DNA of 64,000 nucleotides from Limnochorda pilosa (GTDB lineage: Bacteria; Bacillota; Limnochordia; Limnochordales; Limnochordaceae), in the NCBI RefSeq assembly GCF_001544015.1, contig NZ_AP014924.1, positions 620,001-684,000 of the forward strand, written 5' to 3'. Shown here in pieces: positions 1 through 64,000 of the stretch (its first letter is position 1; each line of letters starts with the position of its first letter). A program made the translations under genes and the position numbers. The notes beneath the pieces were generated by a model. That model saw only the letters and a program-made list of their open reading frames with translations. It was not told the origin of the DNA and ran no database searches.

Positions 1-36
1 CCCGGGGTCGCTCGATCACGCCTCGTGCCACGAGGC

Positions 37-1215
37 TCACCTCTCCTTCTGCACGGCCGCCGGGGCCTCCGAAGGCGAAGGGGCGGTGAAGGGAGCCCAG
101 GCGGCCAGGAGCACCGAGGCCACCTCGGTGAGGTCGACGGCTGCCGGGCACCAGGTGATGCACCGCCCGCACCCCACGCAGCCCGACGTGGCCTGGCCCG
201 GGACGGGCTCGCCCCCCAGCTTGTGGAAGAGCCACTGGCGGTAGCGGGAGGCGCCGGAGGCGCGCACCGGACCGCCGTGGATGTAGCCGAAGGCCAGGCT
301 GAAGCACGAATCCCACCTGCGGCGGCGCTCGGACCGGGTGCCCTCCAGGTTGGTGGACTCGGTGGCCGTGTGGCAGCCGCACACCGGGCAGACCATGGTA
401 CAGTTGCCGCACCCGAGGCACCGGGAGGCGACCTCTTCCCAGATGGGACCCTCCACGCTGGCCCCGAGGGCCTTGCGGAGGGTGCCCGCCTCCAGGCGGC
501 GGCCCATGGAACGGGCCGCCTCCTCCACGGCTCCGGCCGCCCGCCGGACCTCGCTCTCCCGGGCGGGGCGGGGGTTCGCCGCGGCCAGGATTCGCCTGCC
601 TTCCTGGCTCCCCACCTGCACCACGAACCGGTGGTACGGCGTCGTCTGCTCCGTGAGGGCCAGGTCGAAACCGGAGCGGATGGCCGGCCCCGTGCCCGTG
701 GACGCGCAGAAGCAGGTGCCGCCCGCCCGGGTGCAGGCGACGGCAAGGATGAAGGCCTGCTCCCGCCGGGCGCGGTAGACGGGATCCGGGTAGGGCCCCT
801 GCAGGAGGGTCGCGTCCTGCATCTCCATCGCCGCCAGCTCGCACGCCCGCACCCCGATGAGGGCCAGGCGCGGCGGCTCAGCCTGATCGACCCGGAAGCG
901 GAGGTGGCCGTTCCGTTCGGCCTGCCAGAGGCGCACCCGGGGCGGGGTGAGGTAGGCTTTCCAGGGGAGGGCGCCGGCGGTGTACGCGAAGAAGGCGCCG
1001 CCGCCCGTGGGCTCCAACCGGTAGGTGCCCTTCTCCTGGCGGTCGGTCCAGCCCGCGGGAAGGTCCCGCACGCCCTCGATGGGGGCGTAGACCACCGCCC
1101 GGTCGTGCACGGTGGGGCCCACGGCGGCGTACCCGCCGGCCCGGAGCGCCCGAATGAGCGCGTCGAGGCCTCCGGGATCGATGACCGAAAAGCTGCCCAC
1201 CTCGGGGAGGATCAC
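37..1215 (-). CDS. 4Fe-4S dicluster electron-transfer protein (AsrA / sulfhydrogenase beta type)
   Basis: Soluble iron-sulfur protein of the type that passes electrons between a flavin/NAD(P) subunit and a hydrogenase or sulfite reductase module. Two ferredoxin-like clusters are visible in the C-terminal third: CLGCGNCTMVCP around residues 264-275 and CVGCGRCITWCP around residues 345-356. A Cys-containing GTCFCAS segment lies before them. I place the start at the GTG at 1215 because GAGGAGG lies 8 bases upstream; the ATG at 1299 has no ribosome binding site and would swallow the palindromic site at 1255-1270. The length (392 aa) is usual for the family. Any partner subunit downstream lies beyond the left edge, so hydrogenase versus sulfite-reductase function cannot be decided here. 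The family call is firm and the exact partner is unknown. Confidence 0.78.
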   Translation of the reverse strand: MILPEVGSFSVIDPGGLDALIRALRAGGYAAVGPTVHDRAVVYAPIEGVRDLPAGWTDRQEKGTYRLEPTGGGAFFAYTAGALPWKAYLTPPRVRLWQAERNGHLRFRVDQAEPPRLALIGVRACELAAMEMQDATLLQGPYPDPVYRARREQAFILAVACTRAGGTCFCASTGTGPAIRSGFDLALTEQTTPYHRFVVQVGSQEGRRILAAANPRPARESEVRRAAGAVEEAARSMGRRLEAGTLRKALGASVEGPIWEEVASRCLGCGNCTMVCPVCGCHTATESTNLEGTRSERRRRWDSCFSLAFGYIHGGPVRASGASRYRQWLFHKLGGEPVPGQATSGCVGCGRCITWCPAAVDLTEVASVLLAAWAPFTAPSPSEAPAAVQKER

Positions 1216-1254
1216 GCTGCAGCCCTCCTCTGGGGAATGGGAGTACAGTGGATA

Positions 1255-1270
1255 CGTGATAGTGTTCACA
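1255..1270 (-). promoter_or_regulatory. Rex/CRP-FNR-family-like operator over a promoter
   Basis: On the minus strand the sequence reads TTGTGAACACTATCACG, about 40 bases upstream of the iron-sulfur gene start. It contains TGTGA-N6-TCACG, close to the CRP/HcpR consensus, and TTGTGAA matches the left half of a Rex box. TTGTGA can serve as a -35 with TGTACT 18 bases downstream as a weak -10, so a bound protein would cover the promoter. Which regulator binds is inference. Confidence 0.4.
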
Positions 1271-1271
1271 A

Positions 1272-1583
1272 TCTCGTATTCGCTGCAGGCGATGGACATT
1301 CCTTCCGCAATCGCCGCGCGTGCGTGGATGATCAGGGGGTTGGCAACTGAGCGAAAACGAATCCCGCGGGGACCACGTTCGTCCCGCGCGGGTGCGGGCC
1401 CAGGGTTCGCCGCGGGCCCTGTGCACCCGGAAAGGGCCGGCCCGGCTCAAGTCGAGCCTGCTGACGTCCGAAGAACCGAATAAGAGGCCGTCTCTCTTGG
1501 AACCATCCTCCAGCGTACCGTGATACCAGGGCTCTCACCCCGCCTCGCGGTCGGACATCGCACCCTCCACGGGTGCTTGGCAG
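1272..1583. other. Intergenic stretch with no supported gene
   Basis: This stretch separates the minus-strand iron-sulfur gene from the small plus-strand ORF. ORFs crossing it on both strands are Arg/Pro/Gly-rich, lack ribosome binding sites and resemble no family I know. I see no tRNA, riboswitch or clear repeat. It probably holds divergent promoter sequence. Confidence 0.5.
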
Positions 1584-1814
1584 GTGACGGGGGCCTTGAT
1601 CGGCGGGCCGAAAGAGCGGCCTCGCCACGATCGGAGCGACTGCATCCAGCGGCTCTCCCAGGTGGACGACGAGATCCGGGCGCTGCAGCAAAGGCTCAAC
1701 CATCTTCCCAGGCAGTCGCAGGAGGCCCGGGAAGTCGAAGAGGAGCTGGATCGCCTGATCGTGGAGTATCTGAGGCTGAAGGAGGCGTGTGGAGACCAGG
1801 GCGCCGGCCGCTAG
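1584..1814 (+). CDS. small hypothetical coiled-coil protein
   Basis: An ORF of 76 codons from a GTG start. After a short basic N-terminus, residues 20-68 are rich in Leu, Glu, Gln and Arg with heptad-like spacing (RLSQVDDEIRALQQRLNHL), which predicts one or two amphipathic helices forming a coiled coil. The composition differs from the Arg/Pro/Gly-rich shadow ORFs around it. The ribosome binding site is weak, and nothing downstream on the same strand suggests an operon. No function recognised; it could be a small regulatory or structural protein, or a chance ORF. Confidence 0.4.
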   Translation: MTGALIGGPKERPRHDRSDCIQRLSQVDDEIRALQQRLNHLPRQSQEAREVEEELDRLIVEYLRLKEACGDQGAGR

Positions 1815-1885
1815 ACGACGGCGAGAGTCGTCGCGACGGCGGCGGGCGGGCCGCCGCTCCGCACACCGCCGTGCCGACCGGGCCC

Positions 1886-1906
1886 GGAACGCCGCCGTGG
1901 CGTTCC
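1886..1906. terminator. hairpin between convergent genes
   Basis: GGAACGCC and GGCGTTCC form an 8-bp perfect stem with a 5-base loop, between the small coiled-coil ORF and the convergent aldo/keto reductase. There is no T-tract, so it is a possible bidirectional terminator only. Confidence 0.4.
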
Positions 1907-1950
1907 GTCCCGGCCGGATGGATGGGCGATCGGAGGCGGCCCGCGCCGGA

Positions 1951-2955
1951 CTACCAGCGGAAGGTGTGGGGCCCGAAGTCCGCTTCGTAGTAGGGCACCA
2001 CGGCCCGGCCCGGGGCGGCCACCGCGTCCAGCCGGGCCCGGTCCTCGCTGGTGAGCTCCACCTCCAGGGCGCCTAGGTTGTCCTCGAGCTGCTCCAGGGT
2101 GCGGGGGCCGATGATGGGGCTGGTGACCCCCGGCTGGTGCGCCACCCACGCCAGGGCCACCTGGCTGGGGGTGCAGCCCTTCTCGTGCGCCAGGCCCTCC
2201 ACGGTCTCCAGCACCTCGAAGGCCGCGCCGGTGAAGTGCTGGTCGGCCCACTCCCTTCCGGGCTTGAGGCGGGCATCTTCGGGGGCCTCGCCGCCGCGGC
2301 GGTACTTGCCCGTGAGGAAGCCGCCTGCCAGCGGCGACCAGGGCAGGATCCCGATGCCGTAGGTGCGGGCCATGGGGATCAGCTCCCGCTCCACCCGCCG
2401 GTCCAGCAGGTGGTAGGGCGGCTGCTCGGTGACGAAGCGGTTCAGCCCCAGCTCCTTGGAGACCCAGAGGGCTTCCACCACCTGCCACGCAGCGAAGGTG
2501 CTGGTCCCCACGTAGCGTACCTTGCCCGCCCGGATCAGGTCGTCCAGGGCGCGCAGCGTCTCGTCGATGGGCACGTCGGAGCTGGGCCGGTGGATCTGGT
2601 AGAGGTCGATGACATCGGTCTGGAGGCGCCGCAGGGAGGCCTCGCACTGCTCGATGATGTGCCGCCGGTGATTTCCGAGGGCGTTGGGGTCGTCGTCGGC
2701 CATGCGGCCGTGCACCTTGGTGGCCAGCACCACCCGGGACCGCTTGCCGTTGGCCTTCAACGCCTTTCCGACCGCCTCCTCGCTGAGACCCCGGCTGTAG
2801 ACGTTGGCCGTGTCGAGGAAGTTGATGCCGGCATCCAGGCCTCGGTCGATGATACGGGCGGACTCAGCGTCGTCGGTACGCCCGCCGAACATCATGCAAC
2901 CCAGGCAGAGAGGGCTCACCTTGACGCCGGTGCGGCCGAGACTGCGGTACTCCAC
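1951..2955 (-). CDS. aldo/keto reductase
   Basis: Cytoplasmic NADPH-dependent aldo/keto reductase of 334 aa with a complete TIM barrel. The catalytic tetrad is visible: Asp and Tyr in FLDTANVYSRG, Lys in LATKVHG and His in DLYQIHRP. The C-terminal cofactor segment (PIIGPRTLEQLEDNL) is also present. The start is the GTG at 2955 because AAGGAGG sits 8 bases upstream; the longer reading frame back to 3051 has no binding site. It resembles the YajO/Tas-like AKRs that reduce aldehydes and ketones, and the substrate cannot be told. It is monocistronic and divergent from the MFS gene; the two could share the 250-base region between them for regulation. Confidence 0.9.
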   Translation of the reverse strand: MEYRSLGRTGVKVSPLCLGCMMFGGRTDDAESARIIDRGLDAGINFLDTANVYSRGLSEEAVGKALKANGKRSRVVLATKVHGRMADDDPNALGNHRRHIIEQCEASLRRLQTDVIDLYQIHRPSSDVPIDETLRALDDLIRAGKVRYVGTSTFAAWQVVEALWVSKELGLNRFVTEQPPYHLLDRRVERELIPMARTYGIGILPWSPLAGGFLTGKYRRGGEAPEDARLKPGREWADQHFTGAAFEVLETVEGLAHEKGCTPSQVALAWVAHQPGVTSPIIGPRTLEQLEDNLGALEVELTSEDRARLDAVAAPGRAVVPYYEADFGPHTFRW

Positions 2956-3144
2956 GGAATCGTCCTCCTTCTTGGGCTTGGCTGCCATCTGGTAGGTTAC
3001 GCCGGCGGGTGGGTGGAACCTGCCGAACTCACCTGCAGGTGATTCCATCAAGCGGACGAGACGCTTTGCTGACCTCCAGGCAGCCTTCGTGCCCGGATCG
3101 GTCTGGGCAGAAGGGCCCTCGCTCTCGCACCAGGCGCCTGAATT

Positions 3145-3168
3145 GTGCTACAGTAGGTGCTACAGTGG
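3145..3168. promoter_or_regulatory. 12-base tandem repeat upstream of MFS gene
   Basis: GTGCTACAGTAG is followed directly by GTGCTACAGTGG, two 12-base units with 11 of 12 identical. They lie about 36 bases before the MFS start. A 12-base period places both copies on nearly the same face of the helix, as expected for a tandem activator or repressor site. The binding protein is unknown. Confidence 0.4.
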
Positions 3169-3203
3169 TGAAGCATCGCCGTCTGGTTGAAGGAGGCGTG
3201 GCC

Positions 3204-4520
3204 ATGGCTGGCAGCGAGGGTCGGCTCGAAGGCTCGTCCCCCCGCGGCCGCACCGGGTTGGGAGAGCCCAGGCCCGATGACCGCCTGATCTGGATCCTGC
3301 TGGCGGCCTGCGTCACGCTGGTGGGGACGCTCCTCACCCAGTCGAGCCTGAACGTGGTGCTTCCCGTGATGGAGCGGGAGTGGGGGGTGTCGCACGGGAC
3401 GTCCGGCACGCTCTTCGCCGTCTACCAGGCGGGCTACATCCTTGCCAGCGCGGCTTTCCTCCTGAGCATGGATCGCCTGCGCGCCCGAGGGGCTGCCGGC
3501 TACCCGCTCTGGCTGCCCGCCCTGGTGGCCGCGGCGGCCGGCACAGCCTTCCCGCTCCTGGCCGGTGGGGTCGTCTCGGCGGGGGTGCTCCGGTTCCTGG
3601 CAGGGGTGGGCCTGGGCGGCGTCTACATGCCCGGGCTGAACCTCCTGGCCCGTCAGATCCCTCCCGAGCGAAGGGGCCGCTACGTGGGCCTCTATGTCGC
3701 TTCTTTCATCCTGGCCCAGGGCGTCTCCCTGGCCGCGACGGGCAGCCTCGTGAGCAGGCTGGGCTGGCGCGAGTCATACCTGGTGATGGGTCTGGCGAGC
3801 TGGGTCGCACCCGCGGCCGGGCTGCTCGTCGTGCGGCTCCTGCCGGCGCGCGAAGAGGTGCGACCCGACGCGGCGGCCGCCCCCCGGCCCGCGCGCCGGT
3901 CCGGCTGGCTGCCGGCCTCGGGTGTCTTCGCCGCGAGCCTGGTCTATGCCGGGCACAACTGGGAGCTGTACGGGGTCCGGTCCTGGCTGACCCCCTACCT
4001 GGCGCAGGCCTTCGAAGGTTCGCAGGGGCTTACGGCCGCCATCACCCAGGCCGCGTGGCTCAACGCGGGAACGGTGCTCTTGGGGGCGCTCTCCACGGGC
4101 GTGGGTGGGGCCGTCTCCGATCGCCTGGGAAGGATCCGCACCGCCGCCGTCCTCCTGGTCGCCAGCAGCGTCACCACCGCCTTGCTCGGCTGGAGCGGGC
4201 ACTGGCCGCTATCGCTGCTGGTGACGCTCCTGGTGCTCTCGGGCCTCTCGCTCAACGCCGACTCGCCCATCTACTCGACGATGGTGACGGAGATGGCCGA
4301 CCCTGCCCGCCTGGGCCGAGCTCAGGCGTGGCAGACGGTGCTGGGCTTCGGGGCGGCCGGGATCTCGCCCTGGGTGCTGGGGCTGGTGGCAGACCGGTGG
4401 GGATGGGGCGTGGCCTTCGGTGGGGGAGCTGCAGGCGCCTGGGCCGGGTTGGTCGTGCTGGCGCGGCTGGCCTTGGCGGGCGCCCCGACCGCGGTGCACC
4501 CCACGGCCTCGCGGCGTTGA
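3204..4520 (+). CDS. MFS transporter
   Basis: Major facilitator superfamily permease of 438 aa. After about 30 polar residues come twelve predicted hydrophobic helices, the first being LIWILLAACVTLVGTLL. MFS loop signatures are visible: MDRLRARG between helices 2 and 3, GRYVGLYVASF in the N-terminal half, and SDRLGRIRT in the C-terminal half. Family members of this general form (NarK/CynX/sugar-acid type) move small organic anions or nitrate, but nothing in the sequence fixes the substrate. The ATG at 3204 is chosen because AAGGAGG precedes it by 7 bases; the longer ORF from 3009 lacks one. A tandem repeat just upstream may control it. Confidence 0.88.
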   Translation: MAGSEGRLEGSSPRGRTGLGEPRPDDRLIWILLAACVTLVGTLLTQSSLNVVLPVMEREWGVSHGTSGTLFAVYQAGYILASAAFLLSMDRLRARGAAGYPLWLPALVAAAAGTAFPLLAGGVVSAGVLRFLAGVGLGGVYMPGLNLLARQIPPERRGRYVGLYVASFILAQGVSLAATGSLVSRLGWRESYLVMGLASWVAPAAGLLVVRLLPAREEVRPDAAAAPRPARRSGWLPASGVFAASLVYAGHNWELYGVRSWLTPYLAQAFEGSQGLTAAITQAAWLNAGTVLLGALSTGVGGAVSDRLGRIRTAAVLLVASSVTTALLGWSGHWPLSLLVTLLVLSGLSLNADSPIYSTMVTEMADPARLGRAQAWQTVLGFGAAGISPWVLGLVADRWGWGVAFGGGAAGAWAGLVVLARLALAGAPTAVHPTASRR

Positions 4521-4664
4521 GGGACGTCCTGCAGAGGACGAGGCTGGAACAGGTTCCCTTCCCTCGAACTTTTGAGGTCTTGCGCCTACGTCATTCGACA
4601 GACAGACGGGGGGAGGCGCGGTATCCTAGGCTCAGCCGTTTCTCCCCTCGTCGTTACGGCAGGT

Positions 4665-4698
4665 AGAGGCAGTTCCACCACCCGGTGGGACTGCCTCT
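4665..4698. terminator. strong 15-bp hairpin
   Basis: AGAGGCAGTTCCACC and GGTGGGACTGCCTCT pair over 15 bp with one G-T wobble around a 4-base loop. On the minus strand it starts exactly at the stop codon of the small ORF at 4698-5000; on the plus strand it lies about 145 bases after the MFS gene. No T-tract follows on either strand. It probably acts as a bidirectional terminator or 3' stabiliser. Confidence 0.6.
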
Positions 4699-5000
4699 CA
4701 CCTTTCAGTCGCGCCCGTCGCTAGATCGACCGGATGACGGCCCCCCGCCTCAGGCGCGTGGCGGGGGGAATGGGCGACGGTGATGCCGCTGTAGATGATC
4801 TCCATCTCGGGGGGGCAGCCCGGTGCGCCCCGGCGCCGCCGAAACTCGGCCCGCGGGACGACGACAGTCAGCTCGGCAGGCACCTGGGACCTGGTATGGC
4901 GCCGAACCTCGATGCGCAGCCCGGGGAGGCCGAGCACCACCCGATCCGAGGCGAACCAGCCCATGCACCGGGCCAGGGCGGCTCGCAGCGCTTGGCACAT
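4698..5000 (-). CDS. small hypothetical protein
   Basis: A 100-codon ORF whose ATG at 5000 is preceded by GAGGAGGGGAGG with 5-base spacing, which is the main reason for calling it real. The N-terminus is mildly hydrophobic (ALRAALARCMGWFASDRVVL) and the middle looks like beta structure (LRIEVRRHTR, ELTVVVPRAEF). It has no recognised domain. It is divergent from the SQR-GerA germination operon with about 200 bases between them, including a perfect palindrome, so it may be co-regulated with germination genes. The stop codon abuts the strong hairpin at 4665-4698. Confidence 0.5.
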   Translation of the reverse strand: MCQALRAALARCMGWFASDRVVLGLPGLRIEVRRHTRSQVPAELTVVVPRAEFRRRRGAPGCPPEMEIIYSGITVAHSPRHAPEAGGRHPVDLATGATER

Positions 5001-5047
5001 CGATGCCTCCCCTCCTCGGTGCGGGCATGTACCCCACTGCGCGCCAC

Positions 5048-5063
5048 GTGCAGTCCACTGCAC
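5048..5063. promoter_or_regulatory. perfect 7-bp inverted repeat between divergent genes
   Basis: GTGCAGT-CC-ACTGCAC lies about 50 bases before the minus-strand small ORF and 140 bases before the germination operon. It is placed to serve as an operator for either or both. On the minus strand TAGATATGG lies upstream and could hold a -10, but no convincing -35 pairs with it. The regulator is unknown. Confidence 0.4.
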
Positions 5064-5202
5064 CCCATATCTATGGAACGACCTGCCCCGGTGCGCCGTG
5101 AGCCGAGGGCCAGGCCCCACGCCGGGTTGTCGCTTCCGCCGCGCGGCGTGGGCATCCGCCCCGCTCCGGAGGGCAAGACTACCCTCCGGGTGGTGTTGGA
5201 TC

Positions 5203-8052
5203 TTGAAGCAGGTGGTGGTCCTGGGGGCGAGCTTCGCCGGGCTGAACGCCGCGATGCGGCTGCGCCGGCTTCTCCCAAGCGGAGACCGGGTAGTGCTGGT
5301 GAGCGACACGCCCGCGTTCGTCTTTCGGATCTCCCTCCCCTGGATCGTCTTCGGCAAGCGAAAGCCGGAGCAGATCACCGTGGACGTACGGCCGTTGCTG
5401 GCCTCCCGCGGCGTGGAGTTCGCCCACGACATGGTGGAAGGGATCGACCCGAAGGGGTGTGCCGTCGCCACCCGGGGCGGCCGGATTCCCTACGACTACC
5501 TGCTGGTTGGGCTCGGGGCCCGCCTCGACTGGCAGGCCGTGCCCGGCCTGAGGGAGCACGGCCACTCGGTCCTCTGGATGGACGACGCCCGGAAGATGGC
5601 CCGGTCCCTGGACGCCTTCCAGGGCGGGGAGGTCGTGCTGGGCCTGGCGGAGGGCTCGCCACACGTCTGCCCCGAGTACGAGATGGCCCTCCAGATGGAC
5701 GACTACCTCCGCCGGCGGGGCATCCGAGGACGGGCGGCGATCCACTTCGTCTCCTCCGAACCCCGCCCGTACGCCGTGGGCGGCGATGGAGCGGTCGCGA
5801 TCGTCGAGGCCATGTTCCGGAAGTACGGGATCATCTTCCACCCGGGCACCACGCCGGTGGAGGTGGGCCCCGGGAAGGTCGCCCTCAGCGACGGCAGCGA
5901 GATTCCCTCCGCGTTCACCTCCCTGAGCCCACCCTACGTGGGCACCGACCCGGTGCGGCGGACGCCCAACCTGGCAGACGAGAGAGGCTTCGTCGCGGTA
6001 GGCAAGGACATGCGGAGCGCGGCCCACCCGAACATCTTCGCGGCGGGGGACGCGGTGGCGTACGCTGGGATCAAGACCGGGCGCATCGCCGAGCTTCAGG
6101 CAGGGGTGGCCGCGGAGAACATCGCCCGCGAACTCCTGGGCCAGGCGGCGAGCAAGGAGTACCGTTCGGAATTCTTCTGCCTCAGCGACCTGGGGCACGG
6201 CCGGGGGATCGCGGTGTACGGCAAGGCCGCCCCCGGGGAGGACCGGCCCCGGACCTTCCAGACCCTGGGCGGCCGGCTTCCCTACTGGTTCAAGCTCCTC
6301 TTCGAGCGGTACTACCTCACCCGGCGGATCCCCGGGCCCCGGACGGACGTGGCCGGGCTGACACTGCCGCCGGAGCCGCTGGCTGCACCGGACGACGGCT
6401 GCGACGGGCGCTGGGGGGGCGTGCTGAACGAGCTGGGAGTGCTGCGGGTGCAGCTCAGCGCCCTGGGCCAGCGCATCGAAGCCGTACGGGCGAGCCTGAC
6501 CGTGCGGGAGAGCTCCGAAGGTCTCGACCACCAGCTCAGGCGGGTTCGCCTGGCGCTGGGGGAGAGCATGGACCTGGTGGTCCGCGAGGTGCGTCTGGGA
6601 GGCGGCGGTCACCGGCTGGCCCTGGTGTACCTCGAGGGGCTGGTGGACCAGACCCTGGTGGGTGAGCAGATCCTCCGCCCCCTGATGGAGGCCGCCCCCG
6701 AGCTCGCGGCCCTGCAGGCAGGCACGGGTCAGGACCTCCTCGACCTGCTGCGCACCCGGGTGCTGGCTGCCGCGGACGTGCAGAGGGAGCCGGACGCGGA
6801 CGCCGCCCTGGGCCGGCTCTTCGGAGGTAACACCCTGGTGCTGGCCGACGGCACCTCGGGGGCCCTGATCTGCGAGACGGCCGGCTACCCCATGCGTGCG
6901 GTGGAGGAACCCACCAGCGAATCGGGCGTGCGGGTCCCCCGCGAGGGCTTCACCGAGTCGCTCCAGGTGAACCTCTCGCTCTTGCGGCGGCGCATCCGCA
7001 GCCCCGACCTGTGGATCGAGGGGATGCAGATCGGGCGAGTGACGGGGACGCGGGTGGCCTTCGCCTACGTGCGGGGCACGGCCGACGACGCCCTGGTGGC
7101 GGAGGCGCGGCGGAGGCTCCGGCGGATCGACATCGACGGGGTCCTGGAGAGCGGCTACCTGGAGGAGTTCATCGAGGACCAGCCTTACTCGCCCTTCCCC
7201 CAGACCCTCCGCACCGAGCGGCCCGACGTGGTGGCGGCCAACCTCCTGGAGGGCCGGGTGGCCATCTTCACCGACAACACGCCGTTCGTCCTGGTGGCGC
7301 CTGTGGTCCTCACCCAGCTCCTGGGCGTGAGCGAGGACTACTACGAGCGGTTCCTCATCGGATCGGCCCTGCGGTTCCTCCGGTACGTCGCCTTCGTCGG
7401 GTCCATGGCCCTGCCGTCCGTGTACATCGCGGTCACCACCTTCCACCAGGAGATGCTGCCCACCTCGTTGCTCCTCAGCGTGGCCGCCGCCCGGGAGGGC
7501 GTACCCTTCCCGGCCATCGTGGAAGCGATGCTCATAGAGCTCATGTTCGAAATGCTACGCGAGGCGGGCGTGCGACTGCCTCGGGTGGTGGGTCCGGCCA
7601 TCAGCATCGTGGGCGCCCTGGTGCTGGGCCAGGCGGCCATCAATGCCAGCCTGGTCTCGCCGGCCATGGCGGTCGTGGTCGCCATCACCGCCATCGCATC
7701 CTTCTCGACCCCGGTCTTCTCGCTGGCCGTCAGCGCGCGCCTCCTCCGCTTCGCCTTCATGATCGCCGCTGCCGCTCTCGGCCTGTTCGGTGTGATGACC
7801 GTGGGCATCGCGGTGCTCCTGCACCTGGCCGCGCTCCGGTCCTTCGGCGTGCCGTACCTCAGCCCGTTGGGGCCGCTGGTCGTCCAGGATTGGAAGGACA
7901 TGGTGGTCCGGGCCCCCTGGTGGGCGATGAAGAAGCGGCCCAGGACGGTCGGGAGCCCGAACCGGTGGCGGCGGCCTCCGGGCGAGCCGGCGCGGGTGTT
8001 CCGCCCCAGGCGCCGGGAGGTGCCGCGTGCTGCCGCGGAGGAGAGGGGGTAG
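5203..8052 (+). CDS. SQR-like flavoprotein fused to spore germination receptor subunit GerA
   Basis: A 949-aa two-domain protein. Residues 1 to about 385 form a complete FAD oxidoreductase of the sulfide:quinone reductase / flavocytochrome c type: dinucleotide motif VVVLGASFAGL at the N-terminus, a Cys in HVCPEYE (residue 156) and one in FFCLSDLG (residue 326) at the places of the two redox-active SQR cysteines, the FAD segment IFAAGDAVAY, and the amphipathic tail PYWFKLLFERYY that anchors SQR to membranes. The third, usually peripheral, SQR Cys appears to be Leu. Residues from about 407 are a full GerA: soluble part (SMDLVVREVRLGG), FTDNTPFVLVAP, then 5-6 membrane helices. No stop separates the halves. 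The start is the TTG at 5203, with a weak GGTGG site. GTG codons at 6421-6448 could allow separate initiation of GerA. It heads a gerA-B-C-D operon. Confidence 0.88.
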   Translation: MKQVVVLGASFAGLNAAMRLRRLLPSGDRVVLVSDTPAFVFRISLPWIVFGKRKPEQITVDVRPLLASRGVEFAHDMVEGIDPKGCAVATRGGRIPYDYLLVGLGARLDWQAVPGLREHGHSVLWMDDARKMARSLDAFQGGEVVLGLAEGSPHVCPEYEMALQMDDYLRRRGIRGRAAIHFVSSEPRPYAVGGDGAVAIVEAMFRKYGIIFHPGTTPVEVGPGKVALSDGSEIPSAFTSLSPPYVGTDPVRRTPNLADERGFVAVGKDMRSAAHPNIFAAGDAVAYAGIKTGRIAELQAGVAAENIARELLGQAASKEYRSEFFCLSDLGHGRGIAVYGKAAPGEDRPRTFQTLGGRLPYWFKLLFERYYLTRRIPGPRTDVAGLTLPPEPLAAPDDGCDGRWGGVLNELGVLRVQLSALGQRIEAVRASLTVRESSEGLDHQLRRVRLALGESMDLVVREVRLGGGGHRLALVYLEGLVDQTLVGEQILRPLMEAAPELAALQAGTGQDLLDLLRTRVLAAADVQREPDADAALGRLFGGNTLVLADGTSGALICETAGYPMRAVEEPTSESGVRVPREGFTESLQVNLSLLRRRIRSPDLWIEGMQIGRVTGTRVAFAYVRGTADDALVAEARRRLRRIDIDGVLESGYLEEFIEDQPYSPFPQTLRTERPDVVAANLLEGRVAIFTDNTPFVLVAPVVLTQLLGVSEDYYERFLIGSALRFLRYVAFVGSMALPSVYIAVTTFHQEMLPTSLLLSVAAAREGVPFPAIVEAMLIELMFEMLREAGVRLPRVVGPAISIVGALVLGQAAINASLVSPAMAVVVAITAIASFSTPVFSLAVSARLLRFAFMIAAAALGLFGVMTVGIAVLLHLAALRSFGVPYLSPLGPLVVQDWKDMVVRAPWWAMKKRPRTVGSPNRWRRPPGEPARVFRPRRREVPRAAAEERG

Positions 8053-9180
8053 GTGTCACGGGTCGAGCGCATCTCGCCCCGGCAGGTGTTCCTCCTGGTG
8101 CTCCTGAGCCGGGCGACCACGGCCGTGGCCCAGCTCCCGGCCCTCACCGTGGGCGACGCCCGGGAGGACGCCTGGATCTCGGCCCTGGTGGCGACCGCCG
8201 CCGGGACCGTCCTGGTATGGGTCTACGGCACCCTCGCGCTCAGGTTCCCCGGCCGTTCGGTGATCCGGTTCCTGGACGAGATGCTGGGCCCCGTCGTGGG
8301 CCGGCTGATGGGACTGCTCTTCCTCTGGGTCTTCCTGGAGCAGTCGGCCATCGTCCTGCGGGAGTACGGGGAGGCGCTGGTGACGGCCATCATGCCGGAG
8401 ACACCCATCAGCTTCATCATGGGGGTGATGATCGCGCTGGCCGCCTTCAACGTCCGCGCCGGCATCGAGGTCGAAGCACGCATGAGCGACGTGATCCTAC
8501 CGGTCTTCCTGGTGGCCACCCTCCTGGTGCCGGCCCTGGCCGTCAACGTCGCGCAGGTGGACTGGCTCCTCCCCGTGCTGAGCCGGGGCTGGCAGCCCGT
8601 GCTCCATGCTGCCGTCACCCCCTTCGTCTGGTTCGGCGAGCTCCTCTTCCTGCTGATGATCTTCCCGCACGTCTCCGACCTACGCCAGGCCCGGCGCGCC
8701 GCATGCCTGGGCGCGGCCGCGAGCGGGCTCCTGGTGACGCTCCTGGTCGCGGTGACCCTGGCGGTCTTCGGAGCCGAGGAAGGGGAGAGGCTCACCTTCC
8801 CGGTCTACTCCCTGGCCCGGATGATCGAGGTCGGGGGGTTCCTGGAGCGCATCTCGGCGATCCCCATGATGGCCTGGGGGCTGGGGCTCTTCGTGAAGCT
8901 CAGCTTCAACTTCTACGCCGGGGTGCGGGGCCTGAGCGAGTGGCTGGGGCTCGAGGATCACCGCCCGCTGGTCTTTTCCATGGGAGCCATCCTCCTGGTG
9001 GGCGCGATGGTGTTCTACGACAACCTGGCCCAGTTCCGGGAGCTGGAGTCGCCGGAGGTGTGGGGGGTGTACCGGGGTGCCCTCACCGTTGCGCTGCCGG
9101 TGCTCCTGCTGCTGCTCGCCCTGTGGCGTCGCCCGCATGGCGGGCGGCAGGAGGCTCGGGAAGGCCGGGGGGCCGCATGA
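8053..9180 (+). CDS. gerKB: spore germination protein, GerB family
   Basis: Inner-membrane subunit of a nutrient germinant receptor (375 aa), a member of the APC-like GerB/spore permease family thought to bind the germinant. About ten hydrophobic helices run through the protein, starting ISPRQVFLLVLLSRATTAV, which is the usual GerB N-terminal signature. Later family landmarks include PFVWFGELLFLLMIFP and the LSFNFYAGVRGLSEWLGLED segment near the C-terminus. It begins with GTG directly after the stop of the SQR-GerA gene, behind GAGAGGGGG, and overlaps gerC by four bases (ATGA), so translation is coupled. Expression is expected in the forespore, though no sigma-G promoter could be confirmed. 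Confidence 0.93.
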   Translation: MSRVERISPRQVFLLVLLSRATTAVAQLPALTVGDAREDAWISALVATAAGTVLVWVYGTLALRFPGRSVIRFLDEMLGPVVGRLMGLLFLWVFLEQSAIVLREYGEALVTAIMPETPISFIMGVMIALAAFNVRAGIEVEARMSDVILPVFLVATLLVPALAVNVAQVDWLLPVLSRGWQPVLHAAVTPFVWFGELLFLLMIFPHVSDLRQARRAACLGAAASGLLVTLLVAVTLAVFGAEEGERLTFPVYSLARMIEVGGFLERISAIPMMAWGLGLFVKLSFNFYAGVRGLSEWLGLEDHRPLVFSMGAILLVGAMVFYDNLAQFRELESPEVWGVYRGALTVALPVLLLLLALWRRPHGGRQEAREGRGAA

Positions 9181-10400
9181 GCCGGTGGAAGGGCGCTCTC
9201 CGGGCGCTGGCGGTCGTCTTGGTGGCGCTCCTGGCTGGCGGCTGCTGGAGCCGGCGCGAGGTGGAGACCCTCGCCTTCGTGGTGGCGGCGGGGGTGGACC
9301 GTACCCCCGACGGGCGGATCCAGCTCACGGTCCAGATCCCCATTCCCTCCGCCCTGGCCGGAGGCGGGGGTGCTGCCGGAGGCGCCACGGGGGGCGGGGG
9401 GACGAGCCGGCGGGCGTTCTGGACCGTTTCCAGCACGGGCGTGACCGTGTGTGACGCATTCCGGAACTTGTTCTCCCAGTCGCCCCGGCGGCCGAACTGG
9501 TCGCACAACGAGGTGATCGTCTTCAGCGAGGCGTACGCCCGGGAGGGGATCCGCGACGCGCTGGACTTCTTCAACCGCTGCGAGGAGACGCGCCGCACCA
9601 CCTGGATGACGGTCGCCCGGGACACGCCCATCGAGGCGCTCCTCGCCGCTGAGTTCCCCACCGACCGGCTGGGAGGCGTGGCCATCGACAGCCTCCTGAA
9701 GATCTCCCAGAGCGGGCTGGGCAAGGCCGACCACGCCAACGTGAACGAGTTCCTGCGGGCCCTCGCGGCTCCCGGGATGGAGCCCTTCGCCACGGGGCTC
9801 ATGCTGGCGGCGCCGGAGCACGCCCCGCCTGGAGAGGCCCAAGGGGAGACGACCCGCCAGCACGTCCGGGCGCTGGGCGACGCGGTCTTCCGGGGCGACC
9901 GGATGGTGGGGTGGATCGGCGAGCGGGAGGCCAGAGGGCTCCTCCTCATGCACGGGAAGACGATCAGGGCCCAGGTGGTGGTCCCGTGCCCCTGGGAGGA
10001 GGACAGGCTGGCGACGGTTCGGCTGGTGAACACCACCGGCAAGATCGAACCCGAGGTGCACGACGGGATGGTCCGCATGAAGATCCAGGTGGCCGGAGAG
10101 GGGAGCGTGGCGGGCATGGGATGCACCCTGCCTCCGGACCGGGCGTGGTACGAGAGGCTGGACGCGGAGGTGGCGAGGGCGATGCGGGAGGACGTGGAGC
10201 TCGCGCTGCAGCGCCTCCAGAAGGAGCTCCGGGTGGACACCATGGGCTTCGGGCTCGCCCTGTACCGGCGGTACCCCAAGGTGTGGCGCGAGCTCGCGGG
10301 CGACTGGGATCGGCGCCTGCCGGAGATCCCGGTGACCATCGAGGCAGGGGCCGACGTGCGCCGGACCGGCCTGACCACCGAGCCGATCCGGGCCCGCTAG
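9177..10400 (+). CDS. gerKC: spore germination lipoprotein, GerC family
   Basis: Peripheral lipoprotein subunit of the germinant receptor (407 aa). The N-terminus is a lipoprotein signal (ALAVVLVALLAGGC) with the lipidated Cys at residue 23, followed by the GerC hallmark WSRREVETLAFV. The N-domain contains RPNWSHNEVIVFSEAYARE, and the C-terminal domain ends in the typical GFGLALYRRYPKVW segment. A Gly/Ala-rich insertion lies around residues 61-77. It overlaps the gerB stop by four bases. It should sit on the outer face of the spore inner membrane with the GerA and GerB subunits. Length is normal for the family and nothing is missing. Confidence 0.93.
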   Translation: MSRWKGALRALAVVLVALLAGGCWSRREVETLAFVVAAGVDRTPDGRIQLTVQIPIPSALAGGGGAAGGATGGGGTSRRAFWTVSSTGVTVCDAFRNLFSQSPRRPNWSHNEVIVFSEAYAREGIRDALDFFNRCEETRRTTWMTVARDTPIEALLAAEFPTDRLGGVAIDSLLKISQSGLGKADHANVNEFLRALAAPGMEPFATGLMLAAPEHAPPGEAQGETTRQHVRALGDAVFRGDRMVGWIGEREARGLLLMHGKTIRAQVVVPCPWEEDRLATVRLVNTTGKIEPEVHDGMVRMKIQVAGEGSVAGMGCTLPPDRAWYERLDAEVARAMREDVELALQRLQKELRVDTMGFGLALYRRYPKVWRELAGDWDRRLPEIPVTIEAGADVRRTGLTTEPIRAR

Positions 10401-10415
10401 AGGGAGGGGTGCACA

Positions 10416-10634
10416 GTGTTGGGGGTGGGGGTGCTGATGCTCTGCATCGCCGCCGCCGACGCGCCCGGGCTCTTCCGGGAAGGACGCTGGCGGGAGCTGG
10501 GCGCGTTCCTCCTGGTCTGGGGCGTCGCCTCGGCCCTGGCGCTGCTGCAGGCGTCGCAGGTGGAGCTCCCGGTGCCCGCCGTGGTGATCGTGGACCTTGT
10601 CCGGAAGCTCGTCGGAAGCGGCGCGGCGCATTGA
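10416..10634 (+). CDS. small two-helix membrane protein of germination operon (D-subunit type)
   Basis: A 72-aa protein with two predicted membrane helices (GVGVLMLCIAAADA and LGAFLLVWGVASALALLQA) joined by a short charged loop. The GTG at 10416 has AGGGAGGGG six bases upstream and lies 15 bases after gerC, so it belongs to the operon. Small two-helix D proteins encoded beside gerABC operons modulate germination in Bacillus, and this one has the same size, topology and position. Assignment rests on context and topology, not on recognisable sequence identity. Confidence 0.7.
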   Translation: MLGVGVLMLCIAAADAPGLFREGRWRELGAFLLVWGVASALALLQASQVELPVPAVVIVDLVRKLVGSGAAH

Positions 10635-10686
10635 TCCGCCGCAGGCGGCACGACCCTTGGCCCTGCCACCCGTCCGCTCAGCCAAT

Positions 10687-10710
10687 GGAACGCCCCGTCC
10701 GAGCGGTTCC
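10687..10710. terminator. hairpin between convergent ger operon and glnS
   Basis: GGAACGC pairs with GCGGTTCC through a one-base bulge, between the small germination gene and the convergent glutaminyl-tRNA synthetase gene. A second small hairpin (CCGCC-GCA-GGCGG) lies just upstream at about 10636-10649. Neither is followed by a T-tract. Confidence 0.35.
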
Positions 10711-10737
10711 GTTCCCGGTCCTGACCCCCGCCGCTGG

Positions 10738-12420
<1,683 letters not shown>

Positions 12421-12517
12421 GGGTGGTCCGCTCCTCGTGCCCAGCCTGTCCTGCAGGTTCGTGCATCATGATACGCCATCGGCCATCCCCGGGGAAGGGG
12501 GTCCAAGGGTAGGGCCC

Positions 12518-12904
12518 TCACGCCTCGCCGCCCGAGGCCTCCACCCACTCCTCCCAGAGCCTGCGGAGCTCCTCCACGTCCTCCCGGTCCAGGTCCTCCA
12601 GGCCGGCGCGGTTCTCCATGTGGTGGCGGAGCTCGTGGCGGAGGGTCGTCGCCAGCTCCTCCAGCCAGACCTCCTCGGGCTCGGTGGCGAAGAGCCGCCG
12701 GAAGGAGCCGTGGTAGAGGAGGATCTGGGCGCCCAGGTAGGGATCGGTGACGTACTCGCCCAGGATGCGCACGTCGGGTGGGTCGCCGGGGTTGCGCCGC
12801 TCCTCGCGGGAGACCTGGATGCCGCCGTTCAGTCCCTCCAGGAGCTCGGGCGGGATCTGCTCCGCGAGCTGGTCGGCGGCGTCGGCGAAGGCGTCGAAGG
12901 TCAT
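12518..12904 (-). CDS. zincin-like metallopeptidase family protein
   Basis: A 128-aa protein with the zinc motif HELRHHME in ELATTLRHELRHHMENRAG, preceded by ILGEYVTDPYLGAQILLYHG. This is the minimal-zincin family (PF06262 type): small cytoplasmic proteins with an HExxH helix whose activity and substrates are mostly unknown. The ATG at 12904 has GGGAGGAGG nine bases upstream. It lies upstream of glnS on the same strand with about 100 bases between them, so co-transcription is possible. The C-terminus is strongly acidic (REDVEELRRLWEEWVEA). The domain call is firm and the function is open. Confidence 0.82.
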   Translation of the reverse strand: MTFDAFADAADQLAEQIPPELLEGLNGGIQVSREERRNPGDPPDVRILGEYVTDPYLGAQILLYHGSFRRLFATEPEEVWLEELATTLRHELRHHMENRAGLEDLDREDVEELRRLWEEWVEASGGEA

Positions 12905-13147
12905 GGTCCGGGACCTCCTCCCGGGAGACTGCTTCGAGGATCTCCTACGAAAAGCCGTTTCAACCTGCGCGGCCGGTTCCCTCCATGCCGTCGTCCACCG
13001 GAAACGTCCAACGTAGCCTGGCAGGCGCGTGAGGTCGGAAGGTTGACGCAAGACGGGAAGGATTCGGCGGTTCCGGACCGAAGTGCCGAAGGGGTCGCAT
13101 ACCGTGATGGCGAAGCGGCGCCCGGGGCGGCTTCGGGGGGGCGCGCG

Positions 13148-15151
13148 ATGGCGGTGGAACGAAGGCTGCGGCATCCGGCGGGCGGCGAGACGCCCGGACC
13201 GGGCGTGAGGCTCACCTACCCGCTGGTGCGGGAGGGCGGGCGGTTGGTGCGAGCCACCTGGGACGAGGCGCTCGATCGGGTCGCGGCGGGTCTCTCCCGC
13301 ATCCGGGAGCAGTACGGCGGCGACGGCTTCGGGCTCTTCAGCTCATCCAAGGCCACCAACGAGCTGAACTACCTGGCGGGCAAGTTCGCCCGGCAGGTGA
13401 TGGGCTCCAACAACGTCGACAGCTGCAACCGCACCTGACACGCCCCCAGCGTCGCCGGTCTGGCGACGGTCTTCGGGGCCGGGGGCGGCACCAGCTCCTA
13501 CCGCGAGATGGAGGAGACGGAGCTCATCCTCCTCTGGGGGTCCAACGCGCGGGAGACCCACCCGGTCATGTTCCACCACATGCTGAAGGGCATCCGGAAC
13601 GGCGCCCGGATGGTCGTGATCGACCCCCGCCGCTCCTCCAGCGCGGCCTTCGCCGACCGCTGGCTTCCCGTGAAGGTGGGGGCGGACATCGCCCTGGCCA
13701 ACGCCATGGGCCGGGTCATCGTCCAGGAAGGCCTGGTGAACCAGGCGTTCGTCCGGGAGGCGACCGAGGGGTTCGACGCCTACCGGGCGTCGGTGGAGCC
13801 CTACACCCTGGGGCTCGCCGAGGTCCTCTCCGGCGTTCCGGCCGAGGCCATCGCCGCCACGGCCCGGGAGTACGCGCGCTCCGAGCGGGCCATGATCTGC
13901 TGGACCCTGGGGATCACCGAGCACCACAACGCGGTGGACAACGTCTTCAGCCTGATCAACCTGGCGCTCCTCACCGGCCACGTGGGGCGGTACGGCTCCG
14001 GGCTCAACCCGCTACGGGGGCAGAACAACGTGCAGGGCGGCGGCGACATGGGGGCGCTGCCCAACAAGCTGGTGGGCTTCCAGGACGTGGAGGACCCCCA
14101 GGTGCGCGCCCGCTTCGAGGCGGGCTGGGGCTGCCGCATCCCACCCAGGGCGGGCCGGCACCAGACGGCCATGTTCGAGGCCATGGAGGAAGGGATCCTG
14201 CGGGGCGTCTACGTGATCGGCGAGAACCCGCTCCGCTCCGAGGCCAACGCCCGCCACGTCCGGCGGCTCTTCGAGGGCCTGGAGTTCCTGGTGGTGCAGG
14301 ACATCTTCCTCACCGCCACGGGCGAGCTGGCCGACGTGGTCCTGCCGGCGGCCGTGGGATGGTGCGAGACTGAGGGCACCGTCACCAGCAGCGAGCGAAG
14401 GGTGCAGCGGTGCCGCAAGGCGTTGGAGCCGCCGGGGGAGGCCCGGGACGACCTCTGGATCCTCCGGGCGGTGGCCAACCGCATGGGGATCGGCTGGAGC
14501 TACCCGAACGCGGGGGCGGTCTGGGACGAGGTGCGGCAGCTCTCACCCCTCCACCGGGGGATGAGCTACCGGCGCCTCGAGGAGCGGAACGGCCTCCAGT
14601 GGCCCTGCCCGTCCGAGGATCACCCGGGCGAGACCTTCCTTCACGGGCGCCTCTGGAAGCGCCCGCTGGAGGGCCGCCGGGCACCCTTCGTCGCCGTGAG
14701 GCACGACCCGCCGGTGGAGCAGCCCGACGATGCGTACCCCTTCCTCCTCACCACGGGGCGGAAGCTGGACTTCTTCAACACCGGGGTGCAGACGGAGCTC
14801 TACGGAACGCCCACGCCCAAGGAGGAGCGGCTGGCGATGAGCCCCGCGGACGCGGCCCGCCTGGGCCTGGCCGAGGGCGCCTGGGCGCGGGTCAGCTCGC
14901 GCCGGGGCTCGGTGGAGGTGCGGGTGCGGGTGGATTCCGGCCTCTCCCCAGGGCTCTGCTTCATGACCCCCCACTTCCCTGAGAAGACGGAGACCAACCT
15001 CCTCACCGTCGACGCCACGGACCCCAAGGCCGGCACCGCTGAGTTCAAGGCGACCGCGGTGCGGGTGGAGCCCCTGGCGCCGCCCGGGGCCGGAACGGAC
15101 CGGGAAAGGGCCGCGGCGGCCGCGGCGACCGCGAGGAGGGATCGAGCGTGA
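13148..15151 (+). CDS. fdhA: formate dehydrogenase catalytic subunit, selenocysteine-containing, lacking the N-terminal Mo4Fe4S domain
   Basis: Molybdopterin (Mo/W-bisMGD) subunit that oxidises formate to CO2, 667 residues when the in-frame TGA at 13436-13438 is read as selenocysteine 97 (SCNRT-U-HAPSVAGLA). The context matches the Sec site of known formate dehydrogenases, and a SECIS hairpin follows. Downstream landmarks are LLWGSNARETHPVMF, RPL-type GLNPLRGQNNVQGGGDMG and the C-terminal dinucleotide-binding barrel (FLLTTGRKLDFFNTG). Unlike normal FdhA it starts at RLTYPLVREGGRL and has no Mo4Fe4S cysteines; these are encoded at 16976-17914. The start is the ATG at 13148 behind a G-run. It overlaps the next gene by four bases (GTGA). 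Confidence 0.92.
13436..13479 (+). promoter_or_regulatory. SECIS element for UGA-directed selenocysteine insertion
   Basis: Immediately after the UGA at 13436-13438, CGTCGCC (13450-13456) and GGCGACG (13462-13468) form a perfect 7-bp stem closed by the five-base loop GGTCT. The loop begins 18 bases after the UGA, the same spacing and the same GGUCU loop as the SelB-binding hairpin of Escherichia coli fdhF, from memory of that sequence. A lower stem GCCCC/GGGGC (13442-13446 with 13475-13479) extends it. This is strong evidence that the UGA is recoded, not a nonsense mutation. Confidence 0.9.
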
Positions 15152-16983
15152 GCCCGCTCGCCCCCATGCCCGGGCGGGGCCTGGAGCCCGGACCGCTGGA
15201 GAAGGCGCCGGATCCGGAACCCCAGGAGCTGGCGGCCCTGGAGGGCGTGTGGGGCGCCCTCGCTCCCCAGGAGCGCCGGGGGCGCCGGGACCTGCTGCTG
15301 CCGGCCCTGCGCGCGCTCCAGGCGAGCCGGGGCTGGATCTCGTACTCGGCCCTAGCGGCCGTCTGCCGGGAGCTGACGATGCCCTTGGCCGAAGCGTACG
15401 GGGTGGCCAGCTTCTACGAGCTTCTGGCCACCGAGCCGCGTCCCCGCCGCATGATCCACCTGTGCGATGACGTGGCCTGCACGCTGAAGGGCGCCGGGAT
15501 GCTGGCCGGCCGGCTGCAAGCGCTCCTGGGGCACCCGGAGCAAGGAGAGGGCCCCCTGGGCTGGAGCCTCTCGCCCTGCCTGGGCCAGTGCGAGCGGGGT
15601 CCGGCAGCCCTGGTGGGCGATCGAGTCTGGGTGGGGCTCACCCCCGAGGGTCTGGAGGACGCGGTGGGCGCGTGGATGGCCGGGGAAGAGGCACGGGCGC
15701 ATGCTGGCGGGGTCGGGACGCACCTGGGCTCCCTGGGCGAGGGGACACCCCTGCTCCTCCGGCGCTGCGGCCGGGTGGACCCCGGCTCCCTGGAAGCCTA
15801 CGTGGAGCACGGGGGGTACCGGGGGCTCCGGCGAGCCCTGCAGCTCGGCCCTGAGGCGACCCTGGCCGAGGTAGAGGCGTCGGGGCTGGTGGGGCGGGGA
15901 GGTGCGGCCTTCCCCACGGCACGCAAGTGGGCGAGCGCGGCTCGGGAGCCGGCCCCCCGGTACGTGGTGTGCAACGCCGACGAGAGCGAGCCTGGGAGCT
16001 TCAAGGACCGGGTGCTCATGGAGCAGGACCCATTCGCGGTGCTGGAAGGGCTCACCCTCGCGGCCCTCGCGGTGGGGGCCGAGCGAGGCTTCATCTACGT
16101 GCGGGGCGAGTATCCGGAGAGCCACCGGTCCCTGCTCCGGGCGGCGGAGCAGGCCCGGGCGGCCGGGTTCCTGGGGGAGCGGATCCTGGAGAGCGGCTTC
16201 TCCTTCGACGTGGAGCTCCGGCAGGGTGCGGGCGCCTACGTCTGCGGAGAGGAGACGGCCCTCTTCAACTCCATCGAGGGCCTGCGCGGCGAGCCCCGGG
16301 CCCGGCCGCCCTACCCCGCCCAGGTGGGGCTCTTCGGGCGCCCCACGGTGATCAACAACGTGGAGACCCTGGCCGCGGTGCCGGCCATCCTCGAGCGGGG
16401 CGGCGGCTGGTACGCCTCCCTGGGGAGCGGGCGCTCTCGTGGAACCAAGCTGCTGTCGGTGTCTGGCCACGTGGTGCGGGCCGGGGTCTACGAGGTGGCC
16501 TTCGGAACGCCCCTCCGCACCATCCTGGAGGACCTGGCGGGCGGGGTGCCGGGGGGTGGAGCCGTGCAGGCGGTGCTCTGCGGTGGGGCCGCCGGCACCT
16601 TCCTGGGACCCGACCAGCTCGACACCCCCCTCTCCCTCGAGGCGCTCCAGGCCGTCGGCGGCACCGTGGGCTCGGGGAGCCTGGTGGTGCTCGACGAGAC
16701 GGTGGACCTCTGGGCGGTGGTGGAGCGGATCGCCCGCTTCTTCCGGGACGAGTCGTGCGGCCAGTGCGTCCCCTGCCGGGTGGGAACCCAGCGGCAGCTC
16801 GAGGTGGTCTCGGCCGTGCGCAGGGCCGGGGGGCCGGTGGACGACCAGGCCCTGGCGATGTTGAACGACCTGGCCCAGGTGATGCGGGACGCATCCATCT
16901 GCGGCCTGGGCCAGCTGGCGCCCAACGCCGTGCAGAGCAGCCTGCGCCTGCTCGGCCGCTCGGGGGGCGACGAGCGTGGCTGA
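15148..16983 (+). CDS. formate dehydrogenase NADH-binding subunit, NuoE-NuoF fusion
   Basis: Diaphorase subunit (611 aa) that passes electrons from formate to NAD+. Residues 1-180 are a NuoE/HymA-like thioredoxin fold with a [2Fe-2S] cluster on C106, C111, C144 and C148 (LCDDVAC and PCLGQC). Residues from about 195 are NuoF: NADH/FMN site GRGGAAFPTARKW, NADESEPGSFKDR, GAYVCGEETALFNSIEG, then the [4Fe-4S] ligands ESCGQCVPC (C537, C540, C543) and C585. It corresponds to FdsG plus FdsB of NAD-dependent formate dehydrogenases, fused in one chain. The GTG start overlaps the fdhA stop; the end overlaps the next gene by eight bases. Soluble and cytoplasmic. Confidence 0.93.
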   Translation: MSPLAPMPGRGLEPGPLEKAPDPEPQELAALEGVWGALAPQERRGRRDLLLPALRALQASRGWISYSALAAVCRELTMPLAEAYGVASFYELLATEPRPRRMIHLCDDVACTLKGAGMLAGRLQALLGHPEQGEGPLGWSLSPCLGQCERGPAALVGDRVWVGLTPEGLEDAVGAWMAGEEARAHAGGVGTHLGSLGEGTPLLLRRCGRVDPGSLEAYVEHGGYRGLRRALQLGPEATLAEVEASGLVGRGGAAFPTARKWASAAREPAPRYVVCNADESEPGSFKDRVLMEQDPFAVLEGLTLAALAVGAERGFIYVRGEYPESHRSLLRAAEQARAAGFLGERILESGFSFDVELRQGAGAYVCGEETALFNSIEGLRGEPRARPPYPAQVGLFGRPTVINNVETLAAVPAILERGGGWYASLGSGRSRGTKLLSVSGHVVRAGVYEVAFGTPLRTILEDLAGGVPGGGAVQAVLCGGAAGTFLGPDQLDTPLSLEALQAVGGTVGSGSLVVLDETVDLWAVVERIARFFRDESCGQCVPCRVGTQRQLEVVSAVRRAGGPVDDQALAMLNDLAQVMRDASICGLGQLAPNAVQSSLRLLGRSGGDERG

Positions 16984-17914
16984 GCTCGCACGCGGCGGCC
17001 GCAGGGACGCGGCCGAGGTGGAGATCCGGGTCGACGGCCGGGAGGTGCGGGTGCCGGCCGGCGCCACCCTGCTCGATGCGATCCGGGCCGCCGGGGGCGA
17101 CGTTCCCACCCTCTGCTACCACGAGACCCTGGAGCCCATCGGCGCCTGCCGCATCTGCGTGGTGGAGCTGGAAGGGTCGCGCACCCTGGTGCCCGCCTGC
17201 CAACGGCGGGCGGAGCCGGGGACGCTGGTGCGCACCGACACCGAGCGGGTGCAGACCAGCCGGCGGATGGTGGCGGAGCTCCTCCAGAGCTCGGCCGACA
17301 CCAGCCTGGCCCCCGACGTGGAGCGCTACGGGCGCGCCTACGGCAGCCGGCCCGAGCGGTGGCGGCCGCTCCTCGACGGTGCCCAGGAGGTTGAGGCACC
17401 GACACCGGCCCGAGTGGACAACGATCTCTACGTGCGGGACCTGGACCGGTGCATCCTCTGCTATCGGTGCGTGGAGGCCTGCGGCGAGCAGGTGCAGAAC
17501 ACCTTCGCCATCGGGGTGGCGGGCCGGGGGTACGGGGCCCGGATCGACGCCGGGTTCGAGCTGCCCTTGCCCGAATCCGCCTGTGTGTACTGTGGCAACT
17601 GCGTGGCCGTCTGCCCCACGGAGGCCCTGGTCTTCCGCGGCGAGTACGAGATGCGCCGGGCGGGCACCTGGGACGAGGCTCGCCAGCACGTGACCACCAC
17701 CACCTGCCCCTACTGCGGCGTGGGCTGCCCGATCGAGCTGCACGTGCAGGACAACCGGATCGTGAAGGCGACGGCCCCCGTGGACGATCCGACCACTCAT
17801 GGGTATCTTTGTATCAAGGGACGTTTCGGCTGGGCGTACGTCCACGCGGGTCTGGAGACGGGCGCCGGGCAGGAACCGGATCGGCCTGCTGCCGCCGGGG
17901 CGTCCCCAGATTGA
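16976..17914 (+). CDS. formate dehydrogenase iron-sulfur subunit carrying the displaced Mo4Fe4S domain of FdhA
   Basis: A 312-aa protein equal to the N-terminal part of an FdsA/NuoG-type formate dehydrogenase. In order: a [2Fe-2S] ferredoxin domain (C47, C58, C61, C75 in LCYHETLEPIGACRICVVE), two [4Fe-4S] motifs (C159-C169 in CILCYRCVEAC; C203-C213 in CVYCGNCVAVC), then the Mo4Fe4S domain that normally begins the molybdenum subunit (C244, C247, C251 in TTCPYCGVGC; C279 in YLCIKGRFGW). It ends about 30 residues later, at the point where the upstream fdhA resumes. The catalytic chain is therefore completed in trans. The GTG start overlaps the NuoEF-like gene, so the three genes form one operon. 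Confidence 0.9.
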   Translation: MAELARGGRRDAAEVEIRVDGREVRVPAGATLLDAIRAAGGDVPTLCYHETLEPIGACRICVVELEGSRTLVPACQRRAEPGTLVRTDTERVQTSRRMVAELLQSSADTSLAPDVERYGRAYGSRPERWRPLLDGAQEVEAPTPARVDNDLYVRDLDRCILCYRCVEACGEQVQNTFAIGVAGRGYGARIDAGFELPLPESACVYCGNCVAVCPTEALVFRGEYEMRRAGTWDEARQHVTTTTCPYCGVGCPIELHVQDNRIVKATAPVDDPTTHGYLCIKGRFGWAYVHAGLETGAGQEPDRPAAAGASPD

Positions 17915-17976
17915 GCGACCGGCCGCACCGGGCACCCGGCCCGGGGAGGGGCCGGGCGCGCGAGGAGCTGACGCCG

Positions 17977-18570
17977 GTGCCTGTCTCGCCTGCACACGAG
18001 GTGGCCGCCACCCTGGGCGGGGGTTGTTTCTGGTGCCTGGAGGCGGTCTTCCGGGACGTACGGGGCGTGGAGACAGTGGTCTCGGGCTACGCGGGTGGCC
18101 ACGTGGAGAACCCCAGCTACGAGCAGGTCTGCACCGGCACCACCGGCCACGCCGAGGTCGTGCAGCTCACCTTCGATCCCGAGGTGATCGGCTACACGGA
18201 CCTGTTGGAGATCTTCTTCAGCATCCACGACCCCACCACCCCCGATCGACAGGGCGCGGACGTGGGGCCCCAGTACCGTTCGGTCATCTTCTACCACACG
18301 CCCGAGCAGCGGGAGGCGGCCGAAGACGTGATCCGGAGGCTCGAGGGCCAGGGACTGTGGGACGCGCCCATCGTCACTCAGGTTGTACCCATCGAGGCGT
18401 TCTATCCGGCCGAGGCCTACCACCAGCGGTACTTCGAGCGGAACCCCCACCAGGGCTACTGCCAGGCGGTGATCGCGCCCAAGGTGGCCAAGTTCCGCCG
18501 GGCCCACGCCCACCTGCTGAAGGGGAACGGGGCGCCTCCGGGAGCTCGCCGGAGGGCGGCGGCCGAGTGA
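17977..18570 (+). CDS. msrA: peptide-methionine (S)-S-oxide reductase MsrA
   Basis: Repairs methionine-S-sulfoxide in proteins (197 aa, cytoplasmic). The catalytic motif GGGCFWCLEAVF is near the N-terminus with Cys, not selenocysteine, at the nucleophile position. SGYAGGHVENPSYEQVCTG and the C-terminal HQRYFERNPHQGYCQ with a resolving Cys are typical of the family. The GTG at 17977 is chosen because GAGGAG lies nine bases upstream. It follows the formate dehydrogenase operon after 62 bases and overlaps the next gene by four bases (GTGA), so msrA and the MBL hydrolase are coupled. A short Arg/Ala-rich tail follows the conserved domain. Confidence 0.95.
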   Translation: MPVSPAHEVAATLGGGCFWCLEAVFRDVRGVETVVSGYAGGHVENPSYEQVCTGTTGHAEVVQLTFDPEVIGYTDLLEIFFSIHDPTTPDRQGADVGPQYRSVIFYHTPEQREAAEDVIRRLEGQGLWDAPIVTQVVPIEAFYPAEAYHQRYFERNPHQGYCQAVIAPKVAKFRRAHAHLLKGNGAPPGARRRAAAE

Positions 18571-19595
18571 GCACGCCCCTTCCCGTGCAGCCGCCTCCGA
18601 TCCACGAGCCCATCCCCGGCCTCTACCAGGTTTCCATGCCCATCCCGGTTCCCCTGCGCGCGGTGAACGTCTACCTCCTGTCCGGACCGGAGGGGTGGAC
18701 GGTGGTGGACACGGGCTTCCATACCGCCGAGACCGAGGTGCGCTGGCGCCTGGCGCTGGACGCACTGGGGATCGGCTTCCGGGACCTGACGGCCATCGTG
18801 GTGAGCCACTACCACCCGGACCACATCGGTTGCGCCGGCTGGCTGCAGGAGCAAAGCGGGGCCCCGGTGCTCATGCTCCGGCAGGAGATCCCCCAGGTGG
18901 AGCGCTTCTGGCGTCCGGGAAGCCCGGCCGGGGAGGCCATCGCCGCCTTCTTTGAGGCCCACGGCATGCCCGTGCCCGAAGCGGGCCCTCTGGGCGGGCA
19001 CCACCTGGAGCAGGTGGCCCGGGTGACGCCCTTCCCCCGCATCACCCCGGTGGACCCGGGCCAGGAGCTGCGCCTGGGCGGCTGGCGGTTCCAGGTGCAC
19101 TGGGCACCGGGCCACGCGGAGGGGCTCATGGTCCTGTGGGAGCCCGATGCCCGCTTCCTCCTGGCCGACGACCTGATCCTGGCCACCATCACCCCCAACA
19201 TCAGCCTCTGGCCCTTCAGCGTGGAGAACCCGCTGGACCAGTACCTGAGCTCCCTGGGCCGCATCGCCCCGCTGCCGGCCCGGCTGGTCCTGCCCGGGCA
19301 CCGGGCGCCCATCGGCGACCTGGCCGGGCGGGTGGGGGAGATCGTGCTCCACCACCGGGACCGGCTCGATCGGGTGGAGGCGATCGTGCGCGAGCTCGAA
19401 CGGGACGGCGGCCCCGCACCCGTCACCGGCTGGGACGTGAACCTGCGCCTCTTCGGCCCCCAGCCGGACCTCTTCCGAAGCCGCTTCGCCATGGCCGAGA
19501 CCCTGGCGCACCTGGACTACCTGGCCGTGCACGGCCGCCTGCGGCAGGAAGAAGGGAACGGGTCCCCGGCCCGGATCTGCTACCGCACGGTCTGA
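18567..19595 (+). CDS. MBL-fold metallohydrolase
   Basis: A 342-aa metallo-beta-lactamase-fold hydrolase. Metal ligands are visible in SHYHPDHIGCAG (HxHxDH), a further His in WAPGHAEGLMVLW, Asp in LLADDLI and His in LVLPGHRAPIGD. A winged-helix-like C-terminal domain (residues about 255-335) follows, as in many glyoxalase-II-like and LACTB2-like hydrolases. It is cytoplasmic, since no signal is seen. The substrate cannot be deduced; thioesters, lactones or phosphodiesters are all possible. The GTG start overlaps the msrA stop. The region after it is degenerate, so it marks the end of the intact plus-strand block. Confidence 0.88.
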   Translation: MSTPLPVQPPPIHEPIPGLYQVSMPIPVPLRAVNVYLLSGPEGWTVVDTGFHTAETEVRWRLALDALGIGFRDLTAIVVSHYHPDHIGCAGWLQEQSGAPVLMLRQEIPQVERFWRPGSPAGEAIAAFFEAHGMPVPEAGPLGGHHLEQVARVTPFPRITPVDPGQELRLGGWRFQVHWAPGHAEGLMVLWEPDARFLLADDLILATITPNISLWPFSVENPLDQYLSSLGRIAPLPARLVLPGHRAPIGDLAGRVGEIVLHHRDRLDRVEAIVRELERDGGPAPVTGWDVNLRLFGPQPDLFRSRFAMAETLAHLDYLAVHGRLRQEEGNGSPARICYRTV

Positions 19596-19606
19596 GGCGT
19601 CTTCGG

Positions 19607-19953
19607 AAGCTCAGCCCGGCTCGGGCTCGTGCCGGCGCTGGGCTTCAACACGTGGCTGATGAGGGGCTACTTCGACACGATCCCCACCTCGCTGGAGGAG
19701 TAGGAGATGATGGACGGGGCCACGCCCTTCCAGGCCTTACTCGGACTTCCTCCTGGCCAACACCCTGCTCGAGAGCCGGGACACGCTCACCTTCGCCGTG
19801 GGGCTGCGGGCCTTCATCGCAGGCCAGTACACCACGCGCTGGGGCGTCTTCACCGCCGCCTCGGTGGTGGGAACGATCCCCATCGCGGTGATCTTCTACA
19901 TCCTGAAGGACCCGTTCGTCTCAGGCCTCACCCAGGGGGCGGTGAAGGAATGA
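19607..19953 (+). pseudogene. malG-type ABC sugar permease remnant
   Basis: Two blocks of a maltose-type permease survive. The first encodes LGFNTWLMRGYFDTIPTSLE and is cut by an in-frame TAG at 19701, after which the same frame continues with EMMDGATPFQA, the classic EAA-loop sequence. After a deletion and frameshift, a second block from about 19738 encodes the C-terminal part (FAVGLRAFIAGQYTTRWG, then VVGTIPIAVIFYILKDPFV) and stops at 19951. The 5' half is missing. It is the relic of a maltodextrin import system. Confidence 0.75.
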
Positions 19954-20107
19954 GGACGGTGAGGACCACCAGGACCCAGAGCTCCTGGCCTGGTTCCAGC
20001 GCCTCACTGCGCTCCGGCACGAATACCCCCCTGCTGGCGTCACGCGGCCGGGCGCGGTCTGGGTGGATGCGCTGACGGGAGAGCGGTTCAAGGACGCGGG
20101 TGGGTAG
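19952..20107 (+). pseudogene. alpha-amylase-family glycosidase C-terminal remnant
   Basis: Immediately after the malG remnant, overlapping its stop codon, 51 codons encode QDPELLAWFQRLTALRHEYP and a short tail. This resembles the region after the catalytic barrel of cyclomaltodextrinases and alpha-amylases, where RLIALRRE is common. There is no start codon or catalytic domain. With the malG remnant it suggests a deleted maltodextrin-use locus. The assignment rests on one motif. Confidence 0.45.
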
Positions 20108-20157
20108 TGGGCTGAGACGCGCTCTCGGTTGTGGTATACTGTACCAGGAGGTTTGCC

Positions 20158-20403
20158 ATACCGACGGTACGGCGCGTGGACGGATTCAGGTTCTTTTTCT
20201 TCAGCAACGAGGGCAACGAACCTCCGCACGTGCACGTCGAAGCGGCCGAGAAATACGCCAAGTTTTGGCTCAGACCTGTCGCGCTGGCGAGGTCCTATGG
20301 CTTTGGGGCCCACGAATTGAGCGGCATCCGAAGGATCGTGGAGAGTCGGTCGGATTACTTCGAGCACCGGTGGGGGGAGTACTTTGGCGAAGGCACTCAC
20401 TAG
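20158..20403 (+). CDS. DUF4160 protein, apparently with an ATA start codon
   Basis: About 81 aa, matching DUF4160 along its length (PTVRRVDGFRFFFFSNEGN, PPHVHVE, AKFWLRPV). Family members begin Met-Pro-Thr-Val; here the codon in the Met position is ATA at 20158, with a perfect AGGAGG six bases upstream. Alternatives are a GTG at 20131, which would place the binding site inside the gene, and a GTG at 20176, which has no binding site. A TATACT sequence lies at 20135-20140. It overlaps a DUF2442 gene by 20 bases. DUF4160/DUF2442 pairs are common and toxin-antitoxin-like, with no established mechanism that I know of. Confidence 0.72.
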   Translation: MPTVRRVDGFRFFFFSNEGNEPPHVHVEAAEKYAKFWLRPVALARSYGFGAHELSGIRRIVESRSDYFEHRWGEYFGEGTH

Positions 20404-20617
20404 TGCTTTTGGTAAGTCTGTGTCCTTCGATGAGGACCTGATGCACGTCGAACTCCTCGACGGGCGCCTGGTCAGTGTCCCCCTCGAATGGTTTCCGAAG
20501 TTGCGGCAGGCCACCCCCGAACAGCGCAGCAAGTGGCGCTGGATCGGCCCCGGAGTGGGCATTCACTGGGAGGAGCTGGACGAGGACATTTCGATAGAAG
20601 GCCTTCTTCAGACGTAA
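20384..20617 (+). CDS. DUF2442 protein
   Basis: A 77-aa protein with the complete DUF2442 pattern: VSFDEDLMHVELLDGRLV, VPLEWFPKLRQATPEQR and IGIH-like GVGIHWEELDEDISIEGLL. It starts at the TTG at 20384 with GGGGGGAG four bases upstream, inside the end of the DUF4160 gene, so the two are translationally coupled. DUF2442 proteins are small, probably nucleic-acid-associated, and typically partner DUF4160. It is intact, although its neighbours on both sides are decayed, which suggests this pair arrived or persists as a small selfish or stabilising module. Confidence 0.82.
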   Translation: MAKALTSAFGKSVSFDEDLMHVELLDGRLVSVPLEWFPKLRQATPEQRSKWRWIGPGVGIHWEELDEDISIEGLLQT

Positions 20618-20716
20618 GCATGAACCATGCAGCTACAGGCGCGGCCGACTCCATTGCTCGAGACTCCGAAAGTCATGCCGCCACGATGGCACATGATCGG
20701 CCCCGGAGTTCCGCCT

Positions 20717-21083
20717 TCAGTTCGGCGTGGGCAGAGCGGCCACCTTGGTGGAGAGCCAGTCCGCCAGGTCCCATGTGTGGCAGCGGCGCAGCGGCCCTTC
20801 GACGAAACGCAGATCGGCGGGCTCCAACAGGTTCACGTATCGCTCCAGCAGCGCGACGCCCAGGCTGTGAAGCTCGTGCTCGTTGGTCTGAAACAGCCTT
20901 CCACCAGCTCCACGAGTTGGGGGCGGGGCAGGGCGCGATGCTCTCGGTGGAATGGCCGGGCGTCTGGCGGACGAACGGGACGGTGACGCCGTAGAAGCAC
21001 AGGGTGCCCTTGAGGTAGGCTTTGGCGCCGATAGCCCGCTCCGGTGTGCCCGCGTCCCGGAGGATGTTGCGCGAGGCTTCCAC
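20717..21083 (-). pseudogene. AlkD-like DNA alkylation repair protein, frameshifted
   Basis: Starting from a GTG at 21083 behind GGAGGA, the reading frame encodes ILRDAGTPERAIGAKAYLKG and FYGVTVPFVRQ, typical of the AlkD HEAT-repeat glycosylase family. The sequence then continues in a second frame as LPRPQLVELVEGCF and in a third as NEHELHSLGVALLERYV, HTWDLADWLSTKV, ending at a TGA at 20717. Two frameshifts are needed within 370 bases, and the C-terminal half of the usual protein (about 230 aa) is missing. Confidence 0.65.
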
Positions 21084-21109
21084 CTAGTCCTCCACCAGCA
21101 CGGCGGAGA

Positions 21110-21684
21110 TCAATCCTTTCCAGGTTGCGGCCCTTGCCTTGCCGTCCAACGGTGGGCCCGCTTCCGCACCTTCTCCAGGGTCCCGGCGAGCCTTTCTGCG
21201 GCCGCCTGTGCCTCCAGATACGGCCAGTCCAAGGAATGGTCATGCAACGCCACCAGACGGGCGGCCCACTCCTCGTCCGCCTGGGACCTCCAGTGGGCTG
21301 CCGCGCGCAGACGATCGAGGATCAGGTCCTCCACGCCGATGACCGGAACCGAGAGGCCCCGCACGTCGATGGTGCTGACGCGCTCGGGGCTACCGGCCAA
21401 TGGAGGTCCGGCCCACCCCCATGGCGTGACCTCTGCGCGCCCACGTTCAGCCGGTAGCGCCGGGGCCCCAAGATCTCCAGCCGGCCGGATTCGAGGGCGT
21501 GCCTCCAAAGCCCCAGGACTTGCAGCGTGAGGAGTCGCTGCTCTTCTCCAGAGCGGGGTCTTTCGCGGGTGAGCCTCCGAGGTCGCTCCGAAGCGCTTCG
21601 GATGTAAACGTCGCGGGCTCGGGGCATCATCTCACGAGTGTACTCATCCAACCTGTAGGTGCGCACGGAATCCTCCCGCTCCAT
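21110..21684 (-). pseudogene. nucleotidyltransferase-like gene, frameshifted
   Basis: The C-terminal frame (21110 to about 21440) encodes VPVIGVEDLILDRLRAAAHW and DEEWAARLVALHDHSLDW, resembling AbiEii/DUF6036-type nucleotidyltransferases. The upstream part is in another frame (LDEYTREMMPRARDVYIRSA, then LQVLGLWRHALESGRLEIL), so a frameshift near 21440 breaks the gene. The upstream segment could instead be a separate partner gene. It lies next to the broken AlkD-like gene in the same decayed zone. Confidence 0.42.
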
Positions 21685-21757
21685 CAGAGGACCACCGCCA
21701 GCCTGGGATCAACAAGAGCAGAGCGACTGCAGACGTCTTCGATGGTCGGTCCTTCCC

Positions 21758-23272
21758 TCATGGCGCCACGAACACCTCCGTCGCGTCCAGGGCCACGGTG
21801 GGCTGATCCTGCCACCAGCCGTAGACGCTGGTCTTCATGGCCGCAAGCTGCGGGGCGGCGAAGAGGAAGACGTTCGCCGCGTCGTCGGCGATCTGGCGCT
21901 GGATCTGGGCGTAGAGCTCGGCCCGCTGCGCCTCGCCGGTGGCGGCCGTCACCTGCTGGAGGAGCTCCTGCACGCGAGGGCTGTCGTAGCGGAAGTAGTA
22001 GTTGGGGTTCCCGTAGATGCTGATGTCCATCGGCTCCGCGTGGCCGATGATGGTCATGTCGTACTGGGCTTCACCGAAGATGCGGGAGAGCCAGGTGGTC
22101 CACTCCACGATCTCGAGCCTCAGGCGGATCCCCACCTTGCGGAGCTGCTCGGCCACCACCTCGCCCGAGCGGCGGGAGTACTCGTAGGGCTGGGGCAGGG
22201 AAAGGGTGGCCTCGAAGCCGTTGGGGTAACCCGCCTCCACGAGCAGGGCGCGGGCCTTCTCGGGGTCGTAGGGGTAGAGCTCGCTCAGGTCCACGTAGTA
22301 GGGCTCGGCCGGAGTCATGTGCGAGCCGATGGGGATGCCGAAGCCGAACATGGCCCCGTCGATCACCTCCCGCCGGTTGATGGCGTAGGTGATCGCCTGC
22401 CGGACCCGCACGTCGCTGAAGGGCTTCCGGCTGTTGTTCATGGCCAGGATCACGTCGGCGGTGGAGGAGCCCTGGAGGAGCTTGAAGCCGGGCCGGGACT
22501 GGATCACCAGGGCGTTCTCGGGGCTGAGCCCGTAGCCGATCACGTCGATGTCGCCTGCCTGCAGGGCGGCCATCTGGGCATTGGGGTCCGGCATGAAGCG
22601 GAACTCCACCCGATCCAGGTAGGGCAGCTTCGGGTCGTAGTAGCCGTCGAAGCGGGCCAGGCGGACCAGGCTGCCCCGCTGCCACGTCACGAAGCGGAAG
22701 GGCCCGGTGCCCACGGGGTGGGTGGCCTGTCCGGAGGCGGTGCCCTCAGGGAAGATGACCGAGTCGGGACGGGCCAGGTTGTAGAGGAGCTCGGAGTTGG
22801 GCCGGGAGAGCTCGATCCGTACCGTCTGCGGGTCGGGGGCGGTGAAGGAGGCAATGTCGCGGTAGTACTCGGGGTGGGTGTGGCCCGAGGCGGGGTTCGT
22901 CGCCCGCTGGAGCATCTCCAGCACGTCGGCGGCGTCGAAGCCGCTCCCGTCGTGGAAACGGACGCCCTCCCGCAGGGTGAAGGTGTAGACCTTCCCGTCA
23001 GGCGAGATGGTCCAGCGCTTGGCCAGGGCGGGCACGATCCGGCCGTGGCGGTCGATGCGCACCAGGCCCTGGTGCACGTTGTCGTACACCATGCGGGCGA
23101 TCTCTTGAGAGGTGCTGATGGTGGGGTCCAGGCCGGGCGGCTCGGCGGCGATGGCCACCCGTAGGGTGCCGCCATAGACGGGTTCCGGGGCCTCCTGGGC
23201 GCCGGCCGAAAGCCCGGCCGCGATCAGGATCAGGGCAATCAAAGCCAGGGAACGGACAAGGGGCATGCGCAC
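21758..23272 (-). CDS. peptide-type ABC transporter substrate-binding protein
   Basis: Periplasmic family 5 (DppA/OppA) solute-binding protein, 504 aa. An N-terminal signal (MPLVRSLALIALILIAAGLS, cleavage near AGA-QE) has no lipobox Cys, so the protein should be soluble outside the membrane. Family landmarks are AAEPPGLDPTISTSQEIAR, FTLREGVRFHDGSGFDAADV, HPVGTGPFRF, FSDVRVRQAITYAINR and LVEAGYPNGFE. The start is the GTG at 23272, with AGGAGG eight bases upstream. The next gene upstream is an M20 peptidase, which suggests peptide uptake and hydrolysis, but permease and ATPase genes are absent here and must be supplied elsewhere. Confidence 0.92.
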   Translation of the reverse strand: MRMPLVRSLALIALILIAAGLSAGAQEAPEPVYGGTLRVAIAAEPPGLDPTISTSQEIARMVYDNVHQGLVRIDRHGRIVPALAKRWTISPDGKVYTFTLREGVRFHDGSGFDAADVLEMLQRATNPASGHTHPEYYRDIASFTAPDPQTVRIELSRPNSELLYNLARPDSVIFPEGTASGQATHPVGTGPFRFVTWQRGSLVRLARFDGYYDPKLPYLDRVEFRFMPDPNAQMAALQAGDIDVIGYGLSPENALVIQSRPGFKLLQGSSTADVILAMNNSRKPFSDVRVRQAITYAINRREVIDGAMFGFGIPIGSHMTPAEPYYVDLSELYPYDPEKARALLVEAGYPNGFEATLSLPQPYEYSRRSGEVVAEQLRKVGIRLRLEIVEWTTWLSRIFGEAQYDMTIIGHAEPMDISIYGNPNYYFRYDSPRVQELLQQVTAATGEAQRAELYAQIQRQIADDAANVFLFAAPQLAAMKTSVYGWWQDQPTVALDATEVFVAP

Positions 23273-23310
23273 AGCGGGCACCTCCTGGTTCGTCGATCTC
23301 CGGGGTCCTT

Positions 23311-24564
23311 TCATCTTTCCCGGTTCACAGGCTCGGTAAGGAAGAGCACCGCGGCCGCCGCGTAGATGCGTGCGGCCCGAACGAGCTCGTCCACCTCCAC
23401 GTACTCGTCCACCTGGTGGGGCAGGTAGCGGTTGCCGGGCCCCAGGGTCACGATGGGCACATCGGCCCAGGCGGCCAGGAACGTGCCGTCGGTGGCGCCC
23501 GGTACCCCGCCCCGCACCACGGGCTGCCCCACCAGGGTGCAGGCCGCCTCCACCGCGAGCACCACCGTCTCGTGGGGGTCGGTCTCGGTCCATGGGCGCT
23601 CCTCCAGGACCTCCAGGGAGGCCCGACAGTCGCGGTCCTCGGCCTGGAGGCCGGCCAGGATCGCCTCCAGACGGTTCCGCACCAGGCCGTGGTCCTGGCG
23701 GGGCACGGTGCGGATGTCGAGCGCCACCCGGGCCGAGCCGGGCACCACGTTCACCTGGGCCTCCCCGCCCGCGGGCGCCTGGAGGATGGTGGGCGTCAGC
23801 GTGGGCGGGCCCAGGTGGGGGTGGCGGCCCAGCTCCTGCCGGAACTCCTTCTCCAGGGCGGCCACCCGCTCCACGAAGCGGGCGGCCCAGGGGATCGGGT
23901 TGGCGCCCTGGTCCGGCATGGCACCGTGTGCCATGCGGCCGGCGAAACGTACGTCCACCCGCATCGCGCCCTTCTGGGTGAGGCAGACCTCGTTCTGCTC
24001 GGGCTCGCAGATGATGGCGCCGTCCACGTCCCGAGCCAGGCCCGCCCGGATGAAGGTTTTGACGCCCTCCATCATCCCTTCCTCGTCCACCAGGGCGGCC
24101 AGCCGCACCTGCCCGGGCAGGGGCAGTCCCGCCTGCTTCAGGGCCCTGAGGGCCGCGAGGGCGGCGGCCAGGCCGCCCTTCATGTCGTTGGCCCCCCGCC
24201 CGTAGATGCGCCCGTCGACCAGCTCGGCCCCAAAGGGAGGATGCGACCAGGCCGATGGGTCCCCGGCGGTCACCACGTCGGTGTGGCCCTCGAAGAGGAG
24301 GGTGGGGCCCGCCTGGCCCGAGGGGGACCAGTCGGCCACCACGTTGGGCCGGCCGGGGGCCACCTCGTCCACCCGGGGGTCGAGGCCAAGGTCGGCCAGG
24401 ACGTCGCGCACCCAGAGGGCGCAGCGTCGCTCGTTTCCTTCCGGGTCGCAGGGACGGTAGACGCTGGGGATCCGCACCAGCTCCCGGGTGAGGCGGATCA
24501 CCTCCGCCTCATCGACCGCCTCGGCTGCCCGGCGCGCCCAGAGCGCCCGCTCCTTCGGTTCCAC
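23311..24564 (-). CDS. M20 family metallopeptidase (ArgE/DapE/ACY1 type)
   Basis: Cytoplasmic dizinc aminoacylase/peptidase, 417 aa. Metal-binding motifs are FEGHTDVV, RGANDMKGG and the catalytic DEEGMMEG; a later GATDGTFLA and the His in NRYLPHQVDEYVEV complete the active site. The dimerisation domain lies between them (QVNVVPGSARVALDIRTVP). The GTG at 24564 is chosen because AGGAGG lies seven bases upstream, 19 codons inside the longest ORF. It is transcribed ahead of the peptide-binding protein gene with 38 bases between, so the two probably act together on peptides or N-acyl amino acids. The substrate is not determined. Confidence 0.92.
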   Translation of the reverse strand: MEPKERALWARRAAEAVDEAEVIRLTRELVRIPSVYRPCDPEGNERRCALWVRDVLADLGLDPRVDEVAPGRPNVVADWSPSGQAGPTLLFEGHTDVVTAGDPSAWSHPPFGAELVDGRIYGRGANDMKGGLAAALAALRALKQAGLPLPGQVRLAALVDEEGMMEGVKTFIRAGLARDVDGAIICEPEQNEVCLTQKGAMRVDVRFAGRMAHGAMPDQGANPIPWAARFVERVAALEKEFRQELGRHPHLGPPTLTPTILQAPAGGEAQVNVVPGSARVALDIRTVPRQDHGLVRNRLEAILAGLQAEDRDCRASLEVLEERPWTETDPHETVVLAVEAACTLVGQPVVRGGVPGATDGTFLAAWADVPIVTLGPGNRYLPHQVDEYVEVDELVRAARIYAAAAVLFLTEPVNRER

Positions 24565-24722
24565 CGGCGTACCTCCTGTGACGATCGGCGCGCCCCGTGC
24601 CCGGACCTCCTCCACCTCCACGGCAGCACATACCTCTCCAGGTGTGGCGTCGGGTCGGAAAGCAGGTCAGGTATGGGAGAGTTGGCCGTGCAGGGTGGGA
24701 ACTCCTGCGAGCCCGGAGAGGC

Positions 24723-26114
24723 CTAGCGGGGCACGGAACGCTCCTGCGACCGGGCCGGCTCTGATTCCGAGATCAGGCGGACGCCCCGGTCGTAGAAGAG
24801 GTAGCTCCACGCCCAGTTCACCAGCACCAGCAACCGGTTCCGGAAGCCGATGAGGTTCACCAGGTGGACCCCCAGCCAGGCGAGCCAGGCGGGAAAGCCT
24901 CGGACGGGCCGGCCCCGCACCTGGGCCACCGCCGCATTCCGGCCGATGGTGACCATGGTACCCCGGTCGTGGTAGCGGAAGGGCAGGGGCTTGCGCCCCT
25001 CGATCTGGCGGCGGATGTTCCGGGCGGCGTGCTCGCCCTGCTGGATGGCCACGGGCGCCACCTGGGGCAGGGGACGGCCCGCTTCGTCTTCCAGGTAGGC
25101 CATGTCGCCGATGCAGGAAACCTCGGGATGGTCCGGGAGCTGGAGTGTGGGGTTGACCACCACACGCCCGCCCCGGGCCGTGGCCACGCCCAGGCCGGCG
25201 GCCAGGTCGCTCGCCTGGACGCCCGCGGTCCACACCAGGGTCCGGGTGGCGATGCTGGTGCCGTCCTTGAGGTAGACCCGCTCGTCCGTGGCCCGGGTGA
25301 CCGCGGCGCCAAGGCGAACCTCCACCCGCTTCGCCTCCAGCCGTCCTTTGGCGTAGGTCTGGAGCTCCTCGGGCAGGGCCGGGAGGAGCCGATCCATGGC
25401 CTCCAGGAGGAGGATGCGGACCTCGCTGAAGTCGAGGCGGATGTAGTCCCGGGCCAGCACACCGTACACCAGCTCGGCCAGGGCGCCAGAGAACTCGATG
25501 CCCGTCGGGCCGCCGCCCACCACCACGAAGGTGAGGAGCGCCCGCCGGAGCTCGGGGTCCGGCTCCCGCAGGGCCCGCTCGAAGAGGCGCAGGATGTGGC
25601 TGCGGAGGATCACGGCCTGGCCGATCTCCTTCAGCTCGAAGGCGCACCGGGCGACGGACTCCATGCGGAAGAAGTTGGTCCGACTGCCGGCGGCCAGGAT
25701 CAGGTAGTCGTAGGGGATGGGGCCACCGTCGGTGAGCACCTGGCGCTCCCCCAGGTCCACGCCCGTCACCTCGGCCATGAGGAAGCCCACGTTGGGCAGC
25801 CGGCGCACGATGCCGCGCACCGGGTAAGCGATGTCGTCGGGTTCCAGCTCGGCCGCGGCCACCTGATAGAGGAGCGGCAGGAAGGTGTGGTAGTTGTGGC
25901 GGTCCAGGATGGTGACCTCGGCGGGGCTGCCGGCCAGGGCCCGGGCCGCCCAGAGCCCGCCGAAGCCCGCCCCGACCACCACCACCCGGGGGCCGGCGCC
26001 GCCCGCTTCGCCACGCACCGCACCGTCTCGCGAGAGCGGCAGCGTGCCGTCTGCTCCATGGACCGTGCTCCCATCCCACGCGAAGAGGGCCGGGCCTTCT
26101 GCCTGATCGGCCAC
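24723..26114 (-). CDS. ndh: type II NADH:quinone oxidoreductase
   Basis: Single-subunit, non-proton-pumping NADH dehydrogenase (463 aa) on the cytoplasmic face of the membrane. It feeds electrons from NADH to quinone. FAD motif VVVVGAGFGGLWAARAL, NADH motif VVVGGGPTGIEFSGALAEL and the quinone-site segment APVAIQQGEHAARNI are present. The C-terminal amphipathic region (LAWLGVHLVNLIGFRNRLLV) anchors it to the membrane. A hydrophilic extension of about 38 residues precedes the FAD domain. The start is the GTG at 26114 behind a GGGAGGGAGGGAG run. It is divergent from a GbsR/MarR regulator with an inverted repeat between them, suggesting control by that regulator. A terminal oxidase (cydAB) is encoded nearby. 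Confidence 0.95.
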   Translation of the reverse strand: MADQAEGPALFAWDGSTVHGADGTLPLSRDGAVRGEAGGAGPRVVVVGAGFGGLWAARALAGSPAEVTILDRHNYHTFLPLLYQVAAAELEPDDIAYPVRGIVRRLPNVGFLMAEVTGVDLGERQVLTDGGPIPYDYLILAAGSRTNFFRMESVARCAFELKEIGQAVILRSHILRLFERALREPDPELRRALLTFVVVGGGPTGIEFSGALAELVYGVLARDYIRLDFSEVRILLLEAMDRLLPALPEELQTYAKGRLEAKRVEVRLGAAVTRATDERVYLKDGTSIATRTLVWTAGVQASDLAAGLGVATARGGRVVVNPTLQLPDHPEVSCIGDMAYLEDEAGRPLPQVAPVAIQQGEHAARNIRRQIEGRKPLPFRYHDRGTMVTIGRNAAVAQVRGRPVRGFPAWLAWLGVHLVNLIGFRNRLLVLVNWAWSYLFYDRGVRLISESEPARSQERSVPR

Positions 26115-26278
26115 GGTGCTCCCTCCCTCCCTCCCCAGACAGTTTATCCGGTTGGCCGCCGGGGACCAGCGTCGGACGCGCCGGGCATCACGGGACGGCT
26201 GCAGGGCTCTTCCCCGCAGCCCCCGGGTGCCCGCCCTCGCGATTCATGGCCCAGCGCTCCTTGAGCACCTCATACTGG

Positions 26279-26300
26279 ACGTTTCGTATGGACTAAACGT
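26279..26300. promoter_or_regulatory. inverted repeat, likely operator of the GbsR/MarR regulator
   Basis: ACGTTT-N10-AAACGT sits between ndh and the divergent regulator gene. It is followed by the self-complementary GTACGTAC at 26304-26311 and by TACTAT, which could be a -10 of the regulator. Sequence and position fit autoregulation plus control of ndh. Confidence 0.45.
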
Positions 26301-26343
26301 AGCGTACGTACTATCCTTGGCATGAGAGAAGGGAGAGGTCTCG

Positions 26344-26805
26344 TTGCCACAGGTGTCCCCTGAGGTACGGCGCCTGATCGACAGGTTCGGCAGGTTCTTC
26401 GGGGAGGTGGGCGCCTCCCGGGCGACCGGCCGGATGCTGGCATGGCTCCTCATCGCGGATGAACCGCAGTCCCTCGACGACCTTGTTCATGTCCTGCACA
26501 TCAGCAAGGCCGCTGCAAGCCAGGGAACCCGGGTGTTGGAGCGCACCGGCTTCATCGAACGGGTGACCGTTCCGGGGGACCGCAAGGCCTACTATCAGGC
26601 CAGCCCGGACATGTCGAGTGCCATCGTCCAGACGTCCGTGATCAAGATGGACGAAATGGCCCGCCTCGCCGACGACGGCATCCGTGCCGTCGGCGAGGAG
26701 AATCAGACGGCGCGTCAGCGGCTCGCCCGTATGAGCCGGCTCTATCGGCACATCCGCAAGCGGATGCCCGAGATTCTGCGTGAGATCGAGACCGAGGAGG
26801 AATGA
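26344..26805 (+). CDS. GbsR/MarR-family transcriptional regulator
   Basis: A 153-aa winged-helix regulator. The helix-turn-helix lies in SLDDLVHVLHISKAAASQGT, followed by the wing RTGFIERVTVPGDRKAYYQ. C-terminal helices (MARLADDGIRAVGEE; LYRHIRKRMPEILREIE) should form the dimer interface. The overall form matches GbsR-like proteins, which respond to small osmolytes or redox compounds. It starts with TTG at 26344 behind GGGAGAGG. It is divergent from ndh with an inverted repeat between, and co-directional with the radical SAM and export genes after a 257-base gap in which I see no gene. Its regulon and ligand are inference. Confidence 0.88.
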   Translation: MPQVSPEVRRLIDRFGRFFGEVGASRATGRMLAWLLIADEPQSLDDLVHVLHISKAAASQGTRVLERTGFIERVTVPGDRKAYYQASPDMSSAIVQTSVIKMDEMARLADDGIRAVGEENQTARQRLARMSRLYRHIRKRMPEILREIETEEE

Positions 26806-27062
26806 AGGATGACCGGAGGCGGCGGGTTCACTCGCATCGCGCACGGGTGATCGCCTGCGGCGTCCGGCTTACCATGGGGCAGCGGACCTGACCTTTCAAC
26901 GCCGGAGGGGGAGAGGTCGGGTGCGGGCTCCGGCTTGGATATGAGCCGAGATCCCACCCGGATCGGTCTTCATCCGGACCTGCCAGAGCCAGCCAGCCCT
27001 GGCAGGCCCCTGCGCCCGGGCGGGGATGGGCAGGTCGAGTAGACGAGGGGGAGGGGAACCAC

Positions 27063-28439
27063 GTGGCTCGCAGGAACGGGTGGACGCGCACCCTGGATGC
27101 GTCTCTGGAGGCCCTGGCGGGATACGTCTCAAGCCGCTTCGTGGAGAACGTTCCTCGGATCCTGGCCCTCATGGAGCACCTCGCTCAGGATCCCAACCAG
27201 CGGGGGGCGATTCAGGGCCTGCGGCAACGCTGGGCGAAGGATCCCGGCGTGCGCCGGCAGGCCGAGGTGCTGGCCCGCAACCCCCGCATGCTTCGGAATG
27301 TGGCCGTGAATTGGGGCGTACGGGATATCCTCAGGGGCGGCGAGGAGCGCCAGGCCGCTTCCGAGCGCCTGGAGGTGCCTGTGCCCCACTTCCTCCTGGT
27401 GGATCCCACCGAGGCGTGCAACCTCCGCTGCACGGGCTGCTGGGCGGGCGAGTACGCGGTCCACACCCTTCCCTTGGAGAGGCTGGATCGCCTCTGCTCC
27501 GAGGCCGAGGAACTGGGGATACACTGGATGGTCCTCTCGGGCGGCGAGCCCTTCGCCTACAAGCACCTCCTGGAGCTGCTCGAGCGCCATCCTGAGATGA
27601 TCTTCATGGCATACACCAACGGAACCCTCATCGACGAGCGTGTGGCCGACCGCCTGGCCGAGCTGGGCAACCTCACGCCCGCGATCTCCCTGGAGGGCTT
27701 CCGGGAGGCGACCGACGCCCGGCGGGGCGAAGGCGTCTTCGACCAGGTCATGGCCGCCATGGACCGGCTCACCGAGCGGGGCGTGCTGCACGGCGCCTCG
27801 GTGACCGTGACCCGCCGGAACGTGGAGGAGCTCTTCTCGGATGCCTTCATCGACCTGCTCATCGAGAAGGGCGTTCTCTACGTCTGGAGCTTCCACTACA
27901 TCCCCATCGGACGCGATCCCGACGTCTCGCTCATGCTCCTGCCCGAACAGCGGGCCTGGATGGTCCATCGCGTGCGTGAGATCCGCCGGACCAGGCCGAT
28001 CCTCATCGCAGACTTCTGGAACGACGGGCACGCGGTGGGCGGCTGCATCGCCGGCGGCCGGCAGTACCTGCACATCAACGCGAAGGGCGACGCGGAGCCT
28101 TGCGCCTTCGCCCACTTCGCGACGGAGAACGTCCTGGAGAAGCCGCTGGCGGAGGCCCTCCGCTCCCCGCTCTTCGCCGCCTTCCGGGCCCGGCAGCCCT
28201 TCAACCGGAACCACCTGGTGCCCTGCCCCATCATCGACAATCCCCAGGCCTTGCGGGCGATGGTGGCCGAGAGCGGGGCATATCCCACGCATCCGGGGGC
28301 TGACACGGTCCTGGAAGGCCCCATCGCCGCGCACCTGGAGGCGCTCTCGGCCCGCTGGCAGGTCGAGGCGGACCGGCTGGAGGCAGAGCTGGGCCTGCGG
28401 GGGAAGGTGGGGGTGGGGGCGAGCACCGAGAGCCCATGA
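27063..28439 (+). CDS. radical SAM protein with SPASM-like C-terminus
   Basis: A 458-aa S-adenosylmethionine radical enzyme. The cluster motif is CNLRCTGCW (CxxxCxxC) at about residues 119-126, followed by the SAM-binding GGE in MVLSGGEPFAYKHLLELL. Near the C-terminus, further cysteines in GGCIAGGRQYLHINAKGD, EPCAF and PCPIIDNP suggest an auxiliary iron-sulfur cluster. The first about 110 residues are helical and unusual. The GTG at 27063 has GAGGGGGAGGGG upstream. It lies 65 bases before the Lol-like export operon on the same strand, so it may modify an exported peptide, lipoprotein or lipid. The reaction is unknown. Confidence 0.85.
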   Translation: MARRNGWTRTLDASLEALAGYVSSRFVENVPRILALMEHLAQDPNQRGAIQGLRQRWAKDPGVRRQAEVLARNPRMLRNVAVNWGVRDILRGGEERQAASERLEVPVPHFLLVDPTEACNLRCTGCWAGEYAVHTLPLERLDRLCSEAEELGIHWMVLSGGEPFAYKHLLELLERHPEMIFMAYTNGTLIDERVADRLAELGNLTPAISLEGFREATDARRGEGVFDQVMAAMDRLTERGVLHGASVTVTRRNVEELFSDAFIDLLIEKGVLYVWSFHYIPIGRDPDVSLMLLPEQRAWMVHRVREIRRTRPILIADFWNDGHAVGGCIAGGRQYLHINAKGDAEPCAFAHFATENVLEKPLAEALRSPLFAAFRARQPFNRNHLVPCPIIDNPQALRAMVAESGAYPTHPGADTVLEGPIAAHLEALSARWQVEADRLEAELGLRGKVGVGASTESP

Positions 28440-28504
28440 CCCGTGTTGGTAGATGAAAGTCTACGGGGATTCCGCACGTCCGGTGAAAGGGAGGAGTGAC
28501 CACG

Positions 28505-29218
28505 ATGGCCCTCGTTGAGCTGGAGAAGGTCACCAAGACCTACCGGCAAGGACAGGTCGTCGTCGAGGCCGTGAAGGGCGTGGATCTCCAGATCGAGTCG
28601 GGTGAGTTCACCGCCATCGCGGGGCCGTCGGGTTCGGGGAAGACCACCCTGCTCAACCTCATCGGCTGCCTGGACACGGCGACGGAAGGATCGGTGCGGG
28701 TGGCCGGCCTGGAGCTGTCCAGCCTCAACCGGAACCAGCTCGCGGACATCCGGCGGCAGAGGATCGGCTTCGTCTTCCAGTCGTTCAACCTCATCCCGGT
28801 GCTCACGGCCAGGGAGAACGTCGAGTTCGCCCTGGCCATGGTCGACCACAAGGGTGACCGCGACCGGGTGGCGGCCATCCTGGCGGAGGTGGGACTGGCG
28901 GGCCTCGAGGATCGCCGGCCGGGCGAGCTCTCGGGCGGCCAGCAGCAGCGTGTGGCGATCGCGCGGGCCCTGGTGAAGAGCCCCGACCTGGTCCTGGCCG
29001 ACGAGCCGACCGCCAACCTGGACTCCGAGAACGGCAAGGCCGTGGTGGAGCTGATGCGCGAGATCAACCGCGGGCAGGGGACGACCTTCGTCTTCAGCAC
29101 CCACGATCCCATGGTGATGGCCTACTCGCGCCGCCTGGTGACCCTTCGGGACGGGCGCGTCGCGACGGACGAGAGGAGAGACCACGATGCTGTTCCTCGC
29201 GAAGCTGGCCGCGCGTAA
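28505..29218 (+). CDS. LolD/MacB-type ABC transporter ATPase
   Basis: A 237-aa ATPase that powers mechanotransmission-type (type VII) ABC systems. Walker [11 protein letters not shown]-loop [10 protein letters not shown], signature [15 protein letters not shown], Walker [12 protein letters not shown] and His-switch STHD are all present. The start is the ATG at 28505 because AGGGAGGAG lies eight bases upstream; the GTG at 28496 overlaps that site. Its end overlaps the following permease gene by 32 bases. With two FtsX-like permeases and a LolA-like carrier it forms a system that would lift cargo from the inner membrane toward an outer membrane. Confidence 0.92.
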
Positions 29219-30422
29219 CCTCTGGCGCAACAGGCTTCGCACCGTGCTGACCTTCAGCGCGCTGGCCGTGGGCATCGCCTGGCTCGTCCTGGTGGATTCC
29301 CTGATCACCGGGCTCGACAACCAGGGCGTGGCGACCATCGTCGACTTCGAGTCCGGGGACGTCCAGATCCACGCCCCGGGCTACTTCGCCGATCGCGATG
29401 ACCTCCCGCTCGGCCGAACCCTGCCCGCGCACCGAGCGGCGAGCACCGCCTTGGGGGTACCCGGGGTGCAGGCCGCCACGCCTCGGGTGCGCTTCGGTGC
29501 CCGGCTGAACGTGGGCTGGGAGGAGTTCCCGGTGATCGGGGTGGGGATCGATCCGGCGCGAGACAGCGGTGTCTTCCGGCTAGCGGATCACATCGAGGGT
29601 CGCCTTCCCCGAGCGGGCGCACACGAGGCGGTGATCGGCGCGAAGCTGGCCGACCTCCTCGAGATCCATGCCGGCGATGCGATCACGCTGGTCACGCGCA
29701 CCCGCGACGAAGCCTGGCAGGCCCTGGATCTGACGGTGGTGGGTCTCGCACGAACCCCCCATCCCGGGGTGAACGAGGGTCAGGTCTACCTGCCGCTGGA
29801 CGTGGCAGACTCCGCTCTGGCGCTGGGCGGCGGGGCCACCGAGGTGGCCCTGCGGCTCGCCCCCGGGCAGTCTGCGACCGCCGTGGCGCAGGAGGCGCGT
29901 GAGAGGCTGAACACCGCCGGAGTCGAGGCGGAGGCCGTCACCTGGCAGGAGAGCGCGGCCGACTTCCTGAGCCTGACCCGAACCAAGTCCAGCGGCAACG
30001 CCATGATCGTGCTGATGATCGTGATCATCGCGCTCGTCGGCGTGACCAACACGATCCTCCTGGGAACCCTGGAGCGCCGGCAGGAGATCGGCACCATGAA
30101 GGCCATGGGCCTGCGCGAGGGCGAGATCGTCCGGCTCTTCCTCCTGGAAGCCACCGGAATCGGCCTGCTGGCCGCGCTGACCGGCTCGACCCTCGGCGCC
30201 GCCGCCAACCTGTACCTCGTGCGGGTCGGCGTCGACTTCTCCGCCCTCTTCGGCGACATCACCTTCAACATTCCCGGTCTCCTGGGGCGGGTGCACGGAG
30301 TGTGGCACGGCGGGGTCTTCCTGTGGGCGAGTGCCGTGGGCATCGCCACGTGCTGGCTCGCCGCGTCCTTCCCCGCCCGCCGCGCCGCGAGGCTGGATGC
30401 CGCCGTGACCGTGCGGATCTAG
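29187..30422 (+). CDS. FtsX/LolCE-like ABC permease (first)
   Basis: A 411-aa permease with the MacB/LolC layout: an N-terminal membrane helix (FSALAVGIAWLVLVDSLI), a periplasmic domain of about 220 residues, then three C-terminal helices of the FtsX domain (MIVLMIVIIALVGVTNTILL; a GIGLLAALTGSTLGAAANL helix; an AVGIATCWLAASFPA helix). The ERRQEIGTMKAMGLREGEIV loop is the hallmark coupling segment. It overlaps the ATPase gene and is followed by a second, related permease, so the transporter is probably a heterodimer like LolCE. Confidence 0.88.
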   Translation: MLFLAKLAARNLWRNRLRTVLTFSALAVGIAWLVLVDSLITGLDNQGVATIVDFESGDVQIHAPGYFADRDDLPLGRTLPAHRAASTALGVPGVQAATPRVRFGARLNVGWEEFPVIGVGIDPARDSGVFRLADHIEGRLPRAGAHEAVIGAKLADLLEIHAGDAITLVTRTRDEAWQALDLTVVGLARTPHPGVNEGQVYLPLDVADSALALGGGATEVALRLAPGQSATAVAQEARERLNTAGVEAEAVTWQESAADFLSLTRTKSSGNAMIVLMIVIIALVGVTNTILLGTLERRQEIGTMKAMGLREGEIVRLFLLEATGIGLLAALTGSTLGAAANLYLVRVGVDFSALFGDITFNIPGLLGRVHGVWHGGVFLWASAVGIATCWLAASFPARRAARLDAAVTVRI

Positions 30423-30437
30423 AGAGGGGTGAGGGAC

Positions 30438-31688
30438 GTGGGACTCTTCCGCATCGCGCTTCGCAACCTGGGACGGAGCCCGTCCCGTACGGCCCTGGGC
30501 ATCGCGTCCGCCGCGGCCGCCGTACTGGTGGTTGTGCTCATGAAGGGCATGGTGACGGGGATCATCCAGGGCATGGAGGAGAACACGATCCGGCTCGGCT
30601 CCGGGCATGTCCGGATCATCGACCGGGAATACCGGGTCCGGGAGCGCCTGCTCTCCCTCCAGTACCCTGTGGACGGCTTCACCGGCGAAGGTCTCGCCCC
30701 CATGACCGACGCCCTGAAGGAGATCCCGGAGGTGGAGGAGGTGGTTCCCCGCCTCCGCTTCGGGGCCATGATCAGCCGGGGCGAGGACCTGCGGGGCGTG
30801 CAGGTCGTCGGCGGCGACCCGGACGTGGAACGTCGGGTCCTGAGGGTGGATCGCTACCTCGGGGAAGGGCGCTACGTGCGGGCCGGGGCCCGTGAGGCCG
30901 TCCTCGGACGGCGGCTCCTGGACCGGCTGGATCTGAGCGTGGGGGACCGGTTCACCCTGGTCTTCAACACGGCCCTGGGCGCCTTGCGAGGTTACACCTT
31001 CACCGTCGTGGGGGCCTTCGAGAGCGGCCTGGCCTACCTGGACGACGGCACCGTCTTCGTTCCGCTGGACGTGGCGCAGGCGGCCGTGGACCTTGGCTCG
31101 GCGGCCACGGAGATCCTGCTCATGGCCCGCAACCAGCGGGAGGTCCCCGCCATGATGGAAGAGGTCCAATCGCTGGTGGAGAGCCGCGGCGCGGGGGATC
31201 GGTACACGGCGATCCCCTGGTACGAGCACAGCGACATCGTGGAGTGGTCGCAGGTGGGCAGGAGGATCTACGATATCATCTACTTCGGCATCCTCTTCCT
31301 GGCCAGCTTCGTGGTGATCAACACCTTCGTGATGATCGTCAACGAGCGCCGCCGGGAGATCGGCATGCTCAGCGCCCTGGGGCTGCGGCCGCGGGAGATC
31401 CGGACCCTTTTCCTCCTGGAGGGGGGACTGAGCGGGCTGGCCGGCAGCCTGATCGGCGCAGGGGTGGGGACCGCCCTGCTCGCGGTCTGGTCGCGGGTCG
31501 GCATCCTGGTCCCTGGGGTTGAAGCGCTGGATGCCGAGTGGATGTACCCCGCCCGGCTCTATCCCGTGCTCGACGTGGGGGTCGTGGGGTTCGCGTTCGC
31601 GGCCGGCCTGCTGGTGATGGTCCTGGCCTCGTACTACCCCGCCCGCCGGGCCGCGCGCCTGGAGCCCACGGAGGCCCTGCGGGGTTGA
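30438..31688 (+). CDS. FtsX/LolCE-like ABC permease (second)
   Basis: A 416-aa permease paralogous to the preceding one, with the same layout: helix near residues 15-37 (TALGIASAAAAVLVVVLMKG), periplasmic domain, and three C-terminal helices. The coupling segment NERRREIGMLSALGLRPREI is well conserved. I start it at the GTG at 30438 with GAGAGGGG eight bases upstream; a GTG at 30429 in the same frame overlaps that site. It lies 15 bases after the first permease. The pair plus the ATPase should make a LolCDE-like complex; the cargo (lipoprotein, lipid or glycolipid) is not shown by the sequence. Confidence 0.88.
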   Translation: MGLFRIALRNLGRSPSRTALGIASAAAAVLVVVLMKGMVTGIIQGMEENTIRLGSGHVRIIDREYRVRERLLSLQYPVDGFTGEGLAPMTDALKEIPEVEEVVPRLRFGAMISRGEDLRGVQVVGGDPDVERRVLRVDRYLGEGRYVRAGAREAVLGRRLLDRLDLSVGDRFTLVFNTALGALRGYTFTVVGAFESGLAYLDDGTVFVPLDVAQAAVDLGSAATEILLMARNQREVPAMMEEVQSLVESRGAGDRYTAIPWYEHSDIVEWSQVGRRIYDIIYFGILFLASFVVINTFVMIVNERRREIGMLSALGLRPREIRTLFLLEGGLSGLAGSLIGAGVGTALLAVWSRVGILVPGVEALDAEWMYPARLYPVLDVGVVGFAFAAGLLVMVLASYYPARRAARLEPTEALRG

Positions 31689-31761
31689 CGGGGTCATCCA
31701 TGCGGGAGGCCAGCCAAGCCGAGGGTTTGGTCGGAGGGAACCCGTTGGGAGGGAGCAGACG

Positions 31762-32526
31762 ATGCAGGCACATCGCGTCCTGGCCGCGCTGCTGCTGATG
31801 GCGACGGCGTGGGCCGGGGCACCCGTGCACGCGCAGGCGCAGGGACAGGATCTGCCCGCTGAGGAGATCATCGCCCGGGTCGACGCCAACGCGCAGATGG
31901 GAAGTGTGCACGCGCGGAGCCGGATGATCATCCGGGCCGGCCGGCGGGAGATCGTGAAGGAGATGGAAAGCTGGGCGGAAGGCCGGAACGCGCTGGTCAC
32001 CTTCCTGAACCCGGCGGATCGCGGGACCAAGTTCCTCAAGCTGGGAGACGACCTCTGGCTCTACTTTCCCGACGCGGAGGATCTGGTGAAGATTTCGGGC
32101 CACATGCTCCGCCAGGGGATGATGGGCAGCGACTTCTCCTACGAGGATGCCCTGGAGAGCGAGAAGCTCCTGGAGCGGTACCAATTCAGCTTGGTCGGCA
32201 GTGAGGAGTTCGACGGCGTGGCGTGCTACGTGGTGGAGGCCACGGTCCGGCCGGGTGAGCAGGTCGCGTACGCCAGGCGGCGGATGTGGGTGGATCGCGA
32301 ACGGTTCGTCGTCTTGCGTGAGGAGCGGTACGCGGCCTCAGGACGCCTTCTGAAGGTCTCTCACTCCGAGGAGGTCCGGGAGGTCGGGGGACGGTTCGTC
32401 GCCACCCGCATCACCCTGGAAGACAAGCTACGGCAGGACTCGTCCACGACCATGATGCTGGAGAGCCTGGAACCGGACGCGCCGGTGCCCGACGGTCTCT
32501 TCTCGCTGCGAAGCCTGACGCGGTAG
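31762..32526 (+). CDS. outer-membrane lipoprotein-sorting (LolA-like) carrier protein
   Basis: A 254-aa exported protein of the LolA-like sorting family (COG2834/PF17131 type). A Sec signal peptide (VLAALLLMATAWAGA, cleavage around VHA-QA) precedes a half-barrel fold: LPAEEIIARVDANAQMG, RMIIRAGRREIVKEMESW, TFLNPADRGTKFLKLGDDLW, then ISGHMLRQGMMGSDFSYED. These are the standard landmarks of proteins that ferry hydrophobic cargo across a periplasm. ATG at 31762 follows GGGAGGGAG. It is in the same operon as the ATPase and two permeases. Presence of such a carrier implies a compartment between two membranes. Confidence 0.88.
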   Translation: MQAHRVLAALLLMATAWAGAPVHAQAQGQDLPAEEIIARVDANAQMGSVHARSRMIIRAGRREIVKEMESWAEGRNALVTFLNPADRGTKFLKLGDDLWLYFPDAEDLVKISGHMLRQGMMGSDFSYEDALESEKLLERYQFSLVGSEEFDGVACYVVEATVRPGEQVAYARRRMWVDRERFVVLREERYAASGRLLKVSHSEEVREVGGRFVATRITLEDKLRQDSSTTMMLESLEPDAPVPDGLFSLRSLTR

Positions 32527-32539
32527 GAGGGCGGTCGCC

Positions 32540-33568
32540 GTGAGGTTCGACTTCCATGGGGCGCTGCTCCTCCTCTTGCTGATGGCGTTCCTCGCCGCAG
32601 CGGCCTCGCCGTCGCGCGCCCAGGACGGCGTGCGCTGGGGCGGAGAGTGGCAGGCGGCGGGAGAAGCCTCCTTCACCGGCGACGGGACGGACGTCCGGGC
32701 TTCCAGCGTGCTCCGCCTTCAGGCGCAGGCGGGGACGGATGCGTGGCGCGCCTTCTTCGACGGTCACGCCGTCGCCAGCGGTCCGGTAGGCGGTGAAGAC
32801 GAGTGGGAGACCCGCGGGGAGGTGGACCGGCTCTTCCTGCGCCTCTACCTGCCCTCTGCCGATGTGACCCTGGGCAGGCAGGTGGTCAACTGGGGCGTGG
32901 GATACGCCTGGGCTCCCACAGACTTCTTCAACCCTCCCGACCCCACCGATCCGGAGGGGATCCGCCGGGGCGTCGTCGCTGCGGCCGTCCAGATACCGGT
33001 GGGCCCGCTGGACGTCTGGAGCCTCGCCGTGGCCGAGGAGACCTACGGGATCCGAAGACGGGGGAATCTCCGGGGGACCGACTGGTCGGTCGTCGCCGTC
33101 TCCAGGGCAGGCGCCGCCGTTATGGGAGCCGACGCCAAGGGCGACTGGGGCATCGGCTGGCACGCGGCCGCGGCCTACGGGATCCCCGGCACCGATGGCA
33201 CCCCTTCCGGTGATCCTCCCCTGGAAGGGCTGAAGGGGCTCATCGGCGCCGACTACAGCTTTCTGGACGGCGACCTCGGCTGGCTGGGGGAGTACTGCTT
33301 CCAGACGACCCGAGGGCTGGAGGCGCTGAGCGAACAGATGACCTTCCAGCAGCTCACCTATCGGGTTGACGACTTCACCTCGGTCTTTGGTTCCGTGCTG
33401 GGGGACCTCGTCCGGGGCTCGGCCATCTGGAGCGGCGGGGCGAGCACCCTCCTCGGCGGGCAATCGGAGCTGACGGTAACGGCCAGCGCCTTCAGCGGGA
33501 GCTGGACGCCGGCTCCCGTTCCGGTGCCGCGGGCAAGGGTCAAGGTGCAGGTCTCGAAGGCTTTCTAG
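32540..33568 (+). CDS. predicted outer-membrane beta-barrel protein
   Basis: A 342-aa exported protein. The signal peptide ALLLLLLMAFLAAAASPSRA is followed by alternating polar/hydrophobic strands rich in Trp, Tyr and Gly (WGGEWQAAGEASFTGDG; DWGIGWHAAAAYGIPG). The segment VTLGRQVVNWGVGYAWAPTD resembles that of DUF1302-like porins and alginate-export-type barrels. The last strand ends in VKVQVSKAF with a C-terminal Phe, the signature that lets BamA recognise outer-membrane barrels. GTG at 32540 follows GGAGGG. It is the last gene of the Lol-like operon and could be its outer-membrane partner. The stop overlaps the stop of the convergent cydB gene. Fold prediction is by eye. Confidence 0.7.
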   Translation: MRFDFHGALLLLLLMAFLAAAASPSRAQDGVRWGGEWQAAGEASFTGDGTDVRASSVLRLQAQAGTDAWRAFFDGHAVASGPVGGEDEWETRGEVDRLFLRLYLPSADVTLGRQVVNWGVGYAWAPTDFFNPPDPTDPEGIRRGVVAAAVQIPVGPLDVWSLAVAEETYGIRRRGNLRGTDWSVVAVSRAGAAVMGADAKGDWGIGWHAAAAYGIPGTDGTPSGDPPLEGLKGLIGADYSFLDGDLGWLGEYCFQTTRGLEALSEQMTFQQLTYRVDDFTSVFGSVLGDLVRGSAIWSGGASTLLGGQSELTVTASAFSGSWTPAPVPVPRARVKVQVSKAF

Positions 33569-34602
33569 CCAGGTCTCTCGGAGGTCGGGCCAGCTTCGGG
33601 CTCCCCCTTGAACACCCGGAAGAGCAGGCCCAGGGCCGGGGCGATGAAGACCAGCCCCACCAGCGACACGATGAGGAGGATCCGCAGGGTGGGGTCCGGC
33701 ACGGCGGTGCCGGCCACGGTCAGGTCCGGGTAGATCAGGTACGGCCAGTGGGCCAAGCCCCAGCCCCAGAGCAGGATGGAGACCTCGGCCACCGAAACGG
33801 CCCGGGCGAGCAGGAAGCGCCGCCGCCAGACGGCCCACGCGGAGAGGGCGGCCGCGGCCAACCCTCCCAGGAGGAGTGCCCAGGCGGCGGGCCGGTGGAA
33901 GCTCTGCCAGAGGTGGGGCGCCTGGGAAGGCAGCACCAGCAGGAGGACCAGGGCGATGACCGCCAGGGCCGCCCCCGCACCCAGGGCCCGGCGCCGGAAG
34001 TCTTCTTGCAGGGCCCCGCGCGTCTCCACGGTGAGGTAGACGGCCGCCAGGTAGGCCCCCAGGGTGAGGGCGAGCGCCCCGATCATGAGCGAGAGCGGGC
34101 TGAACCAGGCAAGGGCCGGGTCGACCCGCACCGCCCCGTCCACCAGCCGCACGCCGCCCGAGGAGATCGCGCCGAGCGCCGCGCCCAGGAGGAAGGGCGT
34201 GACCACGCTCGCCGCCCCGAAGAGGCTGGCCCAAAGCCCGTAGGGTGGCTCCCTGCGGGGCATGCGGGCCCGGAAGACGAAGGCCGCCCCCCGCAGGATG
34301 ATGCCCAGCAGCACCAGGTGCAGGGGCAGGAAGAAGGCGACGCTCACCGCCGCGAAGACGGGCGGGAAGGCCGAGAAGAGGAGCACCACCAGGAAGATGA
34401 CCCAGACGTGGTTCGCCTCCCAGACCGGCCCCATTGCTCGGGCGATGGCCTCCTGCTGGGCCTCCTTCCGGGGCCCGCGGGCGAAGAGGTCCCAGACGCC
34501 GCCGCCGAAGTCCGCCCCGCCCAGGACGGCGTACGCGTTCAGGGCCAGGAGCATCAGCAGCAAGACGCCCTGCTGGAGGGCGGTGGGTTCAGCCGGCGAC
34601 AC
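33565..34602 (-). CDS. cydB: cytochrome bd oxidase subunit II
   Basis: Membrane subunit of the high-affinity quinol oxidase (345 aa). It starts with the typical first helix (LLMLLALNAYAVLGGADFGG) and continues GVWDLFARG, then PVWEANHVWVIFLVVLLFSA, the best-conserved CydB block. Eight to nine hydrophobic helices follow. The short length is common for the CIO/CydAB-type subunits. Start GTG at 34602 overlaps the end of cydA by 14 bases, so the two are coupled. The complex reduces O2 to water from quinol supplied here by Ndh, hydrogenase cytochrome b and perhaps the SQR-like domain. Confidence 0.96.
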   Translation of the reverse strand: MSPAEPTALQQGVLLLMLLALNAYAVLGGADFGGGVWDLFARGPRKEAQQEAIARAMGPVWEANHVWVIFLVVLLFSAFPPVFAAVSVAFFLPLHLVLLGIILRGAAFVFRARMPRREPPYGLWASLFGAASVVTPFLLGAALGAISSGGVRLVDGAVRVDPALAWFSPLSLMIGALALTLGAYLAAVYLTVETRGALQEDFRRRALGAGAALAVIALVLLLVLPSQAPHLWQSFHRPAAWALLLGGLAAAALSAWAVWRRRFLLARAVSVAEVSILLWGWGLAHWPYLIYPDLTVAGTAVPDPTLRILLIVSLVGLVFIAPALGLLFRVFKGEPEAGPTSERPG

Positions 34603-35950
34603 GGCCTGCCACCTCCTCGTCGGAGCCCCCGGGCGACGGCTCGGGGGCCGTGGGCTGCCTGAGCCGCAGGAGGAGCCAGACCAGCGTGGCCCCCAAGAGC
34701 AGGTAGAGGAGCACGAAGCCCAGGAACGTGCTCGCGATCCCCGCTGCCGGAGTGACCGCTTCGGCCGTCCGCATCACGCCGTAGACAGTCCACGGCTGCC
34801 GGCCCACTTCCGTGACGATCCAGCCCGTCTCCAGGGCGATGAAGCCCAGCGGGCCCGCGGCCACCATAGCCCACAGGAGCGACGTGTCGCCCAGCGGGTC
34901 CCGCTTCCGGCGCCAAGCCACCCAGGCGAACCAGAGGGCGACGCCCAGCATGGCGAACCCTGCGCCCACCATCACCTGGAACGACAGGTGGGTGACCGGC
35001 ACGTTGGGCCACTCGTCGCGGGGAATCTGGTCCAGACCCGTCACGGGGGCGGTGGCGCTGCCGAAGGCCAGCCAGCTCAGGCCTCCGGGAATCTCCAGCG
35101 CGTACCGCACCTCCTGGCTCTCCACGTCCGGCCAGCCGCCGATCCGCAGGGGCGCGCCCTCCTCGCTGACGAACTGGCTCTCCATGGCCGCCAGCTTGGC
35201 CGGCTGCTGCCGGGCTACCAGCTTGGCGCTACGGTCGCCCGTGAGCGGCATCAGGACGGCCACCACCAGCGCCACCGCCGCCGCCAGGCGGAGGGCGTTC
35301 CGGTGGTAGGCGTCCCGCCGGCCGTGGAGGGCACCCCATGCGTAGACGCCCGCCACGGCGAAGGCGGTGGCGGCGTAGGTCGCCAGGGTGGAGTGGATGG
35401 CCATCTGGACCCAGGTGGGGTTGGCGAAGAGGGCCCGCAGCGGGTCCAGCGCGGCCGGGTTCGAGACGAGCAGCTCCGCTCCCTGGGGGTTCTGCATCCA
35501 GGCGTTGGCCGAGACCACCAGCACGCTGGAGGCCGCGCCGGAGACGGCCACGGGCACCCCCGCCCACCAGTGGACCCGGGGTGAGAGCCGGTCCCACCCG
35601 TAGAGGTAGAGCCCCAGGAAGATGGCCTCCAGGAAGAAGGCGAAGGCCTCCAGGGTGAAGGCCGGCCCAATGGCGGGCCCTGCGAACTCCATGAAGCGCG
35701 GCCAGAGCAGTCCCAGCTCGAAGGAGAGCGCCGTTCCGCTCACCGCGCCGATCGCGAAGGTGAGTCCAGTGGCCTTGGCCCACGTGCGGGCCAGGCGCCG
35801 GTAGCTCTCGTCCCGGGTTTGCAGCCAGCGCCGCTCGGCCAGCATCATCATCATCGGCATACCCACGCCGAGCGCGGCGAAGATCATGTGGAACCCCAGC
35901 GAGAAGGCCATCTGACCCCGTGCAGCCAGAAGCTCGTTCAAGGCGAGCAC
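34589..35950 (-). CDS. cydA: cytochrome bd oxidase subunit I
   Basis: Haem-bearing subunit of the bd quinol oxidase (453 aa). Landmarks are the first helix with a haem-ligand His (ARGQMAFSLGFHMIFAALG), TGLTFAIGAVSGTALSFELG, LEAFAFFLEAIFLGLYLYGW and, near the C-terminus, the GWIVTEVGRQPWTVYGVMRT block. The Q-loop region is short, as in cyanide-insensitive types. The start is either the GTG at 35950 (GAGGG seven bases upstream) or the TTG at 35941 (GGGGG eight bases upstream); the longest ORF back to 36091 has no binding site. It is first in a cydAB operon with about 510 bases of non-coding DNA upstream. Confidence 0.95.
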   Translation of the reverse strand: MLALNELLAARGQMAFSLGFHMIFAALGVGMPMMMMLAERRWLQTRDESYRRLARTWAKATGLTFAIGAVSGTALSFELGLLWPRFMEFAGPAIGPAFTLEAFAFFLEAIFLGLYLYGWDRLSPRVHWWAGVPVAVSGAASSVLVVSANAWMQNPQGAELLVSNPAALDPLRALFANPTWVQMAIHSTLATYAATAFAVAGVYAWGALHGRRDAYHRNALRLAAAVALVVAVLMPLTGDRSAKLVARQQPAKLAAMESQFVSEEGAPLRIGGWPDVESQEVRYALEIPGGLSWLAFGSATAPVTGLDQIPRDEWPNVPVTHLSFQVMVGAGFAMLGVALWFAWVAWRRKRDPLGDTSLLWAMVAAGPLGFIALETGWIVTEVGRQPWTVYGVMRTAEAVTPAAGIASTFLGFVLLYLLLGATLVWLLLRLRQPTAPEPSPGGSDEEVAGRVAG

Positions 35951-36464
35951 CCCCTTGCCCTCGTAGCCTGCCACGGAAGGAACCCCTTCTGCCTGGTTGG
36001 GGCACGAGGGTTTCGTTCCGGCGACGCTGTGGATGGCTCCTTGGCCTCGGGTCCAAACATGTCCCGGCGGGCAACCCGTGACATCTAACACAAGTGGCTC
36101 TCGGTCGCATTATGGGCGCGCAGGAGGCGAGAGACCATGCCGAAATCGAACTAGTGCCCTCGAGGTTCTCGCGCGGGTGGAGCAGGCCGTTCGGAGGGGT
36201 CACGACAGGCGATGCCGGGTGTTTCTCAGCGGGCGGTTCGGCACAGGCTTCGGCAGAAGGTTCCGACCGGGGAGCGCAGTGCTCGCTCGCCTCGCATCAA
36301 CCGTCCCAAGACCGCTCGTTCGCTGAGGCGAGCGGAGAATCCTCCGGGACGGGGGCGCGTGTCGCGACGAACGGGTCCGGCCGGAAGGTCGCTTCTCCAG
36401 CGACCTTCCGACCGGCCCTTCGAGTGTTGGGCTCGAGGTCCCGCCCGCTGCTGCGGGCGCGACT
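35951..36464. other. long intergenic region with two inverted repeats
   Basis: About 510 bases between cydA and the cupredoxin gene hold no convincing gene. Two structures are visible: a hairpin at 36377-36415 (arms CGGAAGGTCGC/GCGACCTTCCG, loop of seven, plus flanking CCGG pairs), which lies downstream of the cupredoxin stop and may terminate that operon; and a looser repeat CGCTCGCCTC (36284-36293) with GAGGCGAGCG (36325-36334). The cydAB promoter must also be here, but I cannot identify it. No tRNA or riboswitch was recognised. Confidence 0.55.
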
Positions 36465-36866
36465 TCAGGGTGTCACGGTCAGTTCAGCCACCATGCCCGC
36501 TTCCGTGTGTCCCGGCAGGGCACAGAGAAGCCGGTACCGGCCTGGCTGCAGGGTGACCGGGAGTTCCTCGGTCTCGCGCGGGGCCAGGACCGGGATCACC
36601 GCCACCTCCACCGGTTCCTCGCCTGAAGTCTCGACCACGAAGTTGTGCTCGATGATGCCCCTGTTCTGCACCACGAAGACCACGTCGCCCGCAGGAACGG
36701 TGACCGCTTTGGGATTGAACGTGAACTCGGTGGCCTCGATCAGGACCCTGGGCGGCTCCTCTGCCCACCCCGTTACGGCGTGGGCAGCCAGCAGCAGGAG
36801 CAGGCCGAGCAGGAGACCCAGGCGCCTGAGGCCCTTCCGGCCCGCCCCCGATGGACCTGTGCTCAT
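36465..36866 (-). CDS. exported cupredoxin (plastocyanin-like blue copper protein)
   Basis: A 133-aa secreted copper protein. A signal peptide (RRLGLLLGLLLLLAAHAVTG) is followed by a single cupredoxin domain of about 95 residues: VLIEATEFTFNPKAVTVPAG, then the ligand His in IIEHNFVVE and the C-terminal ligand loop LLCALPGHTEAGM supplying Cys, His and Met for a type 1 copper site. It has no lipobox, so it is probably soluble in the periplasm. Its ATG overlaps the stop of the sulfite oxidase gene by four bases. The tight coupling suggests it is the electron acceptor of that enzyme. Confidence 0.88.
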   Translation of the reverse strand: MSTGPSGAGRKGLRRLGLLLGLLLLLAAHAVTGWAEEPPRVLIEATEFTFNPKAVTVPAGDVVFVVQNRGIIEHNFVVETSGEEPVEVAVIPVLAPRETEELPVTLQPGRYRLLCALPGHTEAGMVAELTVTP

Positions 36867-38122
36867 GCTACCACCACCGGGTGGTCGACCACCGCGTTGT
36901 AGAGGTAGCCCTGCTCGTTCCAGGGCACCTGTTCCGTTTGGGCATGGCCTGCCTCGTCGGTGGCGCGCACCCGGATGGTCTGCTCTCCTGGGCTCGCGTT
37001 CCACTCGAAGTCCCACCGGGCCCCGGCCTTGGCCAGGTTGGGCTCGTGCAGCCTGGCCTCCCGCCAGGAGTGCCCGCCGTCCACGCTGTACTCCACCCGG
37101 GAGATGCGGCCGAAGGGCGACCACGACCGGCCGCGGATCAGGTGCGTCCCGGCCGCCAGCCGGGCTCCCCAGGCCAGCTCCAGGGCGCTCTTGATCGATT
37201 GATCGCTGAGCACCGGGCCCTTGGCCGGAGGCTGCGGCTCGTAGTCGGGGCCGATCAGGACGTAGCTGTCGGTGTTCCAGGGCGAGAAGAGCGGTTCCTC
37301 CGACACCTGGATGCGCCCTACCCACTTGACGTTGGCCACCCCCACCCATCCCGGGGTGAGCACGCGCACGGGGAAGCCATGGTCCGGGGGCAGAGGCTCG
37401 CCGTTCATGGCGTAAACCAGGAGGGTGTCGTCGGCCAAGGCCTTGGTCATGGACATGGGGCGCCGGACCTTCAGGTCGTCGAGACCCTCGGGCATCACGT
37501 CCTGCGCTGTCCGCTTCACCTGAGCCCGGTCCAGCACCTCACCCAGCGGCACGCCCGTCCACTCGGCCACGCCGATGGCCCCCAACCGCCACTGGGTGCC
37601 CTGGGCCTTGCGGCCGTAGGCAGTCTCGAAGAAGCTGCGGCCGTTTCCGGCGCACTCCACGTAGCGGATCACGGAGGTCGAGGGCATGGCGAGAAGCTCG
37701 TCGTAGGTCAGCTCGAGCGGCCGGCTCACCCCGCTGCCCTCCACCTTCAGCCGCCAGGTGGCGACGTCGATCCGCGGTGTGCGGGTGTGGTTGCGCACGA
37801 AGAAGAGCTCGTTGGGCACCAGGTAGCCGCGGCCGTACATGGCCTCCCAACGCATCTCCTGGTTGCTGCCGAAGTCGATGAAGTACTCCGGCGGCGTGGG
37901 TTTCACCACCAGAGGCTCGGAGGAGCCCTGGGCCCGTGCGATGCCCGCCGTCCGGGGCAGCAGGCCTCCCATGGCCAGGGAAGCACCCCCAGCGGCCATC
38001 ATCTTCAGAAGTCGCCGCCTGGAGATACCGAGCTCGGCAGCCCGTCGCGAGAGCAGCTCGTCCGTTCGGGTGGTCTGGTAGATCCGCTCGTTCGCCAGGT
38101 CCTCCGGACCGGTCCACCCCAT
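36863..38122 (-). CDS. Tat-exported molybdopterin sulfite oxidase (SoxC/SorA-like)
   Basis: A 419-aa periplasmic Mo-cofactor enzyme predicted to oxidise sulfite to sulfate. A twin-arginine signal is visible (SRRRLLKMMAAGGASLAMGG). The Mo-ligating Cys lies in VIRYVECAGNGRSFFE, with further sulfite oxidase landmarks NELFFVRNHTRTP, GFPVRVLTPGWVGVANVKW and the C-terminal dimerisation domain (SRVEYSVDGGHSWREARL). The ATG at 38122 has AGGAGGG upstream; the longer ORF has none. No haem motif is present, so electrons probably leave through the coupled cupredoxin. YedY-type activity on other sulfur substrates is the main alternative. Confidence 0.88.
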   Translation of the reverse strand: MGWTGPEDLANERIYQTTRTDELLSRRAAELGISRRRLLKMMAAGGASLAMGGLLPRTAGIARAQGSSEPLVVKPTPPEYFIDFGSNQEMRWEAMYGRGYLVPNELFFVRNHTRTPRIDVATWRLKVEGSGVSRPLELTYDELLAMPSTSVIRYVECAGNGRSFFETAYGRKAQGTQWRLGAIGVAEWTGVPLGEVLDRAQVKRTAQDVMPEGLDDLKVRRPMSMTKALADDTLLVYAMNGEPLPPDHGFPVRVLTPGWVGVANVKWVGRIQVSEEPLFSPWNTDSYVLIGPDYEPQPPAKGPVLSDQSIKSALELAWGARLAAGTHLIRGRSWSPFGRISRVEYSVDGGHSWREARLHEPNLAKAGARWDFEWNASPGEQTIRVRATDEAGHAQTEQVPWNEQGYLYNAVVDHPVVVA

Positions 38123-38220
38123 GCTGTGATCCCTCCTGCGGGTGAGATGGCGAGGACTAGGCGTAGAGGGCCAGCCCACGCCGATAGTGGGAATGATACG
38201 ACATCACGAACCATTACCCT

Positions 38221-38310
38221 TCAGGGTGAGGTATGCCCCCAGATCCGGATGTGCCCTTCTGTGGGTTCCAGCAACCCGAGGATGCACTTGAGCGTGGTGG
38301 TATGGCCGTG
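38221..38310 (-). pseudogene. ABC transporter ATPase fragment
   Basis: About 29 codons ending in a TGA encode GHTTTLKCILGLLEPTEGHI and RIWG. This is the Walker A end of a DrrA/CcmA-type ATPase in which the invariant Gly-Lys before the threonines reads Gly-His and everything upstream and downstream is missing. It lies between the sulfite oxidase and M29 peptidase genes. It is a small relic of a lost transporter gene. Confidence 0.5.
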
Positions 38311-38414
38311 GGGCCACCAGGCGGCAGGTATGGGAGGGAGGCGGTTGGCGCCCGGGGAACTTTGCCAGCAGAGGTCCTGCCAGGAACTCGACCCCATACC
38401 AGGGAGGTCCATCC

Positions 38415-39518
38415 ATGCCGGATCCGCGCCTGTCGAAGATGGCCCAGGTGATGGTGCGCTACAGCGTGGCGGTGAAGCCGGGCGACAAGGTGTTCGTCCA
38501 GGGATCGGAGCTCGCGGCGCCGCTCCTGCGCGAGGTGTTGCGGGAGACCCTCCGGGCCGGGGGCCACCCGGACGTGCACGCGAACGTTCCGGGGGCCATG
38601 GAGGTCTTCTTCAAGGAAGCCTCCGAGGAGCAGCTCAAGCACATCTCACCCCTGCAGGAGCTGGTGGTGGGTACCTACGACTGCTTCATCAACGTCATGG
38701 CTCCCCACAACGTGAAGGAGCTCTCGGGGGTGGACCCCGGCCGGCAGGCGGCCCACAGCCGGGCCATGGCGCCCATCAACACGACCTTCATGCGGCGGGC
38801 GGCCGACGGCGAGCTCCGCTGGGTGCTCACCCAGTATCCCACCCAGGCGGCGGCCCAGGAAGCCAGCATGTCCCTGGCCGAGTACGAGGAGTTCGTCTTC
38901 TCCGCGTGTCGCCTGGACGATCCGGATCCGGTGGCCGTCTGGCAACGGGTGCACGAGGAACAAGAGCACCTGATCGAGAAGCTCTCTCAACTGAGCGAGA
39001 TCCGTATCGTCGCCGCAGATACGGACCTCACCCTGAGCGTGGCGGGGCGACGCTGGGAGAACGCGGACGGCAAGGCCAACTTCCCCGACGGCGAGGTGTT
39101 CACCGGACCGGTGGAGGACTCGGCCCAGGGCCGCATCCGCTTCAGCTTCCCCGGCGTCTACGGCGGCAAGGAGATCGAGGACATCCGCCTGGAGTTCCGG
39201 GACGGGAAGGTGGTGGAGGCCCGGGCGGCCAAGGGCGAGGACCTGCTCCACGCCCTGCTCGACTCGGACGAGGGCGCCCGCTACCTGGGTGAGCTGGGCA
39301 TCGGCACCAACTTCCAGATCCAGCGCTTCACCCGGGAGATGCTCTTCGACGAGAAGATCGGGGGAACCGTCCACCTGGCGGTGGGGGCGGGGTACCCCGA
39401 GACGGGGAGCACCAACCAGTCCGGCGTTCACTGGGACATGCTCTGCGACATGCGCCAGGGCGGGGAGATCTACGGCGACGGCAAGCTCGTCTACCGGGAG
39501 GGGCGGTTCCTCTTCTGA
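38415..39518 (+). CDS. M29 family (thermophilic) aminopeptidase
   Basis: Cytoplasmic dimetal aminopeptidase of 367 aa, the usual family length. It starts RLSKMAQVMVRYSVAVKPGD, typical of the M29 N-terminal domain. Metal-binding residues are expected in NFPDGEVFTGPVEDSAQGRI, EIEDIRLEFRDGKVV, ELGIGTNFQI and the C-terminal HLAVGAGYPETGSTNQSGVHWDM region, all of which are present. ATG at 38415 has AGGGAGG seven bases upstream. It removes N-terminal residues from peptides with broad specificity and needs Co, Mn or Zn. It is monocistronic as far as can be seen. Confidence 0.94.
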   Translation: MPDPRLSKMAQVMVRYSVAVKPGDKVFVQGSELAAPLLREVLRETLRAGGHPDVHANVPGAMEVFFKEASEEQLKHISPLQELVVGTYDCFINVMAPHNVKELSGVDPGRQAAHSRAMAPINTTFMRRAADGELRWVLTQYPTQAAAQEASMSLAEYEEFVFSACRLDDPDPVAVWQRVHEEQEHLIEKLSQLSEIRIVAADTDLTLSVAGRRWENADGKANFPDGEVFTGPVEDSAQGRIRFSFPGVYGGKEIEDIRLEFRDGKVVEARAAKGEDLLHALLDSDEGARYLGELGIGTNFQIQRFTREMLFDEKIGGTVHLAVGAGYPETGSTNQSGVHWDMLCDMRQGGEIYGDGKLVYREGRFLF

Positions 39519-39582
39519 GCGGCGCTGCCTGTCCGGAAGTGCCACGGGGAGCCTTCCGAGGGGAGGTTCACGATCGGAGGTG

Positions 39583-39648
39583 ACTGGCGACCGTGAGCTC
39601 GAGCTGATCGATCCCGGCGGGCATCATTGGGCGTTCACGCAGGCGTGA
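39583..39648 (+). pseudogene. possible VOC/glyoxalase-family C-terminal remnant
   Basis: The plus frame ending at 39648 encodes GDRELELIDPGGHHWAFTQ before its stop. This looks like the last strand of vicinal-oxygen-chelate proteins, where DPDGHRW.F is common. No start codon or remaining domain is visible upstream. The evidence is one short motif. Confidence 0.28.
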
Positions 39649-39726
39649 TCCTCGACGACAACCGGCTTCCCCGACCCGGATGATGCGTGGGGCCTGCAGG
39701 CGGCTCCTACGGAGGTGGCAAGGCCG

Positions 39727-40467
39727 ATGAGGCTCGCCCTCATCTCGGACATCCACGGAAACGCGGTGGCGCTGGACGCCGTGCTTGAGGCCATCGAGCA
39801 GGAGGGCGTCGACCGCATCGTCTGTCTGGGGGACGTTGCAGCAACGGGCCCCCAGCCCCGGGAGGCGGCGGCAAGGCTGCGGGGGCTCGGATGCCCCGTG
39901 GTGATGGGGAACACCGACGCGTTCCTCCTGAGCCTCCCGCCCCTCCCCGAGGATGCGGGCAAGGACACCCGCATGGTCTGGGAGATCGACCAGTGGGGCG
40001 CTGGGCAGCTCACGACCGAGGACCGCGCCTTCCTCACATCGTTCCAGCCGACGGTGGAGGTGTCTCTGGGGGGAGCCGACGCGCTCCTTTGCTTCCATGG
40101 GTCGCCCCGCTCCAACACCGAGGTGATCCTGCCCACCACCCCCGACCAGGCCCTGGAGGAGGCGCTGGCTGGTAACCGGCACGCCCTCCTGGCCGGGGGC
40201 CACACCCATCAAGCCATGGTGCGGCGGCACCAGCGCTCCACCCTGGTGAACCCTGGCTCCGTCGGGCTCCCCTTCGATCGGGTGCCGCCTGGTGAGGGCA
40301 CCCGGAATCCGGCGTGGGCCGAGTACGCGATCGTCACCTGGACCGATGGCCGGAAGAGCGTGGACCTCCGGCGGGTCCGCTATTCCTTGGAGGCCCTGCT
40401 GAAGGCGGTGCGGGAGAGCGGCATGCCCTATGCGGAGCGGTTCGCCGAGGACTGGGTGCAGGAGTGA
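39727..40467 (+). CDS. calcineurin-like metallophosphoesterase (YfcE/MJ0936 type)
   Basis: A 246-aa cytoplasmic dimetal phosphodiesterase. Motifs in order: ISDIHGN (metal binding), VCLGDVAATGP, VVMGNTDAF (GNxD), CFHGSPRSN and AGGHTHQAMVRR (GHTH), followed by LVNPGSVGLPFDR. This is the full metallophosphoesterase set. The ATG at 39727 has GGAGGTGG eight bases upstream. It overlaps the LysE-type exporter gene by four bases (GTGA). Substrates of this subgroup are small phosphodiesters or nucleotides; the natural one is not known. Confidence 0.92.
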   Translation: MRLALISDIHGNAVALDAVLEAIEQEGVDRIVCLGDVAATGPQPREAAARLRGLGCPVVMGNTDAFLLSLPPLPEDAGKDTRMVWEIDQWGAGQLTTEDRAFLTSFQPTVEVSLGGADALLCFHGSPRSNTEVILPTTPDQALEEALAGNRHALLAGGHTHQAMVRRHQRSTLVNPGSVGLPFDRVPPGEGTRNPAWAEYAIVTWTDGRKSVDLRRVRYSLEALLKAVRESGMPYAERFAEDWVQE

Positions 40468-41156
40468 CCCCGGTCGGATCTCTGGTCACAGCTTACGTCA
40501 GCGGCCTGGCGCTGGGCCTCACCATGATCCTGCCCATCGGGCCGCAGAACCTCTTCGTCCTCACCCAGGGCCTGCGGGCGGGGCTGCGGGGTGCGCTCCT
40601 CGCCGTGGTGACCACGGGCCTCTGCGACACGGTCCTCATCGTCTCCGGGGCGGCGGGGCTCTCCGCGGTGCTGAACGGTCTTCCCTGGCTGAGGGGCGTG
40701 CTGCTGGCGGTGGGGGTGCTCTTCCTGTTTCACCTGGGGGTGGCCACCCTTCGGGAGCCTCTTCCCGTGGACGGGAGGCTCCAGGGTCCGGCTCCCGGAG
40801 AAGGCGCGGCGGCTCGGGACGAGCCGGCCGGTCGGGGGACCCCGGGCCCTCTCCCGACCGGGGCCGTGGTGGCCCGAGCCATAGGCGTCTCGTGGGGAAA
40901 CCCCCACGCCATCCTCGATACGGTGGCCATCCTGGGCGGCCTCATCGCGTCGCAGCCCGTGGCAAGCCGGCTTCCCTTCGCGGCCGGAGCGGTGAGCGCC
41001 TCGTGGCTCTTCTTCCTGACGCTGGCCGCAGCCGGCTCGATCTTCCGGGCGCGCATGACACCCCGCTGGATGAGGGTCACCCAGTGGATCTCCGGGGCCG
41101 TGATGATCCTCTTCGGTCTGGGGTTCGCGGTGGAGGCGCTGCGGGAGCTGATGTGA
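40464..41156 (+). CDS. LysE/RhtB-family amino acid exporter
   Basis: A 230-aa inner-membrane exporter with about six helices. The LysE signature GLTMILPIGPQNLFVLTQGL is at the N-terminus, followed by TTGLCDTVLIVSGAAGLS. A hydrophilic Gly/Pro-rich loop of about 40 residues (around 105-140) precedes VSWGNPHAILDTVAILGG, which is the second family signature. The GTG start overlaps the stop of the metallophosphoesterase gene. Family members export lysine, arginine, homoserine or threonine; LysE proper is suggested by the PIGPQN motif but the substrate is inference. Confidence 0.9.
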   Translation: MTPVGSLVTAYVSGLALGLTMILPIGPQNLFVLTQGLRAGLRGALLAVVTTGLCDTVLIVSGAAGLSAVLNGLPWLRGVLLAVGVLFLFHLGVATLREPLPVDGRLQGPAPGEGAAARDEPAGRGTPGPLPTGAVVARAIGVSWGNPHAILDTVAILGGLIASQPVASRLPFAAGAVSASWLFFLTLAAAGSIFRARMTPRWMRVTQWISGAVMILFGLGFAVEALRELM

Positions 41157-41319
41157 GGGGCGGGTCTCTTGGCGTACCCATCCACCAGCGCCGCGGACCA
41201 GTCGGAGTTGGATCCGGCCCCGGGACCCTCGTCCCTCGCGCAGACGCGGCTTTCCTGACGCCGCCGCTCATCGACCCGGCCGGTTTCCAACAGTCGCTTC
41301 CGCGCGTCGAGCACGGCTC

Positions 41320-41901
41320 TTAGCCCGACCGCGCCGATCTCCGCGGCCGGTAGCGTTGCAGCGCACGGTTGACGGCGCTTAGGTCGAACGCTTCGGGGTC
41401 GTAAGGGCCGCCATACCAATCCCGCATCTCCTCGTGTTCCGGATGTGCCTCATCGAGCATGGCCTCGCAGAACTCGTGGTAACCTGGCACACTGCCGCAG
41501 TCCTCGGGAGGGCAGGCGCGGGCGCCTTCCACGCAGATCGGGTAGCTTGCGACGGCCGAGGGCTCGAGGATCTCTTCGAGACGAACGTCGTGGACCCAGT
41601 TGTCGCCGAAATCGTACCGATAGAGGATGCTTTCGCCCGGTTGGGTGAGGACATCCCGGAGGCGGCAGTCCGAGGCGGGGTGGACCGTACGGTCGTCCTC
41701 CCATTCCGGATCCGGCACGCCGTACACGATCCCGTCCCACTCAAACTCGAAGAGATGGGAATCGGTCCACCCCATCGCGATCTGGATGATGTCGTGAAGG
41801 CGCTTGAGGGTCACATCGTCCTGCACCTGAAGGCGGCGCCAAATGGGCGGTTCAATCTCCTCGAGCAAGACGCGAAGTTGGTAGATGCGACGGACGGCCA
41901 T
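41320..41901 (-). CDS. plasmid pRiA4b ORF-3 family protein
   Basis: A 193-aa protein matching the pRiA4b ORF-3 family along its length: YQLRVLLEEIEPPIWRRLQV, LHDIIQIAMGWTDSHLFEFE, ILYRYDFGDNWVHDVRLEEI, then ACPPEDCGSVPGYHEFCEAM. The family is common on plasmids, in IS1096-type elements and scattered in chromosomes; no biochemical function is established as far as I know. ATG at 41901 has AAAGAGGG upstream. No transposase or terminal repeats lie nearby, so it is not evidence of an intact mobile element here. It is isolated, with about 160 and 300 bases of non-coding DNA on its two sides. Confidence 0.9.
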   Translation of the reverse strand: MAVRRIYQLRVLLEEIEPPIWRRLQVQDDVTLKRLHDIIQIAMGWTDSHLFEFEWDGIVYGVPDPEWEDDRTVHPASDCRLRDVLTQPGESILYRYDFGDNWVHDVRLEEILEPSAVASYPICVEGARACPPEDCGSVPGYHEFCEAMLDEAHPEHEEMRDWYGGPYDPEAFDLSAVNRALQRYRPRRSARSG

Positions 41902-42199
41902 GCGAATCCCTCTTTCTGCGGAGCGCCGGTTCCCTGGATGGCGAGGACCATCCGTCACCGCCGCTGCCCGAACGATGTCGTACGAGCAAGGTTCGGCGAA
42001 GTGGCCCGGAAACCTGCGCCGGCTGCTCCAGCCCTGGAGCGAGCGGACTCTCCTAAGCCGGTGGCCGTGCGGTACGTGGCGTGGGCGATGGGGTACTGTC
42101 CCCTCCCGGGCCAGGCTGGTCAACGGGCCGTGGTTGGCGTATGCTCGAAACGGGCGGCGTCCCTCGCGACCGCATGCGACCGCCGGAAGGGGGAGGCCT

Positions 42200-42721
42200 G
42201 TGCCAAGGCCGCCAAGGGAACGCTGGGTCCACTGGGCGCCGCGGGTGACGTACTTCACGCCTGCGGGGGCCGGGGTGTCCGAAGGAGAGACCGTCCAGCT
42301 CACGGTGGAGGAGCTGGAGGCCTTGCGGCTCAAGGACGTGGAAGGGCTCGAGCAGGAGGCGTGCGCAGCCCAGATGGGCGTCTCCCGCCCCACCTTCCAG
42401 CGCATCCTCGCCTCGGCCCGGCGCAAGGTGGCCGGGGCTCTGGTGGCCGGCCGGGCACTCCACGTCCACGGGGGTCACTACCGGCTGGCGGGCGGCCGCT
42501 TCCGCTGCCGGAGGTGCGCCCAGGAGTTCGAGACGGGCCCGCCTACGCCGGGTTCACCGGCGCATGGGTGCCCGCGCTGCCGGGGCCTGGAGGTGGACCT
42601 GCTTGAGGGCGGTGAGGGAGCCGAACCGCCGGCCCCGCACCTGGGGGGTCCGCCGCAGATGCGGCCCCGTAGGATCCCGGGTCGCGGCCCCGCGGACGCG
42701 GGCCCCCGCGGTTGTTGTTGA
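42200..42721 (+). CDS. DUF134 family DNA-binding protein
   Basis: A 173-aa protein. Residues 1-95 are the DUF134 helix-turn-helix domain: FTPAGAGVSEGETVQLTVEE, ALRLKDVEGLEQEACAAQMG, VSRPTFQRILASARRKVA, which resembles a sigma-70 region 4 fold. The C-terminal part has Cys pairs (CRRC and CPRC) that may bind metal, and ends Gly-Cys-Cys. GTG at 42200 follows GGGGGAGG at short spacing. DUF134 proteins often neighbour nitrogenase-cofactor-like and DUF5320 genes, and one follows here. A TTGACA promoter for the next gene overlaps its stop codon. It is probably a metal- or redox-linked regulator (inference). Confidence 0.88.
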   Translation: MPRPPRERWVHWAPRVTYFTPAGAGVSEGETVQLTVEELEALRLKDVEGLEQEACAAQMGVSRPTFQRILASARRKVAGALVAGRALHVHGGHYRLAGGRFRCRRCAQEFETGPPTPGSPAHGCPRCRGLEVDLLEGGEGAEPPAPHLGGPPQMRPRRIPGRGPADAGPRGCC

Positions 42722-42765
42722 CATGTGCTCATAACCGCGCTACGCTGGTGGTGAGCACTTGCTCA
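42718..42765 (+). promoter_or_regulatory. promoter and ArsR/SmtB-like operator of the DUF5320 gene
   Basis: A strong promoter is visible: TTGACA at 42718-42723 and TACGCT at 42741-42746, 17 bases apart. Just after it, TGAGCA-CT-TGCTCA at 42752-42765 is a perfect inverted repeat with the 2-base centre typical of ArsR/SmtB metal-sensor sites. A further GTGCTCAT lies in the spacer at 42725-42732. Binding here would block transcription start. Confidence 0.6.
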
Positions 42766-42801
42766 TTACGACCGGCATGACCGAGAAGGGAGCGTTGCGC
42801 C

Positions 42802-43050
42802 ATGGGGTGCGGTCCTCGAGCAGGTCTTGGTTGGGGACATGCGGGTTTCGGCGGTTGGGGCGGTTGCGGCCACGGCGGGCACGGGCACGGGCGTTGGGAG
42901 GAGGGTCCGGAGGGTCTCTCCCGGCGGGAGCTGGCGGCCTGGCTCCGCTACCGCATCGTCCGCATGGAGGAGAAGCTGGAGCGGCTGCGGGCCCGCCTGC
43001 GCGAGCTCGAGCAAGAAGGCGGGGCAGGGTCGAGCGGCGAGGCCGTTTGA
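42802..43050 (+). CDS. DUF5320-like small Gly/His-rich protein
   Basis: An 82-aa protein. The N-terminal half is Gly/His/Trp-rich with two Cys (MGCGPRAGLGWGHAGFGGWG, then CGHGGHGHGRW) and the C-terminal half is a coiled-coil helix (YRIVRMEEKLERLRARLREL). This arrangement matches DUF5320-type proteins that accompany DUF134 and metal-cofactor genes. The His/Cys-rich part looks metal binding. ATG at 42802 follows AAGGGAG. It has its own strong promoter with a likely metal-sensor operator. No biochemical role is established. Confidence 0.72.
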   Translation: MGCGPRAGLGWGHAGFGGWGGCGHGGHGHGRWEEGPEGLSRRELAAWLRYRIVRMEEKLERLRARLRELEQEGGAGSSGEAV

Positions 43051-43058
43051 GACCGATC

Positions 43059-43086
43059 ACGGGCGCGCTCTGCGGGGCGCGCCCGT
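43059..43086. terminator. bidirectional terminator hairpin
   Basis: ACGGGCGCGC and GCGCGCCCGT form a perfect 10-bp GC stem with an eight-base loop, exactly between the stops of the convergent DUF5320 and YvlD-like genes. No T-tract follows, as at several junctions in this window. Confidence 0.6.
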
Positions 43087-43087
43087 C

Positions 43088-43492
43088 TCACCCTGCGGCA
43101 AGACGCCGCAGCGCCCAGCCTGCTACCCACGAGAAGAGGCTCACCCAGAGGGCGGCCCACACCGCCGCCCAGAAGCCGGCCACGGTCACGCCGGGCACCA
43201 GGGCGCCCACCAGGAGCAGCAACAGCCCGTTGAGCACGAAGGTAAAGAGGCCGAGGGTGATCAGCGTGAAGGGCAGGGTGAGGACGAGGGCTACGGGCCG
43301 GACGTAGGTGTGGAGGACGGCCAGGAGACCGGCGGAGAGCAGCAGCGGGAAGAACCCCCGGACCTCCAGCCCGCCCAGCAGCGCCGAGGCCGCCCAGAGG
43401 GCCGCGATGGAGGCGATCCAGGCGCGTCCCGGCCTGCCGCGCGAGGAACCGCCTTCGAGCCGGTCCAGCTTGTAGGTCAGGTCGACCCGCAC
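43088..43492 (-). CDS. YvlD/phage-holin-family 4 membrane protein
   Basis: A 134-aa membrane protein with a basic N-terminus (about 30 residues) and four predicted helices: ASIAALWAASALLGG, FFPLLLSAGLLAVLHTYVRP, ALVLTLPFTLITLGLFTFVL and FWAAVWAALWVSLFSWVAG. The pattern TLPFTLITLGLF is characteristic of the YvlD/PF04020 family, which is found in envelope-stress operons. The GTG at 43492 has GGAGGTGAAGG upstream. It is the third gene after the SHOCT-like and hypothetical genes, an arrangement that recalls Bacillus yvlABCD. Confidence 0.82.
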   Translation of the reverse strand: MRVDLTYKLDRLEGGSSRGRPGRAWIASIAALWAASALLGGLEVRGFFPLLLSAGLLAVLHTYVRPVALVLTLPFTLITLGLFTFVLNGLLLLLVGALVPGVTVAGFWAAVWAALWVSLFSWVAGWALRRLAAG

Positions 43493-43545
43493 CGATCCTT
43501 CACCTCCAGACACCGCCTTTTCAGCGCTCAGCACGCCCGGCAGCG

Positions 43546-43899
43546 CTACACCACCTGGACCTTCACCGTCGCGTCCGGCGTCTCCACGTCCACCAGGGTG
43601 AAAGGCGCCTGGTCCAGCGCACTGCGGAGGAGCTCCTCGCCGAGGCGCACCAGAACCCAGGGAGGGAGATCGACCGCCAGGTCCTTGGGCCACCCACGCC
43701 GGAGCCACCTCCTCGCGACGGGCAGCCGCAGGAGGAGCTCGAGCCCCCGGAGCAGCTCCAAGCCGAAGCCCAGGGGCAGCGGGACCAGGAGGCCCTGGCG
43801 CATCCCCCGTGAGCGCACCCGCACCACCAGGAATCCTGCGGGCACGGGCCAGCGGCGGGCCCGGTCAATCGACAACGATCTCGACACGGGTGTCTTCAT
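43546..43899 (-). CDS. hypothetical protein in SHOCT/YvlD cluster
   Basis: A 117-codon ORF between the SHOCT-like and YvlD-like genes. It is rich in Leu, Arg and Pro (LLVPLPLGFGLELLRGLELL; AVDLPPWVLVRLGEELLRSA) and ends with a beta-like segment (FTLVDVETPDATVKVQVV). I recognise no domain. The upstream ATG at 43899 overlaps the preceding gene by 35 bases and has no good binding site; GTG codons near 43845 are alternatives. Its C-terminus recalls the adjacent SHOCT-like protein, whose end (IVEIHDEDTRVEIVVD) has the same form, suggesting a shared fold and a functional link. Confidence 0.6.
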   Translation of the reverse strand: MKTPVSRSLSIDRARRWPVPAGFLVVRVRSRGMRQGLLVPLPLGFGLELLRGLELLLRLPVARRWLRRGWPKDLAVDLPPWVLVRLGEELLRSALDQAPFTLVDVETPDATVKVQVV

Positions 43900-44251
43900 C
43901 GTGGATCTCGACGATCCGGCCGTCGGCCCCCTCTTCCACGGCGCGGATGATGGCCTCCAGGTCGATGGTCTGGGCGCTGCCGCCCTCGCCCACCTTGAGG
44001 GCGTCCTTGGGCACCAGGTGAGCCAGGGCCCGCACCAGGCCCAGCGGAATGTTGACGTTCACCTTGGTATCGTCCCCTTCCCGCACCATCACCCGGAAGA
44101 ACCTGGCCTGGCCCTGGGGGCGGGAGGGCTCTGCGGGGGCAGCTGGCTCCTCCAGGGCGGCCAGGAGCTCGCTGGCCTGCTCGGCGGTGATCCGGCCCTC
44201 CTGGAGCATCTTCAGGATCTGCATCCGTTCCTCGTCGACGTGGGGCGCCAT
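43865..44251 (-). CDS. SHOCT-like/YvlB-type protein
   Basis: A 128-aa protein. The N-terminal helical pair EERMQILKMLQEGRITAEQA followed by SELLAALEE is the SHOCT-like domain found at the start of YvlB-type and many envelope-stress proteins. The rest is beta-rich (FFRVMVREGDDTKVNVNIPL; RIVEIHDEDTRVEIVVD) like the adhesin-type domain of that family. ATG at 44251 follows AAAGGGG. It is the first gene of a three-gene minus-strand operon with the hypothetical and YvlD-like genes. Role: probably membrane-stress related (inference from the family). Confidence 0.75.
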   Translation of the reverse strand: MAPHVDEERMQILKMLQEGRITAEQASELLAALEEPAAPAEPSRPQGQARFFRVMVREGDDTKVNVNIPLGLVRALAHLVPKDALKVGEGGSAQTIDLEAIIRAVEEGADGRIVEIHDEDTRVEIVVD

Positions 44252-44353
44252 GCGCCCACCCCTTTCCGGGCGTTTCCAGGTCTCTTCATGCAAAGTCTAC
44301 AGCACAAGGCTCAAACATGTCAAGCGAGACATCAACGGTATTGAGGTATAGGA

Positions 44354-45262
44354 TCACGATCCCTCATGGAGGGCTCCCGTTGCCACGGGGAGCTCGGGGT
44401 AGGAGCACCAGTCGCTCCAGCTTCCCGGGTAGAGGCGGGTGTTCCGGAGACCGGCCAGGCGCATGGCCAGCAGGTTGGCGCAGGCGGTGACCCCCGAGCC
44501 GCAGTAGACCACCACCTCCCGCGCCCCTTTCAGGCTCCGGAAGCGATGGGCCAGATCCTCCGGGCGCTTCCAGCGGCCGTCCGGGCCGACGCTCTCCGCC
44601 CAGTAGAGGTTCACCGCCCCGGGAATGTGGCCTGCGGAAGGATCGAGGGGCTCCTCCTCTCCACGGTACCGCTCGGGCGCCCGCGAGTCCACCAGCATTA
44701 CTCCTGTCGGCCGCTGCTCCACCACGCGCCGCACGTCCTCGATGGTGCGGATCCACTCCCGGCGGGGGTGCGGGGTGAAGCGCCGGGGCGGGCGGGAGGC
44801 TGCGGCCTCCTCGTCGGTGGTTCCGCCGGAGAGAGCGCCGCCGGCATCGATCCAGGCGGGGAAGCCTCCGTCCAGCACGGCCACCCGCTCGAGCCCCAGG
44901 TAGCCCAGCAGCCACCACGCATGGGGCGCCATGCTCCCGCTGCCGTCGTCGTAGACCACCACCGTGGAGCGCTCGTCCACCCCGCAGCGGCCGAGCTTCT
45001 CGGCCAGCGTCTGAGGGTTCGGGAGGGGGTGGCGGCCCCCGTGGCGTCCGACCGGCGCGGCGAGGTCCCGTTCTAGGTCCAGGAAGAGGGCGCTCGGCAC
45101 GTGACCGGCCAGATACTGCTTTCGCCCCGCATCGGGCTCGCCCAGGGTGAAGCGGCAGTCGAAGAGCACCAGGTCGTCGTCCAGGAGGTGAGCTCTCAGC
45201 CGCGCCGCGTCCACCAGCGGGCCGAAGCCGCCCTCCGGCGGCCAGCCGTGCTCTGAGGTCAT
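44354..45262 (-). CDS. two-domain rhodanese-type sulfurtransferase
   Basis: A 302-aa thiosulfate or 3-mercaptopyruvate sulfurtransferase. The N-terminal inactive rhodanese domain begins VLFDCRFTLGEPDAGRKQY with the family landmark AGHVPSALFLDLERDLAAP. The C-terminal domain has the catalytic Cys in VVVYCGSGVTACAN, where the loop CGSGVT indicates thiosulfate or mercaptopyruvate as donor. ATG at 45262 has GGAGGTG six bases upstream and follows the nucleoside phosphorylase stop by five bases, so the two are co-transcribed. It fits with the sulfite oxidase and SQR-like domain in a sulfur-oxidising network. Confidence 0.93.
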   Translation of the reverse strand: MTSEHGWPPEGGFGPLVDAARLRAHLLDDDLVLFDCRFTLGEPDAGRKQYLAGHVPSALFLDLERDLAAPVGRHGGRHPLPNPQTLAEKLGRCGVDERSTVVVYDDGSGSMAPHAWWLLGYLGLERVAVLDGGFPAWIDAGGALSGGTTDEEAAASRPPRRFTPHPRREWIRTIEDVRRVVEQRPTGVMLVDSRAPERYRGEEEPLDPSAGHIPGAVNLYWAESVGPDGRWKRPEDLAHRFRSLKGAREVVVYCGSGVTACANLLAMRLAGLRNTRLYPGSWSDWCSYPELPVATGALHEGS

Positions 45263-45267
45263 CAGGT

Positions 45268-46047
45268 TCACCTCCACGTCTCCACGCAAGCCAGGACCAC
45301 GTCCAGGGACCGCTCCTCGGCGGCCCTCAGCTCCGGGGTGCCGAAGGCCGGCCGCCAGGGGTGGAAGAGCTCGTCGGAGATCACCAGCAGGTTGGCCACC
45401 TCCACGGACCGGAACCGGCCGAGGATGTACATGGCCGAGGTCTCCATGTCTACGGCCCGCACTCCGTTTCGGGCCATGCGCTCCACCTTGGTGCGGACCT
45501 CCCGGTACACCCCGTCGGTGCTCCAGTGGCGCCCTGTCGCCACCGGGTGTCCCACGCGGCGCCCGGCCTCCAGCAGGGCCTGCGCGATCGGCCCGGTGGG
45601 GACGGCGGGGACGGAAGCCTCCGCGTAGTGGTACGAGGTCCCCTCCTCCCGCACCGCCTCGCCGGCGACAAAGAGGGAGCCCACGGGCATGGCAGGATCG
45701 AGGCTGCCGGCCCAGCCGAGGCCGATGATGCGCCGGACGCCCAGGTGGATGAACTCCTCCAGGTGGCCCACCGTCATGGCGGCGCCAGCGATGGCCCGGG
45801 CGACCGAGACGCTTCCCTCGCCCGCCCCGGCGGTGAAGAGGGTCCCGGGTCCGTACACCCATCCCTCCACCTCGTGCGCGCCCAGGCGTCCGCCCATCTG
45901 CCCCACCCGGCCGATGAAGCTGTAGATGAGGGTGCGGCCCACCGGGAGCGTCTCCAGGGGGACGCCGTGGGTGCGGGACCAGTGGTCCAGAAAGGCGCCG
46001 GGCTCGAAGTGGGCGGGGGAGGAGAGGTCCTCGGGTTGCAGGAACAT
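45268..46047 (-). CDS. nucleoside phosphorylase (PNP/UDP family 1)
   Basis: A 259-aa cytoplasmic phosphorylase. Family landmarks: LIYSFIGRVGQMGGRLGAHE near the N-terminus, HLGVRRIIGLGWAGSLDPAM (phosphate and ribose site), and GVRAVDMETSAMYILGRF, whose Met-Glu pair binds ribose. This form resembles uridine phosphorylase-like proteins. ATG at 46047 follows AAAGGGG. It is co-transcribed with the rhodanese; a link with methylthioadenosine salvage or nucleoside breakdown is possible but not shown. Confidence 0.88.
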   Translation of the reverse strand: MFLQPEDLSSPAHFEPGAFLDHWSRTHGVPLETLPVGRTLIYSFIGRVGQMGGRLGAHEVEGWVYGPGTLFTAGAGEGSVSVARAIAGAAMTVGHLEEFIHLGVRRIIGLGWAGSLDPAMPVGSLFVAGEAVREEGTSYHYAEASVPAVPTGPIAQALLEAGRRVGHPVATGRHWSTDGVYREVRTKVERMARNGVRAVDMETSAMYILGRFRSVEVANLLVISDELFHPWRPAFGTPELRAAEERSLDVVLACVETWR

Positions 46048-46111
46048 AGTGGTCCCCTTTCGTATCGCGCTTCCGCGTTCCGCTGCCGGTGGTGCACCGG
46101 GTGAGCATACG

Positions 46112-48253
46112 TTATGCCCGGCGTGCCCCGGATCCTTCCGCGGGCGAGCCGGCCGGCACCGCACCTTGGGCCAGGGCGAGATCCCCCGCCGGAATCCAGC
46201 ACCGGATCGCGTGGCCGGGGCTCACCTCCTGCCAGGGAGGTGGCTCCGCCTCGCAGATGGGGCCGAGCTTCCGGGGGCAGCGGGTGTGGAAGGGACACCC
46301 CAGGGGGCGCTGCGTGACCCCCGGCACCGTCCCGGCAAGGCGGATGGCGGTCCGGGCGGCCTCGCCGGGCAGGGCCGGGCCGGCCGAGAGGAGCGCTTCG
46401 GTGTAGGGGTGGAAGGGCGGCTCGAAGGTGGAGGCGGCCGGCCCCACCTCGCAGAGCTCGCCCAGATACATCACCCCGACCCGGTCCGCCAGGTGCCGGA
46501 CCACCGCCAGGTCGTGGGAGATGAAGAGGTACGAGGTGTGCCACTGCTCCTGGAGCCGGAGCAGCAGGTTGAGGATGGCCGCCTGCACCGAGACGTCCAG
46601 GGCCGAGGTGGGCTCGTCGAGGATCACCAGGTCCGGGTTGCCGGCAAAGGCCCGGGCAATGGCCACCCGCTGCCGCTGGCCACCCGAGAGCTCGCCGGGA
46701 AGGCGCTCAAGCAGCGACGGATCAAGCTGCACCCAACGGGCGAGCTCCACCGCTCGGTCCCTGGCCTGGCGGCGGTCCAGGCGACCCAGCACCGAGGCCG
46801 CCCGCCGGAGCATGGCGCCCACCCGATGGCGCGGGTTCAGGGTGGTATCGGGGTTCTGGAAGACCATCTGGATCCGCCGTCGGGTCTCGGGGCTCCGCTG
46901 GGAGGCGCGGGGCGCGAGGCCGGCGCCGTCGAGGCGGAGGTCACCACCGGTACGGGGCAGGAGGCCTGCCACGGACCGGGCGAGGGTGGACTTGCCGCAG
47001 CCGGACTCGCCCACCAGCCCGAAGGTCTCGCCTCGTCCCAGCTCCAGGTCCACGTCGCGCAGGATCAGGGCGCCGCCCAGGCGCTGGTGGAGGCCCCGCA
47101 CCTCCAGCAGGGGCGCCTCGACCGGCGCGAACGAAGCCTCGTCCCGGGACGCGGGGGACGGGGCGACGGCCACCCGGGATGGGCCCGGAGCCGCCGTCCC
47201 TTCGGCCGCCCCGGCGGCGGGAGCTTCCACCTCCGGAGCTTCCGCCTCGGAGGCCTCCAGCTCCTGCCAGAAGAAGCAACGACTCGCGCGACCGGCGCCC
47301 ACGGGCAGTAGCGGGGGCTCCTCGTGCCGGCAACGCTCCCGAGCCAGGGGACAGCGGGGGGCGAAGGCGCAGCCCGTAGCCATCTCCCGGGGGCGGGGCG
47401 GCTCGCCGGGCACTGCCTGGAGGGGTGCTCGGGGCGCAGTAGTGGACCGGGGAACGCACCAAAGGAGCGCCCGGGTGTAGGGGTGCCTGGGCGCCCGGAG
47501 AACCTGATCGGCCGGGCCTTCCTCCACCAGGCGTCCGGCGTACATGACCCCCACCCGGTCGCAGATCTGGCCCACCACCGCCAGGTTGTGGCTGATGAAG
47601 AGCATGGAGGTGCGGGATTCCTCGCGGATGGAGCCGAAGAGCTCCAACACCTCCGCCTGGACCGTGGCGTCCAGGGCGGTGGTGGGCTCGTCGAGCACCA
47701 GCAGGTCCGGGGCGCCGGCCAGCGCCATGGCGATGACGATCCGCTGCTGCATGCCGCCCGAGAGCTGGTGCGCGTAGAGGTGCATCACCCGGTGGGGCTC
47801 GGCGATCCGCACCCGTCGCAGGAGGGCGGCGGCCGCCTCCCATGCCTGGCGGGGCCGGAGGTGGCCGTGGTGGACGAAGACCTCGGCCACCTGTCGGCCC
47901 ACGGTCATGGTGGGGTTGAGGGCACTCTGGGGGTTCTGGTAGACCATGGCCAGCCGGTCGCCCCGCAGGCGCTGAAGCTCTCGCGGGGAGAGGCGCAGGA
48001 GGTCCCGGCCCATGAAGGTAAGGTCGCCCCCCGTCACACGCCCGGCACGCGGCAGGTATCCCATCACCGCCAGGGCCACCGTGGTTTTGCCGCAGCCGGA
48101 CTCGCCCACCAGGCCGTACGCCTCGCCGGGGCCGATGGAGAGGGAGAGGCCGTGCACGGCCCGCTCTTCCCCGCCACGCCCGCGGTAGGTCACCGAGAGG
48201 TCCTCCAGGCTCAGAACCGGCCCATCGGCCGGATGGGGGCGGGTGCCGCTCAC
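46112..48253 (-). CDS. peptide/nickel-type ABC transporter, fused double ATPase
   Basis: A 713-aa protein joining the two ATPases (DppD and DppF type) that are usually separate. N-half: Walker [14 protein letters not shown], signature [15 protein letters not shown], Walker [13 protein letters not shown], then the oligopeptide-family tail [16 protein letters not shown] linker of about 60 residues rich in Ala/Glu/Pro follows. C-half: [40 protein letters not shown] and the tail [16 protein letters not shown]. Both halves look catalytically complete. The GTG start overlaps the permease stop by four bases. It drives uptake of peptides, or of nickel/metal chelates given the closeness to the hydrogenase operon. 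Confidence 0.95.
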
Positions 48254-49161
48254 GGTGCCAGGACCTCCTTCAGCCCGTCAGCGAGGAGGCTGATCCCCAC
48301 CACCACCGCACCGATGGCCAGCGACGGGAAGAGGACGGCCCAGGGGGCCAGGGTGAGGGCCGCCCGGCCCTCGTTCACCATGAGGCCCCAGTCGGGCGTG
48401 GGGGGCTGCACCCCCAGGCCGAGGAAGCCCAGGGTGGCGGCGGTGAAGACCGCGTACCCCACCCGGATCGTCCCCTCGACGATGAGGGGCGCCCGGATGT
48501 TGGGCAGGATCTCCACGGCCATGACGTAGAGGGCGGGCTCGCCCCGCAGCTGGGCGGCGGCCACGTACTCCTTCTCCCGCTCGGGCAGCGCGGCGGCGCG
48601 GACGGTGCGGGCGATGAGCGGCGTGAAGACCAGGCCGACGACCAGGATCACGTTGCCCGTGGACGGGCCCAGGAAGGTGAGCACCAGGAGGCTCAGGATC
48701 ACGATGGGGAAGGCCATCACCGCGTCCACGACCCGCATGATCACGTCGTCGGCCCAACCCCGGAGGTAGGCGGCGACGAGCCCCACGGCCGTGCCCAGGA
48801 CCAGGCCCAGGAGCGTGGCGGCCGGGGCGATGAGGAGGGCGCTGCGGCTTCCGGCCAGGACGCGGCTCAGCACGTCGCGCCCGAAGCCGTCGGTGCCGAG
48901 CCAGTGGGCGGCTGAGGGCGGCTGCAGGGCGGCGGCCACGTCCAGGGTCAGGGGGTCGTAGGGGGCGAGCACGGGCCAGGCCAGGGCGCAGAGGATCCAG
49001 AGGCCCACCAGGGCCGAGCCCGCGAGCAGGGCCGGCGAGGAGGCCCACGCCTCGCGGAGGGCCCGCATCCGTGCGGTGGGGTGCTGCCCGGACGGGCGCT
49101 GGGCCTGCCCGGGGGCGTCGCCCCCGGCCGCCTCGGCACCCTCAGGTACGGGCGAGCCCAT
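48250..49161 (-). CDS. peptide/nickel-type ABC transporter permease (DppC type)
   Basis: A 303-aa inner-membrane permease with six helices. The N-terminus has a hydrophilic extension of about 40 residues, then ALLAGSALVGLWILCALAWP and the DppC hallmark HWLGTDGFGRDVLSRVLAGS. The EAA-loop region is EKEYVAAAQLRGEPALYVMA, followed by LGFLGLGVQPPTPDWGLMVN. It overlaps the DppB-type gene by 20 bases and the double ATPase by four. Complete and in a four-gene operon. Confidence 0.94.
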   Translation of the reverse strand: MGSPVPEGAEAAGGDAPGQAQRPSGQHPTARMRALREAWASSPALLAGSALVGLWILCALAWPVLAPYDPLTLDVAAALQPPSAAHWLGTDGFGRDVLSRVLAGSRSALLIAPAATLLGLVLGTAVGLVAAYLRGWADDVIMRVVDAVMAFPIVILSLLVLTFLGPSTGNVILVVGLVFTPLIARTVRAAALPEREKEYVAAAQLRGEPALYVMAVEILPNIRAPLIVEGTIRVGYAVFTAATLGFLGLGVQPPTPDWGLMVNEGRAALTLAPWAVLFPSLAIGAVVVGISLLADGLKEVLAP

Positions 49162-50098
49162 GGCGCACCCTTGGGTCCAGCCCCGCGTGGATCAGGTCGG
49201 CGGCCAGGTTCCCCAGCATGTAGACCAGGGTGACGACCAGGCCGCACCCCACCAGCAGCGGGAGGTCCCGGTTGCTGGCGGCGAAGAGCATCAGGTTGCC
49301 GAGGCCGGGGTAGTTGAAGAGGGTCTCCACCACCACCAGCCCGCCCACCAGCCACCCCACCTGCGATCCGATCACCGCCACCGTGGGCGGGAGGGCGTTC
49401 CGGACCACGTGGCGCCACACCACCGCCCGCCGGGGCAACCCCTTGAGCACGGCGGTGCGGGTGAAGTCGCTGGCCAGCGCCTCCAGCGTGCCGGCCCGGA
49501 CCATGCGGGCCAGGTAGGAGAAGAGGACGAGCATGAGGCTCGCGGCCGGGAGGAGCAGCCGCCGGAGCGCCTCCCACGGTCCCGCGCCCTCAGGCAGCGC
49601 CGAGGAGGCGGGCAGCCACCGGAGCCAGACCGCGAAGACCACCAGGAAGACCACGCCCGTGACGAACTCAGGAATGGCGCCCAGCGCGAGCCCGCCCAGG
49701 GAGACCACCCGGTCCAGCAGCCGCCCCTCCCGCAGGGCCGCAGCCACCCCGAGCCCCACCGCGGTGGGGATCAGCAGGACGAGGGCGAAGCCGGCCAGGA
49801 GCAGCGAGCGCTCGAGCCGCCCGGCCACCAGGGGCAGCACCGGGGTGTCGAACGCGTAGGAGCGGCCCCAGTCGCCGCGCACCACGTCCCCCAGCCAGGC
49901 TCCGTAGCGGATCGCCAGGGGGCGATCGAGCCCCAGCTGGCGGTTGAGCACGTCCACCGCCTCCTGGGGGGCGAAGGGCCCCAGGAGGACGCGGCCCACG
50001 TCGCCCGGGAGCACGTTCGTCACCCCGAAGAGGAGGGCCGAGGCCACCCAGAGGGTGAGGAGCATGAGCGCCAGCCTGTGGGCCAGGAAGCGGGCCAC
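49142..50098 (-). CDS. peptide/nickel-type ABC transporter permease (DppB type)
   Basis: A 318-aa inner-membrane permease. N-terminal helix ALMLLTLWVASALLFGVTNV leads into LPGD, the DppB signature, then DRPLAIRYGAWLGDVVRGDW. Later landmarks are PEFVTGVVFLVVFAVWLRWL and LKGLPRRAVVWRHVVRNALP, which is the EAA loop contacting the ATPase, and LFNYPGLGNLM near the end. It pairs with the DppC-type permease, whose gene it overlaps. It follows the binding-protein gene by three bases. Confidence 0.94.
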   Translation of the reverse strand: MARFLAHRLALMLLTLWVASALLFGVTNVLPGDVGRVLLGPFAPQEAVDVLNRQLGLDRPLAIRYGAWLGDVVRGDWGRSYAFDTPVLPLVAGRLERSLLLAGFALVLLIPTAVGLGVAAALREGRLLDRVVSLGGLALGAIPEFVTGVVFLVVFAVWLRWLPASSALPEGAGPWEALRRLLLPAASLMLVLFSYLARMVRAGTLEALASDFTRTAVLKGLPRRAVVWRHVVRNALPPTVAVIGSQVGWLVGGLVVVETLFNYPGLGNLMLFAASNRDLPLLVGCGLVVTLVYMLGNLAADLIHAGLDPRVRHGLART

Positions 50099-50101
50099 CC
50101 G

Positions 50102-51682
50102 CTACCCCTCCACCCAGGCCCGGGTGAGGTCCAGGAAGTAGGACATGTCGGCGGCCACCCCGTGCACGCCCTTCCGGACGGCCCGGAGGTTCTCGGTGAA
50201 GTAGGTGATCGCCGCCGGCACCTCCCGGTTCATGAGCTCCTCGATCTGGCCGGCCAGCTCGCCGCGCCGCGCCTTGTCCGGCTCGCCCTCCAGCTCCTGC
50301 AGGAGGCGGTCGAAGGTGTCGTTGGCCCAGTGGGCGGCGTTCCACTCGGCCCCGGACCGGAAGGCCAGCCCCAGGATCTGGGTGGCGGTGGGGCGGCTGG
50401 TCCAGTCGGTGAGGCCGAAGGGCACGTCGGTCCAGTGGCTGTAGTAGAGGTTGAGCGGCTCCACGTGGAGCTTCGCCCGGATCCCCGCGGGCTGGAGCAT
50501 CTGCTGCACGAAGACGGCGTAGCGGGGAAGCTCCAGGAACTGGGCGGTGTAGAGGTCGATCTCGAACCCGTCGGGGAAGCCGGCCTCGGCCAGGAGCCGG
50601 CGGGCCCGGGCATGGTCCTGGGCCCGCTGGGGAAGGGGCTGGTGCTCGGGGTAGACGGGGGCGATGGGGTGGTCGTTCCCCAGGTCGCCGATGCCGCCGA
50701 AGAGCCCCTGGAGGAGCGACGGCCGGTCGAAGCAGAGCGCCACCGCCTCCCGTACCCGCCGGTCGTCGAAGGGGCGCTGGTCGACCCGCATGGTGAGCTG
50801 GCGGTGGGTTCCGCTGGACGTGGAGAGCACCTGCACCGCCGGGTCCGAGAGGAGCGGCTGGGCCTCCTGGTACGGCGGCGCCAGGATCACATCCACCTCG
50901 CCCGCCTGCATGGCCAGCACCTGGGGCGTCGCCTCCTGGTAGAGGGCGATGCGCACGCCGTCCAGGTGAGGGCGGGGGGCGTCCCAGTAGGCGTCGTTCC
51001 GTTCCAACACCGCCCGCTCCTGGGGCCGGTACTCGGTGAGGCGGAAGGGGCCGGTGCCCACGGGATTCCGGGCGAAGTCCCCGCCGTACTCGGCCGGCAG
51101 GATGACGGCGTTGTAGGTCTGGGTGTAATAGGGGAAGTCGCCCACGGGCCGGTCCAGGCGGAAACGGACGGTGTAGGCGCCGATCTTCTCGATGTTCTCC
51201 TTCTGGAGGAAGGGCAGGGCACCGCGGGCGGGGGAGGCCACCTCAGGGTCCACCAGGCGCTGGAAGGTGGCGACCACGTCGTCGGCCGTCATCTCCTTTC
51301 CGCTGTGGAAGCGGACGCCCCGGCGCAGCTCGAAGACCCAGGTGCGGGCGTCGGGCTCGGGCCGCCAGGAGGTGGCCAGCACCGGCCGGAGGGAGAGGTC
51401 CGGCTCGGTCCACACCAGGTACTCGGCCACCTGCTGGACGATGGCGATGCCGCCGGCGCTGTCGAGCTTGACGGGGTCGATGGTGGTGGCCGGGTCCGCC
51501 GCGACCCGGAGGATGCCGCCCCGGCGGGGCGCGCCGCTTCCCTGAGCCCATGCGGGCAGCCCCACCAGGCTCTGGGCGGCGCCCAGGGAGAGACCCAGGG
51601 CCGCCGCGGCCCGCAGGAAGTCGCGCCGGGAGAGGCCGCCCTTGCGATACCGGTCGAGGAGCCGATCCAGGTCCTTGCTCAC
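50102..51682 (-). CDS. peptide/nickel-type substrate-binding protein with Tat signal
   Basis: A 526-aa family 5 solute-binding protein. A twin-arginine signal (LSRRDFLRAAAALGLSLGAA) replaces the usual lipoprotein signal and no lipobox Cys is present, so it should be a folded, soluble periplasmic protein. Family landmarks: TIDPVKLDSAGGIAIVQQVA, FELRRGVRFHSGKEMTADDV, NPVGTGPFRLTEYRP, FDDRRVREAVALCFDRPSLL and LLAEAGFPDGFE. GTG at 51682 has AGGAGG nine bases upstream; the longer ORF does not. First gene of the four-gene ABC operon. The ligand is a peptide by family; a nickel chelate is an inference from its place beside the hydrogenase genes. Confidence 0.93.
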   Translation of the reverse strand: MSKDLDRLLDRYRKGGLSRRDFLRAAAALGLSLGAAQSLVGLPAWAQGSGAPRRGGILRVAADPATTIDPVKLDSAGGIAIVQQVAEYLVWTEPDLSLRPVLATSWRPEPDARTWVFELRRGVRFHSGKEMTADDVVATFQRLVDPEVASPARGALPFLQKENIEKIGAYTVRFRLDRPVGDFPYYTQTYNAVILPAEYGGDFARNPVGTGPFRLTEYRPQERAVLERNDAYWDAPRPHLDGVRIALYQEATPQVLAMQAGEVDVILAPPYQEAQPLLSDPAVQVLSTSSGTHRQLTMRVDQRPFDDRRVREAVALCFDRPSLLQGLFGGIGDLGNDHPIAPVYPEHQPLPQRAQDHARARRLLAEAGFPDGFEIDLYTAQFLELPRYAVFVQQMLQPAGIRAKLHVEPLNLYYSHWTDVPFGLTDWTSRPTATQILGLAFRSGAEWNAAHWANDTFDRLLQELEGEPDKARRGELAGQIEELMNREVPAAITYFTENLRAVRKGVHGVAADMSYFLDLTRAWVEG

Positions 51683-51866
51683 GTTGCAACGCCTCCTGGT
51701 GCCCGAGGACCGACCCCGACGCACCGCCTGGGAGCTGGCAGGTGGCCGCACGCCGCAGCACTGCCCCGGAGGATTTCCGACTGCGTTGCTGGCATTTCTT
51801 CCTTGGGGCGGGATCTCCTGCCGGAGGCGAACAGGTATTTGCGATGCTCGGCACACCCGGTCAGGA

Positions 51867-51895
51867 TTAACCTCCCTCGTATCACGTGACATAAT
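51867..51895 (+). promoter_or_regulatory. promoter of the antitoxin-toxin pair
   Basis: TTAACC (51867-51872) and CATAAT (51890-51895) are 17 bases apart, a fair match to a vegetative promoter. The perfect palindrome TCACGTGA (51882-51889) lies in the spacer and is a natural site for autoregulation by the MazE-like antitoxin. Confidence 0.5.
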
Positions 51896-51927
51896 GATGC
51901 TATCAGTATCGAACGAGGATGACTCCC

Positions 51928-52170
51928 ATGAAAAGGACCCTCTTCAAGAACGGAAGCAGTGTCGTCGTGGCGATTCCCAGGGAGGCCCAGGAGGCTCTGG
52001 GCCTGCATGAAGGCGACCACGTTTCCGTGAGCGTGGATGTGGAGCATCGGCAGATCGTGATACGCCCCGCCGAACCGGACGTGTCCGGAGTCACACCGGA
52101 GTTCGCCCAGGTGGTCCGCGAGTTCATAGAGGAGTACAGGCCGGTCCTGGAGGCGTTGGCCAAGCGGTGA
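51928..52170 (+). CDS. AbrB/MazE-type antitoxin
   Basis: An 80-aa swapped-hairpin DNA-binding protein. TLFKNGSSVVVAIPREAQEA followed by LGLHEGDHVSVSVDVE is the AbrB/MazE domain; the C-terminal tail (EFAQVVREFIEEYRPVLEAL) is the helical part that would bind and neutralise a toxin. I start it at the ATG at 51928 with GAGG nine bases upstream; an ATG at 51919 in the same frame overlaps that site. Its stop overlaps the GTG of a Doc-like toxin gene, the usual antitoxin-first arrangement. Its partner is broken. Confidence 0.9.
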   Translation: MKRTLFKNGSSVVVAIPREAQEALGLHEGDHVSVSVDVEHRQIVIRPAEPDVSGVTPEFAQVVREFIEEYRPVLEALAKR

Positions 52171-52373
52171 GGCTACTGACACCGCAAATGGTCTTGTTCC
52201 TCCACGCGCAGATCATCAAGGAGACAGGAGGTGCCCGTGGGATTCGGGACCTCGGCCTCCTCGAATCCGCCACGGGACGGCCCGGTGCGTCCTTCGGCGG
52301 ACGATTACTGTATCCGAACCTTTCGCTCCAGGCCGCGGCGCTCATGCACTCGCTGATCAAGAACCACCCCTTC
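52167..52373 (+). pseudogene. Doc/Fic-family toxin, truncated at the catalytic motif
   Basis: From a GTG overlapping the antitoxin stop, 69 codons encode a normal Doc start: LLTPQMVLFLHAQIIKETGG, IRDLGLLESATGRPGASFGG and LQAAALMHSLIKNHPF. Doc proteins continue HPFxDGNKRTA, the AMP/phosphate-transferring Fic loop. Here the sequence departs immediately after HPF at 52374 and the rest of the domain is absent. A different frame downstream (from about 52379) reads DADRVQKLIIEEIPARVAAF, which is not Doc. The toxin should be inactive. Confidence 0.78.
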
Positions 52374-52469
52374 CGTGGACCGACGCCGACCGGGTGCAGA
52401 AGCTCATCATCGAGGAGATCCCCGCCCGGGTGGCCGCCTTTCCTGACGTTGCCCTCCTGCCGTCCCGCC

Positions 52470-52745
52470 CTACCCCCGTCGCAGCAGCCGCCCCAGGCCC
52501 AGCGCCGCAAGGGTCGCCAGGCCCACCCCCAGAAGCCCCGCGGCGATGGTGGAGAGGGGCCCGGACCCCAGGCCGGGAAGGAGGTAGTCGGGGAATGGGG
52601 CAGGGAGCCGGGAAGCGGCGTGCTCCATGAGGCCCAGGTCCTCCGCGGCCCGCTCGAGGCCGTCGGGGAGAGGCGAGGCCAGCGGCGCGAGGAGGATGGC
52701 TGCCGCAGCGGCAACGAGGAGTCCTTTCCGCATCCGGGAGGTCAT
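52470..52745 (-). CDS. nikN: PDGLE-domain component of an ECF nickel/cobalt transporter (NikN/CbiN-like)
   Basis: A 91-aa membrane protein with an N-terminal helix (GLLVAAAAAILLAPLASPLP), the eponymous PDGLE motif (PDGLERAAEDLGLMEHAASR), a periplasmic segment and a second helix (TIAAGLLGVGLATLAALGLG). PDGLE/NikN proteins assist the S-component NikM in loading metal. The ATG at 52745 overlaps the nikM stop by four bases. It is the last gene of the long hydrogenase operon and is convergent with the broken toxin gene. Confidence 0.88.
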   Translation of the reverse strand: MTSRMRKGLLVAAAAAILLAPLASPLPDGLERAAEDLGLMEHAASRLPAPFPDYLLPGLGSGPLSTIAAGLLGVGLATLAALGLGRLLRRG

Positions 52746-53398
52746 ACCCCATCACCCCGCAGCATGGGCCGGGCAGAACCCGCATCTTCGGGCAGCAGCC
52801 GGTGAAGGTACGTGAGGACTGCGACGGTGATCAGCCCCTCCCCGGCGCCGATCAGGGCGTGCCACCCGAGAAGGGCGCCCAGGGCCAGCGCCAGGGGTAC
52901 GTAGCCCGAAGCGGCCAGCATCAGGGCGATCACCAGGGCCGCTGCCTCCACCGAGACCCAGGCGGCCACGAACCGGGCGACCGAGCCGCCCCGTGGACCC
53001 TTCCACAGCCTGCGGAGGGACCGGTGGCTGGCATGGGCCGTCCAGGGTGCCACGACGCCCATGGTGAGCACGTTGGCTCCCAGGGCCGTGACACCCCCGT
53101 CGCCGAAGAAGAAGGCCTGGATCACCAGCACGGCGGTCATCACCAGGGTTGCGGCCCACGGGCCCAGGGTGAGGGCCGCGAGCGCGGCGCCCAGCAGGTG
53201 TCCCGATGTGCCGCCGGGGACGGGGAAGTTCACCATCTGCGCGGCGAAGACGAAGGCGGCCATCACCCCCAGAGTCGGCACCTGCCGCTCCTGCAGCTCC
53301 TGACCCGCCCGGCGGGCGGCCAGGCCTATCGCACCCGCGCTCAGGGCGAGGCTCGCCGTCCAGATCTTGGTGTCTAGGAGCCCGTCGGGTACATGCAT
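52742..53398 (-). CDS. nikM: ECF nickel/cobalt transporter S-component (NikM/CbiM)
   Basis: A 218-aa membrane protein that captures Ni2+ or Co2+. I begin it at the ATG at 53398, not the ATG at 53407, because AGGAGGG is directly adjacent to the latter and nine bases before the former. This gives the N-terminus Met-His-Val-Pro-Asp-Gly, and the family binds metal through exactly this N-terminal Met-His region. Other landmarks: MVNFPVPGGTSGHLLGAALA, QAFFFGDGGVTALGANVLTM and the final amphipathic helices. Hydrogenase context favours nickel. Confidence 0.94.
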   Translation of the reverse strand: MHVPDGLLDTKIWTASLALSAGAIGLAARRAGQELQERQVPTLGVMAAFVFAAQMVNFPVPGGTSGHLLGAALAALTLGPWAATLVMTAVLVIQAFFFGDGGVTALGANVLTMGVVAPWTAHASHRSLRRLWKGPRGGSVARFVAAWVSVEAAALVIALMLAASGYVPLALALGALLGWHALIGAGEGLITVAVLTYLHRLLPEDAGSARPMLRGDGV

Positions 53399-53403
53399 GA
53401 CGC

Positions 53404-54369
53404 TCATCCCTCCTGCACGCTCGATGTTTCGGCGCCGTTCGAGGCGATGGGTTCCGAGGCCGTCTGGATCCCGCCGGCCGTACCGTCCCGCCCCCCGTTC
53501 CGAAGCGCCCGGAGGGCCCGCACGCCTTCCGGTACGGTGAGGGGCCAGGCGCGTCCGGCCGGCGCCTCGGCGTCGCGGAAGACGGCGGCCACCCGGGGCA
53601 GCCTGAGGCGCGCCCGGAGCAAGACGGACTCGTCTCGAAGGAGCTCACGGCCCCCCTGGGCCACCACCCGGCCGCCCTCCACGATCGCCACCGTGTCGGC
53701 CCACTCGGCGGCCAGGTCCACGTCGTGGGTGGCCATCACCAGGGTGGTCCCACCCAGATGGAGTCCATCCAGGATGGCCAGGAGCTCCGCGACCCCCGCG
53801 GGATCGAGGGAGGCCGCGGGCTCATCCAGGAGGATCACCCCGGGCTGCATGGCCAGGACGCCGGCCAGGGCCACCCGCCGCTTCTCCCCCTGGCTCAAGC
53901 GGTGGGGCGCGCGGTGCGCCAGGTGGGAGGCTCCCACCTGCCCGAGCGCCTCCCAGGCCCGGCGGCGGACCTCATCGTGCGAGAGCCCCAGGTTGGCTGG
54001 ACCGAAGGCCACGTCCTCCCATACCGTGGGGGCCAGAAGCTGGTCGTCCGCCTCCTGGAAGAGGTAGCCGACCCGGGCCCGCACCTGGCGGCAGGTGCTC
54101 GGCCCCACCTCCGTCCCAAGCACCCACACCCGCCCCGCCTCCGGGAGGAGGAGCCCGTTCAGGTGCAGGAGCAGGGTGGTCTTGCCCGCGCCGTTGGGAC
54201 CCAGGATCGCCAGCCGGCAGCCGGCCTCCACCCGGAGGGAGCACCCGCGCAGGGAGGGCGTACCGTCGGGGTAGGTATGCCGGAGATCCTCCACCCGGAT
54301 GATGGGGTCTGTCGGGGCGACGGGGTCGTGGGCCCGTTCCGGGTCCTTCCCCGCCGCGCGCGGCGTCAT
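53404..54369 (-). CDS. nikO: ECF nickel/cobalt transporter ATPase (NikO/CbiO)
   Basis: A 321-aa energising ATPase. Walker A GPNGAGKTT, Q-loop LFQEADDQLLAPTVWEDVAF (with the DDQL segment typical of ECF ATPases), signature LSQGEKRRVALAGVL, Walker B ILLDEPAASLD and switch His in MATHD. A C-terminal extension of about 70 residues (RARLRLPRVAAVFRDAEAPA and beyond) is longer than in most CbiO. ATG at 54369 overlaps the nikQ stop by four bases; nikM begins five bases after its stop. Confidence 0.95.
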   Translation of the reverse strand: MTPRAAGKDPERAHDPVAPTDPIIRVEDLRHTYPDGTPSLRGCSLRVEAGCRLAILGPNGAGKTTLLLHLNGLLLPEAGRVWVLGTEVGPSTCRQVRARVGYLFQEADDQLLAPTVWEDVAFGPANLGLSHDEVRRRAWEALGQVGASHLAHRAPHRLSQGEKRRVALAGVLAMQPGVILLDEPAASLDPAGVAELLAILDGLHLGGTTLVMATHDVDLAAEWADTVAIVEGGRVVAQGGRELLRDESVLLRARLRLPRVAAVFRDAEAPAGRAWPLTVPEGVRALRALRNGGRDGTAGGIQTASEPIASNGAETSSVQEG

Positions 54370-55121
54370 CCGATCCACCCCCTGTCCCAGCCCAGGATCA
54401 GGAGGCCTGCGGCGGCCAGGGCGACCCCGGCCAGCACCTGTCCGGGCGGAACGGGGTCGCCGGGAAGTCCCCTCCCCCGGCCCCCGAGGCCACGGGCGAG
54501 CATCGACCGGTAGAGCCGCTCGCTGCGGTGGAGGCAGCGGGTGAAGAGCATGCCCACCAGGGCGCCGGCGCCGTCCAGGGTGTCTGGACGCAGGGGACCC
54601 CGACCGCCTCCCGCTCGCGCCTCGCGGGCCCGCCCCATTCGCTCCAGCTCGGCGTGCAGGGCCGGCCCCTCCCGGAGGACGAGCCCTGCCAGGTCCGTGA
54701 GGAGCGGCGGCATGCCTGCCCAGCGCAGGGCCCGCAACGTCTCGTCCAGCCGGGTGGTCTCGGTGAGGAACGCTGCCGCCCAGGCGGCCGCCGTCACCCT
54801 CAAGAGGAGGGCCAGGGCTTCCCGCAGCCCCGCCGCGGTCACGCTCAGGCCGAAGCGCCCGCCCCCCAGGGTCGCCAGGGCCTCCCCCGGCGCGGTGACG
54901 GCCACGGCCAGGGCGACGCCCCCCGCAAAGGGCAGGACCCAAAGGGCGCGGGTGGCCAGCCGGCCCATCCGCACTCCGGACGCTGCCAGCAGGGCGCCCG
55001 TGCCGCCCAGGGCCAGGAGCGTCGCCGGCACGGAGCGAAGGCTTGCGGTCGCCACCACCCACCCGAGGCTCACCCCCAGCTTCACCCGCGCGTCGAGGGA
55101 CGCAAGGTTGCGGCGGGTCAT
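54366..55121 (-). CDS. nikQ: ECF nickel/cobalt transporter T-component (NikQ/CbiQ)
   Basis: A 251-aa membrane coupling protein linking the ATPase and the S-component. N-terminal LDARVKLGVSLGWVVATASL is typical. Coupling helices carry the two short Ala-Arg-Gly motifs: RMGRAREARAGG and SMLARGLGGRG. Four to five membrane helices are visible. ATG at 55121 overlaps the hypF stop by four bases, which ties nickel uptake translationally to hydrogenase maturation. Confidence 0.93.
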   Translation of the reverse strand: MTRRNLASLDARVKLGVSLGWVVATASLRSVPATLLALGGTGALLAASGVRMGRLATRALWVLPFAGGVALAVAVTAPGEALATLGGGRFGLSVTAAGLREALALLLRVTAAAWAAAFLTETTRLDETLRALRWAGMPPLLTDLAGLVLREGPALHAELERMGRAREARAGGGRGPLRPDTLDGAGALVGMLFTRCLHRSERLYRSMLARGLGGRGRGLPGDPVPPGQVLAGVALAAAGLLILGWDRGWIG

Positions 55122-57592
55122 GACACTCCTCCCCCCGCGTGGGCCGGTCCTGACGAGCCGTGCCGCCAGAGGGCCACCACCGCCTGGCCCAGGGCCAGAC
55201 CGCCGTCGCCCGGCGGAACGTGGCGGTGCAGCAGCGGCTCGAACCCCCGCTCCCGCAGGAGGCGGGGCACCTCGCGCACCAGGTAGGGGTTGTGGAAGAC
55301 GCCCCCGCTCAAGGCCACCGCCTGCACGCCCGAGCGGAGCGCGGCCCGGCCGGCCGCCTCCACCACTGCCTCGGCTACCGTCCGGTGCCAGCGGGCGGAG
55401 ATGGGGCCGGCAGGCGCGCCCTCCAGCCGCTCCCGGGCGGCCGCAGCCACCGCGGGAACCAGGTCGATCTCGTCGCCAGCCAGGCGGAAGGGGTAGGGGC
55501 CGGCGAGGCGGTGGCTCGGAGAGCCGCGACCCCACGGAAGCTCGGACGGCAGGAACTCGCCCAGCTCGATGGCCGCCTCTCCCTCGTAGGTGGACTCGAG
55601 GCAGACGCCGGCGATGGCGGAGACGGCGTCGAAGTAGCGGCCGGCGCCCGAGCTGAGGGGGCAGTTGATCCCGGCCTGGAGGAGCTGCAGGGCCACCCCG
55701 GCCTCCCGCTCGCGCCCGGGGAAGAGGCGACCTGCCGCCGCCAGGGCGGCCTCCCGCCCCCCGTCGAGCCAGAGGACGGCCAGCGCCGTGAGCCAGGGCA
55801 GGCGGATGGCCCGCTCGCCGCCGGGCAGGGGCACGTAGCGCAGGTGGGCGATGCGCTGGAAGCTCGTGAGATCCCCCAGGAGGACCTCGCCGCCCCAGAG
55901 GTGGCCGTCGCTTCCGTAGCCGGTGCCGTCGAGGATGATCCCCACCGCCGGGCCCTGGCGCCCGTTCTCGGCCAGCACCGCGGCCAGGTGGGCGTGGTGG
56001 TGCTGCACCGGCTCGTGCCGCCCGGGCAGCTCCAGGGCGGTGCGGCTCACCCGGTAGCCGGGGTGGGGGTCGTAGCCGACCACTCCGGGGCGGGCCTCCA
56101 GGATGCGCCCCATCGCCTCCAGGTTGTGGTGGAAGAAGGCCAGGCCCTCCAGGGTCTCCATCTCGCCGCCGTGGGGTCCCATGAAGGCCTGGCCCTCCTT
56201 CACGAGGCAGCAGGCGTTCTTCGTCTCGCCCCCCGCGCCCAGGGCGACCGGATGGCCGGCGGTGGGCACGGGCACCGGGAAGGGGACGGGCACGTAGCCC
56301 CGCGACCGCCGCAGGAAGTGGAGCCGGTCTGCCAGGACCCGCACCACCGAGTCGTCGGCCCGGTTCTCGATGGGCCGGTCGTGGAAGAGGAAGGCGTCGG
56401 CGATTCCGCCCAGTTGCCGCCGGGCGTCCTCGTTGGTGTGCACGATGGGCAAGGAGGAGTGGTTGCCGCTGGTCATCACCAGCAGGTCCGGCGGCTCGGG
56501 CTCTCCCTCAGCCTGCGCGAACAGGAGGAAGTGGAGGGGCGTGTAGGGCAGCATCACCCCCAGGGTACGGAGGCCGGGAGCCAGCTCGCCGGGCAGGTCC
56601 GCTCCGAGAAGCCGCTCCAGGAGCACGATGGGGGCGGCGGGGCTCTGGAGGAGCGCGACCTCGGCATCGCTCACGCGGCAGAAGCGGCGCACCGTGTCGA
56701 GGTCCCGGGCCATCACGGCCAAGGGGCGGTGGGGCCGGCGCTTGCGCTCCCGCAGGGTGTGGAGGGCCCGGGCGTTGTGGGCGTCGCAGGCCAGGTGGAA
56801 GCCGCCCAGCCCCCTCAGGGCCACGATCAGCCCGGCCTGCATGGCCTCCCGGAAGGCCCGGCCCCAGTCGTCGCGGCGGCCCGACGCGTCCTCGAACCAG
56901 GCCCGGGGTCCGCAGCGCGGGCAGGCCACGGGCTGCGCATGGAATCGGCGGTCGGCCGGGTCGTGGTACTCCCGGGCGCACGCCTCGCACATGGGGAAGG
57001 CCGCCATGGTGGTCAGGGGCCGGTCGTAGGGGAGGCCCCGCACGATGGTGAAGCGGGGGCCGCAGTTGGTACAGTTGGTGAAGGCATAGCGGTAGCGGCG
57101 GTCGGCGGGATCGAGGAGCTCCCGGCGGCAGTCGGGGCAGAGGGCCACGTCGGGCGGGACCAGCACCCGGGGCGCCTCCCCGCCCCGGCTGTCCAGGATC
57201 TCGAAGGCGGCCAGGCCCACCACCGGAAGCTCCTGGGTGTGGAGGCGCTCCACCCGGGCCAGGGGCGGGGGGTTCTCCCGGAGAGCCCGGAGTAAGGCCT
57301 GGACCTGTGCGTGCGGGCCCTCGGCCTCGACGATCACGCCGGCCGCGGTGTTGCGGACGCTTCCCCCAAGGCCCAGGCTCCGGGCCACCCGGTAGACGAA
57401 GGGGCGGAACCCCACGCCCTGCACCGTACCCTCCACCAGGATGCGGCAGCGGACGCGGCCCTCGCCGTCCCGACCGCGGTTGCCCCGAACGCCGCGAGCC
57501 TGAGTGCCACCGGTGGAGGCCGCGACCCCGCCGGACGCGACGGCGCTCGCAGGACCTTCGGGTTGCCCGGTGGCCCTCTCACCCGGCTCCAT
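55118..57592 (-). CDS. hypF: carbamoyltransferase HypF
   Basis: An 824-aa enzyme that makes the cyanide ligand precursor of the NiFe site by transferring carbamoyl from carbamoyl phosphate to HypE. Domains in order: a variable 45-residue N-terminus, acylphosphatase (LVEGTVQGVGFRPFVYRVAR), two zinc fingers (CPDC...CTNC and CEAC...CPRC), YrdC-like nucleotide-binding domain (GLGGFHLACDAHNARALHTL; VMTSGNHSSLPIVHTNEDA) and Kae1-like domain (HHAHLAAVLAENG; ILDGTGYGSDGHLWGGEVLL; VALSGGVFHNPYL). ATG at 57592 follows GGAGGGGG. The complete domain set indicates a working enzyme. Confidence 0.97.
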   Translation of the reverse strand: MEPGERATGQPEGPASAVASGGVAASTGGTQARGVRGNRGRDGEGRVRCRILVEGTVQGVGFRPFVYRVARSLGLGGSVRNTAAGVIVEAEGPHAQVQALLRALRENPPPLARVERLHTQELPVVGLAAFEILDSRGGEAPRVLVPPDVALCPDCRRELLDPADRRYRYAFTNCTNCGPRFTIVRGLPYDRPLTTMAAFPMCEACAREYHDPADRRFHAQPVACPRCGPRAWFEDASGRRDDWGRAFREAMQAGLIVALRGLGGFHLACDAHNARALHTLRERKRRPHRPLAVMARDLDTVRRFCRVSDAEVALLQSPAAPIVLLERLLGADLPGELAPGLRTLGVMLPYTPLHFLLFAQAEGEPEPPDLLVMTSGNHSSLPIVHTNEDARRQLGGIADAFLFHDRPIENRADDSVVRVLADRLHFLRRSRGYVPVPFPVPVPTAGHPVALGAGGETKNACCLVKEGQAFMGPHGGEMETLEGLAFFHHNLEAMGRILEARPGVVGYDPHPGYRVSRTALELPGRHEPVQHHHAHLAAVLAENGRQGPAVGIILDGTGYGSDGHLWGGEVLLGDLTSFQRIAHLRYVPLPGGERAIRLPWLTALAVLWLDGGREAALAAAGRLFPGREREAGVALQLLQAGINCPLSSGAGRYFDAVSAIAGVCLESTYEGEAAIELGEFLPSELPWGRGSPSHRLAGPYPFRLAGDEIDLVPAVAAAARERLEGAPAGPISARWHRTVAEAVVEAAGRAALRSGVQAVALSGGVFHNPYLVREVPRLLRERGFEPLLHRHVPPGDGGLALGQAVVALWRHGSSGPAHAGGGVS

Positions 57593-57619
57593 GGCGCCCC
57601 CTCCCGTTTCCGGCCGATG

Positions 57620-58678
57620 TCAGCAGATCCTGGGGAGCTGCTCCCCCTCCAGGAGGTCCAGGGGCCTGGTTCCCCCCACCACCGTCCGCAGGCGGACCTC
57701 GCTGGGCGCCCCCTCCACGGCCTGCCCAATCCACCGGGCCTCCCGGCCCAGCGGGTGGCTGCGGGCCGCTTCCAGCACCGCCGTCGCGGCGCGGGGGTCC
57801 ACCACGGCCACCAGCTTCCCCTCGTTGGCGGCGTAAAGCGGGTCGAGGCCGAGCATCTCGCAGAGGGCCCGGACCTCGTCGCGCACGGGAATCTCGGCCT
57901 CGTCCACCTGGAAGCAGGTGCCCGAGGCCGCGGCCAGCTCGGCCAGGGTGGTGGCCAGGCCCCCGCGGGTGGGGTCGCGCATGCAGCGGACGGCCCCCGG
58001 GCCGGCCTGCAGGAGCGCCTGGGCGAGACCGGTCAGGGGGGCGCTGTCGCTCCTGAGGGTGCCGCCCGGTTCCAGGCCGGCACGGTGGACCATGACGGCG
58101 ACGCCGTGATCCCCCACGTGCCCGCTCACCAGGATCTGGTCCCCGGGGCGGATCTCCCCGGGCCCCAGGCGGAGGCCGTCGGGAACCAGGCCCACGCCGG
58201 TGGTGGTGATGAAGAGCCCGTCGCCCTTGCCCCGCTCCACCACCTTGGTGTCGCCGGCGACGATCTCCACCACGGCCTCCCGGGCCGCTTCCGCCATGGA
58301 GGCGACCACCTTCCGGAGATCCTCGGCGGGGAAGCCTTCCTCGATGATGAAGCCCGCCGTCAGGCAGGCGGGGGTGGCCCCGCCCACCGCCAGGTCGTTC
58401 ACAGTGCCGCACACGGCCAGGCGCCCGATGTCCCCGCCGGGAAAGAAAAGGGGCGAGACGACGAAGGAGTCCGTGGTCACGGCGAGGCGGGTCCCTGCCA
58501 GGGAAAGGACCGCCTGGTCTCCCGCCGCCTCCAGTGCGGGGTTGCGGAAGGCAGGCAGGAAGACATCGTGGAAGAGGGAGGCGGTCAGGCGCCCTCCACT
58601 GCCGTGTCCCAGCAGGATGCGCCCGTCGCCGTGTCCAAAGGATCGCCGTTCCGGGGTCCCGTGGCCGGGCGTGCTCAC
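57620..58678 (-). CDS. hypE: carbamoyl-phosphate dehydratase HypE
   Basis: A 352-aa ATP-dependent dehydratase that converts the thiocarboxamide on its own C-terminal Cys to thiocyanate for the Fe ligand. The essential terminal motif is present: the protein ends PRIC. PurM-like landmarks include ILLGHGSGGRLTASLFHDVF, GDIGRLAVCGTVNDLAVGGA and ILVSGHVGDHGVAVM, then MRDPTRGGLATTLAEL. It overlaps the hypD stop by four bases and precedes hypF by 27 bases. Confidence 0.97.
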   Translation of the reverse strand: MSTPGHGTPERRSFGHGDGRILLGHGSGGRLTASLFHDVFLPAFRNPALEAAGDQAVLSLAGTRLAVTTDSFVVSPLFFPGGDIGRLAVCGTVNDLAVGGATPACLTAGFIIEEGFPAEDLRKVVASMAEAAREAVVEIVAGDTKVVERGKGDGLFITTTGVGLVPDGLRLGPGEIRPGDQILVSGHVGDHGVAVMVHRAGLEPGGTLRSDSAPLTGLAQALLQAGPGAVRCMRDPTRGGLATTLAELAAASGTCFQVDEAEIPVRDEVRALCEMLGLDPLYAANEGKLVAVVDPRAATAVLEAARSHPLGREARWIGQAVEGAPSEVRLRTVVGGTRPLDLLEGEQLPRIC

Positions 58679-59844
58679 GCCGTCTCACCTCCCCGCACTG
58701 CGGCTCCGGACCCGGCGGCCCCGTCCGTCCCGCGCCTGTTCCCGCGTGCATGGGGCCGGTACCGGTAGTACGCCGCGCAGGCCCCCTCCGGCGAGACCAT
58801 GCACGCTCCCATGGGCCGCTCGGGCGTGCAGGCCCGTCCGAAGAGGGGGCAGTCGGGGGGCCTCACCACGCCTCGGAGAACCTCGCCGCAGCGGCAGGCG
58901 CTGGAGTCCGGCAAGGCGTCGGGCATCAGGTGGGCGAAGGCTCGCTCCGCGTCCATGTGGGCGTAGGACTCCCGCAGGCGCAGGCCGCTGGCTGGGATCG
59001 TCCCCAAGCCACGCCACTCCTGGTCCACGGGCTCGAAGACCTGCGCCATGATCCGCCGCGCGATGGGGTTGCCGTCGGACGGCACCGCCCGCCGGTACTG
59101 GACCTCCACCTGCGAGCGGTCTTCCGCCACCTGCTGTACGATCATGTGGATGCCCTGCAGGAGGTCCAGGGGCTCGAAGCCGGTGATCACCACCGGCCGG
59201 CGGTAGCTCTCGGCCACGAACCGGTAGGGCTCGGTGCCGATGATGGTGCTCACGTGTCCAGGGCCGATGAAGGCGTCCACCTGAACGTCAGGCGCGTCCA
59301 GGATCGCCCTCAGGGCGGGGGGGAGGAGCACCTGGCTGGTGAGCAGGTAGAAGTTCTCGAGCCCAAGTGCCGAGGCTCGGAGCACGGCCACCGCATTGCC
59401 GGGAACGGTCGTTTCGAAGCCGATCGCAAGCCATACCACCGTGCGGTCCGGGTTCGAGCGGGCGATCTCGACGGCGTCCAGGGCCGAGTAGACCATGCGG
59501 ACGTCGGCCCCTTGCGCCCGCTCCTCCAGGAGCGAGGTACGGCGGCCGGGCACCCGGAGCATGTCCCCGAAGGAGACCAGGACGGTGTCGGGCCGGCGGG
59601 CCAGGGCGATGGCGGCCTCCACCTTGCCCCGCGGCGTGACGCAGACGGGGCATCCGGGGCCGTGGAGCATCTCCACCCCGGCCGGGAGGAGCTCGCTCAG
59701 CCCAAACTTGAAGATCGCGTGGGTGTGACCGCCGCAGACCTCCATGATCCGCACGGGCCGTTCGAGGCGGGCGGCGGTCGCGGCCAGGGCCCGGGCGAGT
59801 CCCCGAGCCGCCTCCTGCTGGCGGAACTCATCGACGAAACGCAC
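58675..59844 (-). CDS. hypD: hydrogenase iron-centre assembly protein HypD
   Basis: A 389-aa scaffold with a [4Fe-4S] cluster on which the Fe(CN)2CO unit is assembled together with HypC. Conserved motifs: IMEVCGGHTHAIFKFGL, LHGPGCPVCVTP, AIGFETTVPGNAVAVL and FIGPGHVSTIIG. C-terminal cysteines that bind the cluster are in SSACRCGEVLRGVVRPPDCP and GRACTPERPMGACMVSPEGA. GTG at 59844. Slightly long because of a C-terminal tail of about 20 residues. It follows hypC by 20 bases. Confidence 0.97.
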   Translation of the reverse strand: MRFVDEFRQQEAARGLARALAATAARLERPVRIMEVCGGHTHAIFKFGLSELLPAGVEMLHGPGCPVCVTPRGKVEAAIALARRPDTVLVSFGDMLRVPGRRTSLLEERAQGADVRMVYSALDAVEIARSNPDRTVVWLAIGFETTVPGNAVAVLRASALGLENFYLLTSQVLLPPALRAILDAPDVQVDAFIGPGHVSTIIGTEPYRFVAESYRRPVVITGFEPLDLLQGIHMIVQQVAEDRSQVEVQYRRAVPSDGNPIARRIMAQVFEPVDQEWRGLGTIPASGLRLRESYAHMDAERAFAHLMPDALPDSSACRCGEVLRGVVRPPDCPLFGRACTPERPMGACMVSPEGACAAYYRYRPHARGNRRGTDGAAGSGAAVRGGETA

Positions 59845-59864
59845 GGCTGGGCCCCCTCTCGCGC

Positions 59865-60167
59865 TCAGCGCAGCGCCCGCGGCCCGCCGCGAGATTCGGG
59901 GGCCTGGGACGGCTCATCGACGGGCAGCCCGGCCAGGGCCGGATCCTCCATCGCGTCGGCGATCTGGCGCAGCAGCTCCAGGGTCTGCCGGGCCTCGGTC
60001 TCGTCGATCCTGGAGATGGCGAAGCCCACGTGGATCGTCACCCAGTCGCCCACGCCCACCCCCTCCAGGAGGTCCAGGGAGACCCGGCGGGTGATGCCGC
60101 CCATGTCCACCAGGGCCATCCGGTCGTCCCGGAGCTCGAGGATCCTGCCGGGTATCGCGAGGCACAT
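59865..60167 (-). CDS. hypC: hydrogenase assembly chaperone HypC
   Basis: A 100-aa chaperone that carries the iron unit from HypD to the large subunit. It begins Met-Cys-Leu-Ala-Ile-Pro-Gly, the essential N-terminal Cys2 motif, and continues VDMGGITRRVSLDLLEGVGV and GDWVTIHVGFAISRID, all standard. ATG at 60167 has AGGAGGGAG upstream. The tail after residue 80 (PVDEPSQAPESRGG) is unique and probably disordered. Confidence 0.97.
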   Translation of the reverse strand: MCLAIPGRILELRDDRMALVDMGGITRRVSLDLLEGVGVGDWVTIHVGFAISRIDETEARQTLELLRQIADAMEDPALAGLPVDEPSQAPESRGGPRALR

Positions 60168-60219
60168 GGCGTGCTCCCTCCTCAGCTGATGCTGCACGTC
60201 GATGCAATGAGGCGCCCCT

Positions 60220-60900
60220 TCAAGCTCTCTCGGCCGCCCGCGCCCGCTTCGCGTGGACGCCCTCTTCGAGCCAGGTGCACCACGCGTCCAGCCCCTCTCC
60301 CGTGCGGGCGGAGGTCCGGAAGGTCTCGATCGCGGGGTTGAGAGCCCGGGCGTGCGCCTCAGCCCGGTCCGGGTCGAAGTCCGTCAACCCCAGGAGGTCG
60401 GACTTGGTGAGGACGAACGCCTGCGAGCGGCGGAAGATGCCGGGATACTTCTGGGGTTTGTCGTCCCCCTCCACGGTGCTGAGCAGCACAACCCTTGCGT
60501 CCTCGCCCAGGTCGTAGGAAGCGGGACAGACCAGGTTCCCCACGTTCTCGATGAAGAGGAGCTGGAGATCGGGGTCGTCCACCTTCTCCAGGTGGCGCCC
60601 CACCATCTCTGCCTCCAGGTGGCACGTGCCGCCGGTGACGATCTGGCAGACGGGGACCCCCGTAGCCCGCAGGCGGTTCGCGTCGTTCTCGGTCTGAACG
60701 TCGCCCACCAGCACCGCGGCCCGGACCCTCTCGCGCAGTCGTTCCAGGGTCCGCTCGAGGAGGGTCGTCTTCCCCGATCCGGGCGAGGAGACCAGGTTCA
60801 CACAGAAGACGCCTCGGTCCTCCCATCGCCGGCGCAGCCCCGAGGCGAGCTCATCGTTGCGGGATAGAACCTTCTGCCCCATCTCCACGCGGGTCTTCAT
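60220..60900 (-). CDS. hypB: hydrogenase nickel insertion GTPase HypB
   Basis: A 226-aa SIMIBI-class GTPase that delivers Ni2+ with HypA. Walker A is in [20 protein letters not shown]; the metal-site region ATGVPVCQIVTGGTCHLEAE holds the Cys and His of the G-domain nickel site; FIENVGNLVCPASYDLGE and the guanine motif LTKSDL follow. The N-terminal His-rich nickel storage stretch of some HypB proteins is absent. ATG at 60900 has GGAGGTGG seven bases upstream, inside hypA: the two genes overlap by 50 bases. Confidence 0.96.
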   Translation of the reverse strand: MKTRVEMGQKVLSRNDELASGLRRRWEDRGVFCVNLVSSPGSGKTTLLERTLERLRERVRAAVLVGDVQTENDANRLRATGVPVCQIVTGGTCHLEAEMVGRHLEKVDDPDLQLLFIENVGNLVCPASYDLGEDARVVLLSTVEGDDKPQKYPGIFRRSQAFVLTKSDLLGLTDFDPDRAEAHARALNPAIETFRTSARTGEGLDAWCTWLEEGVHAKRARAAERA

Positions 60901-61246
60901 CTCGTTCCACCTCCACGCTCCCGATCTCCAGCTCCTCGCCCTCGAAGACCTCGGTGAGGAAGGACCCGCAGGCGCCGCATGCGACCGAGCCCGGCACGGG
61001 GCATCCCTCCACGCCGCACTCGGAGCACCGGACGCGCACCGGGATCCAGGCGACCTGGAGGCACGATCCGTCGAAGAGCGGAAGCCCGGCGGTGACCGCC
61101 TCGTAGGCGAAGGCCAGGGCGTCCGGGTCGACCGACGCCAGCTCTCCCACCTTGAGGTGGATGCGCACCACCCGCGAGGCCCCTGCGCCCAGGACGGCCC
61201 GCTGTACAGCTCCCAGGACCTCGCTCGCGATGGAGAGCTCGTGCAT
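60851..61246 (-). CDS. hypA: hydrogenase nickel chaperone HypA
   Basis: A 131-aa nickel and zinc protein. It begins MHELSIASEV; Met1-His2-Glu3 make the nickel site. The zinc domain has the two CxxC pairs in RCSECGVEGCP and ACGACGSF. The core ends at GEELEIGSVEVERDE, where most HypA proteins stop; about 14 further residues (DPRGDGAEGSIPQR) run over the start of hypB. The extension is probably tolerated rather than functional. ATG at 61246 lies 14 bases after hyaD. Confidence 0.96.
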   Translation of the reverse strand: MHELSIASEVLGAVQRAVLGAGASRVVRIHLKVGELASVDPDALAFAYEAVTAGLPLFDGSCLQVAWIPVRVRCSECGVEGCPVPGSVACGACGSFLTEVFEGEELEIGSVEVERDEDPRGDGAEGSIPQR

Positions 61247-61260
61247 TTCGCCCCGCCTCC

Positions 61261-61818
61261 TCAGGCCGAGCCCTCGTTCCCCCTATCTCCTTCGCCCATC
61301 GGCACCTCCATGACCTGCACGCCCCAGCGGCGAAGCCAGGCCGCGGCGCGATCCACGGCTTCGGGAAGGGCCGCGGCCACGGCCGGGCTCAGCCCGGTTC
61401 CCAGCTGAAGCCAACCGGGAACCACGCCCACCAGCATCGCCCGGGCGGGCAGGCGCCCCCGCCAGAGCGCGAGGCCCAGGGCCTCCTCGAGCCCCACCTG
61501 GTGCTGTGAGAGCAGGGTGCCACCGCGGCGGGCCAGCTCGCCGGCGCTCAGCTCCACGATGGTGCCCGGCGGGCCCGGGCCGCGCACGGCGTCGAGCAAC
61601 ACCAGCTCGCTGGCCTCTTCCAGGTAGGCCAGGAGGTCCAGGCCACCCGTGCCGCCATCGACCGCAGCCACAGAGGGCTCGCAGCGGAAACGTCGGGCGA
61701 ACGCGGCTATGGCCTGGACGCCGAACCCGTCGTCGCCGTAGAGGGGGTTTCCGAGGCCCATCACCAGGGCGCGGCGCACTGGCGGCTCCCTACGGGCCCG
61801 GCTCGCGGGGGTGGCCAC
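61261..61818 (-). CDS. hyaD: hydrogenase maturation endopeptidase (HyaD/HybD type)
   Basis: A 185-aa protease that removes the C-terminal peptide of the large subunit after nickel insertion. The nickel-sensing residues are in ALVMGLGNPLYGDDGFGVQA (second Asp group), LLDAVRGPGPPGTIVE (Asp) and LLSQHQVGLEEAL (His). GTG start at 61818 without a strong binding site. It follows the cytochrome b gene by 13 bases. The neighbouring large subunit has the expected cleavable tail, so this is its likely processing enzyme. Confidence 0.94.
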   Translation of the reverse strand: MATPASRARREPPVRRALVMGLGNPLYGDDGFGVQAIAAFARRFRCEPSVAAVDGGTGGLDLLAYLEEASELVLLDAVRGPGPPGTIVELSAGELARRGGTLLSQHQVGLEEALGLALWRGRLPARAMLVGVVPGWLQLGTGLSPAVAAALPEAVDRAAAWLRRWGVQVMEVPMGEGDRGNEGSA

Positions 61819-61831
61819 GCCTGTGCCCCCG

Positions 61832-62563
61832 CTAGCGGCCCGAAGAAGGGCCGGCCGCCCCCGCCCGCGGCGAACCGGAACCGGCTCCGGGACGGCCCTG
61901 CGCGCCCCCGCCCTGGCAGAAGTAGTACCCGCTGATCATGGACGAGATCAGCCCCCGCCGGGCGCCCACGTCGATACGCACCACCTGGTACACATGGAGC
62001 ACCACCCAGAGCGGGAAGAACCACGCGATCAGGTGGTGCCAGTACTGCACGGTCCGCGGCCCGCCGGCGAGAGGGATCGTCCAGCCCGCGAGACGCCCCA
62101 GGACGCCCTGCGGGTTCACCTCACCGTAAAGCGAGAACCCGGTGACCACCATGAACACCGCGGCGGTGAAAAGGAGCCCGTGCATCATGCGGGCCAGCTG
62201 GTCGTGGCCGGGGAGCTCCTGGTCAATCTCCGGGCGGGCCGCCAGGAGCTCGCGGGCGTGGTGTCCCACCGAGCGCCAGGCGTCGCGGCTCCAGAACCGG
62301 AAGACGTTCTTGGCGTGCTCGTTGCCGGCGAAGAACCAGTAGACCCGGAAGATCCAGTTGGCCAGGAAGACGTAGGCCGTGACGAAGTGGACGTATCGCA
62401 CCCAGCCCATGACGAAGGTCTCGTAGGCCTCTCCGGCCGGCCGGAGCACCGGCGACCCGATGTAGAGCCCCGTGGCGAAGAGCACGGTGATGCAGAGGGC
62501 GTTCACCCAGTGGAATATCCGTACGGGCCACTCCCACACGTAGAGGATCTGGCTGCCGTTCAC
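61832..62563 (-). CDS. hyaC: Ni/Fe-hydrogenase b-type cytochrome subunit
   Basis: A 243-aa dihaem membrane anchor that passes electrons from uptake hydrogenase to quinone. Four helices with haem-ligand His: VWEWPVRIFHWVNALCITVL, MGWVRYVHFVTAYVFLANWI, MMHGLLFTAAVFMVVTGFSL, and WHHLIAWFFPLWVVLHVYQV. The C-terminus after SGYYFCQGGG is Gly/Ser-rich and unordered. GTG at 62563 lies 15 bases after the large subunit stop, the usual order for group 1 hydrogenases. It shows that this enzyme is membrane-bound and respiratory. Confidence 0.96.
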   Translation of the reverse strand: MNGSQILYVWEWPVRIFHWVNALCITVLFATGLYIGSPVLRPAGEAYETFVMGWVRYVHFVTAYVFLANWIFRVYWFFAGNEHAKNVFRFWSRDAWRSVGHHARELLAARPEIDQELPGHDQLARMMHGLLFTAAVFMVVTGFSLYGEVNPQGVLGRLAGWTIPLAGGPRTVQYWHHLIAWFFPLWVVLHVYQVVRIDVGARRGLISSMISGYYFCQGGGAQGRPGAGSGSPRAGAAGPSSGR

Positions 62564-62578
62564 GGGAATCCCCCCTGT

Positions 62579-64000
62579 CTACAGAACCTGCACCCGGACC
62601 CCCTCCCGACCCTCCGGGTCCACCACGTGGACGGAGCAGGCGAGGCAAGGGTCGAAGGAGTGGATGGTGCGCAGGATCTCCAGAGGCTGATCGTCCACCG
62701 CGACGGGGTTGTCCATCATGGCCGCCTCGAAGGCGCCGCGCTGCCCCTGGGCGTCCCGCGGGGAGCCGTTCCAGGTGGTGGGGACCACCGCCTGGTAGGC
62801 GGCGATCTTCCCGTCGCGGATGTGGATCCAGTGCCCCAGGGCGCCGCGAGGCGCCTCGGTGATGCCGATCCCCTGGGCTTCCCTGGGCCAGGTGGACGGC
62901 TCCCAGCGCTCGTGGTTCACGGTGACGCGGCGGCCGTCCCTCACGTTGGCGACCAGCTGGTCGTAGAAGCTCTGGAGCCACCGTACGGCCAGTTGCGTCT
63001 CCAGGGCCCGGGCCAGGGTGCGCCCCAGGGTGGAGAAGAGCGCCTCCGGGGGCAGCCCCAGGCGGCCGAGGCTCTCATCCACCAGCTGACGCACGTCGTC
63101 CCGGCCGTGGGCGTAGGCCACCACCACCCGGGCCAGGGGACCCACCTCCATGGGAATGCCTTTCCAGCGGGGTGACTTGAGCCAGCTGTACTTGGCGGAG
63201 GTTTCCAGGGCCTCGTAAGGCGGCCGGGGCCCCGTGTAGTTGAACCGGGTCTCGCCCTCCCAGGGGTGCAGGCCGGCGTCGTCGCCCCGGCTGTACGCGT
63301 ACCAGGAGTGAGTCACGAATTCCTGGATCTGCTCGGGGTCCTTCAGGTCCACCTCGTGGACCTCGTTCAAGTTCTTCCCCAGCACCACGCCGCGGGGCAG
63401 AAGGTAGCTCCCCGGCTCCCGGATGTCGGTCTGGGGCAGGTCCCCGTACGCCAGGTAGTTGCCCAGACCGCCGCCCCAGAGGTCGCCGGCGTAGAAACGG
63501 CCGATGGCCAGCACGTCGGGCAGGTAGACCTGCTCCACCATCTCCTGGGCCTGCTTGATGAGGGTGCCCACCAGGGCCAGCCGCTCGGCGTTGACGGCAG
63601 AGGGATCCTCAGGGTCCAGCGAGACGGGCACGCCGCCCACCAGGTAGTTGGGATGGGGGTTCTTGCCCCCGAAGACGGCGTGGATCTTGACGATCTCCTT
63701 CTGCCACTCCAGCGCCTCCAGGTAGTGGGCCACGGCCATCAGGTTCGCCTCGGGCGGCAGCCGGTAGGCCGGGTGACCCCAGTAGCCGTTGGCGAAAGGC
63801 CCAAGCTGGCCGCCGGAGGCGAAGCGCTTCAGCCGCTCCTGCAGGTCCCGGAAGTACCCGGGCGAGGATCGGGGCCAGGACGAGATGCTGGCCGCGAGCC
63901 GGCTGGTCGCCTCGGGGTCGGCTTCCAGGGCGCTGAGCACGTCCACCCAGTCGAAGGCGTGGAGGTGGTAGAAGTGGACCACGTGGTCGTGGACCATGAG
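62579..64000 (-). CDS. hyaB: [NiFe] hydrogenase large subunit, group 1, 5' end outside window
   Basis: About 470 C-terminal residues of the catalytic subunit of a membrane-bound uptake hydrogenase. The visible part begins with HFYHLHAFDWVDVLSAL, typical of group 1 enzymes roughly 110 residues from the start; the first nickel motif (RxCGxC) and the small subunit gene must lie beyond the right edge. The second nickel motif, FDPCLACSVH, is at the C-terminus with Cys, not selenocysteine. It is followed by a 15-residue tail (VVDPEGREGVRVQVL) for removal by the HyaD-type endopeptidase. It is the first visible gene of the minus-strand hydrogenase-nickel operon. Confidence 0.96.
   Translation of the reverse strand, partial: LMVHDHVVHFYHLHAFDWVDVLSALEADPEATSRLAASISSWPRSSPGYFRDLQERLKRFASGGQLGPFANGYWGHPAYRLPPEANLMAVAHYLEALEWQKEIVKIHAVFGGKNPHPNYLVGGVPVSLDPEDPSAVNAERLALVGTLIKQAQEMVEQVYLPDVLAIGRFYAGDLWGGGLGNYLAYGDLPQTDIREPGSYLLPRGVVLGKNLNEVHEVDLKDPEQIQEFVTHSWYAYSRGDDAGLHPWEGETRFNYTGPRPPYEALETSAKYSWLKSPRWKGIPMEVGPLARVVVAYAHGRDDVRQLVDESLGRLGLPPEALFSTLGRTLARALETQLAVRWLQSFYDQLVANVRDGRRVTVNHERWEPSTWPREAQGIGITEAPRGALGHWIHIRDGKIAAYQAVVPTTWNGSPRDAQGQRGAFEAAMMDNPVAVDDQPLEILRTIHSFDPCLACSVHVVDPEGREGVRVQVL

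Follow-up and report, generated by a model that had tools for sequence, protein, structure and literature searches.

A single open frame on the forward strand of the Limnochorda pilosa genome (5203–8052; 949 codons, TTG start, TAG stop) joins a complete flavoprotein domain resembling sulfide:quinone reductases (SQRs) to a complete germinant receptor A subunit (GerA), at the head of a ger operon. The joined frame is really present in the sequence, and we tentatively read it as a lineage-specific in-frame fusion producing one polypeptide, an interpretation to which we give slightly less than an even chance. In descriptions of GerA-type receptors, nutrients gate a channel assembled from A, B and C subunits, in some cases together with D. 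If an oxidoreductase is covalently joined to the A subunit, it would be the first enzyme that we have found as part of such a receptor, and electron-donor chemistry would feed directly into a spore's decision to germinate. Should there be no fusion, an SQR-like gene still heads one ger operon here and adjoins another in a second family, and a connection of quinone or sulfur redox with germination can be tested. Whether this is a new receptor architecture or a pair of ordinary neighbours depends on a single homopolymer. Positions are those of the window, the whole stretch of 64,000 nucleotides that was analysed (bases 620001–684000 of one 3,817,036-base contig).

The Joined Frame and the ger Operon

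Frame 1 is free of stops from before 4795 to the TAG at 8050, and both other forward frames are interrupted by stops. Codon-usage scores favour this same frame over 5218–7900, through both halves, with dips at 6340–6400 (the linker) and in the gerA tail. Pfam places PF07992 at residues 2–296 and PF03323 at residues 449–914 (6547–7944), the latter scoring 601.6 bits against a cut-off of 27 and covering profile positions 4–465 of 466. Stop scan, codon usage and Pfam thus bear out the claim of the initial annotation that one uninterrupted frame leads from a complete SQR-like domain into a complete GerA. A chance long frame in GC-rich DNA is ruled out by the full homologous domains in both halves and their one coding signal, since a stand-alone SQR gene must end somewhere. 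Frame 0 was also considered as the true continuation of the SQR; it extends to a TGA at 6663, inside GerA, and is implausible.

The operon that this gene had been said to head, gerA-B-C-D, is likewise borne out, all of it on the forward strand. The gene gerB (Spore_permease, PF03845; 8053–9180) begins directly, at 0 nt, after the gerA stop; gerC (Spore_GerAC_N, PF25198, and Spore_GerAC, PF05504; 9177–10400) overlaps gerB by 4 nt in an ATGA; and a gerD-like gene for a small protein of 72 aa with no Pfam match (10416–10634) follows 15 nt after gerC. Shine-Dalgarno sequences (AGGAG/GGAGG) lie at 8 nt from gerB and gerD, and scans for sigma-70 promoters, terminators and sigma-G-like promoters were uninformative. 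Similar gerD-like frames of 73–76 aa stand after gerC at four other loci (L050, L051, L053 and L054), none of them known to Pfam where tested.

Farther along the window, the gene for a formate dehydrogenase alpha subunit (13205–15151) is interrupted by a TGA at 13436–13438, within '...SNNVDSCNRT*HAPSVAGL', which is the expected selenocysteine codon, and gene callers would therefore split the gene. Formate dehydrogenase and [NiFe] hydrogenase have been reported in L. pilosa (PMC11456536).

The SQR-Like Half

The N-terminal FAD domain (residues 1–374; 5203–6324) has sulfide:quinone reductases as its best solved relatives by sequence. AlphaFold models it confidently as an SQR-like domain, with block-mean pLDDT of 85–98 to about residue 340, and the best Foldseek matches are the SQRs of A. 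ferrooxidans (AfSQR) and A. aeolicus (AaSQR), with target-normalised TM scores of 0.81–0.86 and an rmsd of about 2.1–2.2 Å. Both PF07992 and these top fold matches indicate the FAD-binding two-domain disulfide-reductase fold. Curated SQR-type models are matched far below their cut-offs (NF049943 with 116.4 of 525 bits, a second model with 82 of 310 bits), and the domain is therefore named SQR-like.

Cys156 (TGC, 5668–5670) and Cys326 (TGC, 6178–6180) are invariant across seven aligned sequences. The earlier statement that both cysteines of the SQR trisulfide bridge are kept stands insofar as both are present, invariant in orthologs, and Cys326 aligns exactly with the distal SQR cysteine; it needs amending for Cys156, which is found in the loop of the proximal SQR cysteine, two alignment columns away from it (C-P-E-Y-E versus C-F-G-P-A-Y). 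The motif C-x-x-Y-E is common to the window protein, six relatives from Limnochordia and one further genome (G321), and other relatives carry C-F-G-P-x-Y or C-M-G-A-A-Y. The supposed C-terminal membrane helix proves to be a single, short predicted helix (residues 358–373; 6274–6321) that aligns with the amphipathic membrane-binding helix of SQRs and forms no transmembrane span; orthologs stop here or bear a short variable tail.

The same genome holds a second, more distant SQR-like gene (contig bases 1418486–1419610), clustered with TusA-like and DsrE-like genes (L055:5472–7338), and this cluster is probably a housekeeping sulfur system.

Occurrence among Relatives

The search for relatives covered 73 class genomes and a sample of 398 from the phylum, and a species-genome collection was scanned as well. 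Close relatives of the SQR half in the class and phylum genomes are all unfused, in frames of 376–498 aa, and the scan of the species-genome collection yielded only six, all of them from Limnochordia (G002, G008, G011, G013, G015 and G020) and none fused. GerA genes were listed in full for 14 genomes of the order and as best matches in 199 genomes of the phylum. The nearest gerA genes, in G012 and G003, form a supported clade with the window gerA and have unrelated genes upstream, with no SQR. Among the best GerA matches listed from the 199 phylum genomes, where rarer cases could be missed, there is no other long N-terminal GerA fusion; their frames span about 490–720 aa, the exceptions being two high-GC frames from Limnochordia, neither of which is a fusion of this kind. 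Very long GerA frames elsewhere in the class were also examined: those at L124 and L125 (1074 aa) contain GerA alone, with gerB divergent, that at L053 has gerB as a separate gene, and that at L126 is a GerA–GerB fusion.

A search of the literature available found no SQR or oxidoreductase fusions in germinant receptors. The initial annotation knew of no GerA with an enzymatic domain, and we agree, having found no other case in the genomes searched or in that literature; its proposal to look for the fusion in related genomes returned no second case among the 73 class and 398 phylum genomes. The SQR–GerA arrangement is so far unique in the genomes searched. Sister genomes with two separate genes had been named as grounds for refutation: the relatives of each half are indeed all separate, but none has this SQR directly before this gerA, and the refutation is not a strict one. 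End branches are modest in both trees (GerA 0.21, SQR 0.60).

A second proximity of SQR and ger genes occurs in one family of relatives (f2), where the SQR ortholog and the gerC of a gerABC operon face each other tail to tail in three of four genomes (G008, G011 and G013, the short contig of G013 showing gerC only). These orthologs overlap or touch gerC (L045:7903–9177, L049:2379–3650 and L030:644–1855), and the fourth genome, G002, has the same SQR–ImuB–DnaE block with no ger operon. In the tree, GerA of the SQR-adjoining operon of G008 belongs to a different clade from the window GerA, and this is therefore a second juxtaposition of SQR and ger genes. A genome of some 2500 genes has about four ger operons, from which we estimate that chance alone would put a given gene in contact with one of them in about 0.3% of genomes; the three genomes probably share one event. 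The two genes are convergent and not co-transcribed, and the neighbourhood could be accidental, given the G002 block that carries no ger operon. No ger neighbours were seen at eight loci of SQR relatives elsewhere in the phylum. The neighbourhood hints at a link between SQR and germination, as a lead rather than proof.

One Polypeptide or Two Genes

The two domains are separated by a low-confidence junction (residues 375–439; 6325–6519; pLDDT below 50) with one predicted helix at residues 405–430 and, at 6340–6400, the low coding score. A run of seven Gs within it (6413–6419), absent from the initial annotation, is the sole G/C run of at least six in the fused gene. A TGA in the +1 frame (6425–6427) starts 6 nt past the run and would terminate the SQR if the run were G6. 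Possible separate gerA starts are the GTG codons at 6421, 6439 and 6448 (6421–6450); the first two lack a Shine-Dalgarno sequence, and the third has GGAG 7 nt upstream.

In favour of a fusion are the one stop-free frame with a single coding signal through both halves, and the integrity of each half: the PF03323 match is nearly full, the cysteines and the FAD-binding start are kept, the end branches are modest, and the SQR domain is confidently modelled and nearest to solved SQRs. The lack of a strong independent start for gerA, unlike gerB and gerD, points the same way, as do the sound-looking assembly at long G/C runs, the existence of another in-frame ger fusion (GerA–GerB in G015), and the f2 SQR orthologs adjoining a ger operon of another GerA lineage. 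Against it stand the G7 run exactly at the junction with the +1-frame TGA 6 nt on, the stand-alone orthologs of both halves, the restriction to one genome, a linker without coding signal of its own, and frameshifts in the sequence of two or more further genes of the genome. If the fusion is real, it is probably young.

The strongest competing explanation, a substantial possibility though clearly short of even, is that the run is truly G6 and the seventh G a sequence error, so that the SQR ends at the TGA at 6425–6427 and gerA starts at one of the three GTG codons, as two separate, tightly coupled genes. What was observed would then be a gerABCD operon with an SQR-like gene in first place, and no fusion. 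Indel rates bearing on this were taken from a 460-kb sample of the same genome, drawn as stretches and read with a frameshift-tolerant gene model. The sample contains 58 G/C runs of at least seven, and any one stretch of 60 nt has a chance of about 0.75%, judged after the fact, of holding such a run, so that its place at the junction, right before the +1-frame TGA, argues for two genes. Two clear frameshifts, whether mutation or sequence error, were found in the 460 kb, in an ABC-transporter permease gene (L135:4790) and a TorD-like gene (L132:12175), and count on the same side, but neither is at a G7 run; the former, the only suspected frameshift to lie no more than 35 nt from a run of at least seven, apparently shifts before the run. 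Indels thus occur in this genome, though not at G7 runs, and the near absence of frameshifts at long G/C runs elsewhere in the assembly speaks against an error here. Further consistent with two genes are the separateness of every ortholog, the tight stop/start contacts at the other operon junctions (0 nt, a 4-nt overlap, 15 nt), and the N-terminal leader that GerA would have from GTG 6421, sized like that of its own paralog (L054). The missing Shine-Dalgarno match at GTG 6421 and 6439 counts the other way, as does an overlap of 7 nt, seen in none of 40 sampled overlapping pairs; yet a start at GTG 6448, with its GGAG and 20 nt past the TGA, would be nothing unusual. Had a single base been inserted naturally into two overlapping genes, the sequence would look just as it does after a sequencing error.

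It is improbable, in our estimate, that the fused frame is real while GerA is made mostly by internal initiation at 6421–6448, the long product, the outcome of a recent indel, being minor or neutral. The GGAG before GTG 6448, the occurrence of the fusion in a single genome and the two-gene layout still visible in the +1 frame would suit this course, but a Shine-Dalgarno match this good precedes 26% of internal in-frame start codons, and the GGAG is therefore not special. Very improbable is a switch at the G7 run, in which DNA or RNA slippage would yield a mix of fused and separate products and a tethered enzyme in part of the spores; the place of the run exactly between both genes and the +1-frame stop would suit this, but seven Gs are short for efficient slippage.

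Proposed Role of a Possible Fusion

Under the fusion reading, an SQR-like gene directly before gerA in one operon would have lost its stop, and the protein made would be an A subunit of a germinant receptor that carries an FAD enzyme flexibly tethered to its N-terminus. The SQR domain would sit at the inner membrane of the spore, on the side of the core and next to the quinone, with the low-confidence region of about 65 residues as the joint. It may bind FAD and reduce menaquinone with electrons taken from sulfide or a thiol, and the receptor might be modulated through the state of the flavin, a disulfide or the quinone, with the germinant recognised by GerB instead.

Published work places the N-terminal domains of A subunits in the spore core, assigns germinant binding to the B subunit and has the A subunits form the channel (PMC13170314, PMC11841064), and the SQR domain would therefore not meet an external germinant first. 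These data leave unsupported the earlier suggestion that the receptor senses sulfide, polysulfide or redox state, and in our analysis the domain is less likely to be a front-line sensor of sulfide than a redox module with a modulating function. The likeliest role would be that of a redox module modulating the gate, or acting locally on sulfur species as germination starts. That the gate is actually set by the attached core-side flavoenzyme, the redox state of sulfide or thiols or of the menaquinone pool permitting or blocking germination and redox being one of the inputs to a GerA receptor, we consider unlikely.

Comparison with Known Systems

The nearest parallel to the loss of a stop between adjacent ger operon genes is the in-frame GerA–GerB fusion of G015 (L126:2936–5881, a 981-aa frame), which differs in joining two receptor subunits, with no enzyme. 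The SQR-like clade of Limnochordia (G002, G008, G011, G013, G015 and G020), together with G321, shares 40–44% identity with the window protein over the whole domain and the same C-x-x-Y-E, but its members are separate genes that end at, or shortly past, the residue where the window protein continues into GerA. Solved SQRs (A. aeolicus 3hyv, A. ferrooxidans 3t2z, and 3h8i) resemble it in fold, FAD/NAD(P)-type two-domain architecture, distal cysteine and the C-terminal helix predicted for it; the window protein differs in its proximal cysteine, two columns off, its shorter C-terminus and the attached GerA. With GerA-type receptors (GerAA-AB-AC-D; PF03323, e.g., 6o59 and GerIA 9prb) it shares a complete GerA, whose N-terminal domain is homologous to the solved A-subunit N-terminal domains, followed by gerB, gerC and a small D-like gene, and it differs from them in its extra N-terminal SQR-like flavoprotein of about 375 residues.
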